This document shows, one piece after another, positions 1 through 64,000 of a stretch of DNA of 64,000 bases. Under the pieces are notes generated by a model, which was not told the DNA's origin, ran no database searches, and was given only the letters and a program-made list of their open reading frames with translations. Origin of the DNA: Streptomyces sp. NBC_01241 (GTDB lineage: Bacteria; Actinomycetota; Actinomycetes; Streptomycetales; Streptomycetaceae). The position numbers and the translations under genes are program-made. Position 1 is the first letter of the stretch. Every line of letters starts with the position of its first letter. The stretch is from contig NZ_CP108494.1 of the NCBI RefSeq assembly GCF_041435435.1, forward strand, positions 7,040,501-7,104,500, written 5' to 3'.

Positions 1-105
1 GCTGATCAGCCGCGAGATGTGACCGGCCCGGTGGCCGGAACCGTTGAAGATTCCCCGCACGAGCATCAATGGCGGGCAAAAATCTTTTTCTTGGCGGTGT
101 GTCAG

Positions 106-141
106 CACTTCAGCCATTGGTCTTGACCAATGGCTGAAGTG
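106..141. repeat. Perfect 17-bp inverted repeat, 2-nt spacer
   Basis: Arms at 106-122 and 125-141 (CACTTCAGCCATTGGTC and its exact complement) are separated by TT. The repeat ends 66 bp before the start chosen for the surface-protein gene. A T-rich stretch (CTTTTT) lies on its left side, so it could be a terminator for a leftward gene beyond the window edge, or a long operator. Bases 1-105 show no gene. Confidence 0.75.
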
Positions 142-207
142 TGTGAAATCTATGAGCAAGGCCGCCATGAAATCTCTACAATTACCCCCGCGGGAGAACC
201 AAGTCCC

Positions 208-1485
208 ATGCGCATAACCGCGACCGCCGCAGCCGCATCCGCAGTGCTCGGCGGAGCCCTCGTCCTCGGCCTCACGGCCGTCCCGGCCGCACAGGCCGCG
301 CCCGTCGATTCGGCCGACTGTGCCACCGATGCCTTCGGGATCGCCGTTAAATACGGTGAGTTCGTCCTCGGTGACGACGCCCACTCGCCCGACGCCGAAG
401 GCGCTGTGGCCGTCGGTGGCAACGCCGACTTCCGCGGCGGATTCAGCGTCGCCAACGAACTGTCGGCGGCAGAGGTCGACGCCCTGCCCGGCCGGGCGTC
501 GCTCGTCGTCCGCGGCGACCTGGTCAACAACGGGTCGGCCACCGTGGTCATGAAGGGCAACGCGGTCGTCGGCGGCGAAGTCCGCGACCGCGCCGTCGAG
601 CTGCACTCCGGCACGTTCGGCCGGAACGCCCGGCTGATCGACTTCGACGCCGAGTTCGCAAAGCTCCGGGCCTACTCCACCGCGCTCGCCGAGGAACCCG
701 TGACCGCTGGTGCCGCCGCGACGCTGAACGGCACGAAGCTCACCCTGGAGGGCAGCGACACCACCCGTAACGTCTTCAAGGTGACGACCGGTCAGCTGGA
801 GCGGGCCAAGGACATCTACCTCAAGGTTCCGGCCGGCGCGACCGCGATCGTCAACGTCAGCGGCGAGAACTACGACATGGCCGACGCCGGCACCACCGGC
901 TTCTTCCTGTCCGGCGGTCAGGACTACGTGCTGGACGACAAGCTCCAGAGCGCCTCCGACGGCAAGGTCCGCGCCCGGCTGCTGTGGAACTTCCCCGAGG
1001 CCCGTACGGTCACCAAGAACAGCCGGGCGGCCTGGCCCGGCAGCGTGCTCGCCCCCGAGGCCCACCTGGAGCTCGGTACCGGCGCACCGGTCAACGGCTC
1101 GGTGTGGGTTGCCTCGTTGCACGGCTCGGGCGGAGCGGAGACGCACCACTTCCCCTTCACCGGCTGCCTCCCGGAGACCGGGAAGACCCCGTCCGCCACG
1201 CCGACGCCGAGTGGCACGCCCGGGACCACACCGCCGGTGGACAGCACGCCGTCCGCGTCAGTGACGCCGCCCTCGGAGAGCGGCACGCCGTCCGGTGACG
1301 CGTCCCAGGCCGTCGCGCCGCCCACGTCGAGCCCGTCAAAGAGCGCGACGCCCGGGACCGGCGGTGGGAACCTGGCCTCGACGGGCAGCAGCGGCACGGT
1401 CCCGCTGGTCATCGGCAGCGCCGCGGTGCTCGCCGCAGGTGCGGGCCTCGTCGTGGCGGCCCGCCGCAGGGCCAAGCGGGCCTGA
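208..1485 (+). CDS. Choice-of-anchor A family surface protein, sortase substrate
   Basis: A 425-residue secreted protein. It starts with MRITATAAAA and a signal peptide ending near AQAAP. The central region (about residues 35-310) is a choice-of-anchor A type fold, with YGEFVLGDDAHSPDAEGAVAVGGNA being typical. A Pro/Thr/Ser linker follows, then a sorting signal: LASTG, a hydrophobic helix and a basic tail (ARRRAKRA). LAxTG is the usual class E sortase motif in Streptomyces, so the protein is probably cell-wall anchored. The ATG at 208 is chosen because GGGAGAA precedes it; an upstream in-frame ATG at 130 lies inside the inverted repeat and would put 26 residues before the signal peptide. The family name is from recognition; the ligand is unknown. 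Confidence 0.85.
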   Translation: MRITATAAAASAVLGGALVLGLTAVPAAQAAPVDSADCATDAFGIAVKYGEFVLGDDAHSPDAEGAVAVGGNADFRGGFSVANELSAAEVDALPGRASLVVRGDLVNNGSATVVMKGNAVVGGEVRDRAVELHSGTFGRNARLIDFDAEFAKLRAYSTALAEEPVTAGAAATLNGTKLTLEGSDTTRNVFKVTTGQLERAKDIYLKVPAGATAIVNVSGENYDMADAGTTGFFLSGGQDYVLDDKLQSASDGKVRARLLWNFPEARTVTKNSRAAWPGSVLAPEAHLELGTGAPVNGSVWVASLHGSGGAETHHFPFTGCLPETGKTPSATPTPSGTPGTTPPVDSTPSASVTPPSESGTPSGDASQAVAPPTSSPSKSATPGTGGGNLASTGSSGTVPLVIGSAAVLAAGAGLVVAARRRAKRA

Positions 1486-1490
1486 CACCC

Positions 1491-1546
1491 GGTGGTTCAA
1501 CGGGCCCCGGTGGTTCAACGGGCCCCGGTGCGCGCACCGGGGCCCG
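1491..1546. terminator. Tandem 18-bp repeat leading into a 28-nt palindrome
   Basis: GGTGGTTCAACGGGCCCC occurs twice in a row (1491-1508, 1509-1526). The second copy runs into a perfect palindrome at 1519-1546 (CGGGCCCCGGTGC and complement). It lies between two convergent genes and is probably a shared terminator. Confidence 0.6.
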
Positions 1547-1609
1547 GGGTATGCGGCGCCGTCCACGTCACGCAGGACGGCGCCACGGTCTCTCTTTCCT
1601 CAGGGCTCG

Positions 1610-3163
1610 TCAGCGCCCTGCCTGGAGCGCTGCCCAGGTTCCCGGTCCCACGATGCCGTCGGCCGTCAGCCCCCGGCTCGTCTGGTAGCTGCGTACCGCC
1701 GTCGCCGTCGCCGGGCCGAAGCTCCCGTCGACGCCGACCGTCGAACCGAGCGCCGCGGTCAGCGAGCGCTGGAGCCGCTTCACCCCGTCGCCCGAGTCGC
1801 CCTCCTTGAGCATCGCCGTCGCGCCGGCCGACAGCAGCGCTGTCCAGGTCCTGGCTCCCACGACGCCGTCCGCGTCCAGCCCACGGACCGCTTGGAACGC
1901 CGTCACCGCGCCCTGCGTGGCGGGGCCGAAGCTGCCGTCCACCGCGCCCGCCGGATAGCCGTGCTCGCCCAGCAGCTGCTGAACGGCCGTGACCTGGGCG
2001 CCGGTCGAGCCCCTCCGCTGGGTCGCGTACGCGGTGAAGCTCAGCCCGTCGCCGCTCTTGCCGCCGCCGGTGTCCCCGCCGACCAGCTGCATGTAGCGCG
2101 TCCAGTCCCAGTACGGCCCGGGGTCGGTGTGGTCGTTGCCGGGCGCCTCGCTGTGCCCGATGATGTGTGCCCGGTCCTTCGGAATCCCGTACCGGTCGCA
2201 CAGGTATTTGGTCAGGGCCGCCGATGACCGGTACATCGCGTCCGTGAACCACGACGGGTCGTCGATGAACCCCTCGTGCTCGATGCCGAGAGCCGAGGCG
2301 TTGGCGCTCCGGGCGTGGTACGCGGTGTCGCTGTCACGCACCATCTGGGTGATCTGGCCGTCGGAGGAGCGCACCACGTAATGTGCGCTCACCTCCGCCG
2401 TCGGGTTCTGGAACCAGCTGATCGAGCCCGCGTACGAGCCCTGCGTGACATGCACGATCACCTTGTCGATCTTCGCCGAGCGGCCGACGGCGAAGTTGTT
2501 CGCGGCGGCCGGAACCCACAGCGCGTACGGGTAGTCGGGACTCTGGGTGCGCACGTCGGTCGCGGTGAGCGAGCCCTTGTCGGGCGAGACCGGACGTCCC
2601 GTCACCGAGATCCGCTCACCGCCGGGGGTGACGGCGTCGAGGCCGTCGGCCAGGAAGGTGTAGACGGTGTCGGCGTAGAAGGCGGCAGTCGGCCCGTCCG
2701 TGCCGCTGTACCGTGCGACGGCCGGGTACCAGGCGTCGATGTCGTCGCGGTCCCGGGCATCGAGGCCCAGTTTGTCCGCGTAGCTGCGCAGCACCGCCGC
2801 GCCGCCCAGGATGTTGGCCGCGGTGTCGCTGCGGAGGTCGGCCACGGGCTTACCGGTGAGGGCGGCGGCCTGCTCGAGTGTCCGGTTCACGGGGTTGCTC
2901 ACCAGATGCATCACGCCATAGCCGTTCGCCTGGCTGGGGCGCCCGGAGTGGCCGTCGAGCCGGGTCTCGCCGTATCCGACGGCGGCGAGCAGATCACGCG
3001 GTACGTCGAACCTCTCGGCCGCCCGTGCGAACGCCCGGTTCATCGGGTGTCCGTCGTCCGGGGTGGCGAGGGCCGGGGTGCCGGTCGCGGCCAGGACGGT
3101 GGCGGTGAGGGCCGCGAGGACGGATGCGCGGGCCTTGGTTCGGAGGGCGGCGCGTCTGGGCAT
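1610..3163 (-). CDS. Secreted N-acetylmuramoyl-L-alanine amidase with two peptidoglycan-binding domains
   Basis: A 517-residue exported cell-wall hydrolase. The signal peptide (about residues 1-33) ends in PALA. A lysozyme/transglycosylase-like region follows (VPRDLLAAVGYGETRLDGHSG). The Amidase_2 domain has candidate zinc ligands in KVIVHVTQGS, an acid in GIEHEG and a histidine in HTDPGP. Two PG_binding_1 repeats sit at the C-terminus (QLLGEHGYPAGAVDGSFGPA and a second copy ending GIVGPGTWAAL). It would cleave the bond between MurNAc and L-Ala. The start at 3163 is preferred because the signal peptide begins there and GGAG precedes it; a 65-residue upstream extension is low-complexity. Confidence 0.88.
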   Translation of the reverse strand: MPRRAALRTKARASVLAALTATVLAATGTPALATPDDGHPMNRAFARAAERFDVPRDLLAAVGYGETRLDGHSGRPSQANGYGVMHLVSNPVNRTLEQAAALTGKPVADLRSDTAANILGGAAVLRSYADKLGLDARDRDDIDAWYPAVARYSGTDGPTAAFYADTVYTFLADGLDAVTPGGERISVTGRPVSPDKGSLTATDVRTQSPDYPYALWVPAAANNFAVGRSAKIDKVIVHVTQGSYAGSISWFQNPTAEVSAHYVVRSSDGQITQMVRDSDTAYHARSANASALGIEHEGFIDDPSWFTDAMYRSSAALTKYLCDRYGIPKDRAHIIGHSEAPGNDHTDPGPYWDWTRYMQLVGGDTGGGKSGDGLSFTAYATQRRGSTGAQVTAVQQLLGEHGYPAGAVDGSFGPATQGAVTAFQAVRGLDADGVVGARTWTALLSAGATAMLKEGDSGDGVKRLQRSLTAALGSTVGVDGSFGPATATAVRSYQTSRGLTADGIVGPGTWAALQAGR

Positions 3164-3354
3164 ACCTGCTCCTGCTCGGTGGGGGAGAAAGAACGGCCCC
3201 CGGGTCCGAGTGGGGTGGGCCGAGGGCCGCGAAGCCCGCTCAGAGTATCGATCTGTTTCGGGCATGACAATCATCAGCCGGTGTGTCGAACTCCCTTTCA
3301 CTCCAACGCGGTTGAGGCGCAGGCCAGGGCCCTGCCCGGCGACCGTGAAGGCGG

Positions 3355-3558
3355 TCACCGGGCAGGGCCCTGGGCCGATTCACCGGCTCGGACGCGCACC
3401 GCGCCCCGCTCCCGCTCGGCGACGAGCCGCAGCGCCACATCGGTGATCACGTCCTCCTGGCCGCCGGCGTACCCCGCGTCGCCCACCCGCCGCAGGACCT
3501 CGTGCGCCGGTACGCCGTACCGCTCACCGGCCCACTCCGCCGGGACCGCCCCGGCCCC
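3355..3558 (-). pseudogene. Relic of a 4-hydroxy-2-oxovalerate aldolase 3' end
   Basis: Reverse-strand translation gives WAGERYGVPAHEVLRRVGDA followed by AGGQEDVITDVALRLV. This matches the C-terminal pattern of DmpG/HsaF-type aldolases (ERYGVPARDIL...GGQEDMIVDVAL). Only about 65 residues remain, and the upstream sequence in this frame is shadow of the nitroreductase gene. The N-terminal TIM barrel and metal site are absent, so it is non-functional. Assignment is by motif memory. Confidence 0.55.
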
Positions 3559-3590
3559 GCCGAACGCCGGGGCCGGGCCGGGGCGCCGTC

Positions 3591-4319
3591 CTACCAGCGG
3601 TCGTGGTGGATGACGTCCGCCACCGGGCGGCGCCGGACCGGACCGAAGTTGCCCTGCGGCCACCCGACCGGAATGGCTGCGAAGGTGTGCATGTCCTCGG
3701 GGATGCCGAGGGCCGCCTTCCACTCCTGCTCCAGCATCAGGTGCCAGATGGTGATGTTCGCCGCGAGCCCCAGCGCCCGTGCGGCGAGCAGGATGTTCTG
3801 CACCCCCGGGTAGACGCAGGAGCCCTCGGCGAGTGCCTGGAAGCGCGTCTGGATGTTCATCATGTGCTCGGTCCCGGCCGGGCCGAGCGCCTGCGCGGAG
3901 GCCAGCAGCCCCTCCTCGTCCAGCTGCGGCTCCGGGAACCGGTAGCAGGGGATGATCAGCGCGGGCGTATCGGCGAAGTGGTCCCGCTGGTACTCGATCG
4001 CGGCGACCATCCGGCCGTACGCCGCGTCGTCCATGCCCTTCGGCGCGTACTTCCCGGTCGTCGCCAGATAGGCGTCGACACACCGCTTCCACAGCGGCGC
4101 GAGGCGCGCCATCACCTCACGGTCGGTCACCACCACGTACTCGTAACACTGCATGTTGCCGCCGCTGGGGCCCCACACGGCGGCCTGTACGAGCCGCTCC
4201 AGCGTCTCGGCGGGCACCGGATCCGGCTTGAGGCGGCGCATGGCGCGCATCGTGGACATCGTCGGGAAGAGCGACGGTTCGTCGGCCCGCAGTGCGTCCA
4301 TCGGTATATCTGTCGTCAT
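3591..4319 (-). CDS. Nitroreductase family protein
   Basis: A 242-residue FMN-dependent nitroreductase-fold protein. The N-terminus has the FMN phosphate-binding pattern STMRAMRRLKPDPVP and AAVWGPSGGNMQCYEYVVV. The C-terminal part has QNILLAARALGLAANIT and a final IPVGWPQGNFGPVRRRPV. Such enzymes use NAD(P)H to reduce nitroaromatics, quinones or related compounds; the substrate here is unknown. The start at 4319 (MTTDIPMDAL) is chosen over an upstream ATG whose extra residues overlap the divergent relic. It sits alone between two gene relics, suggesting the surviving gene of a degraded locus. Confidence 0.82.
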   Translation of the reverse strand: MTTDIPMDALRADEPSLFPTMSTMRAMRRLKPDPVPAETLERLVQAAVWGPSGGNMQCYEYVVVTDREVMARLAPLWKRCVDAYLATTGKYAPKGMDDAAYGRMVAAIEYQRDHFADTPALIIPCYRFPEPQLDEEGLLASAQALGPAGTEHMMNIQTRFQALAEGSCVYPGVQNILLAARALGLAANITIWHLMLEQEWKAALGIPEDMHTFAAIPVGWPQGNFGPVRRRPVADVIHHDRW

Positions 4320-4363
4320 GATCGCGGAGTTTAGACCGCCCCGATTGCCGGTCGGTCCAACGG

Positions 4364-4834
4364 GTGAAACCCCCACCAGGGGAGGTGTGGTGGACGGTCG
4401 TACGGGTCCGGCCCGTGCGACCCGCTCCCCTCGGCGCCCCGATCCGCGCTGCCGAGGAGATCACCGTGACCCTGTCGGTGCACGGGCTGCGCTACCGGGC
4501 ACTGGGACAACGGCCGGACTTCTCCGGCGGACTGACCGGTGTGCCGGCCCTCGTCTTCGCCGGCGAGCACGACACGGTGACCTCACCGGAACGGCAGCGC
4601 GCGTTCGCCGCCACGATCGAGGGCAGCAGGTTCCTGATGATCGGGGAGTGCGACCACTGGGTCGTCCTGGAGCGCCCGGACGACGTCGCGGACCTCGTGG
4701 CCCGCTTCTTCACCGACCGCCCGCTGGAACCGGCGCCCGGGCCGGCCGTCCCCCGCGCCAGTCGGCGGGCGCGAGCCCGGTGCCGGGGGCGTGAGGGGCG
4801 GCTCGGGCCGCGGGCCGGAGCCCGGTGTGGGTGA
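4364..4834 (+). pseudogene. C-terminal relic of an alpha/beta hydrolase
   Basis: From about 4466 the frame reads TLSVHGLRYRALGQRPDFSG, then VPALVFAGEHDTVTSPER with the catalytic acid Asp, and MIGECDHWVVLERPDDVADL with the catalytic His. The nucleophile elbow and core sheet are absent, so only the last third of the hydrolase remains. After the family end the frame continues into Arg/Pro-rich non-coding sequence. No credible start precedes it. Confidence 0.6.
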
Positions 4835-4858
4835 GGTCCGGCCCCACCCACACCGCAC

Positions 4859-4879
4859 GGCCCGCGGCTTTCGCGGGCC
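4859..4879. terminator. Hairpin after the nuclease gene
   Basis: GGCCCGCG / CGCGGGCC stem with a five-base loop, seven bases beyond the nuclease stop on the reverse strand. Confidence 0.5.
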
Positions 4880-4885
4880 CGGCGG

Positions 4886-7303
4886 TCAGTGCCCGCCGTT
4901 GCCCTTCGCGTTGACGTCCACGCGCACGACCTGCGGGTCGTGGTCGCTCGCCTGGTCGGCGAACTCCGCGTTGATGTGCACCACGTCGTAGTCGAAGCGG
5001 CGGATGCCGGGACTGGTCAGGATGTGGTCCAGCGTCTGCGAGTTGCCCTCGTACACATAGCTGTACTGCTCGCTCGCGGGCAGGGTGGTGATCAGTGGCT
5101 TGAGCACCTCGCCGTTGATCAGCGCGTCCATCGTCGGTGAGAACGCGAAATCGTTGAGGTCGCCGAGCGTGATGACCCGGGCCGAATCATCCGCGGCCAG
5201 CAATGACTTGACGAAGGTGTTGACCTCCGCCGCCTGTTTCACCCGCTTGGTCTCCGAGCTGCGCTTCGGCTCCTGGTAGCGGCCGTGCAGGGGCTGGTCT
5301 CCGCCCTTGGACGTGAAGTGGTTGCCGATGACGAAGACCGGCTTCCCGTGGAAGCTGAACTCGCCGACGAGCGGCTTGCGGCTGTCGGCCCACGCCGCGT
5401 CGGTCGGGGTGATCCGGCCGGGCGACGCCGAGAGCGTCACCCCCTTCTTCGTCTTCACCGCGGTCACGGCGGTCGTCGCGTCGCCGCCCGCGCGGTCCAC
5501 GAAGTCGACCCTCTTCGGATTGAAGAGGAAGACGTTACGGATGTTGCCGCCGGGTTCGCCGCCGTCCTTGTTGTTCTCGGGGGCGATGTACCGCCACGCG
5601 TATCGCGGACCGCCCGCGGCCACGATGGCGTCGGTGAACCGCTTCAGCGTCGCCTCGGAGCCGACCGTGCCGTCGTTCACCGCACCGTTGTCGTCCTGGA
5701 TCTCCTCCAGCGACACGATGTCCGGGGAGGAGAGGTTGACCGCGACGCCCTTGGCGAGGGTGTCGAACTTGGCCTGCTCGTCCAGCGCGTCCAGGTTCTC
5801 CACGTTGTACGTGGCGACCGCGAGCTCGTTGCCCTTCTGCTTCCGGGTGACCTCGCGCCGCAGGTGGTTGTCGGTGAGCGTGCCGAGTTCGGTGGCCTGG
5901 AGGTTGTAGCCGCCGAACGACGCGTAGTCCATGACACCGGTGGTCGTGCCGGACAGCACATCGCCGACGTCGGCGACGGGGACCGGCTTGGCCGGGTCGA
6001 GCGACATCACCTTGATACGGCCGGTGTTCTGGTCGCTGTACGAGGAGTACAGCGTGCCGCCCCGCCCGGTCCGGTTCTCGTCCGGCTTGACGGTCACCCA
6101 GACCTCGTCGTACGCGGTCGTCGCACCCGTCACCCGGGTGTCGGAGATCGCGACCCGGGTGCCTTCGAGCGATTCGTAGAGGTCGAGGGCGTACGCCGAC
6201 GGGTCGAGGGCCAGCGAGTCGATCGAACCGCCGTCCGCCGACGGAGCGTACGCGTCCGGCACCGAGGCCGCGTCGAGCACGACCGGGGCCGGCAGCGCGT
6301 TGCCCGAGGACAGGACCGTCGTCTTCGGGGCGCTGATCTCGGTGATCGACTGGGTGGTCGTCGACGGGTAGTACTCGTCCACCTTGCCGCTGACCAGCAC
6401 CGAGTCGCCCACGGTGACCTCCGGGGCGGTGGAGCCGGTGAAGACGAACACGCCCTCGCTGGTCCGGGCGTCCGCGTCCGGCTCGGTGTCCTGGATCCAG
6501 AAGCCGCGCGAACCGGTGGTCCGTACGCCGGTGACGATGCCGGGGACCCCGGTCACCTGCCGGCCGTTCAGCGGCGACACCCGGGTGGTGCCCTGGATGT
6601 CGTGGATCCGGACGGTGCCGGGCTCGGTCGGGCCGCCGGGGTCGCCCGGGTCGGAGCCACCGGGGGTCTCACCGGCCGAGTTGACCGGCGTCGGGGCGCC
6701 CGCGGTGAAGTCGGCGGCGTTGTCGTCGGTGTCGGCGAGGGACGTGCCGCGCGCCACCGAGAAGGTGTTCGACGCTCCCGTGGCGGGGCCGCTGCCCTCC
6801 CGTACGACCGCGGTGCCGTAGCCGACGAGGTCCACGATCCGTGAGTCGGCCGCACAGTCGGCGGCCGTCTTGCAGGTCAGCGGGGTCGTGCCGGAGACGA
6901 GCGCGACGGTTCCGCCGCCGGCCGCCATCGCGACCGTGCCGGTGGCGTCCGGCGTCGGCAGGGCTACCGTGCCGCCGGTGCCCGCGGCCTCGGCGACGAG
7001 ATAATGGCCGCCGGGGGCGACGGACCCGGTCAGGGCGGAGGCCTGCCACAGAGAGCCGGCCGACGGGGCGGCCGGCAGGTACTGCACGCTGAAACCGGAC
7101 AGGTCGTACGCGGCGGTGCCGGCGTTGGCCAGCTCGATGAAGTCGCGGGTGAGCGTCGCACCCGAATTGCCCCCGCCGCCGTACACCTCGGAGATGACGG
7201 CGGTCGAGGACGGAGTCGCGAAGGCGGCAGGCAGAGCGGTGGCCGACAGCGTCACGGCGACGGCGCCGGACAGCAGAACGGAACGAGGTCTGGATATGCG
7301 CAC
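4886..7303 (-). CDS. ExeM/NucH family extracellular endonuclease
   Basis: An 805-residue secreted nuclease. After a signal peptide (LSATALPAAFA) comes a lamin-tail domain (VISEVYGGGGNSGATLTRDF), a Gly/Pro linker near residue 215, and an OB-like region (TVRIHDIQGTTRVSPLNGRQ). The C-terminal endonuclease/exonuclease/phosphatase domain has VATYNVENLD, DIVSLEEIQD (metal-binding Glu), GNHFTSKGG, TLGDLNDFAFSP and a final ASDHDPQVV with the catalytic Asp-His. It would degrade extracellular DNA. The start is GTG at 7303, preceded by GGGAG. The gene appears monocistronic. Confidence 0.9.
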   Translation of the reverse strand: MRISRPRSVLLSGAVAVTLSATALPAAFATPSSTAVISEVYGGGGNSGATLTRDFIELANAGTAAYDLSGFSVQYLPAAPSAGSLWQASALTGSVAPGGHYLVAEAAGTGGTVALPTPDATGTVAMAAGGGTVALVSGTTPLTCKTAADCAADSRIVDLVGYGTAVVREGSGPATGASNTFSVARGTSLADTDDNAADFTAGAPTPVNSAGETPGGSDPGDPGGPTEPGTVRIHDIQGTTRVSPLNGRQVTGVPGIVTGVRTTGSRGFWIQDTEPDADARTSEGVFVFTGSTAPEVTVGDSVLVSGKVDEYYPSTTTQSITEISAPKTTVLSSGNALPAPVVLDAASVPDAYAPSADGGSIDSLALDPSAYALDLYESLEGTRVAISDTRVTGATTAYDEVWVTVKPDENRTGRGGTLYSSYSDQNTGRIKVMSLDPAKPVPVADVGDVLSGTTTGVMDYASFGGYNLQATELGTLTDNHLRREVTRKQKGNELAVATYNVENLDALDEQAKFDTLAKGVAVNLSSPDIVSLEEIQDDNGAVNDGTVGSEATLKRFTDAIVAAGGPRYAWRYIAPENNKDGGEPGGNIRNVFLFNPKRVDFVDRAGGDATTAVTAVKTKKGVTLSASPGRITPTDAAWADSRKPLVGEFSFHGKPVFVIGNHFTSKGGDQPLHGRYQEPKRSSETKRVKQAAEVNTFVKSLLAADDSARVITLGDLNDFAFSPTMDALINGEVLKPLITTLPASEQYSYVYEGNSQTLDHILTSPGIRRFDYDVVHINAEFADQASDHDPQVVRVDVNAKGNGGH

Positions 7304-7491
7304 GGTGGGCTGCTCCCGAAGTGTGGTGAGGGCAAAAGCTATGCGCGTAGACCCGGTCGTGACAAGACATCAGAAGTTAATTCCAGGAATCGCTCCGGCG
7401 CCCCGGAGGCGCTGGGCGGCGCGCCCGGCTCGACATGCAACCGGTGGGTTGCCTATGGTGAGAGTTCGGGACAGCAGATGACGGTGACGCG

Positions 7492-8337
7492 ATGGCGACG
7501 ATGGGCACGATGACGATGGACGCGATATTCAAGGCGCTTGCCGATCCGAGCCGCCGTAAGCTCCTCGACCGGCTCGACGCGCGGGGTGGCCAGACTCTGC
7601 GGGAGTTGGGCGAGGGCCTGGGCATGAGCCGGCAGGCGGTGAGCAAACATCTCGCGGTACTCGAAGCGGCGCTGCTGGTCACCGCGGTGCGCCGGGGCCG
7701 GGAGAAGCTGCACTACCTCGACCCGGTGCCCGTCCAGGAGGTCGCCGATCGCTGGATCGGCCGGTATGAGCGCCACCGCCTGGGCGCACTGTCCCACTTC
7801 AGGCAGACGCAGGAAGGAACGGCCATGGACAAGCCCGAGTTCGTCTACGTCATCTACATCCGGACCACCGCAGAAAAGCTCTACCAGGCACTGACCGACC
7901 CCGAGTTCATCGAGGTCTACATGGGTGGTCACGGCCCCGATTCGACGTGGGAGGTCGGTGCACCGGTCCGCTGGAAGATGTCCCCGGACGGTGAGTTCGA
8001 GGAGGTCGGCCAGCGCGTCCTGGTGGCGGAGCCGGGCAAGCGGCTCTCGTACACCTGGCACACCCTGCAGCCCATGCACCGCGAGATGTTCGACTTCGCC
8101 TCGGACGAGGCGTGGGAGAAGGCCGTCCGGGAACGGTCGAAGGTCACCTTCGACATCGAGCCCGCCGAGGTTGCGGAGATGGGCGTCAAGCTGACGATCA
8201 CCCACGACGGGTTCGACAGCCCGGACAGCAAGATGCTGGAGGGTGTCAGCGGCGGCTGGATCATGATCCTCTCGTCGCTCAAGACCCTTCTGGAGGGCGG
8301 GAAGTTCCTCGACCGGCAGGACCGCGGAGCCGCGTGA
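7492..8337 (+). CDS. ArsR-type winged helix fused to an SRPBCC/AHSA1 domain
   Basis: A 281-residue two-domain protein. Residues about 1-95 form an ArsR-like winged helix (FKALADPSRRKLLDRL; LGMSRQAVSKHLAVLEAA). Residues about 113-270 form an AHSA1/START-like SRPBCC domain (TTAEKLYQALTDPEFIEVYM; GGWIMILSSLKTLLEGG). Many actinobacteria encode these as separate adjacent genes; here a short linker (FRQTQEGTAMDK) joins them. The internal Met in the linker suggests the downstream domain may once have had its own start. It probably acts as a ligand-responsive repressor; ligand and targets are unknown. Several closely spaced ATGs (7492, 7501, 7510) leave the exact start open. Confidence 0.85.
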   Translation: MATMGTMTMDAIFKALADPSRRKLLDRLDARGGQTLRELGEGLGMSRQAVSKHLAVLEAALLVTAVRRGREKLHYLDPVPVQEVADRWIGRYERHRLGALSHFRQTQEGTAMDKPEFVYVIYIRTTAEKLYQALTDPEFIEVYMGGHGPDSTWEVGAPVRWKMSPDGEFEEVGQRVLVAEPGKRLSYTWHTLQPMHREMFDFASDEAWEKAVRERSKVTFDIEPAEVAEMGVKLTITHDGFDSPDSKMLEGVSGGWIMILSSLKTLLEGGKFLDRQDRGAA

Positions 8338-8344
8338 CGACGAG

Positions 8345-8494
8345 GTCGTATCCCTTGTCGCCGTGAGGCTTGTCGGGCCGTCTGCGGCGGGTACCGCGGC
8401 GGCTGCGGATCGGCGGTATCGACGTGACGAGGGGCTGGAGCGCGAGACTGTCACGGGTATTCGCCGCGGAGACAGCGACCGCGACTGGAAGACC
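8345..8494 (-). pseudogene. IS5-type transposase fragment
   Basis: The reverse strand reads GLPVAVAVSAANTRDSLALQ, then IPPIRSRRGTRRRRPDKPHG and DKGYD. This is the middle of an IS5/IS4-class DDE transposase common in Streptomyces (SAANTHDS...DKGYD). About 50 residues remain, so it is a relic. It abuts the preceding gene's stop codon. Confidence 0.65.
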
Positions 8495-8673
8495 GGAGAT
8501 GCGTAGACGATCACTCATTGGGCCGGCTGCGTCGTGATGCTGTCCATGCCCGCCCAGTTCACAGGGCTCCTCTGCGCTTCGGCTTCACCGCCGCAGGCGC
8601 TCGCCGCCATCACCCGCAACTGCACGGCCCCGGGATACACTGCTCCGCCGCACCCCGACCGGAGGTCATCTTG

Positions 8674-9201
8674 GTGTTCCCTGCACGGGTACTTGCCGGT
8701 GTCCCGTTGGCTCTGGTGATTCTCGCTCTGTCCGGCTGCTCTTCCCTCTGGAGCTGCACCGACACGACGGCGGAGCGCGGTGAGGCCGGTGTCAGGGTGC
8801 AGGTCGAGGACACGTCTGGGCAGCCTCTCGGCGTCACCGCCGAGATCGTCGACTGGCGCCTTGAGCCCCACCCGCAAGTACCCTCCGAAGGTGACCGGGT
8901 CCACTTCCACTACCGCTTCGACGGCGCCGACGAGAGATCCGGCCCTGCAGTGGACGCCTGCGCGGTCGACAAGGAGCGTATGGCGTTGGGGTGTCAGACG
9001 GTCTATTCGTCCCGGGCGTTCGGGCCGGATGGTGCCCTCACGGGCGACGACTGGCTCGCCGTCGAGCATCCTGAGCAGGTTGCCGGAGTGCTATTGATCC
9101 CCAATGACCAGTCCTACGTTGGACGAACCTGCGAGACGGACATCAAGGACGGTGGCGGGCCGCATCCTCCGGAACCACCCAGCACGGGGGACCAGTTGTA
9201 A
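8674..9201 (+). CDS. Putative lipoprotein of unknown function
   Basis: A 175-residue protein with a short signal peptide and lipobox (ALVILALSGC), so it is probably a lipid-anchored extracytoplasmic protein. The mature part contains Cys residues in SSLWSCTDTT, VDACAVD, ALGCQTV and RTCETD, which may form disulfides. GTG at 8674 is chosen because GGAGG sits eight bases upstream; an in-frame TTG at 8671 is also possible. I recognise no family. It is bracketed by transposase relics, so it may be a small acquired cargo gene. Confidence 0.6.
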   Translation: MFPARVLAGVPLALVILALSGCSSLWSCTDTTAERGEAGVRVQVEDTSGQPLGVTAEIVDWRLEPHPQVPSEGDRVHFHYRFDGADERSGPAVDACAVDKERMALGCQTVYSSRAFGPDGALTGDDWLAVEHPEQVAGVLLIPNDQSYVGRTCETDIKDGGGPHPPEPPSTGDQL

Positions 9202-9206
9202 GGCGG

Positions 9207-10293
9207 TCAAGGCGGTTGAGCGCGAGGTACGGGTCTGCCGGCGCCCCGGTGTTTGCGCTGTTTGGTGGTCTGGTTGCGCGCCCATCGCCCCGGCTCGACC
9301 TTGCTGCGGCCGCTCCGAGTCCTCAGGATCGGCCATCGCATCGGCTTCTTGATCGCTCGGGGCCGGTCCCGGCCGGACCGGGGCGGCAGCAGACGGGACC
9401 GCGCTTCCTGGGCGGCCTCCTTCCAGGCGTTGGTCAGCGAGCGTCTGGAGGTGTCGTGCTGAGACGGCACGCTGCGCCGGGCGATCCGGATGCAGCGGAG
9501 GTAGGAGAGCCGGTCGGCATCCAGGACCGGCCCACTCGCTCCGGCGGCGTGCGCGAACCGGCGGACGGCCTGGTGGACCGCGAGCAGGGCCCCCAGCTCC
9601 TGCCGCACGGCTTCAGGAGTGCGCGAGCGGAGCGGTCCGCCGGGGCGTGGACGAATTCGACCGACCAGAACCCGCGGTCGGCGATGACGAGGTCACCGGG
9701 GCCGCGTCGAGCTGGCCAGAGCGGGTAGGCCAGGCGCCGTTCGCCGTCCCGGTAGCCGCCCAGGCCGGCGTCGAGGATGGCGTGGGTGCCGATCTCCGCG
9801 AGCACGGCAGCTCGCACCTGAGGGAAGCCGAATGGCGTGCCACCAGTGGAGGGGCCGCCGAAGGTGTCACCGTTACTCACCGAGTCCGGCACGTCGAACT
9901 GCGTGCCGTCCAGCGCCGGCATCCGCAGACCGGGCCACCACGCGCCCGGCGTCTCCGGGAGCGCCAGCGGGCCGGCCACCTGCCGGAACACCGTCTCGGG
10001 CACCTCTTCACCGAGCCGGACTCGCGCCCGGCACAGCGACGAGCGGTTGACCCGGGCCAGAACCCGGCTGCCGGGTACGCCACTGGTCAGCATGCGTATC
10101 ACCTCCTCGTACGACTCCCGGGCGAACAGGCACAGCGCGAGCACGAAGTACACGACCAGCCGGGCCGGGAGCAGTCGGCGCCGCAGCTCACCCCGCCCCC
10201 GTGCTTGGCGACGGCCGCGTCCACGAGCTCCGGCGTGAACACCTTGGGCGAGATCCCCATGCGCGACCGGCACCCCGGCCCCCACCCCTCCAC
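9207..10293 (-). pseudogene. Broken IS4-family transposase
   Basis: Pieces of one IS4-type transposase lie in successive frames. The N-terminus at about 10262-10200 reads MGISPKVFTPELVDAAVAKH. The next block, after a frameshift, reads LVVYFVLALCLFARESYEEV, then MPALDGTQFDVPDS (first Asp) and GDLVIADRGFWSVEF (second Asp). After an apparent deletion near 9620 the C-terminal tail continues in another frame (RQELGALLAVHQAVRRFAHA). The catalytic Glu block (YxxRxxxE) was not found. Inactive. Confidence 0.75.
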
Positions 10294-10408
10294 GAGCAGG
10301 TCAACGGACCAGCCAGCTCAAAAGCAACTGCATTGGCCGGTTCGGCCACCCGGACGCCAGAGGGGTCGGGCTCGGTTCCGGGTCCGGATCAGGCTCCGGG
10401 CCTCCGGA

Positions 10409-10777
10409 TCAGGCTCCGGGCACCCGGTCGAGGAAGCCGCTGACCGAAGCGATGCGCCCGTCGTCGGCGAGTTCGAGCACGTCCGACCCGGCGACGGGTG
10501 CCGAGCCGTCGGTGGTGGAGACCAGTTCCCAGCTGAAGCGCACGATGGCGTGATGCCCGTCCGGGGTGCCGGTCGGCCGGAACTCGAACCCGGGAAACTG
10601 TTCACGGGCCCCGTTGATCGTGGCCGTGAGCTCCTCGTGGCCGCGCACATCGGCCAGCGGATCGGTGTAGGTGGCGGTCTCGGTGAAGGCCGCCGCCACA
10701 GCCTTCTCCAGATCCTCGGGGGTGGCCGCGTTCCAGGCGACGAAGTAGCGCTGAACGGCGTCCTCGTATGCGGTCAT
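10409..10777 (-). CDS. SnoaL-like / NTF2-family protein
   Basis: A 122-residue nuclear transport factor 2 fold protein (YFVAWNAATPEDLEKAVAAA; TATYTDPLADVRGHEELTAT; FSWELVSTTDGSAPVAGSDV). Family members are small-molecule isomerases, cyclases or uncharacterised ligand-binding proteins. The start at 10777 is preceded by GGAGAGGACAGC. It is a stand-alone gene and its role cannot be inferred from neighbours. The 260 bp upstream (10778-11039) hold no convincing gene. Confidence 0.75.
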   Translation of the reverse strand: MTAYEDAVQRYFVAWNAATPEDLEKAVAAAFTETATYTDPLADVRGHEELTATINGAREQFPGFEFRPTGTPDGHHAIVRFSWELVSTTDGSAPVAGSDVLELADDGRIASVSGFLDRVPGA

Positions 10778-11039
10778 CGTGCTGTCCTCTCCTCGCGTCC
10801 CGGTCCCTGGACCGGGCTCCGTGTGCTGGTGAGGAACACGATGTCCGACGGTGCGGAAGGCGTCGATTACCTCCGAGGTCATGCGGCGGGGCAGAGGAAC
10901 GGGCTGCCTGGTATCGGCGCATGAGGAATTCGGGGCAGGACACATTCGGTACAGGACGAATTCGGTGCCACGGGAACTCGGCGCAGCGGAAAGCCGGCGC
11001 ATCAGGGAATCGGTGCAGGAGGAAGAAGCAGGCGCCTCC

Positions 11040-11492
11040 TCAGATCTGGCTGTCCCGGACGACATGCATGGCGGCCTCCTCGGCCGATGCCGCCGCTCCG
11101 TCGATCCCGACGTCCTCGGCCGTCAGTGTGTCCGGCTCGTTGATGTCCAGCTGCCGGGTGAGACGGCCGGCGCGTACCGTACCGACCTCCGCGTCCCAGA
11201 GCTCGCCGTCACCGTCGGACAGGTCCCCCACGTCGTCCCCCGCGGCTTCGTTGACCTCCGGCAGTTCCCGGGCCAGACGGCTCTCCAGCGGCTCGCCACT
11301 GTGCTGTTCGGCGGCCGTGGTGCCCTGGTCCTCCACCGCCCACGGTCGCTCGGGCGGGGAGTAGCCCTCGTCGAGGAGGTCGGTCAGCCCCCGGTTGTCC
11401 AGGGTGTCCTCGATGTCGAGCTGCTCAGTGGGATCGGAGGCCTCCGGTTCCTGGGGCTGGTAGACATCGTCTCCCATGTCGCCATCCTTCAT
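11040..11492 (-). CDS. DUF5709 domain protein
   Basis: A 150-residue acidic cytoplasmic protein. It has the family blocks DVYQPQEPEASDPTEQLDIE, LDEGYSPPERPWAVEDQGTT, EVGTVRAGRLTRQLD and VGIDGAAASAEEAAMHV. DUF5709 proteins are widespread in Streptomyces and have no assigned biochemical function. The start could be MKDGDMGDD (11492) or the internal MGDDVYQP five codons later. It is divergent from the DUF6296 gene across a 257-bp spacer. Confidence 0.8.
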   Translation of the reverse strand: MKDGDMGDDVYQPQEPEASDPTEQLDIEDTLDNRGLTDLLDEGYSPPERPWAVEDQGTTAAEQHSGEPLESRLARELPEVNEAAGDDVGDLSDGDGELWDAEVGTVRAGRLTRQLDINEPDTLTAEDVGIDGAAASAEEAAMHVVRDSQI

Positions 11493-11749
11493 GGTCAGTC
11501 CCTTCCCGGTCTTGGGGATCCCGGTCGTGCATGGCGCACACGCGACTCGGGGGAAAGGGGGCGTACATGCGGTATGTGTGCGGTATGCGCCCTGATGCCG
11601 TCGAACCGCCCGTATGGCTTCAGGATAGATTGCCTGGGCATGAGACCGCAGCCGTGGGCCGCCGGACCGGGCGCCGGGGGCCGGTCCGGGGGACGATGGA
11701 AGTGGCAGGTGGCACCATGCCCTGCCCCATCTGTATCGGGAGAATCACC

Positions 11750-11980
11750 ATGGACTACCCGGAGAGCTACGAGCTGGTATTTCAGGCGTCGGCCGTGGAG
11801 GACGACACGGTGACGGTTCGGCGTACGGCGCAGTCGGGCGCGGGCGGGTACCCGATCTACGAGGACGAGACCGGAATCGTGCGTGCGGAGATCAGCGACC
11901 GCGGAGAGGTGCGCATGCTGGCCACCGGCGGACACCAGGTGCTCGGCACCCCACTGGTGGTGCGTGAAACGAGGGTCTGA
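11750..11980 (+). CDS. DUF6296-like small protein
   Basis: A 76-residue protein beginning MDYPESYELVFQASAVEDD and ending VRAEISDRGEVRMLATGGHQ plus a short tail. The pattern fits the small actinobacterial DUF6296 family, recalled rather than searched. The ATG at 11750 has CGGGAGA upstream; longer in-frame extensions are Arg/Pro-rich and unlikely to be coded. Function unknown. Confidence 0.6.
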   Translation: MDYPESYELVFQASAVEDDTVTVRRTAQSGAGGYPIYEDETGIVRAEISDRGEVRMLATGGHQVLGTPLVVRETRV

Positions 11981-12085
11981 ACCGCCCGCGGGCCTGTTCC
12001 GGGGCCGGTCCGGCGGATCGTGGCCGGGCCGGCCACCGGGGCGTTCACGGCATCGTCGGGAACGGGACGGCCGGGCGCGGGGCCG

Positions 12086-12511
12086 TCAGCCCTCGGTCCA
12101 GCCGTGGTTCTTGGCGAACTGCAGCAACCCGCTCCGGATCTGCAGGATCTGAGCCCCCGTCAGCGTCGGTGCCGACTCCAGCAGGAGGTCGGTCACCTCC
12201 TTGGTGTACTCGGACGCGCTGAGCACATCGCACAGGGTGTCGTCGTCCGCCGATCCGGAACCATGGACCGCGACGGGCCTCGGAGGCGTCAGCGGCTTCC
12301 CGTCGGGCCCCTCGGCGAGCCGGACGGACGACGCCTTCAGCCCCCGGTCACCGTCCTCGATCTCGAACTCGACCGCCGTACCCGTGTGTACGTAGGACTC
12401 CGGGATCAACATGTCGTTCACGTGGAGGAAAACATCCTCACCGCCGTGATCGGGCGCGATGAAACCGTATCCCCGTGCGCCGTCGAACCGCACCACGCGA
12501 CCAGAAACCAC
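12086..12511 (-). CDS. Cold-shock domain protein with C-terminal extension
   Basis: A 141-residue protein. Residues about 1-65 form a cold-shock domain with RNP1-like GYGFIAPD and RNP2-like VFLHVND, which bind single-stranded nucleic acid. The C-terminal half (SASEYTKEVTDLLLESAPTL; QILQIRSGLLQFAKNHGW) is helical and not part of canonical CspA, so the protein is about twice the length of a standard Csp. The GTG at 12511 is chosen because TTGGGGG lies just upstream; an ATG 14 codons earlier is possible. Confidence 0.8.
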   Translation of the reverse strand: MVSGRVVRFDGARGYGFIAPDHGGEDVFLHVNDMLIPESYVHTGTAVEFEIEDGDRGLKASSVRLAEGPDGKPLTPPRPVAVHGSGSADDDTLCDVLSASEYTKEVTDLLLESAPTLTGAQILQIRSGLLQFAKNHGWTEG

Positions 12512-12625
12512 ACCGACCCCCAAGAAATGACCGGGCCCCTTGCCCGTCGCCACACATGGCTCGACCGGAGAATAGCCCTGTGCGTCCGGGCGGCGCGACC
12601 CGATCCGGGGAATCGCCGGACCGGG

Positions 12626-13501
12626 TCACCTGACCCTGCGGGCCGGCGGCGCGGTACCGGACGCCAGGGGGGAGCGGGCCAGCTCGACGCAGCCCACGGC
12701 GATCAGGGCGAGTGCGATCAGCTCGGGCAGCACCCACCAGCCGGTGCGCAGATGCTCGCCGAACAATGTCACCCCGTACAGGACGCTGATCAGCGCGTCA
12801 CCGAGGGTGAGCGGTGGCTGGACGGCGACCAGCGTGCCCGCCTGGAGCGCGTTCTGGAGGAGGAACAGCGCGCCCACTCCGGCCGCGGCGGTGGCGTACA
12901 GCTGCCAGGACGTCAGGAGCGCCACGGCTCCGCCGCCGTCCGCTTCGAGCTGTGCCATGGCGTCCTTCATGAGCGCGGCCGTGAGCGCGTATCCACATGC
13001 GGCGGCGAGGCCGAGCAGCGTGCCCCGGGGGTTGCCGCGGTTGCTCAGGGCCGCGCCGATCAGTGTGGCCTCGAAGACGCCGGTCAGGATCAGCGTCGGC
13101 ACCCAGGCCGCTCCGTGCACGGACGCGCTGCCGCCGCCCGGGGCCGCGGAGGCCATGCCCAGGGCCAGGCCCACGGTCACGGCCGCCACCGCGTACCAGG
13201 TCGACCGGGGCAGCCGGACCCGCATGACGAATCCGGCCATGAGCAGCGCGCCCGGCAGTTCGATCACAAAGATCGGCTGGACCACGGCGATCGGCCCGGT
13301 GGCCAGCGCCACGGCCTGGCAGACGGCTGCGACGATCACCAGGCCGATACCGGCGAGCCACAAGCGCTGGCGCAGCAGATGAGCGATCAGCGACAGATGC
13401 ATCGCCTCGGTGTCGGGGGCGGTGCGCGCGGCGCGGCGCTGGAGCACGGAGGCCGCGCCGTTGCTGAGCGCGGTCAGGATGGCGAACAGGACGCTGATCA
13501 C
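12626..13501 (-). CDS. DMT (EamA-like) family transporter
   Basis: A 291-residue membrane protein with about nine or ten hydrophobic helices. Examples are VLFAILTALSNGAASVLQRR, IGLVIVAAVCQAVALATGPI, VVQPIFVIELPGALLMAGFV and WWVLPELIALALIAVGCVEL. The two-half DMT layout is seen (each half near 145 residues). The substrate is unknown; relatives are often called magnesium/nipA-like or DMT permeases. The GTG at 13501 starts the first helix. It is divergent from the AlkZ-like gene. Confidence 0.75.
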   Translation of the reverse strand: MISVLFAILTALSNGAASVLQRRAARTAPDTEAMHLSLIAHLLRQRLWLAGIGLVIVAAVCQAVALATGPIAVVQPIFVIELPGALLMAGFVMRVRLPRSTWYAVAAVTVGLALGMASAAPGGGSASVHGAAWVPTLILTGVFEATLIGAALSNRGNPRGTLLGLAAACGYALTAALMKDAMAQLEADGGGAVALLTSWQLYATAAAGVGALFLLQNALQAGTLVAVQPPLTLGDALISVLYGVTLFGEHLRTGWWVLPELIALALIAVGCVELARSPLASGTAPPARRVR

Positions 13502-13645
13502 CGACCCATGATGCGGGCGCAGGGCCCACGATCCCGGGTGCGGCGGCGTGGCGGCATGGCGAGGCGTACGGAGCGGGCGTACGGAGTGGAGCGAGTCAGC
13601 CGATGAGGACGGAACCTGTCCGCAAGCACGCGTAACGTGCCGTGC

Positions 13646-14821
13646 ATGGCCCCGAAGAAGAGCACCGCCGTAAAGACGAAGCCCACTCCGAGGAAGAACC
13701 CCGTCGCACCGGTCGTACTCTCTGCGCGCGCACTGGGCCGCGCCACGCTGGAGCGGCAGTTGCTGCTGCGGCGGACCGCGATGTCCGCGAAGGACGCCGT
13801 CGAGCATCTGGTCGGTCTCCAGGCGCAGAACACCAAGCCGCCGTACTACCAGCTCTTCGCCCGCCTCGACGGCTTCGCCCCCGCCGAGCTCGCGGAACTG
13901 ATGGAGTCCCGTGAGGTGGTCCGTATCGTCACCATGCGCTCCACCATCCACCTGCACACCGCCACCGACGCGCTCACCCTGCGCCCGCTCGTCCAGGCGG
14001 CCCGCGACCGGGAGCTGCGGATCTTCCGCAAGGGGCTCGTCGGGGTGGAGCCGGACCGACTCGGGGCGCTCGCGAGGGAGCTCGTCGAGGAGCGGCCGCG
14101 TACCCCCAAGGAGATCCGTGAGGCGCTGCTCGTGGAATGGCCCGACGCCGACCCGCAGTCGCTGGGCGTGGCCGCCCGCTGTCTGCTGCCGCTGGTCCAG
14201 GTCACCCCGCGCGGGGTATGGGGGAGGAGCGGTCAGGTCGCGCTGACCACCGCCGAACACTGGCTCGGCAGACCGTCGGAGCCGGTTCCCGCACCCGATG
14301 CCACCGTGCTGCGCTACCTCGGGGCCTTCGGGCCCGCCTCCGTGCAGGACATGCAGGCATGGGCCGGGCTGACCCGGCTGCGGGAGGTATTCGAACGGCT
14401 GCGGCCGCGGCTCATCACCTTCCAGGACGAGAACGGCACCGAGCTCTTCGACCTGCCCGACGCCCCGCGCCCCGACGAGGACACCCCCGCCCCGCCGCGA
14501 TTCCTGCCCGAGTTCGACAACGTGCTGCTCGGCCACGCGGACCGTACGCGCGTCATCCCGCCGCAGTACCGGGGGCGCAACGGGAACGGCAACCAGGCGT
14601 ACGGAACGGCGCTCGTCGACGGATTCCTCGCGGCGATCTGGCGGCTCGGCACCGGAGCCGAGAAGGCGGTCCTCACCGTGCAGCCGCTCGGCAGGCTGAG
14701 CCCGGCGGATCGCGACGCCGTCACGGATGAGGCCGTACGGATGCTCTCCACCATGACGACAGTGGCCGACGACGCGTTGGCGTACGACATCCGGTTCGCC
14801 ACGTTCATCGACTTCGAGTGA
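13646..14821 (+). CDS. AlkZ-like winged-helix DNA glycosylase family protein (HTH_42)
   Basis: A 391-residue protein of the winged-helix family that includes AlkZ (azinomycin adduct glycosylase) and YcaQ/AlkX. The block VEHLVGLQAQNTKPPYYQLF holds a Q-A-Q triad resembling the catalytic QxQ motif of that family. TMRSTIHLHTATDA and FLPEFDNVLLGHADRTRVIP are other conserved family blocks. If active it would remove bulky or crosslinked alkyl-DNA adducts by base excision, but many members are uncharacterised. MAPKK at 13646 is preferred over ATG at 13637. Confidence 0.75.
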   Translation: MAPKKSTAVKTKPTPRKNPVAPVVLSARALGRATLERQLLLRRTAMSAKDAVEHLVGLQAQNTKPPYYQLFARLDGFAPAELAELMESREVVRIVTMRSTIHLHTATDALTLRPLVQAARDRELRIFRKGLVGVEPDRLGALARELVEERPRTPKEIREALLVEWPDADPQSLGVAARCLLPLVQVTPRGVWGRSGQVALTTAEHWLGRPSEPVPAPDATVLRYLGAFGPASVQDMQAWAGLTRLREVFERLRPRLITFQDENGTELFDLPDAPRPDEDTPAPPRFLPEFDNVLLGHADRTRVIPPQYRGRNGNGNQAYGTALVDGFLAAIWRLGTGAEKAVLTVQPLGRLSPADRDAVTDEAVRMLSTMTTVADDALAYDIRFATFIDFE

Positions 14822-14831
14822 CGAGCGACTT

Positions 14832-14879
14832 CGCGTGACGGCCTCACCCGCTCTCTCTCGCGGGTGAGGCCGTCACGCG
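14832..14879. terminator. Perfect 19-bp stem bidirectional terminator
   Basis: Arms at 14832-14850 and 14861-14879 (CGCGTGACGGCCTCACCCG and complement) enclose a CT-rich 10-nt loop. It lies 11 bp after the AlkZ-like stop and 17 bp from the convergent regulator stop, so it can serve both genes. Confidence 0.85.
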
Positions 14880-14895
14880 TCCGGCAGCGCCGGGA

Positions 14896-15738
14896 TCACG
14901 GCAGCAACCCGGCGCGCCGCGCCGCCACCACCGCCTCCAGCCGGGTGTGTGCCCCCAGCTTGCGCATCGCCGAACGCAGATACGCCTTCACCGTCTCCGG
15001 CCGCAGCCCCAGCCGCTCTGCCGCCACTGCGTTCGTCGTCCCCGCCGCCACACAGGCCAGCACGTCCACCTCGCGCGGCGCCAGGTGGACCCCGCAGGGC
15101 TCCGGCGCGCGGGCCCCGGCCGCGGAGGCGAGCAGCCCGCACACCGCGAGCAGATCGTCGCGCAGCGCCGGGTCGACGACCTTCGGGACCAGGGCACGCA
15201 GTTCGCGATGGGCCTCGCGGACGTCCTCCCAGGCCTCCGGCGCCGCTCTCGGGTCCGTGACCTGTTCCCGGGTCACGGCCAGGAGCTGCTGCACCTCGTC
15301 CCGCACGACCAGGGCCTGCTCCACATCGCGGGCCGCGGCCATCGCCGCGTCGAACGTCCGGTCCCCGAGCGTGACGGGCTCACGCAGCGCCCCGTACAGC
15401 ACGCCACGGACCTTGCGCCGTACGACGACGGGCACCGCGACCACCGAGCGCAGGCCCTCCGCCGCGACCGCCAGGTCGTACTCGTGGCTGATGTGGCGCG
15501 AGGAGCGGTAGTCGGTCACCGCGCACGGCCGGGACAGGGCGATCGACTTGCCGCCGAGCCCGCTGCCCGCCGAGATGACGAGCCCGCGCAGCGCGGTGGT
15601 CTGTGTGCCGTTCAGCTCGGCTATCCGGGCGTGACGGGAATCCGAGAGCAGCCCCCCGAAGGCCACGGGCAGCCCACTGGTCCGGCGCAGCCGCAGCAGC
15701 GCCGCCTGCATTTCCACCGCGTCGACGGATTCCGGCAC
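14896..15738 (-). CDS. GAF-domain LuxR-family transcriptional regulator
   Basis: A 280-residue regulator. A GAF-like sensor region (about residues 20-150; LRGLVISAGSGLGGKSIALS; RSVVAVPVVVRRKVRGVLYG) is followed by a linker and a C-terminal LuxR/GerE helix-turn-helix (LAPREVDVLACVAAGTTNAV; LRPETVKAYLRSAMRKLGAH). It lies divergent to the acyl-CoA ligase pair and probably controls it. The GTG at 15738 is preceded by AGAGAGG with good spacing; an upstream ATG at 15837 is less likely because it overlaps the probable promoter. Confidence 0.85.
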   Translation of the reverse strand: MPESVDAVEMQAALLRLRRTSGLPVAFGGLLSDSRHARIAELNGTQTTALRGLVISAGSGLGGKSIALSRPCAVTDYRSSRHISHEYDLAVAAEGLRSVVAVPVVVRRKVRGVLYGALREPVTLGDRTFDAAMAAARDVEQALVVRDEVQQLLAVTREQVTDPRAAPEAWEDVREAHRELRALVPKVVDPALRDDLLAVCGLLASAAGARAPEPCGVHLAPREVDVLACVAAGTTNAVAAERLGLRPETVKAYLRSAMRKLGAHTRLEAVVAARRAGLLP

Positions 15739-15838
15739 GCTGCCGCCTCTCTGCCCGGTCCTGCCCGACCCCGCCAGGCTCCAGGCCCCCCCGCGCGCCG
15801 CACCACCCCCGTTCGGGGGTGGTGAGACCTGGGTCACT

Positions 15839-15856
15839 GTTTACATGATGTTAAAC
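15839..15856. promoter_or_regulatory. GTTTA-N8-TAAAC inverted repeat, candidate operator
   Basis: An AT-rich palindrome in the divergent LuxR/ligase intergenic region, 31 bp before the ligase start. GGTCCGGTCC repeats follow at about 15861-15870. Its position fits control by the adjacent GAF-LuxR protein; that link is inferred. Confidence 0.45.
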
Positions 15857-15886
15857 GACCGGTCCGGTCCGCAATGAGGAGGGCAT

Positions 15887-17563
15887 ATGTCGGCAACCAG
15901 CGCGACGGAGACGTTCCGGGCCGCCCGGGACTTTCTGCTGCAGCACCGCGAGGACTACCACGCGGCCTACGAGGGTTTCCGCTGGCCCCGGACCGACCAT
16001 TTCAACTGGGCGCTCGACTGGTTCGACGCCATCGCGGAGAACAACGACCGCACCGCACTGCACATCGTGGAGGAGGACGGCGGCCGCACCGAGGTGTCCT
16101 TCGCCCGGATGTCCGCCCGTTCCAACCAGGCCGCGAACTGGCTGCGCTCGCAGGGGGTACGGGCCGGGGACCGCATCCTCGTCATGCTCGGCAACCAGGT
16201 CGAGCTGTGGGAGACGGCCCTCGCCGCGATGAAGCTGCGCGCCGTCGTCATCCCCGCCACTCCGCTCCTGGGCCCGGTCGATCTGCGCGACCGGGTGGAG
16301 CGCGGCCGGGTCCGGCACGCCCTGGTGCGGGATTCCGACACCGCCAAGTTCGACGAGGTGCCCGGCGACTACACCCGGATCTCGGTCGGCGCGGACGTGC
16401 CCGGCTGGCTGTCGTACACCGGCGCCGACGAGCAGTCCGACACCTTCGAGGCGGACCGGGAGACCGACGCCGACGAACCGCTGATGCTCTACTTCACCTC
16501 GGGGACGACCGCCAGCCCCAAGCTTGTCGAGCACACCCATGTCTCCTACCCCGTGGGCCACTTGTCGACGATGTACTGGATCGGTCTCAAGCCGGGGGAC
16601 GTCCACCTCAACATCTCCTCGCCCGGCTGGGCCAAGCACGCCTGGTCGAACCTCTTCGCACCCTGGAGCGCCGAGGCGACCGTCTTCATCTTCAACTACA
16701 CCCGCTTCGACGCGGGCCGGCTGATGGCCGAGATGGACCGCTCGGGCGTCACCAGCTTCTGCGCGCCGCCCACCGTCTGGCGGATGCTGATCCAGGCCGA
16801 CCTCTCGCAGCTGAAGACCCCGCCGCGCGAGGTGGTCGCGGCCGGTGAGCCGCTGAACCCGGAGGTCATCGAGACGGTGCGGCGTACTTGGGGCGTCACC
16901 ATCCGGGACGGCTTCGGCCAGACGGAGACCGCCGTCCAGGTCGCCAACACCCCGGGGCAGCTGCTGAAGGCCGGTTCGATGGGACGGCCCAGCCCCGGTT
17001 TCAAGGTCGAGCTCCTCGACCCGGTCACCGGTGAGCCCGGCGCGGTCGAGGGAGAGATCTCCCTCGATCTGTCGTACCGCCCGGTGGGCCTGATGACCGG
17101 CTACCACGGCGATCCGGACCGGACCGCCGCGGCCATGGCCGGCGGCTACTACCGCACCGGTGACATCGGTTCCCGCGACGAGGACGGCTACATCACCTAC
17201 GTCGGCCGCGCCGACGACGTCTTCAAGGCATCCGACTACAAGATCTCGCCGTTCGAGCTGGAGAGCGCGCTGCTGGAGCACGAGGCGGTCGCCGAGGCGG
17301 CCGTCGTCCCGGCCCCCGACCCGGTACGGCTCGCCGTGCCGAAGGCGTACGTCGTGCTCGCGGAGGGCTGGGAGCCCGGACCGGACACGGCGAAGGTCCT
17401 GTTCGAGCACTCCCGGGCGGTCCTCGCCCCGTACAAGCGGGTCCGCCGGCTGGAGTTCGCCGACCTGCCCAAGACGGTCTCCGGCAAGATCCGCCGCATC
17501 GAGCTGCGCGAGCGCACGGCGCGGGGCACCGGCACCGAGTACAACGAGGGGGATCTGCGATGA
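15887..17563 (+). CDS. AMP-dependent acyl-CoA ligase (medium-chain or aryl type)
   Basis: A 558-residue member of the ANL superfamily. It carries the AMP-binding P-loop YFTSGTTASPK (about residue 205), the A5 motif DGFGQTETAV, the adenylate-contact motif YYRTGDIGSRDEDGYI, hinge YVGRADDVFKASDYKISPFE, and the C-terminal lysine in LPKTVSGKIRRIELRE. The sequence resembles ACSM/benzoate-type ligases rather than acetyl-CoA synthetase. It would activate a carboxylic acid with ATP and CoA. GAGGAGGG precedes ATG. Its stop overlaps the next start (ATGA), so the two ligases are translationally coupled. Confidence 0.88.
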   Translation: MSATSATETFRAARDFLLQHREDYHAAYEGFRWPRTDHFNWALDWFDAIAENNDRTALHIVEEDGGRTEVSFARMSARSNQAANWLRSQGVRAGDRILVMLGNQVELWETALAAMKLRAVVIPATPLLGPVDLRDRVERGRVRHALVRDSDTAKFDEVPGDYTRISVGADVPGWLSYTGADEQSDTFEADRETDADEPLMLYFTSGTTASPKLVEHTHVSYPVGHLSTMYWIGLKPGDVHLNISSPGWAKHAWSNLFAPWSAEATVFIFNYTRFDAGRLMAEMDRSGVTSFCAPPTVWRMLIQADLSQLKTPPREVVAAGEPLNPEVIETVRRTWGVTIRDGFGQTETAVQVANTPGQLLKAGSMGRPSPGFKVELLDPVTGEPGAVEGEISLDLSYRPVGLMTGYHGDPDRTAAAMAGGYYRTGDIGSRDEDGYITYVGRADDVFKASDYKISPFELESALLEHEAVAEAAVVPAPDPVRLAVPKAYVVLAEGWEPGPDTAKVLFEHSRAVLAPYKRVRRLEFADLPKTVSGKIRRIELRERTARGTGTEYNEGDLR

Positions 17564-19257
17564 GCGAGCTCTCCCACACGCAAGCGGCCGGAGTCGGGGC
17601 CGGCGGTGCCGGTGCCGGTGCTGTCGTCGGGGCGGGTGAGGACGCTCGGGCCCAGGAGCTGTCCTACGCGCACGGCACCGGTACCACGGCGCTGCTCGGC
17701 GACACCATCGGAGGCAATCTCGGCCGCGCGGTCGCGGCCTTCGGCGAACGCGAGGCGCTCGTCGACGTCGCGTCGGGACGACGCTGGACGTACGCCGAAT
17801 TCGGCGCGTCGGTCGACGAGCTGGCCCGTGCGCTGATGGCGTCGGGGGTGGCCAAGGGCGACCGGGTCGGCATCTGGGCGGTCAACTGCCCCGAGTGGGT
17901 CCTCGTGCAGTACGCCACCGCCCGCATCGGCGCCATCATGGTCAACATCAACCCGGCCTACCGGGCGCACGAGCTGGAGTTCGTACTGAAGCAGGCCGGG
18001 ATCTCGCTCCTGGTCGCCTCGCTCGCGCACCGCACCGGCGACTACCGCGGCCTGGTCGACCAGGTCCGCGGCGACTGTCCCGCACTGCGTGCCGTGCACT
18101 ACATCGGCGACCCGTCCTGGGACGAGCTGCTGGCCGCCGCGCCATCCGTGACGGAGAAGCAACTCACCGACCGCGCGACCGAGTTGTCCTGCGACGACCC
18201 GATCAACATCCAGTACACCTCCGGCACCACCGGCTTTCCCAAGGGGGCCACCCTCTCCCACCACAACATCCTCAACAACGGCTATTTCGTGGGGGAGCTG
18301 GTCGCCTACACCGAACAGGACCGGATCTGTCTGCCCGTCCCCTTCTACCACTGCTTCGGCATGGTGATGGGTAACCTCGGCGCCACCTCGCACGGCGCCT
18401 GCATCGTGATCCCGACGCCCTCCTTCGAGCCCGCCGCGGTGCTGGCCGCCGTGCAACAGGAGCGCTGCACCTCGCTCTACGGCGTTCCCACCATGTTCAT
18501 CTCCGAGCTGAACCTCCCCGACTTCGCCTCGTACGACCTCTCCTCGCTGCGCACCGGCATCATGGCCGGATCGCCCTGCCCGGTCGAGGTGATGAAGCGG
18601 GTCGTCGCCGAGATGCACATGGACGAGGTGTCCATCTGCTACGGCATGACGGAGACCTCGCCGGTGTCCACCCAGACCCGCCGCGACGACGACCTGGAGC
18701 GCCGCACCGGCACGGTCGGCCGCGTCATGCCGCACATCGAGGTCAAGGTCGTCGACCCGGTGACCGGCGTGACCCTGGAGCGCGGCGCGGCGGGCGAACT
18801 CCGCACCCGGGGCTACAGCGTGATGCTCGGTTACTGGGACCAGCCCGAGCGCACCGCGGAGGCGATAGACGCGGGCCGCTGGATGCACACCGGGGACCTC
18901 GCGGTGATGCGCGAGGACGGCTACGTACAGATCGTCGGCCGGATCAAGGATGTGATCATCCGCGGCGGCGAGAACGTCTATCCGCGGGAGGTCGAGGAGT
19001 TCCTCCACGGTCACCCGAAGATCGCTGACGTGCAGGTGGTGGGCGTACCGGACGAGATGTACGGCGAGGAGATCCTGGCCTGCGTCATCCCGAGGGACCC
19101 GGCGGACCCGCCGACCCTGGACGAGGTTTCGGGCTACTGCCGCGACCAGTTGGCGCACTACAAGATCCCGCGGCGGCTGCAGATCCTGGAAGCCTTCCCG
19201 ATGACGGTCAGCGGGAAGGTCCGCAAGATCGAACTGCGGGAGCGCTACGGCCGGTAG
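17560..19257 (+). CDS. Fatty acyl-CoA synthetase (FadD-like)
   Basis: A 565-residue ANL-superfamily ligase. It has IQYTSGTTGFPKGATLSHHN (P-loop), CYGMTETSPVSTQTRRDDD, WMHTGDLAVMREDGYVQIVG, RIKDVIIRGGENVYPREVEE and the catalytic Lys in MTVSGKVRKIELRE. This is the classical medium/long-chain layout. The first 35 residues are Gly/Ala-rich. It overlaps the preceding ligase by four bases. Two ligases under one regulator suggest degradation of an unusual acid through beta-oxidation, with beta-oxidation genes outside this window. Confidence 0.88.
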   Translation: MSELSHTQAAGVGAGGAGAGAVVGAGEDARAQELSYAHGTGTTALLGDTIGGNLGRAVAAFGEREALVDVASGRRWTYAEFGASVDELARALMASGVAKGDRVGIWAVNCPEWVLVQYATARIGAIMVNINPAYRAHELEFVLKQAGISLLVASLAHRTGDYRGLVDQVRGDCPALRAVHYIGDPSWDELLAAAPSVTEKQLTDRATELSCDDPINIQYTSGTTGFPKGATLSHHNILNNGYFVGELVAYTEQDRICLPVPFYHCFGMVMGNLGATSHGACIVIPTPSFEPAAVLAAVQQERCTSLYGVPTMFISELNLPDFASYDLSSLRTGIMAGSPCPVEVMKRVVAEMHMDEVSICYGMTETSPVSTQTRRDDDLERRTGTVGRVMPHIEVKVVDPVTGVTLERGAAGELRTRGYSVMLGYWDQPERTAEAIDAGRWMHTGDLAVMREDGYVQIVGRIKDVIIRGGENVYPREVEEFLHGHPKIADVQVVGVPDEMYGEEILACVIPRDPADPPTLDEVSGYCRDQLAHYKIPRRLQILEAFPMTVSGKVRKIELRERYGR

Positions 19258-19279
19258 GAGCGGATTGCCCCGGGCGTGG

Positions 19280-19501
19280 TCAGGCGGCCTCGATGATGTC
19301 GCCGGCCATGCCCCGGGTCGCGGCCGCCCATTCGATCAGCAGCACCTCGTAGGCGGCGGATTCCACGGACGACCAGTCCTGGCCGGCTCGCGCGTCGACC
19401 AACGCCCGTATCGCCTCGTTCGCCTCGGCGGCGGACGGGTGCGTCGGGCGGGTCGTGCGCGGCGGGTCGGTGGGCGGGATCTGCCGTGGAGTTAAAAGCA
19501 T
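19280..19501 (-). CDS. Small protein with a TTA codon
   Basis: A 73-residue protein beginning MLLTPRQIPPTDPPRTTRPT, with a helical C-terminal half (SAAEANEAIRALVDARAGQD; SSVESAAYEVLLIEWAAATR). It resembles the short epsilon-like or biosynthetic accessory proteins seen near acyl-CoA genes, but I cannot assign a family. AAGG precedes the ATG. The third codon is TTA, so translation should depend on the bldA tRNA and be developmentally timed. Confidence 0.6.
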   Translation of the reverse strand: MLLTPRQIPPTDPPRTTRPTHPSAAEANEAIRALVDARAGQDWSSVESAAYEVLLIEWAAATRGMAGDIIEAA

Positions 19502-19576
19502 GGCCCTACCTTAAGGCCCGCCACTGACAACGGTCCGAACATTTGTGGCCCCTGGCTCGAACGTGACGGATTGCAC

Positions 19577-20131
19577 TCACCGTTGCCGGCCGGTTCCACT
19601 GCGGTGCGGGTCGTGCCCGGCGCGCGGGACCTCGCGGCGCATGCAGACTCTCGGCCAGCGGTCCAGGCCGTGTTCCGCCTCTTCCGCCCTGATCTTCCGC
19701 AGCCCGTCGGTGAGTTCGGATTCCACGAGCGCACGGAAGCCGAGGCGGGTGTAGTACGGGGCGTTCCACGGGACGTGGGAGAAGGTCGTCAGCGTGAGCG
19801 CGTCCAGCCGGGCGTCGGCCGCCCACCCGGCGAGATGGTCGATGAGGGTGCTGCCCAGCCCGCGCCGCGCGACGGTCGGATGGACGGAGACCTGCTCGAT
19901 GTGGGCCGCGCCGTCGACCGGGTCGGCGATCAGATAGCCGGCCGGGCGGTCGTCGCCGTCGACGGCGACCCAGGCGCGGCCGGCCCGGCGGTAGCCGTCC
20001 AGCAGGTCGAGGGGCGGCGGATCGTCGTCCGCGACGGCGATCATGCCGAGCGTGCGGAACGGTTCGCCGGCGGCGCGCTCGATGTCCTGCAGCAGCGGAA
20101 GATCGGAGCGGCGGGCGGTACGGATACGCAT
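19577..20131 (-). CDS. GNAT family N-acetyltransferase
   Basis: A 184-residue acetyltransferase with the GNAT core: RIRTARRSDLPLLQDIERAA, GYLIADPVDGAAHIEQVSVH, the acetyl-CoA pyrophosphate loop VARRGLGSTLIDHL (Q/RxxGxG/A type) and a C-terminal WNAPYYTRLGFRAL. The acyl acceptor is unknown. Start MRIRTARRS at 20131 is a clean domain start; the apparent upstream extension is another frame of the neighbouring gene. Confidence 0.82.
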   Translation of the reverse strand: MRIRTARRSDLPLLQDIERAAGEPFRTLGMIAVADDDPPPLDLLDGYRRAGRAWVAVDGDDRPAGYLIADPVDGAAHIEQVSVHPTVARRGLGSTLIDHLAGWAADARLDALTLTTFSHVPWNAPYYTRLGFRALVESELTDGLRKIRAEEAEHGLDRWPRVCMRREVPRAGHDPHRSGTGRQR

Positions 20132-20166
20132 GCGGCCAGTATGGCGCCCGCGCAGGACGGCCGGTC

Positions 20167-20898
20167 TCAGGCGCCGGTGCCGATCAGTTCGTCCGCAGGG
20201 GCGTTGACCGGCTGCGGCGTTCCCATGAGGTCCGTCGTGAAGAGCGGGATGCCGAGCCCGTCCGCGCGCGCCTCGGCGTCCTCGGCGTAGCCCGCGAGTG
20301 AGAAGAGCACGCTCCTGGCGGACGCGGTCAGTGCGTGCAGCCAGAGGCACTCGACGTCGCGCAGCGCGGTCGGGCGGGTGGTGGCGTCGACCCGGGCGAT
20401 CAGCCCGGTGGCCCGCAGGTCGATCCGCGCGGGGGAGCGTTCCGCGGGCTGTACGACGTCGTGGTAGCCGAGCCACGTCAAGTACAGGGCGGCGACGGTG
20501 ACCGCGTCGCGCGCGGTACGGACCGGCCGCGGCCGGAACGCCGGCCGGGGCGGCGGCGCGGTGCGCGGCAGCGAGATGTGGGACGGCCGGGCGGGCCGGG
20601 TGACTTCGGTGGGGGCGCCGGTGGCGTCGTGCGCCGTCACCGGACGGACCGGTATGCGCAGCACCGTCCCGCACGGGCAGCACAGCTCCGGCTGCGGCCA
20701 CTGGTCGAGACGCCCGCAGCCACGACAGCGCACCGTCACCCAGTCGTCGTTCCAGGTGCGGTGCGTGATCGGTACGACCGGGGCGCCGCGCAGCACGCTA
20801 GGGCTGGTCGGCGCCCCGCACGGACACGGATAGACCGGCGTGCTGTACGCGTGGTCGCGGCGGCAGGCCGGACAGCGTACCGGCACCGACTCCACCAT
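20167..20898 (-). CDS. Double zinc-ribbon protein with a degenerate Mrr-like nuclease fold
   Basis: A 243-residue protein. Two zinc ribbons lie in the N-terminal 80 residues: CPACRR with CPCGAP, and CRGCGR with CCPCGT. A Pro/Arg linker follows. The C-terminal domain (TVAALYLTWLGYHDVVQPAE; ARIDLRATGLIARVDA; SVLFSLAGYAEDAEARADGL) has the spacing of a restriction-endonuclease-like Mrr fold. The canonical D...(D/E/Q)xK is not seen: the second block reads ARVD. It is therefore probably a nucleic-acid-binding rather than cleaving protein. Fold assignment is by pattern only. Confidence 0.5.
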   Translation of the reverse strand: MVESVPVRCPACRRDHAYSTPVYPCPCGAPTSPSVLRGAPVVPITHRTWNDDWVTVRCRGCGRLDQWPQPELCCPCGTVLRIPVRPVTAHDATGAPTEVTRPARPSHISLPRTAPPPRPAFRPRPVRTARDAVTVAALYLTWLGYHDVVQPAERSPARIDLRATGLIARVDATTRPTALRDVECLWLHALTASARSVLFSLAGYAEDAEARADGLGIPLFTTDLMGTPQPVNAPADELIGTGA

Positions 20899-21122
20899 GC
20901 TCTCCCTCCGGCCCCGGGCGTGCGCCCCGGTGACGGGCAGCCTCGGCGCGCCCCGACGCGCCGGAGCCGACTGACGCGGGCCGGCTCCGCTCCGTATCCC
21001 TCATGGTCCACCAGAAGCGAGGTCCCGGGGGGCGACTTGGCGTACTTCGCGGACCGGGCGCGCGCATCGGTCCGCCGGGTGCGGACTCTCTTGACGGCCG
21101 CCCGGCCGCGCTTTAGATTAAC

Positions 21123-21158
21123 TTCCGCATAACAGAATCAATTTTCCGCAATACGGAA
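21123..21158. promoter_or_regulatory. Paired AllR-type operators before gcl
   Basis: Site A at 21123-21137 is TTCCGCATAACAGAA and site B at 21144-21158 is TTCCGCAATACGGAA, a perfect TTCCG-N5-CGGAA palindrome. The repeats are 21 bp apart, two helical turns. Two more CGGAA half-sites lie at 21171 and 21182. Site B is the exact reverse complement of the perfect site before hyi. The IclR-family AllR is the expected binder. Confidence 0.75.
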
Positions 21159-21246
21159 TTCGAATCTAGGCGGAATCAATGCGGAATTGGTGCTCTCAGG
21201 TGGCGCGACAGAGCCCGAATCCACCAGGCCCGAGCAGGAGCACTCA

Positions 21247-23031
21247 ATGCCTCGAATGACCGCTGCCCGAGCGGCAGTTGAGATCCTCAAGCGCGAAGGC
21301 GTCAGCAACGCGTTCGGTGTGCCGGGCGCGGCGATCAACCCCTTCTACGCGGCCCTCGAGGCCTCCGGCGGGGTTCGTCACACGCTCGCCCGCCATGTCG
21401 AGGGCGCCTCCCACATGGCGGAGGGGTACACCCGGGCGCGTCCGGGCAACATCGGCGTCTGCATCGGCACGTCGGGTCCGGCCGGCACCGACATGATCAC
21501 CGGCCTCTACTCCGCGATCGCCGACTCGATCCCGATCCTCTGCATCACCGGCCAGGCGCCGACCGCCGTGCTCCACAAGGAGGACTTCCAGGCGGTCGAC
21601 ATCGCCTCGATCGCGGCGCCCGTCACCAAGGCCGCCACGACCGTCCTCGAAGCCGCCCAGGTCCCGGGCGTCTTCCAGCAGGCCTTCCACCTGATGAGAA
21701 CCGGCCGCCCCGGCCCGGTCCTCATCGACCTGCCCATCGACGTCCAGCTCACCGAGATCGAGTTCGACCCCGATCTGTACGAGCCGCTGCCGGTGCACAA
21801 GCCCGCCGCGACCCGCAAGCAGATCGAGCGCGCCCTGGAGCTGCTGAACGCCTCCGAGCGCCCGCTGCTCGTCGCGGGCGGCGGCGTCATCAACGCCGAC
21901 GCGTGCCAACTCCTTGTCGCATTCGCCGAGTTGACCGGCGTCCCGGTCGTCCCCACCCTGATGGGCTGGGGCGTCATCGCCGACGACCACGAGCTGAACG
22001 CGGGCATGGTTGGCCTGCAGACCTCGCACCGCTACGGCAACGCGAACTTCCTGGAGTCCGACTTCGTCCTCGGCATCGGCAACCGCTGGGCCAACCGCCA
22101 CACCGGCAAGCTGGACGTCTACATCCGGGGCCGCACCTTCGTCCACGTGGACATCGAGCCCACCCAGCTCGGCAAGATCTTCGCCCCCGACCTCGGCATC
22201 GCCTCCGACGCCGAGGCGGCGCTGGAGCTGTTCGTCGAGGTGGCGCGCGAGCTGAAGGCCGCGGGGAAGCTCAAGGACCGCTCGGAGTGGGCCGCGTCCA
22301 CCCAGGAGCGCCGGGCCGCGCTGCAGCGCCGTACGCACTTCGACAACGTGCCGCTGAAGCCGCAGCGGGTGTACGAGGAGATGAACCGGGCCTTCGGCCC
22401 CGAGACCCGGTACGTCACCACGATCGGCCTCTCCCAGATCGCCGGTGCGCAGATGCTGCACGTCCACCGGCCGCGCCACTGGATCAACTGCGGCCAGGCG
22501 GGCCCGCTCGGCTGGACCATCCCGGCCGCGCTGGGCGTCGCCACCGCCGACCCGGACGGCTCCGTCGTCGCCCTCTCCGGCGACTACGACTTCCAGTTCA
22601 TGCTGGAGGAGCTGGCGGTCGGCGCGCAGCACCGTATCCCGTACGTCCACGTCCTGGTGAACAACTCCTACCTGGGGCTGATCCGCCAGGCGCAGCGCAC
22701 CTTCGACATCGACTTCCAGGTCAACCTGGAGTTCGAGAACCTCAACTCGCCGGAGCTCGGCGTCTACGGCGTCGACCATGTCAAGGTCGTCGAGGGCCTG
22801 GGCTGCAAGGCGATCCGCGTCATCGAGCCGGACCAGCTGCTGCCGGCCTTCGAGGAGGCGAAGAAGCTGGCTGCGGAGTTCCGGGTCCCGGTGGTCGTCG
22901 AGGCCATTGTGGAGCGCGTGACGAACATCGCGATGAGCGGTACGGACATCGCGTCCGTCAACGAGTTCGAGGACATCGCGACCGACCCGTCCCACGCCCC
23001 GACCGCGATCCGCCGGTTGACGGCATCCTGA
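21247..23031 (+). CDS. gcl: Glyoxylate carboligase
   Basis: A 594-residue ThDP- and FAD-family enzyme that condenses two glyoxylates to tartronate semialdehyde with loss of CO2. [20 protein letters not shown] is the typical Gcl start. In [17 protein letters not shown] a Val replaces the glutamate that most ThDP enzymes use to activate the cofactor, which is characteristic of Gcl. The ThDP/Mg motif is [16 protein letters not shown]...VNNSYLGLI. The ATG at 21247 fits the family start. The operator pair ends 88 bp upstream. It is monocistronic and divergent in function to hyi-glxR, which process its product. Confidence 0.95.
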
Positions 23032-23177
23032 CGGCCTGCCGGTCCGGCCGTGGCCTCCCGTCCCCGAGTCCCGGGGGCGGGGGGCCACGGTCAGGGGGCC
23101 GGCGCGTCCGGTGGCCGAGGACGGAACCCCGACGACGGGGCGGCCGGCACCCTGGGAGCGGCCCGGCACGCGAGGAA

Positions 23178-23215
23178 GGGCGCGGAGTACGGGACCGTAT
23201 CCGTACTCCGCGCCC
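23178..23215. terminator. Perfect 15-bp stem hairpin
   Basis: GGGCGCGGAGTACGG and complement at 23178-23192 and 23201-23215, with an 8-nt loop. It lies in the 430-bp gap between convergent gcl and katA. A second GC-rich stem-loop occurs just after gcl at about 23049-23088. No gene was found in 23032-23461. Confidence 0.6.
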
Positions 23216-23411
23216 TGGCACGGGGAAAGAAAGGGGACAGGGGTCGCGGCGGCGGCGATCGGGCCGGAAGCCCTCGTCCCCTTCAGGTCAGGAGGCGAGC
23301 AGACCCACCTGCCCCCACCACCGCACTGGCATCGCACAACCGCCGCGACCTCGTCCTGCCCGCGCCGCATGACATCCCTCATCCGGATGTGCGACGCGAG
23401 CAGGGCTCGGT

Positions 23412-23498
23412 GTGAGGCTCGGTCCGCGCGCACGGGCGGACGGCCTCCCTCGCTGTGAGGCTCAGTCCTCGCGCAGGGTGCGGACGGCCTCCTCCACG
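23412..23498. repeat. Imperfect tandem echo of the catalase 3' end
   Basis: GTGAGGCTCGGTCC... at about 23412-23453 and GTGAGGCTCAGTCC... at about 23454-23498 share long matches, including CGGACGGCCTCC. The second copy holds the catalase stop codon region on the reverse strand. The first looks like a decayed duplication of the last 12-14 codons. Confidence 0.5.
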
Positions 23499-24918
23499 CG
23501 CTTGCCGTAGTCGGCGTCGGCGGCGTGGAAGTGGGCGAGGTTCTTCTCGATCACGTCGTCGCGGGTCACCTGGGAGAGGCCCCCGGCGATGTTGGCGACC
23601 AGGCGGCCCTTCTCGTCCTCGGACATCAGCCGGTACAGCTCGCCCGCCTGGAAGAAGTCGTCGTCCCTGGTGTGGCGGGCGCCGCGTGGGTGCCGGTCCG
23701 GCCGTGGATCGCGAGCGGGGCGGAGAGCGCCGCGTCGGTCTGGGCGGGGCCTGCGTACGAGTTGGGCTCGTAGTTCTTGTCGTGGCGCGCGCCGTTGCGC
23801 GTGGCGTGCAGCCCGTCACGGCCGTAATTGTCGACGACCGCGGTGCGCGGCGCGTTCACCGGGAGCTGGGTGTGGTTGACACCCAGCCGGTAGCGGTGCG
23901 CGTCCGCGTAGGCGAAGAGCCGGCCCTGGAGCATCTTGTCCGGGGACGGGCCGATGCCGGGCACGAAGTTGTTCGGGGAGAACGCGGCCTGCTCGACCTC
24001 GGCGAAGACGTTGTCCGGGTTGCGGTCCAGGACCAGCCGGCCCACCCGCTGCAGCGGGTAGTCCGCGTGCGGCCACACCTTGGTCAGGTCGAACGGGTTG
24101 AAGCGGTAGTCCGCGGCCTCGGCGGCCGGCATGACCTGTACGTGCAGCGTCCAGGACGGGTTCACACCGCGCTCGATGGCCTGGAGCAGGTCCGTCTGGT
24201 GCGAGCTGCCGTCCTTGCCCGCGAGTTCGGCGGCCTGCTCGCTGGAGAGGGAGCGCACGCCCTGGTTCGTCTTGAAGTGGTATTTGACGAAGAAGGCCTC
24301 GCCCTCGGCGTTCGTCCACTGGTACGTGTGCGAGCCGTAGCCGTTCATGTGACGGTACGAGGCGGGGATGCCGCGGTCGCCCATCAGCCAGGTGACTTGG
24401 TGGGTCGCCTCGGGCGCGTGGGCCCAGAAGTCCCAGACGTTGTCCGGCTCCTGACGGCCCGTGAACGGGTCGCGCTTCTGCGAGTGGATGAAGTCGGGGA
24501 ACTTGATCGGGTCCTTGATGAAGAACACCGGGGTGTTGTTGCCGACGAGGTCGTAATTGCCCTCGTCCGTATAGAACTTGAGGGCGAAGCCGCGCGGGTC
24601 GCGCACGGCGTCCGCGCCGCCCAGGGAGTCGGCGACGGTCGAGAAGCGGATGAACGTCCCGGTGCGCTTGCCGACCTCGGAGAGGAAGTCCGCGCGGGTG
24701 AACGCCGTGATGTCATCGGTCACTTCGAAGTAGCCGTACGCGCCGGAGCCGCGGGCGTGGACCACGCGCTCCGGTATGCGCTCCCGGTTGAAGCGGGCCA
24801 GCTTCTCCAGCAGGTGCTGGTCCTGGAGGAGGATCGGGCCACCGACGCCGGCGGTGGCGGAATTCTGGTTGTCGGCGACCGGGGCGCCTGACTCGGTCGT
24901 AAGCACACGCTGCGTCAT
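23462..24918 (-). pseudogene. katA: Monofunctional heme catalase, frameshifted near its 3' end
   Basis: The intact frame from 24918 gives a clade-3-type catalase: [20 protein letters not shown] (distal His), [20 protein letters not shown] (catalytic Asn), [14 protein letters not shown] (proximal Tyr). After GRTGTHAAP the frame changes: one C appears missing in the run corresponding to 23677-23679. With it restored the protein continues [20 protein letters not shown] to VRTLRED and stops at 23462, near 485 residues in all. As written it ends at 23626 with about 15 foreign residues, losing the C-terminal helices. It could still fold, or this may be a sequencing error. A TCAACA palindrome lies 93 bp upstream. 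Confidence 0.85.
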
Positions 24919-25009
24919 GGTGTCGGGGCGACCTTCCGTACGGGAGCTGCTGAGCTGCTGAACTGTGACGGCTCGGGGCTCCAGGAGCGTAAGTACGCCC
25001 CGAACCAGG

Positions 25010-25031
25010 CGTCAACAGTTTGTTGAAATTA
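25010..25031. promoter_or_regulatory. TCAACASTTTGTTGA palindrome before katA
   Basis: TCAACAGTTTGTTGA at 25012-25026 is a perfect 6-3-6 palindrome. Including flanks, it matches the site before uraD at 21 of 22 positions when one is reverse-complemented. It lies between glxR and katA on the strand reading into katA. The binding regulator is unknown. Confidence 0.7.
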
Positions 25032-25139
25032 GGAGTCTGGTATTCCGGATGGCGCCGACGCCTGGGCGCGACAGGACAGGTGTCAGTGCCGACACCATCC
25101 GGAAGTCTCTGGTTGCCGGGCCCGGCGGGGCCCCGCGGG

Positions 25140-26039
25140 TCAGGCATGGACCGGCTGACCCGACAGCCGCTCGACCGAGCGCAGCAGTGCCGAGTGGTCC
25201 AGGCCGCCGTCGCCCTGGGCGCGCAGCGAGGCGACGAGCTGGGCGACCACGGCGCCGACGGGCAGCGCGGCACCGACATTGCGGGCGGCGTCCGCGACGA
25301 TACCCATGTCCTTGTGGTGCAGGTCGATCCGGAAGCCCGGCGCGAAGTCCCGCTTCAGGAAGTTGTCCTTCTTACGGGTCAGGACCGTCGAGCCGGCCAG
25401 TCCGCCGCCCAGGACGTCCAGTGCGGCGGCGAGGTCGACGCCGGACTTCTCCAGGAAGACGACCGCCTCGGCGCACGCCTGGATGTTGACCGCGACGATC
25501 AGCTGGTTCGCGGCCTTCACCGTCTGACCGGAGCCGTGTGGACCGCACAGCACGATGGTCCTGCCGAGGGCCTGGAGGATCGGCTGCGCGGCGTCGAAGT
25601 CGGCCTGCTCGCCGCCGACCATGATGGACAGCACCGCCTCGACCGCACCGGCCTCGCCACCGGACACCGGGGCGTCCAATACCCGGATGCCCTTCTCCAC
25701 GGCGTTCTTCGCGAGGTCCACGGAGGTCTGCGGGGTGATCGACGACATGTCGATCAGCAGCGCGCCGCGCTTCGCGTTCTCCAGGATGCCGTCGGGGCCG
25801 TACGCGATGGCCTCGACCTGCGGGGAGGCGGGCACCATCATGATGACGACATCGGCGTCCCGGACCGCCTCGGCGATCGAGCCCGCGCCCGTGCCTCCGG
25901 CCGCGACCAGCCGGTCGATCTTGTCCTGCTCCAGGGTGTGACCGGTGACGTCGTACCCGGCCTCGATCAGGTTCTCGGACATGGGGGAGCCCATGATGCC
26001 GAGACCGATCCACGCAACCTTGGGGAGGTTGTTGCTCAT
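25140..26039 (-). CDS. glxR: Tartronate semialdehyde reductase (2-hydroxy-3-oxopropionate reductase)
   Basis: A 299-residue beta-hydroxyacid dehydrogenase. The N-terminal Rossmann motif is VAWIGLGIMGSPMSENLIEA; the substrate-binding loop is VLDAPVSGGEAGAVEAVLSI; the catalytic Lys lies in GQTVKAANQLIVAVNIQACA; KDMGIVADAARNVGAALPVG is also conserved. It reduces tartronate semialdehyde to D-glycerate with NAD(P)H. It follows hyi by 47 bp on the same strand, so hyi-glxR form a short operon with the AllR-type operator upstream of hyi. Confidence 0.93.
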   Translation of the reverse strand: MSNNLPKVAWIGLGIMGSPMSENLIEAGYDVTGHTLEQDKIDRLVAAGGTGAGSIAEAVRDADVVIMMVPASPQVEAIAYGPDGILENAKRGALLIDMSSITPQTSVDLAKNAVEKGIRVLDAPVSGGEAGAVEAVLSIMVGGEQADFDAAQPILQALGRTIVLCGPHGSGQTVKAANQLIVAVNIQACAEAVVFLEKSGVDLAAALDVLGGGLAGSTVLTRKKDNFLKRDFAPGFRIDLHHKDMGIVADAARNVGAALPVGAVVAQLVASLRAQGDGGLDHSALLRSVERLSGQPVHA

Positions 26040-26086
26040 GAGGGTGCCTTCCGGTAAGCGTGTGTGCGAGGGGGAGTTGTCCGCCC

Positions 26087-26926
26087 TCAGCGGGCGGACC
26101 GCGCGGTGGCCGGGAGCCACTCGAAGGCCTCGGCGCTCGGGCGGCCGCCCGGCTTGTACTCCAGGCCGACCCAGCCGTCGTAACCGGCCTTCGTCAGCTC
26201 GTCGAGGAGCTGCTCCAGGGGGAGCGAGCCGGTGCCGGGTGCGCCGCGCCCCGGGTTGTCGGCGATCTGGACGTGGCCGGTCTTCGCGGCGTACGCCGTG
26301 ATGGCCTGACCGAGGTCCTCGCCGTTCATCGACAGGTGGTACAGGTCCAGCAGGAACTTCGCGTTCCCGAGCCCTGTCGCCGCGTTGACCTTGTCGACGA
26401 CCTCGATGCCGGACGGTGCGCTCACCAGGGGGTAGCGCGGCGATTCCGGCTGGTTGAGGGTCTCGATCAGCAGGACCGCTCCGACCCGGTCGGCCGCACG
26501 GGCGGCGACGGCCAGGTTTTCCAGGGCGAGTTCGTCCTGCACGGCCGGGTCCACGCCGTCGACGCGATTGCCGTAGAGCGCGTTGAGCGCCTTGCAGCCG
26601 ACCGAAGCGGCGAAGTCGGCCGCCACCTCGACATTGGCGCGGAAGCGGTCCGACTCCGCGCCGGGCACGGAGAGCGCGCCGCGGTCCGGGCCGGGCAGCT
26701 GTCCGGCGTAGAAGTTCAGCCCCACCAACTGCGTGCCTGCTTCGTCGAGCGCCTTCTTGAGGGCGTCGAGCTCGGCCCGCGGCGGAGTGGGGGTCCCGGT
26801 CCAGGGCCACCACAGCTCGACCGCCGTGAAGCCGGCCGCGGCGGCGGCCGCGGGACGCTCCAGGAGCGGGAGTTCCGTGAAGAGGATCGAAAGGTTCACA
26901 TCGAAGCGCTGGTCCGGGTAGCCCAT
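26087..26926 (-). CDS. hyi: Hydroxypyruvate isomerase
   Basis: A 279-residue TIM-barrel enzyme of the AP-endonuclease-2/Hyi group (RFDVNLSILFTELPLLERPA; AVELWWPWTGTPTPP; VLLIETLNQPESPRYPLVSA; FLLDLYHLSMNGEDLGQAIT; GWVGLEYKPGGRPSAEAFEW). It interconverts hydroxypyruvate and tartronate semialdehyde. Metal ligands expected at Glu in LLIETLN, Asp in LLDLYH and Glu in GLEYKP are present. It is the first gene of hyi-glxR. Operators end only 17 bp before the start, so a bound repressor would block the promoter directly. Confidence 0.92.
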   Translation of the reverse strand: MGYPDQRFDVNLSILFTELPLLERPAAAAAAGFTAVELWWPWTGTPTPPRAELDALKKALDEAGTQLVGLNFYAGQLPGPDRGALSVPGAESDRFRANVEVAADFAASVGCKALNALYGNRVDGVDPAVQDELALENLAVAARAADRVGAVLLIETLNQPESPRYPLVSAPSGIEVVDKVNAATGLGNAKFLLDLYHLSMNGEDLGQAITAYAAKTGHVQIADNPGRGAPGTGSLPLEQLLDELTKAGYDGWVGLEYKPGGRPSAEAFEWLPATARSAR

Positions 26927-26942
26927 GAGGGTTCGGCGCTCC

Positions 26943-26978
26943 TTCCGTATTGCGGAAGTTAGTTTCTACGTAACGGAA
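26943..26978. promoter_or_regulatory. Paired AllR-type operators before hyi-glxR
   Basis: TTCCGTATTGCGGAA (26943-26957) and TTCTACGTAACGGAA (26964-26978) are 21 bp apart. This is the mirror image of the gcl arrangement: one perfect site and one with an AGAA-type half. The first is the exact reverse complement of gcl site B. Confidence 0.75.
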
Positions 26979-27242
26979 GATTGCCCGGGGCTGGGAGGGC
27001 TGTCAAGGGGGTGCCGGGAATTCGTGCCGGGCGCCTTCGTGCCGGTTGCGCGGGGGGAAGCCGGGAATGCGCCGGTTGCCGAAGGGGCCCGGGCCGGGAC
27101 AGGGTGGCTGGTGCACCCGGCGCAGCCGTCCCGAAGCTGCCGCCCGGCCCCGCATCCGAAGCCCGTACGCGACGCCCAAGGCCGCCCGCCGGCACTCGCC
27201 GCCCGTACGCCCCCGCACTCGACCCCACACGAGGTGCCTCGC

Positions 27243-28445
27243 ATGACCCACGCCACCAGCCGGCGCACCGTTCTCGGAGCCCTGTTCGCCGGTGTCGCCC
27301 TGTCCGTGGCCCCCGCGCCGCCCGGCTCGCTCCGGTCCCCGGAGGCCGCGCCGGACCCCGCGCCCACGGTGGGTTCGCGCCCGCGCGCCACCGGGCAGCT
27401 GCTGATCGGCACGTACACCTCGGCCGAGGGTGGCGGCAAGGGCATCGGCATGGCCTCGTACGCCGCCACCGGGGCGATCTCCGCCGGCCCCGTGATCACC
27501 GGCGTCGACAACCCCTCGTACCTGGCCATGCATCCCTCGGGCGCCACCGTCTACGCGGTCGACGAGCAGGAGCGGGGCGGGGTGACGGCCGTCGCGCTCC
27601 CACCGGACGGAGCCCCCCGGGTGCTCGGAACCCGCGGCACGGGCGGGGCGGGACCCACCCACCTCTCCGTCCATCCCACGGGAAGGTGGCTGCTCACCGC
27701 GAACTACACCTCCGGAAGCGTCGCGGTGCATCCCATCCGGGGCGACGGCTCGCTGGGGGAGCGCACGGACCTGGTCACGCACACCGCGCCGCCGCCCGGC
27801 CCCGGCCAGGACGGGCCGCACGCCCACCAGGTCATCACCACCCCGGACGGCGGACACGTCCTCGCCGTGGACCTCGGCAACGACGCCGTGTACACGTACC
27901 GGCTCGACGAGGAACGCGGCACCCTCGCACAGGTCTCCTACGCGGCCCTGCGACCCGGAGCCGGACCGCGGCACATCACATTTCACCCGGGTGGCCGCTT
28001 CGCCTACCTGGCCTGCGAGGTCGACAACACCGCCGTCGTCTGCGGCTACGACCCGGCCACCGGCACCCTCTCCCCGGGCGCCCCGCAGTCCACCGGGACC
28101 GGCGCCGGCACCAACTACCCCGCGCAGTTCCTGGTCACCGGCGACGGGCGCTTCGCCTACCTGGCCAACCGGGGGCACAACAGCCTGACGCGCTACGCCG
28201 TCGAGGACGACGGGGCCGCGCTGCGGCTGCTCGACACCGTGCCGGTCGGCGGCGACTTCCCCCGCCAGATCGCCTTCTCGCCGGACGGGAAGCTGCTCTT
28301 CGCCGCCAACCAGAAGTCGAGCACGGTGACGGTCTTCCGGGTCGATGCGAAGAGCGGCGGACTCACCCGTACCGGCGACGCCTTCCCCGCCCCGGTGGCC
28401 GTCTGCGTGCTCCCGTACCTGGCGCCGGGGCCGTCCCGGTATTGA
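27243..28445 (+). CDS. Secreted lactonase-family seven-bladed beta-propeller
   Basis: A 400-residue protein of the 6-phosphogluconolactonase (YbhE/Pgl) family, here exported. The N-terminus (TSRRTVLGALFAGVALSVAP) has a twin-arginine style motif followed by a hydrophobic stretch. Propeller repeats are clear: NPSYLAMHPSGATVYAVDEQ, GPTHLSVHPTGRWLLTANYT, GPRHITFHPGGRFAYLACEV, and FPRQIAFSPDGKLLFAANQK. Extracellular location argues against a pentose-phosphate role; it may act on a lactone or ring-opened sugar outside the membrane. Substrate unknown. Confidence 0.85.
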   Translation: MTHATSRRTVLGALFAGVALSVAPAPPGSLRSPEAAPDPAPTVGSRPRATGQLLIGTYTSAEGGGKGIGMASYAATGAISAGPVITGVDNPSYLAMHPSGATVYAVDEQERGGVTAVALPPDGAPRVLGTRGTGGAGPTHLSVHPTGRWLLTANYTSGSVAVHPIRGDGSLGERTDLVTHTAPPPGPGQDGPHAHQVITTPDGGHVLAVDLGNDAVYTYRLDEERGTLAQVSYAALRPGAGPRHITFHPGGRFAYLACEVDNTAVVCGYDPATGTLSPGAPQSTGTGAGTNYPAQFLVTGDGRFAYLANRGHNSLTRYAVEDDGAALRLLDTVPVGGDFPRQIAFSPDGKLLFAANQKSSTVTVFRVDAKSGGLTRTGDAFPAPVAVCVLPYLAPGPSRY

Positions 28446-28543
28446 GGGCGAGCCGCCGCCCGACGGCCCCGGCGCCTGTCCGTTAGGGTCGGGCCCTGGG
28501 CCGCGGGCGCACAGGGACGCGGCGAACGCACCAGGGAGGCACA

Positions 28544-28795
28544 GTGCGCTTGAGGGTGGAGTTCACCACCGAACCCTTCGATCTCGACGAGGCGCCCGCC
28601 CACGCGGTCGTCGCCCGCGAGGTCATCCAGAACGCCGATCTGGACGCCGTGGACGTCGGCCCCTTCGGCAACACCGCGGAGGGCGGCGCGGACGAGGTGC
28701 TCACCGCGGTGGACTCCTTGCTGCGCCGCGCCCTGGCATCCGGTGCCACGCGCGTATCGCTCCAGGTCAACGTGATCGGGGAGGGCTCGAAGTGA
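28544..28795 (+). CDS. Small conserved protein paired with a DauR-like regulator
   Basis: An 83-residue protein (LRVEFTTEPFDLDEAPAHAV; DAVDVGPFGNTAEGGADEVL; GATRVSLQVNVIGEG). Alternating strands and the compact size suggest a small ferredoxin-like fold. I do not recognise a named family with certainty; a DUF77/thiamine-binding-like fold is conceivable. GGGAGG precedes ATG. It overlaps the next gene (GTGA), so it may be a partner or sensor for that regulator. Confidence 0.6.
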   Translation: MRLRVEFTTEPFDLDEAPAHAVVAREVIQNADLDAVDVGPFGNTAEGGADEVLTAVDSLLRRALASGATRVSLQVNVIGEGSK

Positions 28796-29178
28796 CCGAA
28801 CCGGTGGATCACCCCCTCGTCACCGCGGTCAAGCCGCTCGTCGACGCCATGGGCGCCGAGCTGCTCGGACCCGAGCAGGCGCAACCCGACGACGTCGTGC
28901 TGGCCTGGGAGGGCGAAGACGTCATAGCGGTCCGGCTGCCCCAGCTCTCGGACTCGCTCGACCACATCCTGGCCGCCATGGAGCGCCGGTACGGCATGCC
29001 GCTCGCGGAGCTGGACCGCAGGACCAAGCAGTCGGTCGTACGGGCCCTGGAGGCACGTGGCGCCTTTTCCGTACGGCACGGCGTGGAGACGGTGGCGGGC
29101 GCGCTGGGGGTCAGCCGCTTCACCGTTTACAACTACATCAATGCCCAGGAGGAGAAGCGGGCCCGGGGGCGGGGGTAG
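28792..29178 (+). CDS. DauR/YheO-like helix-turn-helix regulator
   Basis: A 128-residue protein. The N-terminal region (DHPLVTAVKPLVDAMGAELL) resembles a shortened YheO/PAS-like sensor. The C-terminal HTH (LDRRTKQSVVRALEARGAFS; VETVAGALGVSRFTVYNYIN) is typical of the DauR-like HTH group. GTG at 28792 overlaps the upstream stop. It sits directly before the uricase operon and is a candidate controller of it, possibly the reader of the TCAACA palindrome; that is inference only. Beyond its stop, a second in-frame copy of the last helix is visible. Confidence 0.7.
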   Translation: MTEPVDHPLVTAVKPLVDAMGAELLGPEQAQPDDVVLAWEGEDVIAVRLPQLSDSLDHILAAMERRYGMPLAELDRRTKQSVVRALEARGAFSVRHGVETVAGALGVSRFTVYNYINAQEEKRARGRG

Positions 29179-29187
29179 CGGGCGTAG

Positions 29188-29238
29188 TTCTCCGTCTGCA
29201 ACTACCTCAACAGGGAAAATGCCGCCAAAGGTCAGTAG
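29188..29238 (+). repeat. In-frame echo of the regulator's C-terminus
   Basis: Directly after the regulator's stop and one further in-frame stop, the same frame reads FSVCNYLNRENAAKGQ and then stops. This parallels FTVYNYINAQEEKR at the end of the intact gene. It looks like an alternative or duplicated 3' end, too short to be a gene. Confidence 0.55.
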
Positions 29239-29278
29239 TTGAGCCCGTAGGTGAGCGAAGGCCGTGGAAGGCCGCGCC

Positions 29279-29313
29279 AGGCCGTCGTCCGGAGCGCCGG
29301 GCGTCGGCCTTTT
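29279..29313 (+). terminator. Intrinsic terminator with T-tract
   Basis: A 14-bp stem (AGGCCGTCGTCCGG with CCGGGCGTCGGCCT; one mismatch, one G-U), a four-base loop AGCG and TTTT at the 3' side. It separates the regulator gene from the uricase operon. Confidence 0.75.
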
Positions 29314-29322
29314 GCATGCGCG

Positions 29323-29344
29323 TAATTTCAACAAAGTGTTGACG
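29323..29344. promoter_or_regulatory. TCAACA-N3-TGTTGA palindrome before uraD
   Basis: TCAACAAAGTGTTGA at 29328-29342; its reverse complement TCAACACTTTGTTGA differs from the katA site by one central base, and flanking bases match too. It is 87 bp before the uraD start. Confidence 0.7.
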
Positions 29345-29429
29345 TGGTGTTGTGGAGGGCGTTAGCTATCCGCAGCCCGACCGACGCGACGCCGAGCGAC
29401 GCACAGCGAAATCAGCCACGGAGGTTCCC

Positions 29430-29939
29430 GTGACTTCGAACTCCACGCCGGGCCTGGCCCGGTTCAACACCCTGACGGACGACGAGGCCACCACCGCGTT
29501 GCACGACGTGTGCGCCAGTGCGGCCTGGGGAAGAGCGATCCTCTCCCGACGCCCGTACACCACCGCAAAAGCCCTTCTCTCCGCCAGTGATGCCGCCACG
29601 GCAGCGCTGACCACGGAGGATCTGGCCGACGCGATGGCCGGTCACCCGCCGATCGGCCGCCCGAAGCCCGGAGACCCGACCTCCTCCCGCGAACAGCGGG
29701 GCATGGCCGGCGCCTCCGGGGAACTCAAGGCCGAGATGCTCGAACTGAACCTGGCCTACCAGGAACGGTTCGGACACGTCTTCCTGATCTGCGCCACCGG
29801 AGCCACCGGTGAGCAGATGCGCGACGCGGTGAAGTCCCGGATCGGGAACTCGCCCGAGCAGGAGCGCGGGATCGTGCGCACCGAACTGGGCAAGATCAAT
29901 CGCATCCGGCTGACCCGTCTCGTAACCGAAGGAGAGTGA
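29430..29939 (+). CDS. uraD: OHCU decarboxylase
   Basis: A 169-residue 2-oxo-4-hydroxy-4-carboxy-5-ureidoimidazoline decarboxylase, the last step from urate to (S)-allantoin. Family marks are FNTLTDDEATTALHDVCASA, the catalytic His in AGHPPIGRP, Glu in SSREQRGMAGA, and RIRLTRLV near the C-terminus. The GTG at 29430 is preceded by ACGGAGG. It overlaps uraH by four bases (GTGA), so the two are coupled. Confidence 0.92.
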   Translation: MTSNSTPGLARFNTLTDDEATTALHDVCASAAWGRAILSRRPYTTAKALLSASDAATAALTTEDLADAMAGHPPIGRPKPGDPTSSREQRGMAGASGELKAEMLELNLAYQERFGHVFLICATGATGEQMRDAVKSRIGNSPEQERGIVRTELGKINRIRLTRLVTEGE

Positions 29940-30334
29940 CGGTCTTGAGCACCGACACCACCGCATCGGTGTCCACGCACATCCTGGACACCAGCATCGG
30001 CCGCCCCGCCGCGGCCGTCGCCGTCACGCTCGCCGCCCGCAGTGGCAGCGACGCGCCGTGGGTGACGCTCGGCGGCTCCGCGACCGACGCGGACGGGCGA
30101 TGCAAGGACCTGCCGGCGTTGCCGGAGGGCACCACCCATGTACGTCTCGACTTCGAGACCGAGGCGTACTTCTTCAACAAGCAAGCCGAGGCGCAGCAGG
30201 ACGCCCCCCGCGTAAGGGACAGCGGTGCGTTCTTCCCGGAAGTGGCGATCACCTTCGCCGTCGTACCGGGCGAGCACTATCACGTACCGCTGCTGCTCAA
30301 CCCGTTCGGCTACTCCGTTTACCGAGGGAGCTAG
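29936..30334 (+). CDS. uraH: 5-hydroxyisourate hydrolase (transthyretin-like)
   Basis: A 132-residue HIU hydrolase. It carries STHILDTSIGRPAAAVAVTL with the N-terminal active-site His, GEHYHVPLLLNPFGYSVYRG with the second His, and ends YRGS, the signature of the enzyme as opposed to transthyretin. It opens 5-hydroxyisourate made by uricase. The start is a GTG overlapping the uraD stop; an in-frame TTG at 29945 is possible. Confidence 0.94.
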   Translation: MTVLSTDTTASVSTHILDTSIGRPAAAVAVTLAARSGSDAPWVTLGGSATDADGRCKDLPALPEGTTHVRLDFETEAYFFNKQAEAQQDAPRVRDSGAFFPEVAITFAVVPGEHYHVPLLLNPFGYSVYRGS

Positions 30335-30339
30335 CAGAC

Positions 30340-31296
30340 ATGACAGTCAATTCCCACCATCCCCGCCCTGTGGTCCTCGGCCAGAACCAGTACGGCAAAG
30401 CAGAGAACCGCGTTGTCAGGATCACGCGGGACGGCGACACCCATCACATCAAGGACCTGAACGTCTCGGTCGCCCTCTCCGGCGACATGGAGGACGTGCA
30501 CTACTCCGGCTCCAACGCGAACGTCCTGCCCACGGACACCACCAAGAACACGGTGTTCGCCTTCGCCAAGGAGCACGGCATCGAGTCCGCCGAGCAGTTC
30601 GGCATCCACCTCGCGCGCCACTTCGTGACGTCGCAGGAGCCGATCAAGGTCGCGCGCATCCGGATCCAGGAGTACTCCTGGGAACGCATCGCGACCTCGG
30701 ACAACAACTCCCGGTTCATCGGATCGGACGAGGTCAACCACTCCTTCGCCCGCAAGGGCCAGGAGCTGCGCACTGCGCAGATCACCTTCGACGGTGAGAA
30801 GTGGCAGGTCATCTCCGGCCTCAAGGACCTCACGGTCATGAACTCCACCAGCTCGGAGTTCTGGGGCTACGTCAAGGACAAGTACACGACACTCAAGGAA
30901 ACGTACGACCGCATCCTGTGCACCGACGTCTCCACCGCCTGGCGCTACAACTGGACCAGCGACGCCGACCGGATGCCCAACTGGGAGAAGTCGTACGCGC
31001 AGGCCAAGAAGCACATTCTGCAGGCCTTCGCCGAAACGTACTCCCTCTCGCTGCAGCAGACCCTGTACCAGATGGGTTCGCGGGTCATCAACAGCCGGAG
31101 CGAGATCGACGAGATCCGCTTCTCGCTCCCGAACAACCACCACTTCCTGGTGGACCTCGAACCGTTCGGGCTCAAGAACGATACCGAAGACGGCGCTGTC
31201 TACTTCGCGGCGGACCGCCCGTACGGCCTGATCGAAGCTACCGTGCTGCGGGACGGGACGGAGCCGCAGATCCCGGTCGACATGACCAACCTCTGA
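30340..31296 (+). CDS. Urate oxidase (uricase)
   Basis: A 318-residue cofactor-free uricase with two T-fold repeats. Candidate catalytic residues: Lys in GQNQYGKAENRV, Thr in PTDTTKNTVFAFAKEHGIES, and His in SLPNNHHFLVDLEPFG. It oxidises urate with O2 to 5-hydroxyisourate and H2O2. It starts five bases after the uraH stop with CGAGGGAG upstream. The peroxide it makes explains a link with the nearby catalase. No peroxisomal-type or export signal is present, so it is cytoplasmic. Confidence 0.95.
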   Translation: MTVNSHHPRPVVLGQNQYGKAENRVVRITRDGDTHHIKDLNVSVALSGDMEDVHYSGSNANVLPTDTTKNTVFAFAKEHGIESAEQFGIHLARHFVTSQEPIKVARIRIQEYSWERIATSDNNSRFIGSDEVNHSFARKGQELRTAQITFDGEKWQVISGLKDLTVMNSTSSEFWGYVKDKYTTLKETYDRILCTDVSTAWRYNWTSDADRMPNWEKSYAQAKKHILQAFAETYSLSLQQTLYQMGSRVINSRSEIDEIRFSLPNNHHFLVDLEPFGLKNDTEDGAVYFAADRPYGLIEATVLRDGTEPQIPVDMTNL

Positions 31297-31507
31297 CGTG
31301 GCGCCGAGCCGGTCCCCGTCCGCACACAGCAGCGCGGGGACCGGGCCGGACCGGAGGCTGGGCTCCGGCATCGGCGCCGGAGCGCCTGTCGCGGTCCTGC
31401 TCCACCTGTTCTTCCACCCTTTCGGCACCCACGGCCGCCCGGCCGCGGCACTCAAATCGTCCTGGGGCCCTGCCGTGCCCACACCGCTGGAAAGAGAAGG
31501 AAGCACC

Positions 31508-32905
31508 ATGGCAGCACCGGCAGCTCCTGAGCACGTGGAACGCATCGTCATCGAGAACTGTTCGATCGCGACCGTCGACGCCGACGACACCGAGTACGCG
31601 TCGGGCCATGTCGTCGTCGCGGGCAACCGCATCGAGTCCGTCGGCGCCGGCCGGGCACGCGAAGGCCTGGAGAACGTCGTGCGCCGCATCGACGGCACCG
31701 GACATCTGGTCACCCCGGGCCTGATCAACACGCATCACCACTTCTACCAGTGGATCACTCGCGGCCTCGCCACCGACCACAACCTGTTCGACTGGCTGGT
31801 CGCGCTGTATCCGACCTGGGCGCGCATCGACGAGCCGATGGTCCGCGCCGCCGCGCAGGGCTCGCTCGCCATGATGGCCCGCGGCGGTGTCACCACCGCC
31901 ATGGACCACCACTACGTCTACCCGCAGGGCTCCGGGGATCTTTCCGGAGCCATCATCGGGGCCGCCCGTGACATGGGCGTACGGTTCACCCTCGCCCGGG
32001 GTTCCATGGACCGCAGCGTGAAGGACGGCGGACTGCCGCCGGACTTCGCCGTCGAGACGCTCGACGGTGCGCTCGCCGGCACCGAGGCGACCATCGACGC
32101 GCACCACGACGACTCCTTCGACTCGATGACCCAGGTCGCCGCCGCACCTTGCTCCCCGTTCTCCATCTCCACGGAACTGCTGCGACAGGGAGCCGAGTTG
32201 GCCCGCCGCAAGGGAGTGCGCATGCACACCCACGGTTCGGAGACGGTGGAGGAGGAGCGGTTCTGCCACGAGCTGTTCGGGATGGGCCCGACCGACTACT
32301 TCGAGTCGACCGGCTGGCTCGGCGACGACGTGTGGATGGCGCACTGCGTCCATATGAACGACTCCGACATCGCCGCCTTCGCCCGCACCGGAACGGGCGT
32401 CGCGCACTGCCCCTCGTCCAACGCCCGCCTCGCCGCCGGCATCGCCCGGGTGCCCGACATGCTCGCCGCGGGCGTTCCCGTCGGCCTCGGCGTCGACGGC
32501 ACCGCGTCCAACGAGGCCGGCGAACTCCACACCGAGCTGCGCAACGCGGTCCTCATCAACCGCCTCGGCGCCCACCGCGAAAGGGCCCTGAATGCCCGTC
32601 AGGCCCTGCGCCTGGGAACGTACGGTGGCGCCCAGGTCCTCGGCCGCGCCGGCCAGATCGGCTCCCTGGAACCCGGCAAGCTCGCCGACCTGGTGCTCTG
32701 GAAGCTGGACACCCTCGCCCATGCCTCCATCGCCGACCCGGTGACCGCGCTCGTCTTCGGCGCCGCGGCCCCCGTCACCCTCTCCCTCGTCAACGGCAAG
32801 CCGGTCGTCGAGGGCAACCACCTGATCACCGCGGACGAGGACGCCATCGCCCGCGCCACCCGCGACGAGGCCCGCCGCCTCGCACGGATCGCCGCCGGAG
32901 CCTGA
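31508..32905 (+). CDS. 8-oxoguanine/guanine deaminase, amidohydrolase family
   Basis: A 465-residue amidohydrolase. Metal-site motifs are in order: NTHHHFYQWITRGLATDHNL, HTHGSETVEEERF, MAHCVHMND and GLGVDGTASNEAGEL. This arrangement matches the cytosine/guanine/8-oxoguanine deaminase group, and the position after uricase supports a purine role. It would convert guanine to xanthine or 8-oxoguanine to urate. The ATG at 31508 has GAGAAGGAAG upstream. The 210-bp gap after uricase holds no obvious terminator, so it may be in the same operon. Confidence 0.85.
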   Translation: MAAPAAPEHVERIVIENCSIATVDADDTEYASGHVVVAGNRIESVGAGRAREGLENVVRRIDGTGHLVTPGLINTHHHFYQWITRGLATDHNLFDWLVALYPTWARIDEPMVRAAAQGSLAMMARGGVTTAMDHHYVYPQGSGDLSGAIIGAARDMGVRFTLARGSMDRSVKDGGLPPDFAVETLDGALAGTEATIDAHHDDSFDSMTQVAAAPCSPFSISTELLRQGAELARRKGVRMHTHGSETVEEERFCHELFGMGPTDYFESTGWLGDDVWMAHCVHMNDSDIAAFARTGTGVAHCPSSNARLAAGIARVPDMLAAGVPVGLGVDGTASNEAGELHTELRNAVLINRLGAHRERALNARQALRLGTYGGAQVLGRAGQIGSLEPGKLADLVLWKLDTLAHASIADPVTALVFGAAAPVTLSLVNGKPVVEGNHLITADEDAIARATRDEARRLARIAAGA

Positions 32906-32927
32906 CACTCCGGGGCACCCCCGATAC

Positions 32928-32961
32928 CGGTCGGCCGAGGGGGACGGCCCTCGGCCGACCG
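32928..32961. terminator. Perfect 14-bp stem terminator
   Basis: CGGTCGGCCGAGGG and complement (32928-32941, 32948-32961) with loop GGACGG, 23 bp after the deaminase stop. Confidence 0.8.
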
Positions 32962-32988
32962 CCGAGGACCGAACGAGGTCCGCGGCAA

Positions 32989-33032
32989 CCGGTGCGGGGG
33001 CGCGTACGTCCGCGTACGTGCCCCCGCACCGG
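32989..33032. terminator. Second hairpin, 20-bp stem with one mismatch
   Basis: Arms 32989-33008 and 33013-33032 (CCGGTGCGGGGGCGCGTACG against CCGGTGCGGGGGCACGTACG read from the other strand), loop TCCG. It probably ends transcription from the convergent TetR gene or backs up the first hairpin. Confidence 0.7.
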
Positions 33033-33157
33033 CGACCCGAGCTGCCGCACCAGCTGCACGTCCTGCCCCCTGCCTGCGCCAAGGCCCCACGTGCACCGCC
33101 TCCCTGACACCCACGTCGCCGCAGACGTGTACCCGACCGGAGGAACCGCCGGGGCAG

Positions 33158-33751
33158 CTACGCCCGCCCGGCCTCGCCCTCTCCTGCGAACAGCAGCTCC
33201 TGCGCCACTGCCGCTGCCGTGCGCGTCTGCTCCGGCCAGCCGATCCCCAGCATGGTCGCCGAGCCGTAGGCGAGAGACACAATGGTGAAGCCCAGCTCGG
33301 CGGCGGCCTGCGCATCGAGGTCCGGCCGTTCCGACAGCGTCGCCGACGCGATGGTGTCGGCGACGCTGCGGTACATCACCAGCAGGGACGACTCATTGGC
33401 GGGCTTCAGCGCCTCGTAGGCGATGAGCTGGTCGAGCACGATGTCATCGCGGTCGCGCTGCTGCCAACGGGCCCCGAACAGGACGTCGATGACGACGCGG
33501 CGCCGCTGCCCGACCGGAGCCGCGGCGATGGCGTCGATGAGTTCGGTGGCGTACCGCGTCGACAGCACGCTGATCAGAGCCCGCAGTTGCTCGTCCTTGT
33601 TGCCCAGGTAATGCCGCACGAGCCCGCGGGTCCAGCCTGCGCGCGCGGCGATCTTGTCGACGGTGACGCCCTGCACCCCGTACTCGGCGACGCAGTCGGC
33701 CAGGGCGTCGAGCATCTCGGCACTGCGCTGACTGGCGAGGCTCGGGCGCAT
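33158..33751 (-). CDS. TetR-family transcriptional regulator
   Basis: A 197-residue regulator. The N-terminal HTH reads LASQRSAEMLDALADCVAEY, VQGVTVDKIAARAGWTRGLV and RHYLGNKDEQL. The C-terminal ligand domain is helical with no assigned ligand. The start at 33751 is fixed by AGGAGG six bases upstream; a longer form from 33790 is unlikely. It is divergent from the amidohydrolase-permease pair, and a 29-bp perfect palindrome lies between them. It is the probable repressor of that pair. Confidence 0.85.
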   Translation of the reverse strand: MRPSLASQRSAEMLDALADCVAEYGVQGVTVDKIAARAGWTRGLVRHYLGNKDEQLRALISVLSTRYATELIDAIAAAPVGQRRRVVIDVLFGARWQQRDRDDIVLDQLIAYEALKPANESSLLVMYRSVADTIASATLSERPDLDAQAAAELGFTIVSLAYGSATMLGIGWPEQTRTAAAVAQELLFAGEGEAGRA

Positions 33752-33802
33752 GAAAAACCTCCTGGTGCGGATCCGTACCAAGTTTGTCATACTGCCAACC
33801 CC

Positions 33803-33831
33803 CAGTTGTTTGTCAGAAAGACAAACAACTG
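33803..33831. promoter_or_regulatory. Operator palindrome for the TetR regulator
   Basis: Arms CAGTTGTTTGTC and GACAAACAACTG are perfect complements around AGAAA. The site lies in the divergent intergenic region, 22 bp before the amidohydrolase start. Its length and position fit a TetR-family operator controlling both directions. Confidence 0.75.
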
Positions 33832-33853
33832 TGGCGTGACTAGGAGGCCAGCG

Positions 33854-35188
33854 ATGCTCTACTCCACCCACCGACCGGAACGCACCGCTTTGATCGGGGT
33901 GAACGTGCTCGACGCCCGCGGCGGGGAGCCGGTCAGGGATGCCGTGCTCGTCATCGAGGACGGGCGGATCGCCGAGATACTCGCCCGCACGCACTACACG
34001 ACCAGGCCCGGTACCGAGGAGCTTCAGCTTCAGGGCATGTGGGTCACGCCTGGTCTGATCGACGCGCACGTCCACTTGGCGGGTGGTCGCGCCGGCATCG
34101 ACGACCAGGAGCTCGGGGTCATCGCCGAGAACCGCACCGTGCGCGCCATCCGCGCCGTCTGCGAGGCGCAGACGCTGCTCAAGCACGGCTTCACCACGGT
34201 CCGTGATGTCTCGTGGAACGGCCTGTACCTCAAGCGCGTCTTCTTCGAGCAGAAGCTCCCCGGGCCGAAGGTGATCGCCTGCGGGCCGGGTCTCACTCGC
34301 ACCGGCGGCCACGGCGACCTCTTCCAGTTCACGCCCGACTACGTGCGTGAGAACGGCGTCTTCGGCCTGGTGGCCGACGGTGAGCAGGAGATCGTCAAAG
34401 CCGTCCGCTACCTGCTGCGTGAGGGGGCCGACGCGATCAAGATCTTCCTGTCCGGCGGTGACAACTGGCCGCACGACCGCAATGGCGACATCCAGTACTC
34501 GGCTCGCGAACTCGCCGCCGCCGTAGAAGAGGCGCACCGGCAGACCGGCACGATCGTGATGTGCCATGCGGAGAGTCGCGAAGCCATCGCGATGGCGGTG
34601 GAGGCCGGGGTCGACACCATCGAGCACGGCGAGGATCTCGACGCCGACCTGGCGAAGACGATGGCCGACGCCGGCACGATCCTCGTCCCGACTCTGCAGC
34701 TCATCGCCAACTGGCACCGCGACTTCATGCCCCTGGACGGCGACCGCCGGCCGCCGCTGCGGCCGGACGCCTTCCTGTACCGCGACCTGTACGAGGGGCG
34801 GGACGACTCCTTCGCGGACGACTACTCCGGCTCCGCGGTCCGTAGCTTCCAGCTGGCGCTCGAGTCGGGAGTGAAGATCGCCCTCGGCTCCGACACCGTC
34901 TACGAGCCGCTCACCCCCTTCGGCGAGTACAGTGCGCTGGAGTTCCGGGCCCTTGTCGAGGCAGGCATGACCGTACGCCAGGCGATCACCGCCGCGACCG
35001 TCATCAGCTCCGAGGCGGTCGGGATGTCCCATGTGATCGGCACTGTCGAGGTCGGCAAGCAGGCCGACCTCCTCGTTGTCCGAGCAGACCCCACCACCTC
35101 CGCCGACGTCCTCGCCGACGCGTCCAACATCCATCTGATCTTCTGCGACGGCAGGCTGACCGTGAAGGACGGGAAGTTCGAGTGGTGA
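33854..35188 (+). CDS. Metal-dependent amidohydrolase
   Basis: A 444-residue amidohydrolase of the imidazolonepropionase-like/prolidase-like group. It has TPGLIDAHVHLAGGRAGIDD (HxH), a possible carboxylated Lys in DAIKIFLSGG, MCHAESREA and IEHGEDLDAD (His ligands), and LGSDTVYEPLTPFGEYSALE (Asp). No signal peptide is present, so it acts in the cytoplasm. TAGGAGG precedes ATG. Its stop overlaps the permease start, so uptake and hydrolysis of one compound are coupled. The substrate is unknown; an acyl-dipeptide, imide or carboxamide would fit the family. Confidence 0.85.
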   Translation: MLYSTHRPERTALIGVNVLDARGGEPVRDAVLVIEDGRIAEILARTHYTTRPGTEELQLQGMWVTPGLIDAHVHLAGGRAGIDDQELGVIAENRTVRAIRAVCEAQTLLKHGFTTVRDVSWNGLYLKRVFFEQKLPGPKVIACGPGLTRTGGHGDLFQFTPDYVRENGVFGLVADGEQEIVKAVRYLLREGADAIKIFLSGGDNWPHDRNGDIQYSARELAAAVEEAHRQTGTIVMCHAESREAIAMAVEAGVDTIEHGEDLDADLAKTMADAGTILVPTLQLIANWHRDFMPLDGDRRPPLRPDAFLYRDLYEGRDDSFADDYSGSAVRSFQLALESGVKIALGSDTVYEPLTPFGEYSALEFRALVEAGMTVRQAITAATVISSEAVGMSHVIGTVEVGKQADLLVVRADPTTSADVLADASNIHLIFCDGRLTVKDGKFEW

Positions 35189-36672
35189 CCACCGAAGGCA
35201 AGGAGTTCGGGACTGCGGCGAGCACCGAAGGCAAGGAGTTCGGGACTGCGGCGAGCACCGAAGGCAAGGAGTTCGGGACTGCGGCGAACATCGAAGGTGT
35301 CGGGACTGCGGCGAACAGCGAAGGGAAATCCACGGCCGGCTTCCGCCGCGTCCTGACGCTCAGGCATCTGGTCGCCTTCGGGCTGGCCTACCTCGCGCCC
35401 ACAGTCGTCTTCAACTACTACGGCATCATCACCGACCTCACCGACGGCATGATGGCGCTCGCTTATGTGGTGACGCTCGTCGCGATGTTCTTCACGGCCT
35501 ACTCGTACGCTCAGATGGTGCGGGCCTTCCCCGTCTCCGGCTCGGCCTACAGCTATGTGCGCAAGGCGGTGAACCCCTGGCTCGGCTTCGGCACCGGCTG
35601 GGTCATGCTGCTCGACTACCTGCTGCTGCCAATGGTCTGCTACCTGCTTTTCGGCATCTACATGAACGAGTACGTGCCGTCGGTCCCGGTGGCGGCCTGG
35701 GTGATCGCGGGTGCGTTCCTGGGCGCGCTGGTCAACGTCCTGGGCGTGAAGGTGTCGGGGCGGCTCAACGTGGTCCTGGTCTCGGCCCAGATCCTCTTCT
35801 GCCTGAGCCTGATCGGTCTGATCACCGCCTACGTGCTCGGCGGCGACGGCAGCGGCAGCCTGCTCGTCCCGCAGGCTCTCGTGGACGTCGCACGGCTCGA
35901 CCCGGGCAATATTCTGTGGGCCGCTTCGATCCTTTCGGTGTCGTTCCTCGGCTTCGACGCGGTGTCCACACTCGCGGAGGAGACGAAGGACGCCCGAAAG
36001 ACCGTGCCGCGCGGCATCCTGATCGTCTGCGTCGGCGCCGGCGTGGGCTTCGCCGTCATCTCGTACTTCCTGCAGATCGCCTGGCCGAGTGCGCCATCGG
36101 CGATGAAGGATCCCGACGTCGGCATTTTCGAGCTCCTTCCCCGCATCGGCGGCGAAGGCTTGTCGACAGCGTTCCTCGTCACCGACCAGACCGCGAGCAT
36201 CTTGTGTGCCATGGCCGCGATCGCCGCGGTGTCACGCGTCCTGTACGGCATGGGGCGTGACCGTCTGCTCCCCGTCCGCTTCTTCGGGCACCTCTCCCCG
36301 CGCTTCGGGACGCCGGTGAACAACATCGTGTTCACCTCGGCCATCGCTCTCACGGCCGTGTTCTTCTCCGACAACCTGCTCGGTGCGGCCTCGCTGACAA
36401 GCTTCGGCGCGATCACCGGGTTCCTGCTCGTCAACTTCTCGGTCATCAACCACTACTACTTCCGCGAACGGCGCCGCACAGGGACGGATGCTGTGCGCTT
36501 CCTCGTCATGCCGGCGATCGGCATCGCGGTGAACGTCGTCCTGTGGGTCAATATCGACACCTCCGCCAAGTTGCTCGGGCTCGGCTGGCTCACGCTCGGC
36601 GGCATTTATCTCGGTGCCGTCACCAAGGGATTCCGGCTGCTGCCGCAGCCGATCCTCGACGAAGACGGATGA
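35182..36672 (+). CDS. APC-superfamily permease with a repeat-built N-terminal tail
   Basis: A 496-residue amino-acid/polyamine/organocation permease with about 12 membrane helices (HLVAFGLAYLAPTVVFNYYG; MVRAFPVSGSAYSYVRKAVN; ASILSVSFLGFDAVSTLAEE; MAAIAAVSRVLYGMGRDRLL). FPVSGSAYSYVRKA is a typical APC signature. The first 50 residues are unusual: three copies of TEGKEFGTAAS-like units plus two decayed ones. GTGGTG at 35182 overlaps the amidohydrolase stop. It probably imports the amidohydrolase substrate. Confidence 0.88.
   Translation: MVTTEGKEFGTAASTEGKEFGTAASTEGKEFGTAANIEGVGTAANSEGKSTAGFRRVLTLRHLVAFGLAYLAPTVVFNYYGIITDLTDGMMALAYVVTLVAMFFTAYSYAQMVRAFPVSGSAYSYVRKAVNPWLGFGTGWVMLLDYLLLPMVCYLLFGIYMNEYVPSVPVAAWVIAGAFLGALVNVLGVKVSGRLNVVLVSAQILFCLSLIGLITAYVLGGDGSGSLLVPQALVDVARLDPGNILWAASILSVSFLGFDAVSTLAEETKDARKTVPRGILIVCVGAGVGFAVISYFLQIAWPSAPSAMKDPDVGIFELLPRIGGEGLSTAFLVTDQTASILCAMAAIAAVSRVLYGMGRDRLLPVRFFGHLSPRFGTPVNNIVFTSAIALTAVFFSDNLLGAASLTSFGAITGFLLVNFSVINHYYFRERRRTGTDAVRFLVMPAIGIAVNVVLWVNIDTSAKLLGLGWLTLGGIYLGAVTKGFRLLPQPILDEDG
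35191..35330 (+). repeat. 33-bp tandem repeats inside the permease start
   Basis: ACCGAAGGCAAGGAGTTCGG begins each unit. Units are 35191-35223, 35224-35256 and 35257-35289; a 27-bp shortened unit follows at 35290-35316, then a partial one. The unit is a multiple of three, so copy number can change without a frameshift. Confidence 0.9.
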
Positions 36673-36809
36673 TGCGTCCCGTCCCGGCTGCCCCACCGCC
36701 GCCGTGGTCGAGGCGGTGGCGGCGGGCGCGGCCCGAGCCGACGGGGACGGGAGTGGCTCCGCAGAGGTGGGTGAAGGCTGCTTCGGAGCGGGGCCGAGGC
36801 GCGCGGGCT

Positions 36810-37118
36810 TCAGCAGTTCAGATACGCGACGTGGATCCAGACACCCGTGGGGCCGCCCCACAGGTCACCCATGACCCAGTTGCCCTGCTGGCCACGGCGG
36901 TTGAGGTTCTGGCCCCGGTTCACCTGGCCCAGGACCGGGTACTCGTTGCCGGGTCCGCCGCGGAAATTCACCCCGTTGTCGTTGACGGTGCAGACCGCGG
37001 CCGGCGCCTTCGCCACCCGTGCGGCGGCGGGGCTCTGCGCGGCCTGGGCGGCGGGGCTCAGGGCCAGGCCGAGACCGGCGGTCAGCACCGTCGCGGCCAG
37101 CATCATCTTCTTCACCAT
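36810..37118 (-). CDS. Secreted SH3-like domain protein
   Basis: A 102-residue protein with a signal peptide (MVKKMMLAATVLTAGLGLAL to AQAA) and a bacterial SH3 region (VNFRGGPGNEYPVLGQVNRG; WVMGDLWGGPTGVWIHVAYL). Two Cys (AVCTVND and the final NC) could form a disulfide. Such small proteins bind cell-wall components. It lies just after the permease gene on the opposite strand. Confidence 0.8.
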   Translation of the reverse strand: MVKKMMLAATVLTAGLGLALSPAAQAAQSPAAARVAKAPAAVCTVNDNGVNFRGGPGNEYPVLGQVNRGQNLNRRGQQGNWVMGDLWGGPTGVWIHVAYLNC

Positions 37119-37297
37119 GCGGCTTCTCCTCCGTTTTCCGGCTCACATCCGGGTGTGCCGTTCGTCGGAATCAACGGAGCCGACGATCACCGCGTCACGG
37201 GTCCGGATCACCTTCATCCGGGAGTGAAAGTGCAGGCCATACGGTATGTGCGCCAGCGTGCGCGGTCGGTGGCGCGGATGCTTCCCGCGCCTGTCGA

Positions 37298-38164
37298 TCA
37301 CGGATTCGGCGGGGCGTCCATCCGGTAGCTGTCGCCGTACACCCGCCACCGCAGCGGTGTCTCCAGCCCGAACCTGCCCTCGTGCACGAACACCCGCTGG
37401 GCCGTCTCGACCCGGCTGGTGTCGGAGTGCGAGCGCTCCTTCCGCATCGCCGCGACGCGGGCGTCGAGAAAGGCGTTCAGGTAGGCCGCCTCGTCGCCGC
37501 CGCGCGCCGGGGGCGGGACCGAGTCGATCGCCTCGCGCCGGATCGTCCGGAATCCGACCGTGCCGTCGGAGTCGTCGTACCCGTGCATCACATAGGCGTC
37601 GTAGTAGATGAACTGCCCCAGGGCGCCGAGTCCGTCCGCCTCGGCCCGGGTGACCGCGGGGTCGAAGTACGACCGGTCGCGCTCGGCGTCCTGCGCCGCC
37701 CGGAAGGCCGGGTCGGTGGCCGCCGCGGCCCATGCTTCGGTGAACGGGCCGCCGAGTCCGTCGTGCGCGTCGCTGCCCAGCACGGCTCGCAGCGCGGGGA
37801 GGAACCGTTGCAGGGGATTGCTCGGACGCGCCGCCGTGTACCGCTCGACGACCTTCAGCATGTCGCCGGTGCCGGAACAGAAGCCGATGATGCCCGCCGT
37901 GTAGCCGCGGCCGTCGTCGATGTCCTCGATGTACTCGTACTGCGCCTTCCAGTCGAGTGAGGAGTTCTCCGCGCTGGAGACCAGTTGCATGGCGATCTCC
38001 TTCTTCGCCGGATCGTCGAGCCCGGATTCCGGTGCTTCCCCGGCGGACCGGGGCGCCGATCCGGCACCCGGTCCCGACCCGGATCCCGTGCATCCGGAGA
38101 GCATGGAGACGGCCATGACGGCCGCCGCGACGGCGGTGGACAGGCGACGAGAAACGATCTTCAC
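37298..38164 (-). CDS. GH46 chitosanase, lipoprotein
   Basis: A 288-residue chitosanase. The N-terminus has a lipobox (AVSMLSGC), so unlike the free secreted Streptomyces enzymes it should be lipid-anchored. Residues from about 50 match GH46: KKEIAMQLVSSAENSSLDWK holds the catalytic Glu, and YIEDIDDGRGYTAGIIGFCS the catalytic Asp. FIYYDAYVMHGYDDSDGTVG is another family block. It would hydrolyse glucosamine-rich chitosan at the cell surface, complementing the chitinase 4 kb away. Confidence 0.9.
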   Translation of the reverse strand: MKIVSRRLSTAVAAAVMAVSMLSGCTGSGSGPGAGSAPRSAGEAPESGLDDPAKKEIAMQLVSSAENSSLDWKAQYEYIEDIDDGRGYTAGIIGFCSGTGDMLKVVERYTAARPSNPLQRFLPALRAVLGSDAHDGLGGPFTEAWAAAATDPAFRAAQDAERDRSYFDPAVTRAEADGLGALGQFIYYDAYVMHGYDDSDGTVGFRTIRREAIDSVPPPARGGDEAAYLNAFLDARVAAMRKERSHSDTSRVETAQRVFVHEGRFGLETPLRWRVYGDSYRMDAPPNP

Positions 38165-38225
38165 CCCTTCACCCTGTCACGTCGCGAGGAGTGGTCTGCG
38201 CCCATTCGGCTGTAGCGTCAGGGGT

Positions 38226-38909
38226 ATGGAAGATCAGTCTGTTGTGGATGTCGGCGACGTACGGCTGGCGTACCGGACCTGGGGCGACCCCTTCGGCTCG
38301 CCGGTGGTCCTGCTGCACGGCCTCGGCGGCTCCGCCGCGAGCTGGGAGGCGGCGGGGAGCCTGCTCGGCGAGGAGTGGCGGGTGTACGCCCTCGACCTGC
38401 GGGGGCACGGCGAGAGCGATTGGCCGTACGAGTACTCCTTCGAGCTGATGCGGGACGACGTCCTCGGCTTCCTCGACGCGTGCGAACTCGACCGGGTCGG
38501 CCTCGTCGGCCACTCGATGGGCGGCGTCGTCGCCGAGCTGCTCGCGCAGGAGCACGCGGACCGGGTGGAGCGGCTGGTACTGGTGGAGACCCCGCCACCG
38601 TTTCCGAGCGAACCGAAGCCGGCCGCCGAGCCGACGGGACCGGTGGACTACGACTGGGCCGCGGTCTCTCCCATCGGGGTCCAGGTGTCGGACCCCGACC
38701 CCGAGTGGGCGGTGGGCCTCGGTGAGATCGTCGCGCCGACGCTGATGATCGCCGGCGGCCCGGAGTCCACCATGCCCCAGGGGCGCCTGCAGGACATGGC
38801 CTCGCTGATCCCGGACTGCCGGCTGATCACCATCGGGGGCGGCCACCGGGTGCACGAGGTCCACCCCGACCTGGTCGCCCAGCAGATCACGGAGTTCTTC
38901 ACCAGCTGA
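38226..38909 (+). CDS. Alpha/beta hydrolase
   Basis: A 227-residue alpha/beta hydrolase. VVLLHGLGGSAASWE is the oxyanion-hole region, GLVGHSMGGVVAELLAQ the nucleophile elbow (Ser), and GGGHRVHEVHPDLVAQQI the catalytic His. The acid lies probably in VAPTLMIAGGPESTMP, where the usual Asp is replaced (GGPEST), so the acid residue is uncertain. The protein is somewhat short because the lid region is small. No signal peptide. Substrate unknown. Confidence 0.82.
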   Translation: MEDQSVVDVGDVRLAYRTWGDPFGSPVVLLHGLGGSAASWEAAGSLLGEEWRVYALDLRGHGESDWPYEYSFELMRDDVLGFLDACELDRVGLVGHSMGGVVAELLAQEHADRVERLVLVETPPPFPSEPKPAAEPTGPVDYDWAAVSPIGVQVSDPDPEWAVGLGEIVAPTLMIAGGPESTMPQGRLQDMASLIPDCRLITIGGGHRVHEVHPDLVAQQITEFFTS

Positions 38910-38972
38910 AGGGCCGTCGGTACGGCCTTCGGCCCGCGCCCGCACCGGCAACCCCGCCCGCCCGGCAGCCGC

Positions 38973-39623
38973 TCACTGTCCTGCGGGAGCGCGGGCGACG
39001 TCCGGCGGAAGCGCGGCCGACGTGCCCGGCTGCCAGTCCGGGTGGCGGCCGCTCATGGCGACGGCCCGGTCGACGAGTGGTGCGTCGGCCGGGACCGGAA
39101 CGGGCGGGCCGAAGATGGTCTCGGACCGGGGGACGGTGTCGTTCGGCGTCAGCATGGCCAGCGAGACACGCAGGCTCGCCTCGTCCGCCTCGTACTTCTG
39201 GCCGGTCGAACGGGCCAGGTCCCAGCCGTGGATCACCAGCTCGTCCAGCACGACCACCGCGGCCACCTCGCCCGGCATGTCGACACCGCCCGCCCTGGTC
39301 ATGCCTTGCCGGGCGGCAGGATCGCGCCAGGCCGTCACCAGCTCGTCCAGCAGTGGCGGCAGTGATTCGCGCCAGTCGTCGGCGAGGACCGGAAGCGCGA
39401 CGTCCGGGGCGGTGTCGGTCGTCGGGCCGAAGTTTTTCCGCGCCGCGTCGCGAAAGGCCGTGCTCAGCCCGGCCACGTGGGCGAGGAGCTCCCGGACCGT
39501 GTAGCCGGGGCAGGGCGTCGGGCCCGCCAGCTGCTGTTCGCCGATCCCGTCGAGCAGGCCGGCGATCTGGCGGGCCGCGGGCTCCAGATCGATCGTGGGT
39601 GCGGTCTCCGTGTGTGTATTCAT
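38973..39623 (-). CDS. TIGR03086 family metal-binding protein
   Basis: A 216-residue protein of the DinB/mycothiol-dependent maleylpyruvate isomerase-like fold. It has QQLAGPTPCPGYTVRELLAH with His in LLAHVAG, and VVLDELVIHGWDLARSTGQK, which holds the second metal-binding region. Members are widespread in actinobacteria and are thought to bind a divalent metal; most have no known substrate. The ATG at 39623 is chosen over one 11 codons upstream. It is a single gene. Confidence 0.82.
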   Translation of the reverse strand: MNTHTETAPTIDLEPAARQIAGLLDGIGEQQLAGPTPCPGYTVRELLAHVAGLSTAFRDAARKNFGPTTDTAPDVALPVLADDWRESLPPLLDELVTAWRDPAARQGMTRAGGVDMPGEVAAVVVLDELVIHGWDLARSTGQKYEADEASLRVSLAMLTPNDTVPRSETIFGPPVPVPADAPLVDRAVAMSGRHPDWQPGTSAALPPDVARAPAGQ

Positions 39624-39659
39624 AAAATGCAGACCGCTCCGGCGCCCGGAACTCATCGC

Positions 39660-40722
39660 TCAGCGCACCACGCGTCCCCGGAGCACGATCCGGCTCGGAT
39701 GATCCAGCGCGGCCGGGTCCAGGGTCGGATCGGTGGCGTACGCGACGAGGTCGGCGGGCGCGCCGTCCGCCAGGCCTGGCAGACCGAGCCAGGCACGTGC
39801 TGTCCAGGACGCCGCGCCGAGCGCCGCGTGGGCCGGCAGGCCGGCGCGTACCAGCCAGTCCATCTCGCCCGCGACGGTCCCGCACGGGAAGGAATCCGTC
39901 CCGGCCAGCACCGTCACCTCCGCTTCGTGGGCCGCCCGGACATTGCTGAGCATGGTGTCCCAGCCGGCCAGCCACAGATCACGGCGCACGCTCGGCTCCC
40001 GTGCCCGCATCGCGTCCGCCTTCGCGCCGAAGACGCTCAGTGTGGGCACGAACGCCGTGCCCTGGGCGGCCATCCGGTCCAGGAGCGCCGGGTCCAGATG
40101 CATGCCGTGCTCCAGGCTGTCGGCGCCCGCCAGTACGGCATTGCGGGTGCCCTCGGCGGTCTGGCAGTGCACCGCCACCTTGCCGCCCGCCGCGTGCACC
40201 GCCTCCACCACCGAGGTCAACAGCGCGAGCGGTACGGCGGGTTCATCGAGAGCCCCAGTCACCGACGACCTTGCACCACCCGGACGAAGCCGCCGCCTCC
40301 TCCACGGCCGCCCGCACCAGCTCCGCCTCGCTCACATCCCGTCCGAAGCCGGGGAAGAACCGGCCGGGTGTGGCCAGCCAGCGCCCCGCCGAGGTCACGC
40401 GCGGGAGTCCGGGGTCCTTCTCCACCCAGGCGGGCATCCGCTGCGAAGTGCCGGGGGTGCGCACCGCGAGTACCCCGGCGTCCCGGTGCTCGCCCAACTG
40501 CTTGCGCAGCAGCTCCTCGCCGAAGGGCGCGCCCGGCTCAAGCGCCCCGGGATGCGTGTGCACATCGACGAGCCCGGGCAGCAGCCAGCCGCCGTCGACG
40601 ACCGTCTCCGCGGCCCGGCCCGCGAGCCCTCCCGGCGGCCTGCCGGCACGGAGCACCTCGCCGTCGATCCAGAACTCGCGCTCCTCGCGTTCAGGCAGCA
40701 CAACCCCACGTACGCACAGCAT
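39660..40722 (-). pseudogene. Amidohydrolase split by a one-base frameshift
   Basis: The N-terminal part (40722 down to about 40250) begins MLCVRGVVLPEREEREFWID and has LLPGLVDVHTHPGALEPG. It breaks at CKVVGDWG. The C-terminal part continues in the next frame from LDEPAVPLALLTSVVEAVHA, with VAVHCQTAEGTRNAVLAGAD, SLEHGMHLDPAL and LAGTDSFPCG, ending at 39660. One extra T near 40250 (GGGGCTCTCGAT) accounts for the break. Joined, the protein is about 353 residues with a full set of amidohydrolase metal ligands. It may be recent decay or a base-calling error. Confidence 0.75.
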
Positions 40723-40873
40723 CAGCCGACCGTACGTCACCCCCCACCTTCCGGCCCAAAGAGCACGACCCACACCGGCACATTGCGGAACGTTCCTCTC
40801 CACCCTCTTGTCGGCGACCTTCGCGCCATGCGATACAGGTCTGGACCATTGCTGCCGGATGGAAGGCACGACC

Positions 40874-41866
40874 GTGCAACGCCCCCACGTAACCGCTGCG
40901 TTGGCCTGCTCCGCCGCCGCCCTGCTCCTCGTTACGCTCACCGCCTGTGATTCCGCCCCCGAGGCCGACATCCAGAAGCCCACGACCCCGGACCATGTGA
41001 CAGCGCAGGCCAGTAGCGCCACCTCCGCGCACATCATGTGGGAGCAGGCCGCCGACAACGAGGCGGTCACCGGTTACGAGGTCTACCGCCAGGGCGAGAA
41101 GGTCAAAACCGTCCCGGCGACCAAGGTGATGACCGACATCGGCGGGCTGACCGCCTCGACCGCGTACACCTTCACCGTTCGCGCCCGCGACGCCGCCGGG
41201 AACCTCTCCGCGCCGAGCGCCGCCGCAGCCGTCACCACACCCGCCCCGACCCCTGCCGACCACGAGCCGCCGACCCGCCCGGTGAAGCTGCGCGGCGCCG
41301 CGGACGGCAGCCGGGCCGTGAACCTCTCCTGGGGCGGCTCGACGGACGATGTCGGCGTCACGTCGTACGACATCTACCAGGAGGACTCCCGGATCCACAG
41401 CGTGCCCGGCACGCGAACGACCGCGCATGTGACCGGACTGCGCCCCGGCACCGTCTACACGTTCACCGTCCGCGCCCGCGACGCCGCCGACACCTCCTCG
41501 CCGGACAGCAATGCCCTCGACCTGACCACCGCTTCCGCGCCGGGCGCACCCGCGAGTACCGCCCCCACGGACCTGCGGATCAGCAACCGCGTCCAGGGCA
41601 AGGAGTACGCCGTCGACCTGGACTGGAAGCAGCCCGACACGGGCGGCGAGATCCCGGCGTACCAGCTCTTCATGGACGGCCGGCTGACCACCACCATCGT
41701 GTGGGGCGCCACCCCGCCCGCGGGCCGGGCGAGTTACCGGCTCACCGTCAGCGACCCACGCGGCACCCGCTACTCGATGAAGATCCGCGCCAAACTGCCG
41801 GACGGGAAGTGGGGGGACTTCTCCGCCCAGCGCACGGTCGTCCTCGGCGACCGACTTGGCGAGTGA
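40874..41866 (+). CDS. Lipoprotein with three fibronectin type III domains
   Basis: A 330-residue exported protein. The signal peptide ends in a lipobox (LLVTLTAC). Three FnIII modules follow: residues about 25-110 (SATSAHIMWEQAADNEAVTG; AYTFTVRARDAAGNLSAPSA), 120-210 (SRAVNLSWGGSTDDVGVTSY) and 220-325 (YAVDLDWKQPDTGGEIPAYQ). No catalytic domain is present. The GTG at 40874 is preceded by GGAAGG; ATG at 40859 is possible. It sits directly before the chitinase and shares FnIII architecture with it, so it may help retain the enzyme or chitin at the surface. Confidence 0.75.
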   Translation: MQRPHVTAALACSAAALLLVTLTACDSAPEADIQKPTTPDHVTAQASSATSAHIMWEQAADNEAVTGYEVYRQGEKVKTVPATKVMTDIGGLTASTAYTFTVRARDAAGNLSAPSAAAAVTTPAPTPADHEPPTRPVKLRGAADGSRAVNLSWGGSTDDVGVTSYDIYQEDSRIHSVPGTRTTAHVTGLRPGTVYTFTVRARDAADTSSPDSNALDLTTASAPGAPASTAPTDLRISNRVQGKEYAVDLDWKQPDTGGEIPAYQLFMDGRLTTTIVWGATPPAGRASYRLTVSDPRGTRYSMKIRAKLPDGKWGDFSAQRTVVLGDRLGE

Positions 41867-41909
41867 TTGGTCTGAACCTCTTGACGATTTGGTCCAGACC
41901 ATTTAGTTT
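41867..41909 (+). promoter_or_regulatory. Chitinase promoter with 12-bp direct repeats
   Basis: TTGGTCTGAACC (41867-41878) and TTGGTCCAGACC (41889-41900) are direct repeats 22 bp apart flanking a -35-like TTGACG (41881-41886). TAGTTT lies 17 bp further as a possible -10. Such repeats are known at Streptomyces chitinase promoters. TGGTCCAGACCA also resembles a DasR-responsive element. Confidence 0.7.
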
Positions 41910-41987
41910 TCCCGTGCTCCATGGCACCAGGAAAGTCTCCACTCCCCCTCAGGACCGCCTCACCGGTCCCTGCCCCAAGGGAGAACC

Positions 41988-44301
41988 ATGTTCGAGCACA
42001 TGAGTTCCAGAAGGAGAACAGCGGCCGTCCTCGTCGCCGTTCTCGGACTCCTCCTCGCGCTGCTGTCGATACAGGCCGCACCCGCACACGCGGTGGGCAA
42101 GCTGACGGCGACCTTCACCTCGGCCGACAACGGGTCGTGGTGGAAGGGCACCTACGTCCTGCACAACGACACCGACACCGCCGTCACCGGTTGGAGTCTC
42201 GAATTCGACCTGCCTGCCGGGGTCGCGATCGACACCTCCTACAACGGCACCGTCACCACCCGGGGCAACCACATCACCGCGGTCAACGCCCACTACAACG
42301 GTACCGTCGCCGCTCACAGCACCACCGAGCCGTACAGCTTCTGGTTCGTGGCCACCGGACGGATCACGGCACCGACAGGCTGCCGCATCAACGGCGACAA
42401 ATGCGACGGATCCGCGGACGTGCCGCCGGGCGCGCCCGCCGGACGTGCCGCCGGGCGCGCCCGGCGGACTGAAGCAGACCGATGTCACCGCCCGCACCGC
42501 GTCGCTGTCCTGGACGGCGGCCACGGCGGGCGACTTCCCCGTGGCGTCGTACGACATCCTGGCCGGCGGCAAGGTGCTCGGCACCGCCACCGCGGCAACC
42601 ACCGCCACCGTCACCGGCCTGACCCCGGCCACCGCCTACTCCTTCACCGTCCGGGCCAAGGACACCCGGGGCAACACCTCCGCCGAGAGCGCGCCGCTGA
42701 CGGTCACCACCGTCGACCCGGCCACCGACACCTCCCCGCCCACCGCACCGGGCTCGCTGCGCTCCACGGGGGCGGACTCCTCGTCCGTCACCCTCGCCTG
42801 GACCGCCGCGACGGACAACCAGCGGGTCGCCGCCTACGACATCTACCGGGACGGACAGCTCGCCACCACGGTCTCCGGTACGACGACCACCGCGACCATC
42901 GGCGGACTCTCGCCCTCGACCTCGTACACCTTCACCGTCAAGGCCCGTGACGCGGCGGACAACGTCTCTCCGGCCGGCAACGCGCTCACGGTGAAGACCG
43001 ACGGCATCGTCGGCGCGGGCAACTACGCCAAGGTCGGCTACTTCGTCCAGTGGGGCATCTACGGCCGCCAGTACTTCGTCAAGAACCTCCAGGACTCCGG
43101 GGCCGCGGGCAAACTCGACATCGTCAACTACGCCTTCGCCAACATCGACCCCAACAACCTCACCTGCCTCAACGGCGTCACCAAGGGCACCACTGCCGAC
43201 CCCGAGGACCCTGAGCAGGGCACCGGCGCCGGTGACGCGGACGCCGACTACGCCCGGCCGTTCAGCGCCGCCCAGTCCGTCGACGGCGTCGCGGACGACG
43301 GCTGGGGCACACTGCGCGGAAACTTCAATCAGTTGAAGAAGCTCAAGAAGCTCCACCCGAACCTGAAGATCGTGGTCTCGCTCGGCGGCTGGACATACTC
43401 GAAGTACTTCTCCGACGTGGCCGCCACCGACGCCTCCCGCAAGAAGTTCGTCTCCTCCTGCATCGACATGTACATCAAGGGCAACCTGCCCGAGTACAAC
43501 GGCGCGGGCGGTCCCGGCACCGCGGCCGGAATCTTCGACGGCTTCGACGTCGACTGGGAATGGCCGGGCACCGGCACCGGACACCCCGGCAACCACTACT
43601 CACCGAACGACAAGGACAACCTGACCCTGCTTCTCGCCGAGTTCCGCAAGCAGATGGACGCCCTCGGCGGCGGCCACCGCCTCCTCACCGCCTTCACCCC
43701 CGCCGACCCGCAGAAGATCGGCGACGGCTGGGACCTGAGCAAGGTCTTCGACTCCCTCGACGTGGCGAACGTCCAGGGCTACGACTTCCACGGCTCCGGC
43801 AGCGACAACTCCTGGGAACCCGATCGCACCGGCCACCAGGCCAACCTCTACACGGACGACCAGGACCCGTACGACGTCCACTTCAGCGCCGACACCGCCA
43901 TCAAGGCCTACACGGACGCGGGCGTCGAACCCCGCAAGCTGACGCTCGGCATCCCCTTCTACGGCCGCGGCTGGCAGAACGTCACCGACGGCGGCGTCGC
44001 GGGCGAATGGCAGCCCGCGGGAGGCGCCGCCCCCGGCCAGTTCGCGGAGGAGGCGGGCAACCGCGGCTACTCCAACCTCATCGGCGCGTACCCGACGATG
44101 ACGATCCATCACGACGAACAGTCGGTGTCCACGTACGGCTACACAGGCAGCCAGTGGTGGTCCTTCGACGACACCTGGTCCATCGGCAAGAAGACGGCCT
44201 ACGTGAAGGACAAGGGCCTGTTGGGGGTGATGGTCTGGGAGATGTCCGGTGACACCTCGCAGGGCACACTGCTCAACGCTCTTGACACCGGACTGAAGTA
44301 G
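41988..44301 (+). pseudogene. Modular GH18 chitinase (CBM2-FnIII-FnIII-GH18), frame broken by a 25-bp duplication
   Basis: The 5' frame from 41988 encodes a signal peptide (ending APAHA) and a CBM2-like module (VGKLTATFTSADNGSWWKGT; TGWSLEFDLPAGVAIDTSYN; ATGRITAPTGCRING). At DVPPGAP a 25-bp near-identical tandem duplication shifts the frame. The rest, in the frame open to 44301, has two FnIII domains (TARTASLSWTAATAGDFPVA; SSSVTLAWTAATDNQRVAAY) and a GH18 domain with KIVVSLGGWTYSKY and the catalytic DGFDVDWEWPG (DxxDxDxE). Removing one copy restores about a 763-residue enzyme. As written the catalytic domain lacks its export signal. Variants or read errors should be considered. Confidence 0.85.
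42417..42466 (+). repeat. 25-bp tandem duplication in the chitinase linker
   Basis: Two copies beginning GACGTGCCGCCGGGCGCGCC at 42417-42441 and 42442-42466 differ at one base. They encode the same DVPPGAP linker in different frames. Length 25 is not a multiple of three. Confidence 0.9.
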
Positions 44302-44495
44302 CCGGCCCGGGAGAACGGATACCTGCTCGCGGAGCTCCGGCGGGCTTCGCGAGCAGGTCGGGCGGTCTCTGCGGTGGTGGTCCCGCGTCGTCGGCAGCGC
44401 GGCGCCGAACAGGATCCGCGCCTCGAAGTGCTGCGCCGCGGCCCCGGTCACGAAGTGGAGATCGCCCGCATCCCGACATCGAGGTTCATAGTGAG

Positions 44496-44644
44496 TACGA
44501 AGCGAACAGTGGGACGGCACCCCCGCCGAGGAGTACCTCGCATACGTGGACGAGCAGCGCGCCAAGCATGGGCTCTCCGCGGCAGACCTCATGGCCTGGC
44601 GGCCGGAGAAGAAGGCCCGCGGGCGGGCGAAGAAGGCCGACTGA
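44496..44644 (+). pseudogene. Fragment of a small protein gene
   Basis: One frame reads WDGTPAEEYLAYVDEQRAKH, then GLSAADLMAWRPEKKARGRAKKAD and a stop at 44642-44644. Composition and codon use look coding, but no start codon exists in frame: TAG and TGA precede it at about 44489-44494. A nearby GTG at 44491 is one frame off, so a short deletion may have broken the gene. Family not recognised. Confidence 0.4.
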
Positions 44645-44669
44645 ACCTCGCGTAAGGCTCGTACAAGAG

Positions 44670-44704
44670 GGCGCCCCGCTACCGGAGTTCGGTGGCGGGG
44701 CGCC
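44670..44704. terminator. Terminator after the DUF397 gene
   Basis: GGCGCCCCGCTACCG (44670-44684) pairs with CGGTGGCGGGGCGCC (44690-44704) with one mismatch and a GAGTT loop. It lies 15 bp after the DUF397 stop on the reverse strand. Confidence 0.75.
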
Positions 44705-44719
44705 GTCGTTCCTCCGGGG

Positions 44720-44923
44720 TCAGCTCTGCGCGGCGAATTCCACGAAGGCCGCCCAGCCGCCAGAGGCGACAGACAGGATGGGCCCGGTCCTGTCCTTCGA
44801 GTCGCGAACGTGGACGGTGCTCGTGCGGGTCGCTACCTCGACGCACTCGCCGCCGGCTCCGCTGCTGTAGCTGCTCTTGAACCACGCGGACTCAGGCGTC
44901 CCCACAAGCGCTTCGGCGTTCAT
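44720..44923 (-). CDS. DUF397 domain protein
   Basis: A 67-residue protein with the DUF397 pattern WFKSSYSSGAGGECVEVATR and VHVRDSKDRTGPILSVASGG, ending in a short helix (WAAFVEFAAQ). It overlaps the upstream HTH gene by four bases (ATGA). The pair is a common Streptomyces module, in which the small acidic protein is thought to oppose the Scr1-type regulator; this is family knowledge rather than something seen here. Confidence 0.9.
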   Translation of the reverse strand: MNAEALVGTPESAWFKSSYSSGAGGECVEVATRTSTVHVRDSKDRTGPILSVASGGWAAFVEFAAQS

Positions 44924-45756
44924 GTCTCTCCCAGAGATTTCTCGATGAGGGCCAGCGATTCGCGCGGAGTGAGTGCCTGGGCCCGGAGGACGCCGTACTG
45001 CTCCTCGAACTCCCGGACCGGCCTTCGCTCCGTGTAGAGACGGCTGTCCTTGTGCGCCTCAACGTACGCGATCCTCCGCTCTTCCTTGGTCTCGATCAAG
45101 GTGAAGGCGCCAGCCATTCCCGCGTGATCCTCGCGGCGGGTCGGCATCACCTGGATCTCGACGTTGCGGTATTGGCCGATCAAGAGAATCTGCTCCAACT
45201 GACCACGCAGCACTCCGTCCCCGCCCAGGGGGCGGCGCAGCATGCACTCCTCGATCACGAAGCTGATGATCGGCCTGGGGCGACGGGAATAGATCTCGTG
45301 CCTGGCCAGGCGTGCTGTCACCCGTTGATCCACGATCTCCTCCTCCAGCACCGGTCGCCACATCTCGAACACCGCCCGCGCGTACTCTTCCGTTTGCAGC
45401 AACCCAGGCACGCCGTGGTTGGCGTACACGTGCAGCTCAACCGCCTCCGCCTCCAACCGCGCCGCATCCCGGAAAAATGCCGGGTCTTGAGCCCGAGCGA
45501 CCTCTTCTTTGCTGGCCTTCAGCACCCCGCCCGCGTCCAGCAGTTCGTCCGCCTGCTCGATAAACTTCGGCTGCGGGATCCGGCGGCCCTGCTCGAACGA
45601 CGCGATGGACGACGCCGAGTACCCCGTCATCGCGCCGAACTCCGCCCGCTCCAGCCCGGCCCGTACCCGGAACAGCTTCAAGTGCTGACCGAACACGTGC
45701 AGGATGCCCGACCCGACTTCGTATTCGTGCTGCGGCTGCTGTCCTTGATCGTCCAT
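44920..45756 (-). CDS. Scr1/XRE-type regulator with DUF5753 domain
   Basis: A 278-residue protein. The N-terminal XRE helix-turn-helix reads FGQHLKLFRVRAGLERAEFG and MTGYSASSIASFEQGRRIPQ. The C-terminal DUF5753 region has ELHVYANHGVPGLLQTEEYA, MLRRPLGGDGVLRGQLEQIL and MAGAFTLIETKEERRIAYVE. Start MDDQGQQPQHEY at 45756. It is coupled to the DUF397 gene. The 420 bp upstream (45757-46179) show no convincing gene. Confidence 0.9.
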   Translation of the reverse strand: MDDQGQQPQHEYEVGSGILHVFGQHLKLFRVRAGLERAEFGAMTGYSASSIASFEQGRRIPQPKFIEQADELLDAGGVLKASKEEVARAQDPAFFRDAARLEAEAVELHVYANHGVPGLLQTEEYARAVFEMWRPVLEEEIVDQRVTARLARHEIYSRRPRPIISFVIEECMLRRPLGGDGVLRGQLEQILLIGQYRNVEIQVMPTRREDHAGMAGAFTLIETKEERRIAYVEAHKDSRLYTERRPVREFEEQYGVLRAQALTPRESLALIEKSLGET

Positions 45757-46179
45757 GCCCCGTGCCTCCGGTACCGTCCCGCGTAGCCCTGCTTGCCCCG
45801 AACCGTCTCCACCCATGAATCGGCCAACGCGGCCCACCGGGGCCGGTTACGCCCGGTGCCGCGTACAGCTCGCGTGCTGACGCGTACAACGCGAAGCCGT
45901 CGGCGTATCCCTCCCGGTCACGGTAGCCACGGGCCCAGAGTGTTTTCCGGATGAATCCAGCGGTTCCCCCGGACGTGCGAGCCCGTAAGCTCAGGGAGGT
46001 GCATGCGGGGGCGGGGCAGCACCTCACTCGTCCCCGGCAACTCCACCCGCCGGCGATGACACAATCCAAGCCATGCAGGGGGTGTTGTCCTCTCACGGAC
46101 CCGCCCCCGGGCAGATGGAAAGACTGCCTGACCCGGCTCACGTCCTGACCGACGAACGGGGCCCCGGTCACTCGGTTGG

Positions 46180-47076
46180 ATGCTGATCGACGAGGCCGGC
46201 CAGGCGACCGCCCAGATGCCGGTGGGTGCGCTGTGGCGGGCGCGCAGAGGCGTCATCGTGGGCGATCCGCTGCAACTGGAGCCGGTGGTCACGCTGCCTC
46301 ATACGGGGCAGCAGGCACTTCGCCGTACCTTCGGTGTGGCTGAGGAGTGGGAACCGTCCCGGAGCTCGGCGCAGCGCGTCGCGGACCGGCTGAACAGCTC
46401 CGGCACATGGCTTCCGGCACCCCAGGGTTCCGAGGACGACCGGGTCTGGGTGGGGTCGCCTCTGCGTGTCCACCGGCGTTGCGACGACCCGATGTTCACG
46501 ATCAGCAACGAGATCGCCTACGACGGGCTCATGGTGCACAGGGTGCACCGGGACGACGATTACGCGGTGGCCCGGCGCGGCGTGTGGTGGCCGGTGAGCG
46601 GAGGGCGGGCATCGCAGGGCAAGTGGTCGCCGGACGAGGGGGATTGCGCGAACGTCATCGTGCACCGGCTCGTCGATCAGGGCCTTGACCCCGATCGTGA
46701 GCTCTTCGTCATCAGCCCGTTCCGGGATGTCGTGGCCGGACTCCGTCGCAGCCTGTGCCACGTTGTCCCGCGCGACAGGGTGGGAACCGTGCATACGACC
46801 CAGGGGAAGGAGGCCGATGTCGTGCTGCTGGTCCTCGGGGCGGGGGGCGACAAGGCAGGTCCGCGAGCCTGGGCGGCATCGACACCGAACCTGCTGAACG
46901 TCGCGGTGAGCCGGGCCCGTCGACGGCTGTTCGTCGTGGGTGACCACGACGCATGGCGTGGACACCAGCACTTCGACGTACTCGCACGTCAGCTGCCGTG
47001 CATCTCGGAGGCCGAGCAGGCGGCCATGCGGGAACTCGCCCCGACGGTGCTGGCCGAAGGGTGCCGATGCAGGTAG
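46180..47076 (+). pseudogene. C-terminal half of a UPF1-like superfamily 1 helicase
   Basis: The open frame begins at helicase motif II (MLIDEAGQATAQMPVGALWR, with GDPLQLEPV as motif III) and continues through the RecA2 domain (HRRCDDPMFTISNEIAYDGL; FVISPFRDVV; VGTVHTTQGKEADVVLLVLG as motif V; NLLNVAVSRARRRLFVVGDH as motif VI). Walker A and the whole upstream domain are missing. The first Met is simply the residue before DEAG, so it is not a real start. ATP hydrolysis would be impossible, so this is a truncated gene remnant. Confidence 0.75.
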
Positions 47077-47365
47077 GCGAGGCCGCAGTCCCACGCCTAC
47101 GTGCTCGCGCGGCGCTTTGGAACGCTCCGGATCCATACCGTCCCCGGGGCGGCCGACGCGGCCCTCTCCGAGCCTGGCCGGTCACGCTCTGTGGCGTGTA
47201 CGGCCCCGCACGGGGTTCGCCGGCCTTGAGGGTGCACGGGCCGTCCTGAAAGAGACGGTCGGATTTGTCTTCCTGACCCCTTCCTGACGTCGCGCTCGTC
47301 CGGCCATGGAAGCGCCCCCGGCGCCGTGCGGCACCGAGGGCGGTCAGAATTGCATGCGAGCGGTG

Positions 47366-48985
47366 TCAGTCCAACTGCTCGTACGCCGGCAGGGTCAGGA
47401 AGTCCGTGTAGTCCTGGTCCAGGGAGACCTGGAGCAGGAGGTCGTGGGCCTGCTGCCACTTGCCGGACGCGAAGGCCTCGTCGCCGGTCTCGGCGCGGAT
47501 CGCGGCGAGTTCCTCGGCTGCGACCTTGCGGGCCAGGTCCGCGGTGGCGTGTTCGCCGTTCTCGAAGACGACGTCCGCGTTGATCCACTGCCAGATCTGC
47601 GAGCGCGAGATCTCCGCGGTGGCCGCGTCCTCCATCAGGTTGAAGATGGCGACCGCGCCCATGCCGCGCAGCCAGGCCTCGATGTAGCGGATGCCGACCG
47701 CGACGGCGTTGCGCAGTCCCTCGTACGTGGGCTTGGCGTCCAGGGTGTCGATGGCGATCAGGTCGCCCGCCGTCACCGAGACGTCCTCGCGCAGGCGTTC
47801 CTTCTGGTTCGGCTTCTCGCCGAGGACCGCGTCGAAGGAGGCCATGGCGATCGGGACCAGGTCGGGGTGGGCGACCCAGGAGCCGTCGAAGCCGTCGTGG
47901 GCCTCGCGGTCCTTGTCGGCCTTGACCTTCTCGAAGGCGACCTTGTTGACCTCGGCGTCGCGGCGGGACGGGATGAAGGCCGCCATGCCGCCGATGGCGT
48001 GCGCGCCGCGCTTGTGGCAGGTGCGGACGAGGAGTTCGGTGTAGGCGCGCATGAACGGGGCGGTCATCGTCACCGCGTTGCGGTCCGGGAGGACGAACTT
48101 GGCGCCGCCGTCACGGAAGTTCTTGACGATGGAGAAGAGGTAGTCCCAACGGCCCGCGTTCAGCCCGGAGGCGTGGTCGCGGAGCTCGTACAGGATCTCC
48201 TCCATCTCGTACGCGGCGGTGATCGTCTCGATGAGGACGGTCGCGCGGACCGTGCCCTGCGGGATGCCGAGGTAGTCCTGGGCGAAGACGAAGATGTCGT
48301 TCCAGAGGCGGGCCTCCAGGTGCGACTCCGTCTTCGGGAGGTAGAAGTACGGGCCCTTGCCGAGGTCGATGAGGCGCTGGGCGTTGTGGAAGAAGTAGAG
48401 GCCGAAGTCGACCAGCGCGCCCGGCACCGGGGTGCCGTCGAGCTGGAGGTGACGCTCGTCCAGGTGCCAGCCGCGGGGGCGGGTGACGACCGTGGCGAGC
48501 TCGTCGGCGGGCTTGAGGGAGTACGACTTGCCGGACCTGGGGTCCGTGAAGTCGATGTTACGGGTGTAGGCATCGATCAGATTGAGCTGGCCGAGGACGA
48601 CGTTCTCCCACGTGGGGGCGGACGCGTCCTCGAAGTCGGCGAGCCAGACCCTGGCGCCCGAGTTCAGGGCGTTGATGGTCATCTTGCGGTCGGTCGGACC
48701 GGTGATCTCCACCCGGCGGTCGTTCAGCGCGGCCGGGGCCGGCGCGACTTTCCAGGAGTCGTCCGCGCGGATCGCTGCCGTCTCGGGCAGAAAGTCCAGC
48801 GTGGAGGTACGGGCGATCTCGGCGCGACGCTCACCCCGGCGGGCGAGCAGTTCGTCGCGGCGGGGTGTGAACTGCCGGTGCAGCTCGGCCACGAACGCGA
48901 GAGCCGCGTGGCTGAGGACCTCATCCTGCCGGGGCAGGGGCTCGGCATCGACGATGGCCAGCGGGGACGGCGCTGGTGCGGACAT
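47366..48985 (-). CDS. aceB: Malate synthase A
   Basis: A 539-residue enzyme that condenses glyoxylate with acetyl-CoA to malate. Family marks: KMTINALNSGARVWLADFED, FAQDYLGIPQGTVRATVLIE, the malate synthase signature LRDHASGLNAGRWDYLFSIV, and FDGSWVAHPDLVPIAMASFD. The C-terminal SRSQIWQWINADVVFENGEH holds the catalytic Asp region. It drains glyoxylate from allantoin breakdown into the TCA cycle. A degenerate AllR-type pair and a TCAACA-like palindrome sit 124-176 bp upstream. No isocitrate lyase is in the window, fitting ureide-derived glyoxylate. Confidence 0.95.
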   Translation of the reverse strand: MSAPAPSPLAIVDAEPLPRQDEVLSHAALAFVAELHRQFTPRRDELLARRGERRAEIARTSTLDFLPETAAIRADDSWKVAPAPAALNDRRVEITGPTDRKMTINALNSGARVWLADFEDASAPTWENVVLGQLNLIDAYTRNIDFTDPRSGKSYSLKPADELATVVTRPRGWHLDERHLQLDGTPVPGALVDFGLYFFHNAQRLIDLGKGPYFYLPKTESHLEARLWNDIFVFAQDYLGIPQGTVRATVLIETITAAYEMEEILYELRDHASGLNAGRWDYLFSIVKNFRDGGAKFVLPDRNAVTMTAPFMRAYTELLVRTCHKRGAHAIGGMAAFIPSRRDAEVNKVAFEKVKADKDREAHDGFDGSWVAHPDLVPIAMASFDAVLGEKPNQKERLREDVSVTAGDLIAIDTLDAKPTYEGLRNAVAVGIRYIEAWLRGMGAVAIFNLMEDAATAEISRSQIWQWINADVVFENGEHATADLARKVAAEELAAIRAETGDEAFASGKWQQAHDLLLQVSLDQDYTDFLTLPAYEQLD

Positions 48986-49108
48986 GAGCTGTCACTCCTT
49001 CAGCGGGCGGTGCGGGCGGCGTCTCACGGCCGCCGGGTCGCCTGGAACGGGCACGGCGTGCCAAGGCTCCGAGGTATGGCCGTGGTCGCCGTCTGGCATA
49101 CAGAGGGC

Positions 49109-49144
49109 TTCTGACCAGTGGATACTAGTTTCCTCATGGTGGAA
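49109..49144. promoter_or_regulatory. Degenerate AllR-type operator pair before aceB
   Basis: TTCTGACCAGTGGAT (49109-49123) and TTCCTCATGGTGGAA (49130-49144) keep the TTC/GGA edges and the exact 21-bp spacing seen before gcl, hyi and allB. Individual sites are weak; the spacing is the main support. Confidence 0.5.
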
Positions 49145-49146
49145 GT

Positions 49147-49161
49147 TCAATGATTTGTTGA
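49147..49161. promoter_or_regulatory. TCAACA-type palindrome variant before aceB
   Basis: TCAATGATTTGTTGA matches the katA site at 12 of 15 positions and starts 3 bp after the second AllR-type repeat. Confidence 0.45.
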
Positions 49162-49220
49162 TGTCGAGATTCTCCGGGTCGACACAAGTGGCGCGTTGCT
49201 GGCGCGGCGTGCCAGTCCAC

Positions 49221-49853
49221 TCACTCAAGGTGTTTCAGGTCCTCCACCGTGTCGATGTCGTACGTCTGAGCCACATCGGAACACTCGACGAGCGTGATCG
49301 CATCGCGGTGGGCCCGCAGGTACGCCCGGGCGCCCTGATCGCCCACCGCTGCGGCCGCGACGTCCGCCCACCGGTCGGCCCCGAACAGCACCGGATGGCC
49401 GCGCTCCCCGTCGTACGAGGCGGCCGCGAGGCTCCTTCGGGTGCGGTACGCCGATCGCACCCGCGCCACCGCGTCCGCGCCGATGCCCGGCTGGTCCACC
49501 AGGAGCACGAGCGCCGCGTCCGCCCCCGTACCGGCCAGCTCCCCGAGCCCCGCCCGCAGCGATGAGCCCATGCCCTCGGCCCACTCGGGGTTGACGGTCA
49601 CGGGGCAGCCGGTGAGGTCGGCGCGTGCGCGTACCTCGTCGGCCGCGGCGCCCAGGACCACCTGGACGCGGTCGCAGCCGCCCTCCCGCAGGACGCGTAC
49701 CGCGTGCTCCACCAGCGGCCGGCCGCGGTGGTCGAGCAGTGCCTTGGGCCGCCCGCCGAGCCGCCGCCCGCCGCCCGCGGCGAGCAGCAGCCCGGCGACC
49801 ACCGGGGTCCGGGGCCGTCCGGTGACGGCCGGGTCCTGTGTTGTTCGAGTCAT
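49221..49853 (-). CDS. MobA-like nucleotidyltransferase
   Basis: A 210-residue NTP-transferase-like protein. It has the GLLLAAGGGRRLGGRPKALL nucleotide-binding loop (LAAGxxxRxGxxKxLL), VVLGAAADEVRARADL, and ALVLLVDQPGIGADAVARVR with the metal-binding Asp. Relatives are CTP:molybdopterin cytidylyltransferases (MocA), which mature xanthine dehydrogenase. That would fit a purine-degradation locus, but the link is inferred. The start at 49853 (MTRTTQDPAV) follows the family layout; longer forms are Arg/Pro-rich. Confidence 0.78.
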   Translation of the reverse strand: MTRTTQDPAVTGRPRTPVVAGLLLAAGGGRRLGGRPKALLDHRGRPLVEHAVRVLREGGCDRVQVVLGAAADEVRARADLTGCPVTVNPEWAEGMGSSLRAGLGELAGTGADAALVLLVDQPGIGADAVARVRSAYRTRRSLAAASYDGERGHPVLFGADRWADVAAAAVGDQGARAYLRAHRDAITLVECSDVAQTYDIDTVEDLKHLE

Positions 49854-50119
49854 GGGGACTGGCATACCCGGGAGATGCCCCGCCCGCGCAACCGGGAAGC
49901 GGCGGGAGCGGTGAGGAGTACAGGGAGCGGGCTCGGCGGCGTACGCCGAGCCTTCCATGGAGCGACGTGTGTATCACCCATACGGGAGCCCCTGAATTCC
50001 GTCCGCGGAGTGGCGCTCGACACCTGCCATGGCGTTAACTTGCGGGCATCTCCGGACACTTGACCACGGTCCGGAGTCCGGTCGAAACACTGGCACAAGG
50101 ATGTGCGAGGGGGAGTGCT

Positions 50120-50434
50120 TTGTTGCGAAGCGTGGGGCAGACGCCGGTGACCAGCAGTGATGAGGATCCGAGGGTGGCGGAGCTGCGTACGGCGGTCTCC
50201 CGGCTCCGCCGCGAGCTGGCGGGGCATCCCGCGGAGTTCCCGGACCGCGGGATCGCCGAGGACGAGCTGGCCGCGTTGGACGCGATGGCGATCAGCGGCG
50301 CGCCCGAGATTCCCCGCCTGCGTCGTTCGCTGCTGCTGATCGCGGGGGCGATCGGCTCGGTCAGCGCACTGGCCGCCGCGCTCAGGGACCTACGCGTCGC
50401 CGTCGACCTCTTCGGCGAGCCGCCGCGCTCCTGA
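50120..50434 (+). CDS. DUF5955-like small helical protein
   Basis: About 104 residues: DEDPRVAELRTAVSRLRREL, GIAEDELAALDAMAISGAPE, LRRSLLLIAGAIGSVSALAA, and VDLFGEPP at the end. The pattern matches a small Streptomyces family I recall as DUF5955. The start is uncertain: TTG at 50120 follows GAGGGGGA, while GTG at 50147 begins the conserved part. No enzymatic motif. It is transcribed divergently from the MobA-like gene. Confidence 0.6.
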   Translation: MLRSVGQTPVTSSDEDPRVAELRTAVSRLRRELAGHPAEFPDRGIAEDELAALDAMAISGAPEIPRLRRSLLLIAGAIGSVSALAAALRDLRVAVDLFGEPPRS

Positions 50435-50523
50435 CGGCCGCCGCGCCCCGCCCGCCGTCGTGCTCCTTACGGCCGCCGCGCTCCTGGCGCGCGACGGCCG
50501 GGAACCGGTCGCGGCGGCGTGAC

Positions 50524-51324
50524 TCAGCCGGTGGAACCGTTACTGGCGAGCGCGTCGGACAGCTCCTTCGCGGCCTGCTGCAGGATCGGCACGATCCGCT
50601 CCGTCGCGGCCTCCGTCACCCGGCCCGCCGGGCCCGAGATCGAAATCGCGGCCGACGTGGGGGAGTTGGGTACGGAGACCGCCAGGCAGCGCACCCCGAT
50701 CTCCTGCTCGTTGTCGTCGACCGCGTAGCCGACCCTGCGTACCTGCTCCAGCGCGTCGAGGAAGTCGTCCGGGGTGGTGATCGTCTTCTCGGTGGCGGCC
50801 GGCATTCCGGTGCGGGCGAGCAGGGCCCGTACCTCCTCCGGGGGCGTGTGCGCCAGCAGCGCCTTGCCGACGCCCGTGGAGTGGGGGAGCACCCGGCGGC
50901 CCACCTCGGTGAACATGCGCATCGAGTGCTTGGACGGCACCTGCGCCACGTACACGATCTCGTCGCCGTCGAGCAGCGCCATGTTCGCGGTCTCGCCGGT
51001 CTCCTCGACCAGGCGCGCGAGGTACGGGCGGGCCCAGGTGCCGAGCAGCCGGGAGGCGGATTCGCCGAGCCGGATCAGACGCGGGCCGAGCGCATAGCGC
51101 CGGTTCGGCTGCTGGCGCACGTATCCGCACACCACGAGCGTGCGCATCAGGCGGTGGATGGTCGGCAGCGGAAGCCCGCTGCTCGCGGAGAGTTCGCTCA
51201 GCCCGACCTCGCCCCCGGCATCCGCCATCCGCTCCAGCAGATCGAAGGCGCGCTCAAGGGACTGCACGCCGCCGCTGGAAGCGGCGGGCTTGGAGTCGGA
51301 TGTGCTGGCGTGGGACGACGGCAC
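50524..51324 (-). CDS. allR: IclR-family repressor of the allantoin regulon
   Basis: A 266-residue IclR-type protein. The N-terminal winged helix reads VQSLERAFDLLERMADAGGE and LSELSASSGLPLPTIHRLMR. The effector domain has NMALLDGDEIVYVAQVPSKH, RVLPHSTGVGKALLAHTPPE and GVRCLAVSVPNSPTSAAISI. By similarity and position it is AllR, which in S. coelicolor represses allantoin-pathway genes. It is divergent from allB, and the operator pair lies between them, allowing autoregulation. The GTG at 51324 is preceded by AAAGGA. Confidence 0.88.
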   Translation of the reverse strand: MPSSHASTSDSKPAASSGGVQSLERAFDLLERMADAGGEVGLSELSASSGLPLPTIHRLMRTLVVCGYVRQQPNRRYALGPRLIRLGESASRLLGTWARPYLARLVEETGETANMALLDGDEIVYVAQVPSKHSMRMFTEVGRRVLPHSTGVGKALLAHTPPEEVRALLARTGMPAATEKTITTPDDFLDALEQVRRVGYAVDDNEQEIGVRCLAVSVPNSPTSAAISISGPAGRVTEAATERIVPILQQAAKELSDALASNGSTG

Positions 51325-51508
51325 GTCAACGGTCCTTTCGAGGCGGAAGAGCGGGTGCCTCGCCGGGCGAGGCACCCAGCAGACTACCGGTCGGTTCCCG
51401 ATCGGCGCACTGCTCCGGGTGCGGCGTCCTTGCCGGTCAGAGCCCGTTCGTCCCGGTGTCTGCAGTTAGCGGGGCCATTCTGCGGTGCCGCACTGGTCCC
51501 ATGTTACG

Positions 51509-51544
51509 TTCCGCTTTCCGGAATTGCTCTTTTGCTTTGTGGAA
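51509..51544. promoter_or_regulatory. Paired AllR-type operators between allR and allB
   Basis: TTCCGCTTTCCGGAA (51509-51523) is a perfect TTCCG-N5-CGGAA site. TTTTGCTTTGTGGAA, a weaker copy, lies exactly 21 bp downstream (51530-51544). Confidence 0.7.
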
Positions 51545-51632
51545 ACCTCCAGGAGCGGTTACGGGTGGTCCACCTGCCGCCGGACGAGGAAAGTGGGGTC
51601 TTGACGGGCCCGAATCCCGAGTGAAGACTCCT

Positions 51633-51647
51633 TCAACAGTTCGTTGA
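51633..51647. promoter_or_regulatory. TCAACA-type palindrome before allB
   Basis: TCAACAGTTCGTTGA differs from the katA site by one base. It lies 38 bp before the allB start, so it may overlap the transcription start. Confidence 0.65.
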
Positions 51648-51685
51648 ATTTGCCAGCGGTCGAAAGTCCGAAGTGAGGAGCACGG

Positions 51686-53029
51686 GTGTCCGGTGCGGAC
51701 GTGAAACTGGTACTGCGCTCGACGCGTGTCGTCACCCCGGACGGGACGCGCCCCGCAGTGGTCGCCGTCGCCGAGGGGAGAATCGACGCAGTCCTGCCGT
51801 ACGACACCGAGGTGCCGGCCGGTGCCCGGCTGGAGGACTTCGGCGACGACGCCCTGCTGCCCGGACTCGTCGACACCCATGTCCATGTGAACGACCCCGG
51901 TCGCACCGCCTGGGAGGGCTTCCACACCGCCACCCGCGCCGCGGCGGCGGGCGGCATCACGACCCTGCTCGACATGCCGCTCAACTCCCTCCCGCCGACC
52001 ACCACCGTCCCGCATCTGCGCACCAAGCAGCAGGTGGCAGCCCCCAAGGCGCACATCGACACGGGATTCTGGGGCGGGGCGATCCCGTCCAACGTCAAGG
52101 ACCTGCGTCCGCTGCACGAGGCCGGGGTCTTCGGTTTCAAGTGCTTCCTCTCGCCCTCCGGCGTCGACGAGTTCCCCGAGCTCGACCAGGAGCAGCTGGC
52201 CCGGTCCATGGCCGAGATCTCCGGCTTCGGCGGGCTGCTGATCGTGCACGCCGAGGACCCACGCCAGCTGGCCTCCGCCCCGCAGCGCAGCGGGCCCGCG
52301 TACGCCGACTTCCTCGCCTCCCGGCCCCGGGACGCCGAGAACACCGCGATCGAGGGACTCATCGCGCACGCCAGGCGGATGAACGCCCGGGTCCATGTGC
52401 TGCACCTGTCCTCCAGTGACGCGCTGCCGTTGATCGCCGCCGCCAAGCGCGAGGGCGTACGGGTCACCGTCGAGTCCTGCCCGCACTTCCTCACCCTCAC
52501 CGCCGAGGAAGTCCCGGACGGCGCGACCGAGTTCAAGTGCTGCCCGCCGATCCGCGAGGCCGCCAACCAGGACGCGCTGTGGGAGGGGCTGGCCGACGGG
52601 ACGATCGACTGCATCGTCTCGGACCACTCGCCGTGTACCGCCGACCTCAAGACGCCGGACTTCGCCTCCGCGTGGGGCGGCATCTCCTCCCTCCAGCTGG
52701 GCCTTCCCGCCATCTGGACCGAGGCCCGCAAGCGCGGCCACTCGCTCGACGACGTCGTCCGCTGGATGTCCGCCGCCCCCGCCGAACTGGCCGGGCTGCC
52801 CCGCAAGGGCGCCATCGAGGCCGGCCGCGACGCCGACTTCGCGGTCCTCGCCCCCGACGCGACCTTCACCGTCGACCCCGCCGAGCTCTTCCACCGCAAC
52901 CAGGTCACCGCCTACGCCGGCAAGACCCTGCACGGCGTCGTGAGATCGACGTGGCTGCGCGGACGGCGGATCGCGGCGGACGGCACCGTCGGCGAACCCA
53001 CCGGCCGCCTTCTCGAAAGGAATCAGTGA
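51686..53029 (+). CDS. allB: Allantoinase
   Basis: A 447-residue amidohydrolase that opens allantoin to allantoate. It has the HxH metal motif [40 protein letters not shown], the probable carboxylated Lys in [18 protein letters not shown], His ligands in LIVHAEDP and [13 protein letters not shown], and the Asp in [10 protein letters not shown]. The GTG at 51686 follows GAGGAG. Its stop lies two bases before the allantoicase start, so the two genes formed one operon before the insertion. Confidence 0.95.
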
Positions 53030-53031
53030 CC

Positions 53032-53742
53032 ATGACGGCGACAGCCCGCTTCACCGGTGACGCGAACCCGTACGGCGGCGGCGACCCGTACGCCGACTAC
53101 CGCACCGCCGACCTCCCCTTCACCGGCCTCGTCGACCTCGCCGACCGGCGGCTCGGCGCCGGGGTGATCGCCGCCAACGACGAGTTCTTCGCCGAGCGCG
53201 AGAACCTCCTGAAGCCGGAGCCCGCCGAGTTCGACCCCGAGCGCTTCGGCCACAAGGGCAAGATCATGGACGGCTGGGAGACCCGCCGTCGGCGCGGCGC
53301 GGGCGCCGACCGGCCGCACCCCACGGACGAGGACCACGACTGGGCGCTGGTACGGCTCGGCGCGCCCGGAGTCGTACGCGGCATCGTCGTCGACACTGCC
53401 CACTTCCGCGGCAACCACCCGCAGGCGGTCTCCGTCGAGGCGGCCTGCGTCCCCGGCTCCCCGTCGCCCGAGGAACTCCTCGCGCCCGGAGTGAAGTGGA
53501 CAACGCTCGTACCGCGCACGGCCGTCGGCGGACACGCGGCCAATGGGTTCGTCGTCGCGGCCGAGCAGCGCGTCACCCATCTGCGGGTCAATCAGCACCC
53601 CGACGGCGGGATAGCCCGGCTCCGGGTGTACGGCGAGGTCACCCCCGACCCGGACTGGCTGGCCGCCCTCGGCACCATCGACCTGGTCGCCCTCGAGAAC
53701 GGCGGCCTGGTCGAGGACGCCTCCGACCGCTTCTACCTCTGA
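53032..53742 (+). pseudogene. alc: Allantoicase, 5' part, cut by insertion
   Basis: About 235 native codons: FTGLVDLADRRLGAGVIAAN, DEFFAERENLLKPEP, then GKIMDGWETRRRRGAGADRP, IVVDTAHFRGNHPQAVSVEA and LRVNQHPDGGIARLRVYGEV. This is the complete first allantoicase (galactose-binding-like) repeat. The native frame ends at FY (about 53736), and element sequence gives Leu and a stop. The second repeat resumes at 57426. Total 235 + 136 residues equals a normal allantoicase, so nothing was lost except continuity. The truncated product is unlikely to be active. Confidence 0.93.
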
Positions 53743-53764
53743 TCTTGGCCAGTGCTCCGCCCTT

Positions 53765-55543
53765 GAAGGACTCTGCTGAGGAATGCGTGATTCGAGCAGG
53801 GCTGGGTCGTTGGTCCTCCACGATTGTTATGGCGTGAGCGGGAGGGCCGGGAGATGTCACTGGAGCCACGGGCTGGTCATGGGGTGCCGGAGCTGACGGC
53901 CCGGGTGGTGCGGGCAGCGTTCCCGAAGGGGACGATGGCGGTGCGGATCCGGGAGGCGTTGGGCCCGCTGTTTGAGGACGAGGCGTTCGCAGGGGCGTTT
54001 GCCGTCCGGGGACGCCCGGCTGTCTCGCCGGGGGCGTTGGCTTTGGTGTCGGTGTTGCAGTACGCGGAGGGGCTGACCGATCGGCAGGCCGCTGACCAGG
54101 TGCGGGCCCGGATGGACTGGAAGTTTCTGCTCGGCCTGGAGCTGGACGATCCCGGGTTCGATGCCTCCGTGCTGAGCCTGTTCCGTTCCCGTCTCATTGA
54201 GCACGGACTGGAACAGACGACGCTGGAGCTGGTGCTGGAACGCCTGCGCGGGCTGGGCCTGCTGAAGGCCGGTGGCCGGCAGCGGACCGATTCCACGCAT
54301 GTGCTGGCGGCGGTGCGGACGCTGAACAGGATGGAGTTCGTCGGCGAGACGCTGCGGGCGGCGCTGGAGGCGCTGGCGGTCGCCGCCCCGGCATGGCTGT
54401 CCGGCCTGGTCACGGCCGAGTGGGCCGAGCGCTACGGGCCGCGCGTGGACGATTACCGCTTCCCCAAGGGCGAAGAGGTCCGTGAACAGTGGTCTGAGCA
54501 GGTCGGACGGGACGGGTTCGTCCTGCTGGAGGCGGTCTACGCCCCCGCGGCTCCGGACTGGCTGCGCGAGATCGAGGCGGTGCAGGTCCTGCGGGTCTCC
54601 TGGGTCCAGCAGTACCACCGCGACGAGAGGGGGTGCGCTGGCGGGAGGGCAAGGATCTCCCGCCGGTTCATCACCGGTTGTGCTCGCCCTATGACACCGA
54701 TGCCCGTTACGGGATCAAGCGCGGCTCGGGCTGGACCGGCTACAAGGCGCATCTGACCGAGACCTGCGAGCCGGATGCGCCGCACGTGATCACGCAGGTG
54801 GCCACCACCGATGCCGTGGTGGCCGACACGGAGATGACCGAACCGGTCCACCAGGCGCTCGCGGAACGGGAGTTGCTGCCGCACGTGCATGTCGTGGATG
54901 CCGGCTACACCACTGCCGCCCTGTTCCTGTCCGCGACCGAGCGGGGTATGGAACTGCTCGGCCCGGCCCCGCACGACAGCAGCCGCCAGTCCCAAGAGGA
55001 TCAGGGCTTCTCCCGCGCCGACTTCACCATCGACTGGGACAACGAGAGCGCCATCTGTCCCGGCGGGCACCGAAGTTTCGAGTGGTGGGAACAGAAACAC
55101 CACCGCAACGGCACTCCGGTCCTCAAGGTGTTCTTCTCCGCCGAGCACTGCCGCCCCTGCCCGAAGCAGACGGCATGCACCAAGCCCCCGTCCGGCCGCC
55201 GGGGCAGGGGCATCACCTTCCTGCCCCGCGAACGGCACGAGGCCCTCGAAGCCGTCCGCCAGGCCCAGGAGACCGACAATTGGAAGAACCGTTACGCGAT
55301 CCGGGCCGGGGTCGAAGGCACGATCTCCCGGGCCGTCCGTGTCACCGGCCTGCGCCGTACCCGCTACCGCGATCTACCCGCGACCCGCCTCGGCCACGTC
55401 TTCGCCTCCACCGCACTCAACCTCATCCGCATCGACCGATGGCTGACCGGCACCCCACTCGGCGGCACCCGCACCTCCCGCCTCGAAGCTCTGATGCTCG
55501 CGGCCTGACCACCCGAATCACGCATTCCTCAGCAGAGTCCTTC
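53765..55543 (+). mobile_element. IS1182-family insertion sequence, 1779 bp
   Basis: Perfect 30-bp terminal inverted repeats at 53765-53794 and 55514-55543 (starting GAAGGACTCTGCTGAGGAAT). The flanks CCGCCCT and AGGGCGG are themselves complementary, so it inserted inside a palindrome, which is the left-end hairpin of the outer element. Insertion into palindromes is a habit described for this IS group. Confidence 0.88.
53854..55508 (+). pseudogene. IS1182 transposase, frameshifted
   Basis: The first frame (MSLEPRAGHGVPELTARVVR; QYAEGLTDRQAADQVRARMD; QRTDSTHVLAAVRTLNRM with the first Asp) is open to RVSWVQQYHRDERG. The second frame carries on from VRWREGKDLPPVHHRLCSPY, with HVVDAGYTTAALFLSATERG (second Asp), a Cys cluster (HCRPCPKQTACTKP) and IRAGVEGTISRAVRVTGLRR (Glu). 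The switch is at GGGGG (54629-54633); one missing G, or -1 slippage there, explains it. With one frame restored the enzyme is about 551 residues with a full DDE set. Confidence 0.85.
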
Positions 55544-55575
55544 AGGGCGGGGGTGAAGGCCATCCTTGGCCCGGA

Positions 55576-55603
55576 GGCGCAGAGCGCCGGAGTGCTCTGC
55601 GCC
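55576..55603. terminator. Hairpin downstream of tnpA
   Basis: GGCGCAGAGC / GCTCTGCGCC 10-bp perfect stem with an 8-nt loop, 13 bp after the tnpA stop. It may end tnpA transcription. Confidence 0.55.
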
Positions 55604-55615
55604 TTGGGGTGAGGG

Positions 55616-56044
55616 TCAGACGGGACGCTGTTGGTTTTCGATGTACTGCTTGACGACGGTCAGGGGTGCGCCGCCGCAGGACCCTGCGAAGTAGGAGCCG
55701 GACCAGAAGTGTCCGCCCCACAGGTACCGGCGGACATGCGCGTTGTACTCCTGGCGGAGCCTGCGGGAACTGACGCCCTTGAGGGAGTTGACCAGTTTGG
55801 AGAGCTGCACCTTCGGCGGGTAGTGCACGAGCAGGTGGACGTGGTCCTGTTCGCCGTTGAACTGTTTCAGCTCGGCCTCGAAGTCGGCGCAGACCTCCCG
55901 CATGATCTCTTCGGTGCGGGTCAGCATGGCGTCGGTGAACGCTTCACGCCGGTACTTCGTGACAAAAACCAAATGAACATGCAGGTTGTAGACAACATGG
56001 CGACCGGTTCTGACATCGGGATGAGGGTTCCAGCGCGGTGACAT
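55616..56044 (-). CDS. tnpA: IS200/IS605 Y1 transposase TnpA
   Basis: A 142-residue HUH transposase. It has the HUH motif in GEQDHVHLLVHYPPKVQLSK (HVH) and the catalytic Tyr in VVKQYIENQQRPV, which is near the C-terminus as expected. HVHLVFVTKYRREAFTDAML is the family N-terminus. It cuts and joins single-stranded element ends. The reading frame is intact. It is divergent from tnpB, with 11 bp between starts. Confidence 0.92.
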   Translation of the reverse strand: MSPRWNPHPDVRTGRHVVYNLHVHLVFVTKYRREAFTDAMLTRTEEIMREVCADFEAELKQFNGEQDHVHLLVHYPPKVQLSKLVNSLKGVSSRRLRQEYNAHVRRYLWGGHFWSGSYFAGSCGGAPLTVVKQYIENQQRPV

Positions 56045-56055
56045 AAACCAATGCT

Positions 56056-57387
56056 ATGGTCTCGATCGTGAGTCAAGACACCATGGTCAAGCGGCAGTTC
56101 GGGCATCGTGCCCGGCTTGCGCTGTCGCCTGCCGAGGCGTTGAGGACTGATAGCCAGGCGCACGCGGCCCGCACCATGTGGAACCTGCTGCACGCCTGGT
56201 GGCAGATGATGCCGAAGGAAAAGCGGACTCTCGGACACGCGGATGCCGCCGTACGACAGGCCCGCAAGGACATCGACTTCCTTGCTGTCCTTCCCGCGCA
56301 GGCCGCGCAAGCGGTACTCAAGACGTACTTCCAGGCGTGGAAGAACTGCTGGGAGGGCCGCGCCGACGCCCCGAACTTCAAGGGCCGGTTCCGCACGGTG
56401 ATGTCCGTGGACGTCCCTCAGGGCCGGGACCTGAACATCGTGCGCGTGCACCGCCGCTGGGGCATGGCCAACATTCCCAAGGTGGGCCGGGTCCGCTTCC
56501 GGTGGACCAAAGACCTTCCGGTCGGCAAGCGTGCAGGCGCGGAGAACCGGATCACCGGGGCACGGCTGGTCAAGGACGCTTCCCCAAGCTCTCGGCTTCG
56601 CTCGAGCAGGGGAGGCCCCATTGGCTGGCACATCGCCTTCCGCGTCCAGACCTTGGAGGTCAAGCCCGAGCCCCACCAGGGGCCGGAAGTCGGCATCGAC
56701 GTGGGCGTCACCGTGCCCATCGCCCTCTCGGACGGCGAGACGTACGAGCACGGCGAATGGCTGACGGAGAAGGAGAAGGCCAGGCTTCTGCACCTGGAGC
56801 GGCGCGCCGCGCAGCGCAAGCGGCACCGCAAGCCCGGCGAGCGCACCAGCCGCCGGCTGCACCGCACCTACGACCAGATCGCAGGACTCCGCGCGAAAGC
56901 CAAGCGCAGGGCCCTGGACTGGCAGCACCAGACGACCACCGCCATCGCCCGCACATACGGCACCGTCGTGGTCGAAGCACTCACCATCACGAACATGGTC
57001 AAGTCCGCCAGGGGAACCATCGAGGAGCCAGGGAAGAACGTCGCCCAGAAGTCCGGGCTGAACCGCTCCATCAGCAAGGAGGCATGGGGCCGCACGGTCA
57101 CCATGCTGACGTACAAGACCGCCCGGCTCGGCGGCACCCTGCACAAGGTCCCCGCCCCCGGCACCTCCCAACGCTGCTCAGCGTGCGGCTTCACCACGCC
57201 CGGCAACCGGGAGAGCCAGGCCGTGTTCGTGTGCAAGAACCCCGACTGCGGCTGGTCGGGCAATGCCGACCACAACGCAGCCCGGAACGTCTTGCACCTG
57301 TACCGGATGGGCCTCGCGCTCATCCCGGCTGCCGGGAGGGCAGTCGTCAGACGTGCGAAGCGCGTCAAGCCCGCTGCCGCAAGGTAA
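56056..57387 (+). CDS. tnpB: TnpB RNA-guided nuclease
   Basis: A 443-residue TnpB. RuvC residues are present: Asp in VGIDVGVTVPIALSDGETYE, Glu in YGTVVVEALTITNMVKS, Asp in WSGNADHNAARNVL. The zinc finger is CSACGFTTPG with CKNPDCGW. The length fits the family, with one oddity: about 15 residues (SPSSRLRSSRGGPI) inserted in frame before WHIAFRVQ. The right end of the gene and its downstream hairpin would form the guide RNA scaffold. GTG starts near 56068 are possible alternatives to ATG at 56056. Confidence 0.9.
   Translation: MVSIVSQDTMVKRQFGHRARLALSPAEALRTDSQAHAARTMWNLLHAWWQMMPKEKRTLGHADAAVRQARKDIDFLAVLPAQAAQAVLKTYFQAWKNCWEGRADAPNFKGRFRTVMSVDVPQGRDLNIVRVHRRWGMANIPKVGRVRFRWTKDLPVGKRAGAENRITGARLVKDASPSSRLRSSRGGPIGWHIAFRVQTLEVKPEPHQGPEVGIDVGVTVPIALSDGETYEHGEWLTEKEKARLLHLERRAAQRKRHRKPGERTSRRLHRTYDQIAGLRAKAKRRALDWQHQTTTAIARTYGTVVVEALTITNMVKSARGTIEEPGKNVAQKSGLNRSISKEAWGRTVTMLTYKTARLGGTLHKVPAPGTSQRCSACGFTTPGNRESQAVFVCKNPDCGWSGNADHNAARNVLHLYRMGLALIPAAGRAVVRRAKRVKPAAAR
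56582..56620 (+). repeat. Palindromic repeat inserted in tnpB
   Basis: CCCCAAGCTCTCGGCTTCGC continues to GAGCAGGGGAGGCCCC. It can fold into a hairpin (CCCC-A-GCTC against GAGC-A-GGGG). I recall the same short element from many Streptomyces intergenic regions. It is read through in frame. Confidence 0.6.
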
Positions 57388-57445
57388 GCAGGAATCTCCC
57401 GGCTTCAGCCGGGAGAGCACTTCAATCGCCGGCCACCAACACCAT
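57300..57445 (+). ncRNA. Predicted TnpB guide RNA (omega/reRNA) region
   Basis: TnpB guide RNAs derive from the 3' part of tnpB through the right-end hairpin into flanking DNA. Here the hairpin at 57395-57416 and the terminal GCACTTCAA would be scaffold. The guide would be the next 15-20 bases, TCGCCGGCCACCAACACCAT, which is alc sequence. The RNA's 5' limit is a guess. This is family knowledge applied to position; no expression evidence. Confidence 0.4.
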
Positions 57446-57836
57446 CCAGCCGGGCAGGTCCCGCAAGATGGACGACGGCTGGGAGACCCGGCGCCGGCGC
57501 GACAAGGGCAACGACTGGATCCGCTACCGCCTCGTCGAGCAGGCGGAGATCCGCGCCGTGGAGATCGACACCGCGTATCTGAAGGGCAATTCGGCGGGCT
57601 GGGCGGGCCTTTCCGCCCGTGACGGGGAGAACGGCGACTGGACCGAGGTGCTGCCCCGGACCCGGCTGCAGCCCGATACGAACCACCGCTTCGTCCTGCC
57701 GGACGCGGTGCGGGCCACGCACGTGCGGATCGACATCTTCCCGGACGGCGGCATTTCCCGGCTGCGGCTGTTCGGGTCACCGACCGAGGAGGGCGCCGCC
57801 CGGTTGGCCGCGCGCCACCGGGAACTCGGCGGTTAG
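57426..57836 (+). pseudogene. alc: Allantoicase, 3' part
   Basis: The frame resumes SPATNTIQPGRSRKMDDGWE, then TRRRRDKGNDWIRYRLVEQA, VEIDTAYLKGNSAGWAGLSA and IDIFPDGGISRLRLFGSPTE to the stop at 57836. This is the second allantoicase repeat, 136 codons and undamaged. No promoter or start is present, so it is not translated alone. Preservation of both halves implies a fairly recent insertion. Confidence 0.92.
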
Positions 57837-57903
57837 CGCCCGTCCCGCGCTTTCCGGGTGTGCCTTGTCTGTCCGTGTTCATGGCATATGGGATCCTGTC
57901 GTC

Positions 57904-58236
57904 ATGATCTTCATCGCCGTCAAATTCACCGTCCACAGCGCCGAACGCGACAACTGGCTCCCGGCCGTCGAGGACTTCACCGTCGCTACCCGGAACGAGC
58001 CCGGCAATCTCTTCTTCGAGTGGTCGTACAGCGTCGAGAACCCGTACCAGTTCGTCCTGCTGGAGGCCTTCGCCTCCCCGGAGGCGGGCGAGGCCCATGT
58101 GAGGTCGGAGCACTTCGCGGCGGCGATGGACCGGATGGCGGATCTCGTCGCCGAGACTCCGGAGATCATCAACGTCGAGGTGCCGGGCGAGGGTTGGTCC
58201 CGGATGACGGAACTCGCCCCGCGCGGCCCGCGGTGA
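57904..58236 (+). CDS. Antibiotic biosynthesis monooxygenase-fold (quinol monooxygenase-like) protein
   Basis: A 110-residue ABM-fold protein (MIFIAVKFTVHSAERDNWLP; RNEPGNLFFEWSYSVENPYQ; FASPEAGEAHVRSEHFAAAM). The family includes small cofactor-free monooxygenases such as YgiN; the highly conserved EPG...FE and HxxSEHF-like blocks are seen. Cytoplasmic. It is separated from alc by 67 bp and is not clearly part of the allantoin operon. Confidence 0.82.
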   Translation: MIFIAVKFTVHSAERDNWLPAVEDFTVATRNEPGNLFFEWSYSVENPYQFVLLEAFASPEAGEAHVRSEHFAAAMDRMADLVAETPEIINVEVPGEGWSRMTELAPRGPR

Positions 58237-58337
58237 CGGGTACGTCGGCGCTGCGGGCCCCCGTTATGTTCTTCGCGGTCCTGCAAGAGGGCCGCTGGGC
58301 TCCGGGCCCGGCATGACTGTGTCCCCCTGTCGAACGG

Positions 58338-58993
58338 ATGACCTGGGGGGTGGTGTCACCGGGCCCGGGAGGTGCCGTCGGAGACGCTGATGAGAGGACC
58401 GGCCACTGCCCGGTCCGGCGCAATGCCGGACAGCTCGCGGTCGGCCTGATCCTGCTCTCCACCGTCGAGCCGGTTGCCGCGGGGGCCCTGCTCGTGGCCC
58501 TGTTCAGCGTCGCCGTGTACCGGCCGTTCCGCCCGGTGGCGGCCATCGGGGTGCTGCTGCCCCTGCTGGTGCTCAGCTGGGGCATGGTCGTACGGTCCAG
58601 GCGCCAGCTCGTCGTCACGCTCCGCGAGCGGGCCCGGCGGGCCGAGGCCGGGCCGGACTCCGCGCCGAGCAGGCGCAGCGGCTGGCCCGCCAGGCCATCG
58701 CCCGGGAGATGCACGATGTCCTCGCCCACCGGCTGACCCCCCTCAGCGTCCATGCCGGCGCCCTCGAATTCCGCCCCGCCGCGCCCCCGGCCGAAGTGGC
58801 GCGGGCCGCCGGTGTCATCCGGGACAGCGCGCACGACGCGCTCCAGGACCTCCGCGAGATCACCGGCGTCCTGCGCAGCCCCGGCGAGAGCGACGGCCCC
58901 CGGCCGCAGCCCGCCGACAGCCGTGGCCGGATAGCGCCGTCGGCGTATGACGCGGCCCGCTCGACGACTGCGGTGCGCAATCCGGCGGCATAG
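58338..58993 (+). pseudogene. Two-component histidine kinase remnant
   Basis: The first frame holds two membrane helices (GLILLSTVEPVAAGALLVAL; VAAIGVLLPLLVLSWGMVVR). Near 58655 it slips, and the next frame gives RLARQAIAREMHDVLAHRLT, with the phospho-acceptor His box of the HisKA_3/DesK type, and SVHAGALEFRPAAPPAEVAR. The HATPase catalytic domain is absent, and the frame ends about 50 residues later. It is therefore frameshifted and truncated. No response regulator gene follows. Confidence 0.7.
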
Positions 58994-59048
58994 GCTGAAC
59001 CGGTCGGTCCGAGACGATCGAGCCGTTCAGACCGGGAGGGGCGATCCC

Positions 59049-60239
<1,191 letters not shown>

Positions 60240-60270
60240 GGCAGGGCCGACCGGCCTGATAACCTTTGTT

Positions 60271-60693
60271 ATGACCGGACTTGACTTGCAGATGGCGCAG
60301 AAGGTTCTCGACAGCCAGCCATTCAGTGGGCTCGTCGGGGCGCGGATCACCGCCTTCGGGGACGGCGCGGCCACCCTCGAAGTGGACATCCGGCAGGAAC
60401 TCCAGCAGCAGAACGGCTTTCTGCACGGCGGGGTCCTGGCCTACGCCGCCGACAACTCGATCACCTTCGCCGCCGGGACGACACTTGGCCCGGCCGTACT
60501 GACCGGCGGTTTCTCCATCCAGTACATCCGGCCCGCCACGGGCCGCACTCTCATCGCCCACGCCGACGTCGTGCACACCGGCCGCCGTCAGGCCGTGGTC
60601 CGCTGTGAGCTGTTCGCGGCGGGGGAGGACGGAGCGAGGGCGCTCTGCGCGGTCGCGCAGGGCACCGTACTGTCCGCCACGTCGTCCTCCTGA
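60271..60693 (+). CDS. PaaI-family hotdog thioesterase
   Basis: A 140-residue hotdog-fold protein: LVGARITAFGDGAATLEVDI, QQNGFLHGGVLAYAADNSIT (NGxxHGG catalytic loop), and GFSIQYIRPATGRTLIAHAD. It hydrolyses acyl- or aryl-CoA thioesters. It may be co-transcribed with the P450 31 bp upstream. No specific pathway is evident. Confidence 0.85.
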   Translation: MTGLDLQMAQKVLDSQPFSGLVGARITAFGDGAATLEVDIRQELQQQNGFLHGGVLAYAADNSITFAAGTTLGPAVLTGGFSIQYIRPATGRTLIAHADVVHTGRRQAVVRCELFAAGEDGARALCAVAQGTVLSATSSS

Positions 60694-60714
60694 ATCGCCC
60701 GGTCCGCCGCCGGG

Positions 60715-61767
60715 TCACGAGGAGGGCCGGGCCGTTTCCGCCGGACGGGCGGCGGTGCCCCCGGCGATCTCCGCGATCTCCGCGATCTCCACGGGGCGCC
60801 GCTCGCGGCGGGACACTTCGCACGCCTCCGCGATCAGCAGCGCGTACCACGCCTCCCGGCCGTCGCACGGATTGGGCAGCGCGCCCCGCACCACCCGTAC
60901 GAACGCGTCCAGTTCCGCCTCGTACGCCGCGCCGAACCGTTCCAGGAAGCCCGGCCAGGGGCTGTGCGGTGCGGCGGGGCCCCGCGGTTCGGCCGAGGTG
61001 ACCGGCGTACGGTCGTCCAGGCCGACCGTGATCTGGCCGAGTTCGCCCGCCAGTTCCATCCGTACGTCGTAACCGGCGCCGTTGCAGCGGGTGGCCGTCG
61101 CCGTGACGAGGGTGCCGTCGTCGAGAGTGAGCAGGGCCGCCGCCGTGTCGACGTCGCCGGCCGCCCGGAACATCTCGGGCCCCGCGTCCGATCCGGTGGC
61201 GTACACCTCGGTCACCTCACGGCCCGTCACCCACCGCAGCATGTCGAAGTCATGGACCAGACAGTCCCGGTACAGCCCCCCGGAGAGCGGCAGATACGCG
61301 GCGGGCGGCGGCGCGGGGTCCATCGTCATCGCCCGCACGGTGTGCAGCCGGCCCAGCGACCCCGCCCGCACGGCGGCGCGCGCCGCCCCGTACCCGGCGT
61401 CGAACCTGCGCATGAAGCCCAGCTGGAGGATGCTTCTTGCTCGTTCGACCGCACGCAGCGCGCTCAGCGTTCCCGGCAGGTCCAGGGCGATCGGCTTCTC
61501 GCAGAACGCGGGCAGCCCCGCCCGCGCGGCCTGCCCGATCAGCTCCGCGTGCGCCGACGTGGCCGAGGCGATCACCACGGCGTCCACACCCGCGCCGAAC
61601 ACCTCGGCGGCGCTGTCCGCGGCCGTCGCGCCGACGCTGTCCGCGACCTTTGCCGCCCGCGCCCGGTCGGTGTCCGCCACCACCAGGGCGTCCACCTCGG
61701 GATGGCGGGCCAGTACGCCCGCGTGGAAGGAACCGATCCGTCCGGTGCCGATGAGTCCGATGCGCAT
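60715..61767 (-). CDS. Gfo/Idh/MocA family oxidoreductase (inositol 2-dehydrogenase-like)
   Basis: A 350-residue NAD(P)-dependent dehydrogenase. The Rossmann motif is MRIGLIGTGRIGSFHAGVLA, the catalytic-Lys motif is AFCEKPIALD (EKP), and YRDCLVHDFDMLRWVTGREV is the typical HDxD block. Close relatives oxidise myo-inositol or related polyols. It is divergent from the GntR regulator across 137 bp with two operator-like sites. The 3' end has a short repeat (EIAEIAEIAGG). Confidence 0.88.
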   Translation of the reverse strand: MRIGLIGTGRIGSFHAGVLARHPEVDALVVADTDRARAAKVADSVGATAADSAAEVFGAGVDAVVIASATSAHAELIGQAARAGLPAFCEKPIALDLPGTLSALRAVERARSILQLGFMRRFDAGYGAARAAVRAGSLGRLHTVRAMTMDPAPPPAAYLPLSGGLYRDCLVHDFDMLRWVTGREVTEVYATGSDAGPEMFRAAGDVDTAAALLTLDDGTLVTATATRCNGAGYDVRMELAGELGQITVGLDDRTPVTSAEPRGPAAPHSPWPGFLERFGAAYEAELDAFVRVVRGALPNPCDGREAWYALLIAEACEVSRRERRPVEIAEIAEIAGGTAARPAETARPSS

Positions 61768-61806
61768 GGACCCAACGTGACGCCCGGGGACTGCGCTGTC
61801 AACCAT

Positions 61807-61857
61807 ATGTCCTGACAACATGCGGCTTGTTCGGTGTTCATGCTGTCCGGACAACAG
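61807..61857. promoter_or_regulatory. Two TGTCCKGACAACA sites between the oxidoreductase and GntR genes
   Basis: ATGTCCTGACAACAT (61807-61821) and CTGTCCGGACAACAG (61843-61857) share TGTCC-K-GACAACA, 36 bp apart, in the divergent spacer. They fit the size and form of GntR/HutC operators. Neighbouring GntR is the probable binder. Confidence 0.6.
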
Positions 61858-61904
61858 AACGACCTGACTACCGGAGGATCTGATGCGGGGGTTACCCTCC
61901 ACGC

Positions 61905-62663
61905 GTGCCCGAACCCACCGCCGACCCCGCCGCGCTCGAACTCGGCGTGGACCGCACCAGCCCGGTTCCGCTGTACTACCAGCTGGCCCAGCAGCTGGAA
62001 GCGGCCATCGCGCAGGGCCGGCTCGCCCCCGGCAGCCTCCTCGGCAACGAGATCGAGCTCGCGGCCCGGCTCGGCCTGTCCCGGCCCACCGTCCGCCAGG
62101 CCATCCAGTCACTGGTCGACAAGGGCCTGATGGTCCGCCGCCGCGGCGTCGGCACCCAGGTCGTGCACAGCAGGGTCCGCCGCCCGCTCGAACTGAGCAG
62201 TCTGTACGACGACCTGGAGGCGGCGGGCGGGCACCCCACGACCCGCGTCCTGCGCAACACCGTCGAACCCGCCGGAGTCGACATCGCCGACGCCCTCGGA
62301 ATCGCGGCGGGGACCGACGTACACCTCGTCGAACGGCTGCGGTACGCGCACGACGAGCCGCTGGCACTCCTGCGCAACCACGTACCCCTCGGGATCATCG
62401 ACCTCGACACCGCACGGCTGGAGACCACCGGCCTCTACCGGATGATGCGGGGCGCCGGCATCACCCTGCACAGCGCCCGCCAGACCGTCGGCGCCAGGCT
62501 CGCCACCGCAGAGGAGGCGGCCGGACTCGCCGAGACGGAAGGGGCCGCCGTACTGACGATGGAGCGCACCACCTTCGACGACACCGGGCGCGCGGTCGAG
62601 TTCGGCTCCCACGTCTACCGGGCCTCGCGCTACTCCTTCGAATTCCAGCTGCTCGTACGGTGA
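61905..62663 (+). CDS. GntR/HutC-family transcriptional regulator with UTRA domain
   Basis: A 252-residue regulator. The winged helix reads VPLYYQLAQQLEAAIAQGRL and LAARLGLSRPTVRQAIQSLV. The UTRA effector domain has AALGIAAGTDVHLVERLRY-like blocks (DALGIAAGTDVHLVERLRYA; LLRNHVPLGIIDLDTARLET; VEFGSHVYRASRYSFEFQLL). It probably represses the divergent oxidoreductase and the downstream ABC system in response to a sugar or polyol. GTG at 61905. Confidence 0.9.
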   Translation: MPEPTADPAALELGVDRTSPVPLYYQLAQQLEAAIAQGRLAPGSLLGNEIELAARLGLSRPTVRQAIQSLVDKGLMVRRRGVGTQVVHSRVRRPLELSSLYDDLEAAGGHPTTRVLRNTVEPAGVDIADALGIAAGTDVHLVERLRYAHDEPLALLRNHVPLGIIDLDTARLETTGLYRMMRGAGITLHSARQTVGARLATAEEAAGLAETEGAAVLTMERTTFDDTGRAVEFGSHVYRASRYSFEFQLLVR

Positions 62664-62756
62664 CGACGGCCCCACGGCCCCGTTGACGTCTCGTACCGCC
62701 GGCGCTAGAACTCACCCAGCCGCACTCGGGCGGCCGGGAGAGAAGGCGGACCCACC

Positions 62757-63026
62757 ATGCGTACCTCTCGCAAGGCGGCAACCCTGATGGCCGCGGCCGC
62801 CACCCCGCGGATGAAGAACGTCATCGGCAGCGGAAGGCCGGTGCTCACCGGCCCGGCGATCGTCACCGCCGACGACGTACCGCAGCCGGACGAACACACC
62901 ACGCGCGGCACCCGATGCCCCTCCCGCGCACCACCGCGCACACCCGGTGCCCCCGCACCCGCCCCGCCCCTGCCGGGCGGCGCCGTCGGCGGCTCGGGGA
63001 TACTTGGCCAGCCGGGCAGGGCGTGA
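62757..63026 (+). CDS. Small ORF with signal-like start, doubtful
   Basis: GAGAAGGCGG precedes ATG at 62757, and the product begins MRTSRKAATLMAAAATPRMK, resembling a signal peptide start. The rest is low-complexity (Pro/Ala/Arg) with no family match. It may be a remnant of a sugar-binding lipoprotein or a chance ORF. The remaining spacer 62664-63082 holds nothing else I can support. Confidence 0.3.
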   Translation: MRTSRKAATLMAAAATPRMKNVIGSGRPVLTGPAIVTADDVPQPDEHTTRGTRCPSRAPPRTPGAPAPAPPLPGGAVGGSGILGQPGRA

Positions 63027-63082
63027 ATCGTCCCCGGCCCCACCAAAGAGCACAGCGAGCAGCACAAGAAGGGCATGGCGTC

Positions 63083-64000
63083 GTGGCAAGGGTTCGGACA
63101 GGGGTACGTGCGATGGGCGCCGTGCTTGCGGCGGTGCTGGCGGCTTCCCTCGTGGGATGCAGCAGCACCGGCGGCAAGCGGGCGGAGGAGCGCGCGGCCC
63201 GGGCTGCCGCCGAGGGCCGGTCCGCGGTGACCACGCCCCGCTGGACCTTCGCCATGGTCACTCACTCGGGCGACGGGGACACCTTCTGGGACATCGTCCA
63301 GAGCGGTGCGAAGCAGGCGGCCGTCAAGGACAACATCAAGTTCCTGTACTCGCACAACGACGAGGCGCAGCAGCAGGCCCAGCTCGTCCAGGCCGCCATC
63401 GACCAGAAGGTCGACGGGCTGATCGTCACGCTCGCCAAGCCCGACGCGATGAAGGACGTCGTCGCCAAGGCGACCAAGGCCGGCATCCCGGTGATCACGG
63501 TGAACTCGGGCTCCGCGGAGTCCAAGCAGTTCGGCGCGCTCACCCACATCGGCCAGGACGAGTCCATCGCGGGCGAGGCGGTAGGCGACGAGCTCAACGC
63601 ACGCGGCCGCAAGAAGGCCCTGTGCATCCTGCACGAGCAGGGCAACGTCGGCCACGAGCAGCGCTGCGCCGGAGCGAAGAAGACGTTCGACGGGCAGCTG
63701 CAGAACCTCTACGTCGAGGGCACCAACATGCCCGACGTCCAGGCGTCCATCGAGGCCAAGCTCCAGGCCGACAAGAACATCGACGCGGTCGTCACCCTCG
63801 GGGCGCCGTTCGCGGACGCCGCCGTCAAGGCGAAGAAGACCGCGGGCAGCAAGGCCGAGATCGACACCTTCGACCTGAACGCGAAGGTCGCCGCCGCCCT
63901 CCAGGACAAGACCCTCGGCTTCGCGGTCGACCAGCAGCCCTACCTCCAGGGGTACGAGGCCGTCGACCTGCTCTGGCTGTACCGCTTCAACGGCAATGTG
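63083..64000 (+). CDS. Sugar ABC transporter substrate-binding lipoprotein (partial)
   Basis: At least 306 residues, running off the window edge with no stop. A lipobox (LAASLVGC) follows a short signal peptide from GTG at 63083 (AAGAAGGG upstream); ATG at 63113 is an alternative. The mature part is a periplasmic-binding-protein type 1 domain of the ribose/inositol group: WTFAMVTHSGDGDTFWDIVQ, DQKVDGLIVTLAKPDAMKDV, GIPVITVNSGSAESKQFGAL and GFAVDQQPYLQGYEAVDLLW. With the Gfo/Idh enzyme and GntR regulator it suggests a polyol (perhaps inositol) uptake and oxidation locus, continuing to the right. Confidence 0.88.
   Translation, partial: MARVRTGVRAMGAVLAAVLAASLVGCSSTGGKRAEERAARAAAEGRSAVTTPRWTFAMVTHSGDGDTFWDIVQSGAKQAAVKDNIKFLYSHNDEAQQQAQLVQAAIDQKVDGLIVTLAKPDAMKDVVAKATKAGIPVITVNSGSAESKQFGALTHIGQDESIAGEAVGDELNARGRKKALCILHEQGNVGHEQRCAGAKKTFDGQLQNLYVEGTNMPDVQASIEAKLQADKNIDAVVTLGAPFADAAVKAKKTAGSKAEIDTFDLNAKVAAALQDKTLGFAVDQQPYLQGYEAVDLLWLYRFNGNV

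What the first reader, a model, noticed from the sequence alone, without database searches (positions are those of the whole stretch)
33158..36672. Self-contained TetR-controlled uptake and hydrolysis cassette of unknown substrate
A TetR regulator, a 29-bp perfect operator, an amidohydrolase and an APC permease form a compact unit with overlapping genes. It lies directly after the purine operon, but no AllR-type or TCAACA site was seen. It may process an acyl-amino acid, imide or hydantoin-like compound linked to nitrogen scavenging.
Basis: partly seen in the sequence, partly recalled or inferred. Interest (0 to 1): 0.6.

Follow-up and report, generated by a model that had tools for sequence, protein, structure and literature searches.

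The report
Imported uptake cassette replacing purine permease
A soil bacterium has swapped the purine importer at the end of its uric-acid breakdown cluster for a small self-regulated gene set that probably imports an unknown amide and cuts it for nitrogen; the parts are ordinary, but the swap and the predicted substrate type are new leads.

Summary
In detail: a TetR regulator, a 29-bp palindrome with perfect 12-bp arms, a metal-dependent amidohydrolase (AH) and an APC permease form a compact unit at 33158-36672.

Three things change its meaning. (1) The unit is an import. In 16 of 16 sister Streptomyces loci that I fetched, homology stops exactly at 33165, inside a pbuX-type xanthine permease gene. 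Only that gene's first five codons remain here, with start GTG changed to GGG, so the cassette replaced the purine cluster's permease. TetR's stop codon lies in the remnant. (2) AH is very rare: 1 of 246 genus genomes, 1 of 396 phylum genomes. Its relatives (mostly Mycolicibacterium) sit directly behind an orthologous APC permease (6 of 12) or a PotD-like binding protein (6 of 12), usually with a cupin-AraC regulator (11 of 12), never with this TetR. (3) AH is not hydantoinase-like. It belongs to the prolidase/ochratoxinase group, but positions that hold the leaving amino acid in relatives are acidic in all 13 AH sequences (D203, E240). The likely substrate is an amide of a cationic amine without a free alpha-carboxylate, such as an acylated polyamine. 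The substrate is inferred, not shown.

The parts
33151..33165 (+). remnant of the pbuX/NCS2 xanthine permease gene: first five codons, start codon GTG changed to GGG
   Evidence: 16 of 16 fetched sister loci have the intact start of the permease here, with GTG; homology ends at 33165
33158..33751 (-). TetR-family regulator, 197 aa; its last codon and stop codon lie in the permease remnant
   Evidence: PF00440 30.1 bits against cut-off 24; BetI models well below cut-off; junction
33782..33800 (.). possible second, weaker operator (2 mismatches to the core)
   Evidence: function inferred
33803..33831 (.). 29-bp inverted repeat, 12-bp perfect arms, 5-bp spacer; presumed TetR operator
33854..35188 (+). 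amidohydrolase (AH), 444 aa, COG1228/M38 type; metal ligands H72, H74, K196, H238, H258, D347; subfamily residues D203, E240, R149
35182..36672 (+). APC amino acid/amine permease, 496 aa, overlaps AH by 7 bp
   Evidence: PF00324 and PF13520 above cut-off; 53-66% identical to the permeases beside AH relatives
35190..35324 (+). 33-bp and 27-bp tandem repeats coding an N-terminal extension of the permease (TEGKEFGTAAS units)
   Evidence: absent from the six homologous permeases; the unit occurs only here in the genome
36673..36790 (.). right border zone: sister homology resumes between 36784 and 36791
   Evidence: L073, L074, L075

Best explanation
A horizontally acquired, self-regulated catabolic cassette. 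Shown: it replaces the pbuX-type permease of the purine cluster in this Streptomyces lineage, and AH with an uptake protein is a recurrent pair. Inferred: TetR binds the palindrome between the divergent genes and represses both its own gene and the AH-APC operon until the substrate or its product binds it. The APC permease imports a small amide, and AH, a binuclear metal enzyme with a carboxylated lysine (K196), cuts it into an acid and an amine used as nitrogen source. Because subfamily-specific acids (D203, E240) replace the residues that hold the leaving amino acid in relatives, the leaving half is most likely a cationic amine without a free alpha-carboxylate. The PotD-like binding protein that stands in for the APC permease in half of the related loci fits an amine ligand.
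For: Import: left homology ends at 33165 in 16 of 16 fetched sister loci, each with the permease there; AH in 1 of 246 genus genomes, TetR in 1 of 246; cassette GC 0.67 against 0.70 for the window. Pairing: APC directly upstream of AH in 6 of 12 loci, PotD-like protein directly upstream in the other 6, cupin-AraC downstream in 11 of 12. Operator. Enzyme: six metal ligands and H153 invariant in 13 of 13. D203 against Val in 5 of 5 aligned solved relatives, E240 against Tyr, Tyr, His, His, His. The ochratoxinase paper places Val253 and His289, the equivalent positions by my alignment offset, at the leaving group's side chain and carboxylate by docking. Binding protein: the two acids aligned to PotD D168 and E171 are kept as acids in 9 of 9.
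Against: No ligand, activity or binding data. The AlphaFold model is weak (mean pLDDT 66; 73-172 and 203-208 under 50), so the pocket could not be inspected. A subfamily-specific Arg149 (Gln, Gln, Thr, Ala, Thr in the five relatives) means the pocket is not simply acidic. The binding protein has lost the residues aligned to PotD D257 (Gln in 8 of 9, Thr in 1) and W255, so it is not a standard polyamine binder. The binding protein is not in the window. No sigma-70-like promoter was found. No TetR relative with a known ligand was found.
Confidence: 0.5

Rival explanations
1. AH is a prolidase or N-acyl-amino-acid hydrolase of the Sgx9260b type, and the APC permease imports the dipeptide or acyl amino acid.
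For: Closest solved relatives are 3mkv and 3feq; best NCBIfam model is a Xaa-Pro dipeptidase. Related M38 enzymes cleave N-acyl-proline and N-acyl amino acids.
Against: Model score 225 against cut-off 500. The carboxylate-contacting Tyr/His is Glu in 13 of 13, and the side-chain pocket Val is Asp in 13 of 13.
Confidence: 0.25
2. The cassette functionally replaces the lost purine permease and serves purine or ureide nitrogen (for example ureido compounds).
For: It sits exactly where the pbuX permease was, after the urate and 8-oxoguanine genes; no NCS2 gene remains in the window. One related locus, L012, has another amidohydrolase, allantoinase-like to my eye, 3 kb upstream of its AH module.
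Against: By eye, no purine genes beside AH in the other five related loci whose genes I listed. The permease is APC, not NCS2. The cassette has its own regulator and palindrome. Whether another purine permease exists elsewhere in the genome was not searched.
Confidence: 0.12
3. Detoxification: AH and TetR respond to a foreign amide (antibiotic, mycotoxin or agrochemical), with the permease as exporter or importer.
For: The structural group includes ochratoxinases and, more distantly, molinate and phenylurea hydrolases; sporadic distribution fits an accessory trait.
Against: APC permeases and PotD-like proteins are mostly uptake systems for amino acids and amines (recalled); pairing with one or the other in 12 of 12 related loci points to nutrition.
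Confidence: 0.1
4. Hydantoin or imide utilisation.
For: Only the superfamily and the presence of a permease.
Against: Allantoinase AllB model 36 bits against cut-off 358; D-hydantoinase aligns over 63 residues only.
Confidence: 0.03

Closest known systems
Sgx9260b/Sgx9260c prolidases and N-acyl-proline hydrolases (3mkv, 3feq/3n2c), COG1228/M38
   Same: fold, metal ligands, TGGH loop, carboxylated-lysine strand
   Different: E240 for Tyr, D203 for Val, a new invariant DNWPHDRN loop and R149
Aspergillus niger ochratoxinase and bacterial ADH3
   Same: same structural group
   Different: their His289 and Val253 (ochratoxinase numbering), docked against carboxylate and side chain of the leaving Phe, correspond to Glu and Asp here
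APC permease/AH/cupin-AraC clusters of Mycolicibacterium and a Firmicutes MAG
   Same: AH 51-70% identical, APC 53-66% identical, adjacent on one strand
   Different: gene order reversed (APC before AH), AraC instead of TetR, half of the loci use a PotD-like binding protein
pbuX-type NCS2 xanthine permease behind 8-oxoguanine deaminase in Streptomyces
   Same: occupies the same chromosomal place
   Different: unrelated transporter family; replaced here

Membership tests
Xaa-Pro dipeptidase (NCBIfam NF051886) | score above curated cut-off 500 | tested here: not met
   225 bits, two stretches
Amidohydrolase superfamily subtype I / COG1228-like | HxH, carboxylated Lys, two His, Asp metal ligands | tested here: met
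   H72, H74, K196, H238, H258, D347 invariant in 13 of 13; ligand scheme from PMC11342369
COG1228 dipeptidases and acyl-amino-acid hydrolases | Tyr or His two residues after the beta-metal His, contacting the substrate carboxylate | tested here: not met
   E240 in 13 of 13; Tyr, Tyr, His, His, His in five solved relatives
Cyclic amidohydrolases (hydantoinase, allantoinase, dihydropyrimidinase) | full-length match to their models | tested here: not met
TetR family | N-terminal TetR_N domain above cut-off | tested here: met
   30.1 against 24 bits
BetI (choline-sensing TetR) | score above equivalog cut-off | tested here: not met
   46 against 201 bits
APC superfamily amino acid permease | Pfam AA_permease domains | tested here: met
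   PF00324 111.6 and PF13520 100.1 bits
A named APC transporter of known substrate | score above any NCBIfam cut-off | tested here: not met
   best TIGR00909 121 against 557 bits
TetR operator | specific binding by this TetR | not testable with these tools
   only position, symmetry and uniqueness

The most novel reading that the evidence does not exclude
AH founds an undescribed branch of the prolidase/ochratoxinase group that cleaves amides of cationic amines (for example gamma-glutamyl- or acyl-polyamines), fed alternately by an APC permease or by a PotD-like binding protein that has lost one of the classical polyamine contacts. In this Streptomyces the module was re-wired to a TetR switch and inserted in place of the purine permease, the regulator taking its last residue and stop codon from the destroyed gene.
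Probability: 0.3. Interest if true: 0.55.

Novelty: new variant of a known kind. Interest (0 to 1): 0.4.

Why it matters
It gives a natural before-and-after comparison: a catabolic cluster whose permease has been exchanged for an unrelated, separately regulated import unit, with the left border known to the base. It also points to a testable new specificity in an enzyme group studied for mycotoxin removal and acyl-amino-acid synthesis, with two residues to mutate. The recurring exchange of transporter and regulator around one enzyme gives clues to the substrate that the window alone could not.

Tried and rejected
Hydantoin, imide or housekeeping function: rejected on family scores. BetI: below cut-off. 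Riboswitch or RNA family in 32800-37000: none at gathering score. tRNA-targeted insertion: no tRNA in the window. Plasmid or phage carriage of AH: no match at 1e-50 in plasmids, one 27% match in an unannotated phage record, none in viral contigs. Operator core in the 12 AH-bearing loci: none. TetR relatives in the 12 AH-bearing genomes: best 33% identity, in L022, with no AH or APC gene seen in the 3.6 kb held. Structure model: right fold group but unreliable around the active site, so not used for pocket claims. Literature for acetylputrescine plus amidohydrolase plus Streptomyces: no paper; a combined TetR/amidohydrolase/permease search showed nothing on this unit in its listing. The E-value floors of 1e-60 and 1e-80 would miss distant relatives; one search used exact peptide patterns and would miss them too.

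Full report
What is there. TetR (33158-33751, minus), AH (33854-35188, plus) and an APC permease (35182-36672, plus) are all open and share third-position GC of 0.89-0.90. Between the divergent starts lies a 29-bp inverted repeat at 33803-33831, AT-rich in a 70% GC window. A 12-bp arm appeared in 1 of 20,000 shuffles of that intergenic stretch, and the 19-bp core occurs once in the genome with no or one mismatch. A second site with two mismatches lies in the same intergenic region at 33782-33800. No sigma-70 consensus promoter was found, which means little in Streptomyces. I take the repeat as the TetR operator by inference.

The cassette replaced a purine permease. A 6.7-kb DNA query around the unit matched 169 of 238 relatives, own included. 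I fetched 16 loci chosen from the top of that ranking. In all 16 the left homology ends at window 33165. In all 16 the next gene there is an NCS2 permease with a GTG start. Two of these proteins were scanned and both pass the curated cut-off of the xanthine permease model pbuX, 516 and 513 bits against 414. The window keeps only the first five codons, 33151-33165, with GTG changed to GGG. The TetR stop codon (33158-33160) and its last alanine codon lie inside this remnant. On the right, homology resumes between 36784 and 36791 in the three fetched sisters that carry the next small gene (L073, L074, L075); that border is fuzzy. In those three the replaced interval is about 2.5-2.6 kb and also holds a GH46 chitosanase copy. 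None of the 16 carries a TetR or APC match, and AH gives only two weak matches, to other genes. No NCS2 gene is found anywhere in the window. Whether one exists elsewhere in the genome was not searched.

AH is rare. At strict E-values it was found in 1 of 246 genomes of the genus, 1 of 396 of the phylum, 7 of 248 of the genus of the Mycolicibacterium locus L010, 1 of 251 of that family and 1 of 348 of the phylum of the Firmicutes MAG. Each count includes the centre genome. A pattern scan of 84,980 species gave 12 loci: 11 from Mycolicibacterium and related mycobacteria at 65-70% identity and one Firmicutes MAG at 52%. TetR was found in 1 of 246 genus genomes.

The company AH keeps. In 6 of the 12 loci an orthologous APC permease lies directly upstream (L010, L011, L013, L014, L016, L021). 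In the other 6 a PotD-like binding protein does (L012, L015, L017, L018, L019, L020); three of the APC loci also have that binding protein nearby on the other strand. A cupin-AraC regulator follows AH in 11 of 12. So hydrolase plus uptake is the constant, while transporter type, gene order and regulator vary. The window is the only case seen with TetR and with AH before APC.

The enzyme. AH belongs to the COG1228/M38 group: its best solved relatives by sequence are 3mkv, 3feq, 2qs8, 3mtw and 9kov, and the model, though weak (mean pLDDT 66), matches the same group by fold. Metal ligands H72, H74, K196, H238, H258, D347 are invariant in 13 of 13. E240 sits where the five aligned relatives have Tyr, Tyr, His, His, His, and D203 where all five have Val. 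In the ochratoxinase paper, docking puts the carboxylate of the leaving amino acid at His191, His287 and His289 and its side chain against Val253 and others. By the offset from the carboxylated Lys246 and metal ligand His287, Val253 and His289 correspond to D203 and E240; this equivalence is mine. Both are acids in all 13. That argues against a leaving group with a free alpha-carboxylate and for a cationic amine. Against a simple reading, R149 is also specific to this subfamily, so an anionic acyl half such as glutamyl is possible.

The binding protein as a hint. Its nearest solved relatives are putrescine and spermidine binders. In 9 of 9 sequences the two acids aligned to PotD D168 and E171 are kept as Asp, whereas D257 is Gln in 8 and Thr in 1, and W255 is Thr. 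The PotD numbering and roles are recalled. The protein looks like an amine binder that recognises only part of a polyamine. It is not present in the window, so this is indirect.

Permease N-terminus. The APC permease carries a 33-bp tandem repeat at its start (35190-35324), absent from the six homologous permeases aligned; the repeat unit was found nowhere else in the genome. No other in-frame ATG, GTG or TTG stands out between the GTGs at 35182/35185 and the conserved core (read and the sequence), so the extension is probably translated.

Verdict. A real, compact, imported uptake-and-hydrolysis cassette. The hydantoin/imide idea is not supported; the nitrogen idea is open. The replaced permease and the exchange of transporter and regulator around one hydrolase are the new points. 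Substrate, operator binding and regulation are inferred.

Noticed in passing
window 39660-41070, minus strand: A second amidohydrolase gene appears split into two overlapping reading frames (40243-41070 and 39660-40262), only the second of which matches Amidohydro_1; probably a frameshifted pseudogene or a sequencing error.
   Followed up: partly
sister loci L073-L088, start of the pbuX permease: The N-terminal 10-40 residues of the displaced permease vary strongly between species and in some (L078, L085) are short repeats of the type AEGS/AEGT; the unrelated APC permease at this place in the window also has an N-terminal repeat.
   Followed up: no
L073, L075, L076, L077, L079, L082, L086, L087, L088: Nine of the 16 fetched sister stretches also hold part of a second NCS2 permease (about 57-60% identical to the displaced one) upstream of the 8-oxoguanine deaminase; the window has none.
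   Followed up: no
window 37298-38164 and L073-L088: Nine of the 16 fetched sister stretches have two GH46 chitosanase copies in this neighbourhood, four have one and three none; the window has one.
   Followed up: partly
window 32928-32961: G+C-rich inverted repeat with 14-bp arms just after the 8-oxoguanine deaminase gene, a likely end of the purine transcript.
   Followed up: no
window 33100-33150: The displaced permease's upstream region, ribosome-binding motif included, is still present and now points into the 3' end of tetR, so any remaining promoter there would give antisense RNA to tetR (inference).
   Followed up: no

What the first reader, a model, noticed from the sequence alone, without database searches (positions are those of the whole stretch)
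57395..57445. TnpB guide would match the allantoicase gene, favouring loss of intact alleles
The bases right after the element's right end, used as guide by TnpB proteins, are alc codons (TCGCCGGCCACCAACACC). The left flank TTCTAC would be the required adjacent motif, and it resembles the element's own terminal TTCAA. TnpB has a complete RuvC triad. An intact alc copy arriving by mating or present on a sister chromosome could therefore be cut and repaired with the element-bearing copy. This would make the metabolic lesion self-maintaining.
Basis: inference. Interest (0 to 1): 0.75.

Follow-up and report, generated by a model that had tools for sequence, protein, structure and literature searches.

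The report
TnpB transposon in allantoicase gene
A common kind of bacterial jumping gene, carrying its usual RNA-guided DNA cutter, has landed cleanly inside a Streptomyces urate-breakdown gene, so its guide would point at intact copies of that gene; this follows the known behaviour of the family, and the bacterium holds a second allantoicase gene that the guide probably spares.

Summary
The anatomy is real. An IS200/IS605 element (53737-57425) splits alc. Removing it restores a 371-codon allantoicase frame with no base gained or lost. The bases after its right end (57426 on) are alc codons, in the position that TnpB guides occupy. TnpB has an invariant D215/E307/D405 triad, evolves under purifying selection, and its 3' end carries an overlapping, conserved RNA signal that stops at the element's end. 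Comparing 50 related left ends corrects the adjacent motif to TCTAC (45/50); the first T of TTCTAC is chance. Guide choice and homing into uninserted alleles are the established IS200/IS605-TnpB model, including a demonstrated gene drive, so this is a new member of a known kind.

The "self-maintaining metabolic lesion" is weakened. The genome has a second intact allantoicase with TTCTAC but 7/20 guide mismatches. No exact target exists in the genome. None of 392 other Streptomyces genomes shows the element at this site. The window TnpB has a 13-residue insertion, although sister copies could supply the protein. Cleavage of alc was not tested.

Unexpected: all six copies of this element have the same IS1182-family element in the loop of the left-end hairpin, and those six are the only copies of that IS in the genome.

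The parts
53032..53736 (+). 5' part of alc (allantoicase), ending in the codons for ...DRFY
   Evidence: Pfam Allantoicase 2.4e-52; TIGR02961 1.7e-76; joined frame; the start codon is inferred
53732..53736 (+). TCTAC: target motif / left cleavage site and inferred TnpB transposon-adjacent motif
   Evidence: TCTAC in 6/6 own copies and 45/50 distinct left ends; the base before it varies
53737..57425 (+). IS200/IS605-family element, 3689 bp including the nested IS
   Evidence: shared ends and diverging flanks in 6 own copies and about 80 relatives
53737..53767 (+). outer left end with 5' arm of the left-end hairpin (CCGCCC)
   Evidence: intact hairpin CCGCCC-TTCA-GGGCGG in relatives; DNA fold
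53768..55540 (+). nested IS1182-family element, 27-bp perfect terminal inverted repeats, transposase frameshifted in this copy
   Evidence: NF033551 transpos_IS1182 3.6e-52; the L027 copy reads through the frameshift position
55541..55552 (+). TTCA plus 3' arm of the left-end hairpin (GGGCGG)
55616..56044 (-). tnpA, Y1 (HUH) transposase of IS200/IS605 type
   Evidence: Pfam Y1_Tnp 8.2e-47; NF033573 3.9e-47
56056..57387 (+). tnpB, 443 aa, RuvC D215/E307/D405 and zinc finger C374/C377/C393/C398
   Evidence: NF040570 guided_TnpB 200 bits, cut-off 100; PDB matches to ISDra2 TnpB; invariant residues; dN/dS about 0.25
56581..56619 (+). 39-bp in-frame insertion (13 aa, about residues 176-188) made of an interspersed palindromic repeat
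   Evidence: absent from the aligned homologues; repeat found 15 times in the genome, also in two sister copies
57250..57425 (+). inferred scaffold of the TnpB guide RNA (omega RNA / reRNA): last 45 tnpB codons plus right end
   Evidence: synonymous variation halves over the last 45 codons; consensus structure
57396..57415 (+). right-end hairpin CTCCCGGC-TTCA-GCCGGGAG
   Evidence: 31 both-sided compensatory cells against 10.6 in shuffles, covariation 0.347 against at most 0.097 when slid
57421..57425 (+). TTCAA, right terminal motif / right cleavage site
   Evidence: nearly invariant in 83 right ends
57426..57445 (+). predicted guide (16-20 nt): alc codons TCGCCGGCCACCAACACCAT
   Evidence: flank varies between copies immediately after TTCAA; the ISDra2 guide is about 16 nt
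57426..57836 (+). 3' part of alc
   Evidence: Pfam Allantoicase 8.5e-32

Best explanation
An IS200/IS605-family element entered alc just 3' of a TCTAC by the usual single-strand insertion without target duplication (shown by anatomy). Its tnpB and right end should be transcribed, in the alc sense direction, into a guide RNA whose last 16-20 bases are alc codons (inferred from conserved RNA structure and from ISDra2). TnpB loaded with it would cut intact alc next to TCTAC, so that repair from an element-bearing copy re-installs the element (established for other family members, inferred here). This is the family's ordinary retention and homing behaviour, not something special to alc. Because every element copy in this genome has its left-end hairpin split by an IS1182-family element, excision is probably impaired, and the likely opponents are intact alc alleles arriving on conjugated or other foreign DNA. 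The host is probably not allantoicase-deficient, because an intact paralogue is present and mismatches the guide.
For: Element ends and target motif. Clean restoration of alc. Orthologous empty sites. Catalytic residues, domains and constraint. Overlapping RNA: synonymous difference 0.149 in the last 45 codons against 0.302 elsewhere, lowest other 45-codon stretch 0.204; right-end hairpin covariation; consensus fold. No exact TCTAC plus 12 guide bases in the genome, and no empty site of five copies except the diverged alc paralogue. Mechanism in relatives: PMC8612924, PMC11870625, PMC10278001. Second allantoicase. Nested IS in all six left ends.
Against: No transcript or cleavage data. The window TnpB carries a 13-residue insertion between two strands before RuvC that could impair it; three full-length sister copies without the insertion (L027, L028, L029) could act in trans, which is inferred. 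Absence of exact targets is expected by chance for a 17-mer and is not evidence of cutting. The element is private to this genome among those sampled, so no spread at this site is seen.
Confidence: 0.65

Rival explanations
1. A trapped, decaying insertion: the left-end hairpin is destroyed by the IS1182 element and TnpB is damaged by the 13-residue insertion, so nothing is cut and alc is simply a pseudogene.
For: All six left-end hairpins are split; 13-residue insertion; one of six copies (L030) lost its tnpB 3' end and right end; nested transposase frameshifted in the window copy.
Against: TnpB is otherwise intact with an invariant active site, and constraint holds among sister copies (dN/dS 0.19-0.27); three sister copies have full-length TnpB without the insertion and near-identical scaffolds, so guide RNA from the window copy could be loaded in trans.
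Confidence: 0.3
2. One reading: the guide actively maintains a metabolic lesion in alc.
For: The guide matches orthologous alc alleles: of 29 orthologues in relatives, 28 keep TCTAC and 23 have 0-2 mismatches in 20 bases; one has both the motif and a perfect match (L128).
Against: A second intact allantoicase (G000:C1:2812599-2813834, TIGR02961 386 bits, cut-off 278) remains and has 7/20 mismatches, 4 in the first 12. The insertion is seen in 1 of 393 genomes.
Confidence: 0.12
3. TnpB has become a guide-directed repressor or another domesticated factor with no cutting.
For: Such TnpB derivatives are known to exist (from memory, not tested here).
Against: The complete triad D215/E307/D405 and the zinc finger are invariant, the guide scaffold ends at the transposon end, and there are several mobile copies.
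Confidence: 0.03

Closest known systems
ISDra2 and its TnpB (Deinococcus radiodurans), IS200/IS605 family
   Same: Y1 TnpA plus TnpB, pentanucleotide target motif at the left flank, no target duplication, right-end hairpin, guide from the right flank
   Different: motif TCTAC instead of TTGAT; tnpA and tnpB diverge here; left end carries a nested IS1182-family element; TnpB has a 13-residue insertion in this copy
IS608 (Helicobacter pylori), IS605 group
   Same: tnpA/tnpB element with short left-flank target (TTAC in IS608, from PMC8612924; CTAC core here); a TCAA right terminus for IS608 is recalled, not tested
   Different: five-base target; host and sequence distant
IS200/605 TnpB gene drive on plasmids (PMC11870625)
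   Same: the proposed action: cutting uninserted alleles so that inserted ones replace them
   Different: shown there on multicopy plasmids; here the target is a chromosomal gene and nothing has been shown
IS1182-family IS1272 (PMC4923244, PMC5678879)
   Same: family and preference for hairpins, several insertions into one target in both orientations
   Different: here the target is the left-end hairpin loop of another transposon, in every copy, mostly with TTCA on both sides, where IS1272 deletes part of the stem without duplication

Membership tests
IS200/IS605 transposon (IS605-type) | Y1 HUH transposase TnpA | tested here: met
   Pfam Y1_Tnp 8.2e-47, NF033573 above cut-off
IS200/IS605 transposon (IS605-type) | subterminal hairpins at both ends, no inverted-repeat termini | tested here: met
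   left and right hairpins in relatives; the left one is split by a nested IS in the window
IS200/IS605 transposon (IS605-type) | insertion 3' of a fixed short target without duplication | tested here: met
   TCTAC 45/50; exact alc join
IS200/IS605 transposon (IS605-type) | transposition activity | tested here: inconclusive
   six copies at different sites show past movement; present activity unknown, left ends interrupted
TnpB RNA-guided endonuclease | RuvC D-E-D triad and zinc finger | tested here: met
   invariant in 41 homologues; NF040570
TnpB RNA-guided endonuclease | guide RNA scaffold overlapping the tnpB 3' end and ending at the element's right end | tested here: met
   as a sequence signature only: synonymous constraint and covariation; no RNA seen
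TnpB RNA-guided endonuclease | guided cleavage beside the left-flank motif | not testable with these tools
   needs an assay
IS1182 family (nested element) | IS1182-type transposase | tested here: met
   NF033551 3.6e-52 to the 3' half, profile 245-488; below the whole-protein cut-off because the frame is broken here

The most novel reading that the evidence does not exclude
An IS1182-family element has specialised in the left-end hairpin loop of IS200/IS605-TnpB elements. All six copies in this genome sit there, in both orientations and partly by independent insertion; a close relative in a second genome does the same, and two more sit beside sequences that look like IS605-type left ends. If so, one transposon parasitises or disarms another at the structure its transposase must read, while leaving the TnpB guide system, here aimed at alc, in place.
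Probability: 0.5. Interest if true: 0.5.

Novelty: new member of a known kind. Interest (0 to 1): 0.32.

Why it matters
It gives a well-bounded actinobacterial TnpB family with a predicted motif (TCTAC) and predicted guides, which can be tested directly, and it shows that calling such an insertion a self-maintaining lesion needs a check for paralogues. The nesting in all six left ends makes a separate question testable: whether TnpB-bearing elements stay as guided nucleases after excision is blocked.

Tried and rejected
Rfam search of 53000-58500 found no family. The structure model was of moderate quality (mean pLDDT 60), so only the loop position of the insertion is used, and its PDB matches (best to a TnpB complex, low TM-scores) are supporting only. 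Absence of exact self-targets was considered as evidence of cutting and rejected: none is expected by chance. A reading-phase preference of insertions (sense codons) was looked at and was not clear: joined flanks are open in phase 0 for 24 of 49 elements and in phase 1 for 21. A recurring insertion at alc in other species was sought and not found. The idea that all six composites moved as units was rejected for L029 and L030, where nested IS identity (99.55%) far exceeds host-element identity (93.5%); it remains possible for the pair L025/L026.

Full report
What is there. The window (G000:C1:7040501-7104500) comes from a Streptomyces-type genome: the named contigs with close relatives of its TnpB are nearly all Streptomyces. 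It contains allantoinase (51686-53029, TIGR03178 622 bits) followed by allantoicase alc, split into 53032-53736 and 57426-57836. Between them lies an IS200/IS605-family element, 53737-57425, with tnpA on the minus strand, tnpB on the plus strand, and a further 1773-bp IS1182-family element nested in its left end (53768-55540).

Boundaries. The genome holds six copies of the element. All six left flanks end TCTAC|CTCTGATCTTGG, and five right ends read GAGAGCACTTCAA| followed by different sequence; the sixth copy, L030, has lost its right end. In 50 distinct left ends from this genome and relatives the bases before the element are TCTAC in 45 (four of them when the start is set one base earlier), the exceptions being three TCTGC, one TCTAG and one unrelated. 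The sixth base is T/G/C/A 17/17/10/6. The motif is therefore TCTAC, not TTCTAC. TTCAA at the right end is nearly invariant in 83 right ends, and the next bases vary. Removing 53737-57425 restores an open alc frame with no base gained or lost, and orthologues in relatives read through the same point.

TnpB and its RNA. TnpB matches guided_TnpB (200 bits, cut-off 100) and the solved ISDra2 TnpB (2.7e-47). D215, E307, D405 and the four zinc-finger cysteines are invariant in 41 homologues, and pairwise dN/dS is about 0.25. Synonymous variation over the last 45 codons is half that of the rest of the gene and lower than in any other 45-codon stretch (0.149 against 0.302; lowest 0.204), as expected if a structured RNA overlaps the 3' end. 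The right-end hairpin shows compensatory change: 31 both-sided cells against 10.6 in shuffles, and a covariation score of 0.347 against at most 0.097 when slid. These are sequence signatures of an omega RNA ending at 57425; the right-end hairpin is also needed as DNA for transposition, so its covariation alone does not separate the two roles, whereas the synonymous constraint inside tnpB does point to RNA. No RNA has been seen. In ISDra2 the bound RNA carries about 16 nt of flanking DNA as guide and the left-flank motif licenses cutting (PMC8612924).

What the guide would hit. The predicted guide is TCGCCGGCCACCAACACCAT. The genome has no exact match to TCTAC plus its first 12 bases, and no empty site for five copies other than the diverged alc paralogue. 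Neither fact is evidence of cutting. Of 29 orthologous alc genes in relatives, 28 keep TCTAC and 23 have at most two mismatches in 20; one (L128) has both the motif and a perfect match, and another (L136) has a perfect match without the motif. So intact alleles from related species are plausible targets; how many mismatches this TnpB tolerates is unknown.

Is there a lesion? The genome has a second allantoicase gene at G000:C1:2812599-2813834, passing the TIGR02961 cut-off (386 against 278 bits). Its site is TTCTAC followed by TCCTCGCCGACCCAGATCAT, 7 mismatches in 20 and 4 in the first 12, so it is probably not cut. Several relatives also have both genes. The strain is therefore not shown to lack allantoicase activity, and the phrase "self-maintaining metabolic lesion" overstates the case. 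The same junction was found in none of 392 other Streptomyces genomes (the single other match, with two mismatches, was not examined further).

Obstacles in this copy. TnpB has 13 extra residues (about 176-188) from an in-frame palindromic repeat found 15 times in the genome. The model puts them in a low-confidence loop between two strands. The sister copies L027, L028 and L029 lack this insertion and have full-length tnpB, so the protein could come from them; this is inference.

The nested IS. Exactly six copies of the IS1182-family element are in the genome, one in the left-end hairpin loop of each of the six IS605-type elements. L025 and L026 have one orientation, the other four the opposite. 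Nested copies in L029 and L030 are 99.55% identical while their hosts are 93.5% identical, so at least some insertions are independent. In a second genome (L196, G333) a 90% identical relative sits in the same place, and two more (L197, L200) are next to sequences that resemble IS605-type left ends with CTAC before them (that reading is by eye). A more distant relative (L198) sits elsewhere. IS1182-family elements are known to prefer hairpins (PMC4923244). The effect on excision was not tested, but the hairpin is the structure TnpA must read (established for the family), so impaired excision is likely.

Placement. The finding is an ordinary IS200/IS605-TnpB insertion. Membership in the element family and in the TnpB family is met on the sequence features tested; activity is untested.

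Noticed in passing
window 53768-55540; L025-L030; L196, L197, L200: An IS1182-family element is present six times in the genome, each time in the TTCA loop of the left-end hairpin of an IS200/IS605 element, in both orientations; one relative in another genome is in the same place and two more appear to be.
   Followed up: partly
L152:2100-3335 (-), G000:C1:2812599-2813834: Second intact allantoicase gene with the TTCTAC motif but a diverged guide region.
   Followed up: yes
window 56582-56612: Interspersed palindromic repeat CCCCAAGCTCTCGGCTTCGCTCGAGCAGGGG, 15 copies in the genome, inserted in tnpB of three element copies (in frame in the window copy).
   Followed up: partly
L027 and L028 (nested IS region): The nested IS1182 element itself carries a 2.56-kb insertion encoding a reverse transcriptase/maturase-like protein (probable group II intron, judged by reading the sequence); L028 has a further 7.2 kb.
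   Followed up: no
L049 near 5426: A short GGACTCC palindrome flanked by TTCA in the same left-end hairpin loop in another Streptomyces, possibly a remnant of an IS1182-type insertion.
   Followed up: no
L028 flanks: Another copy of the element interrupts a gene whose product resembles (from memory) a small protein found beside transposon recombinases, so its guide would point at another mobile element.
   Followed up: no
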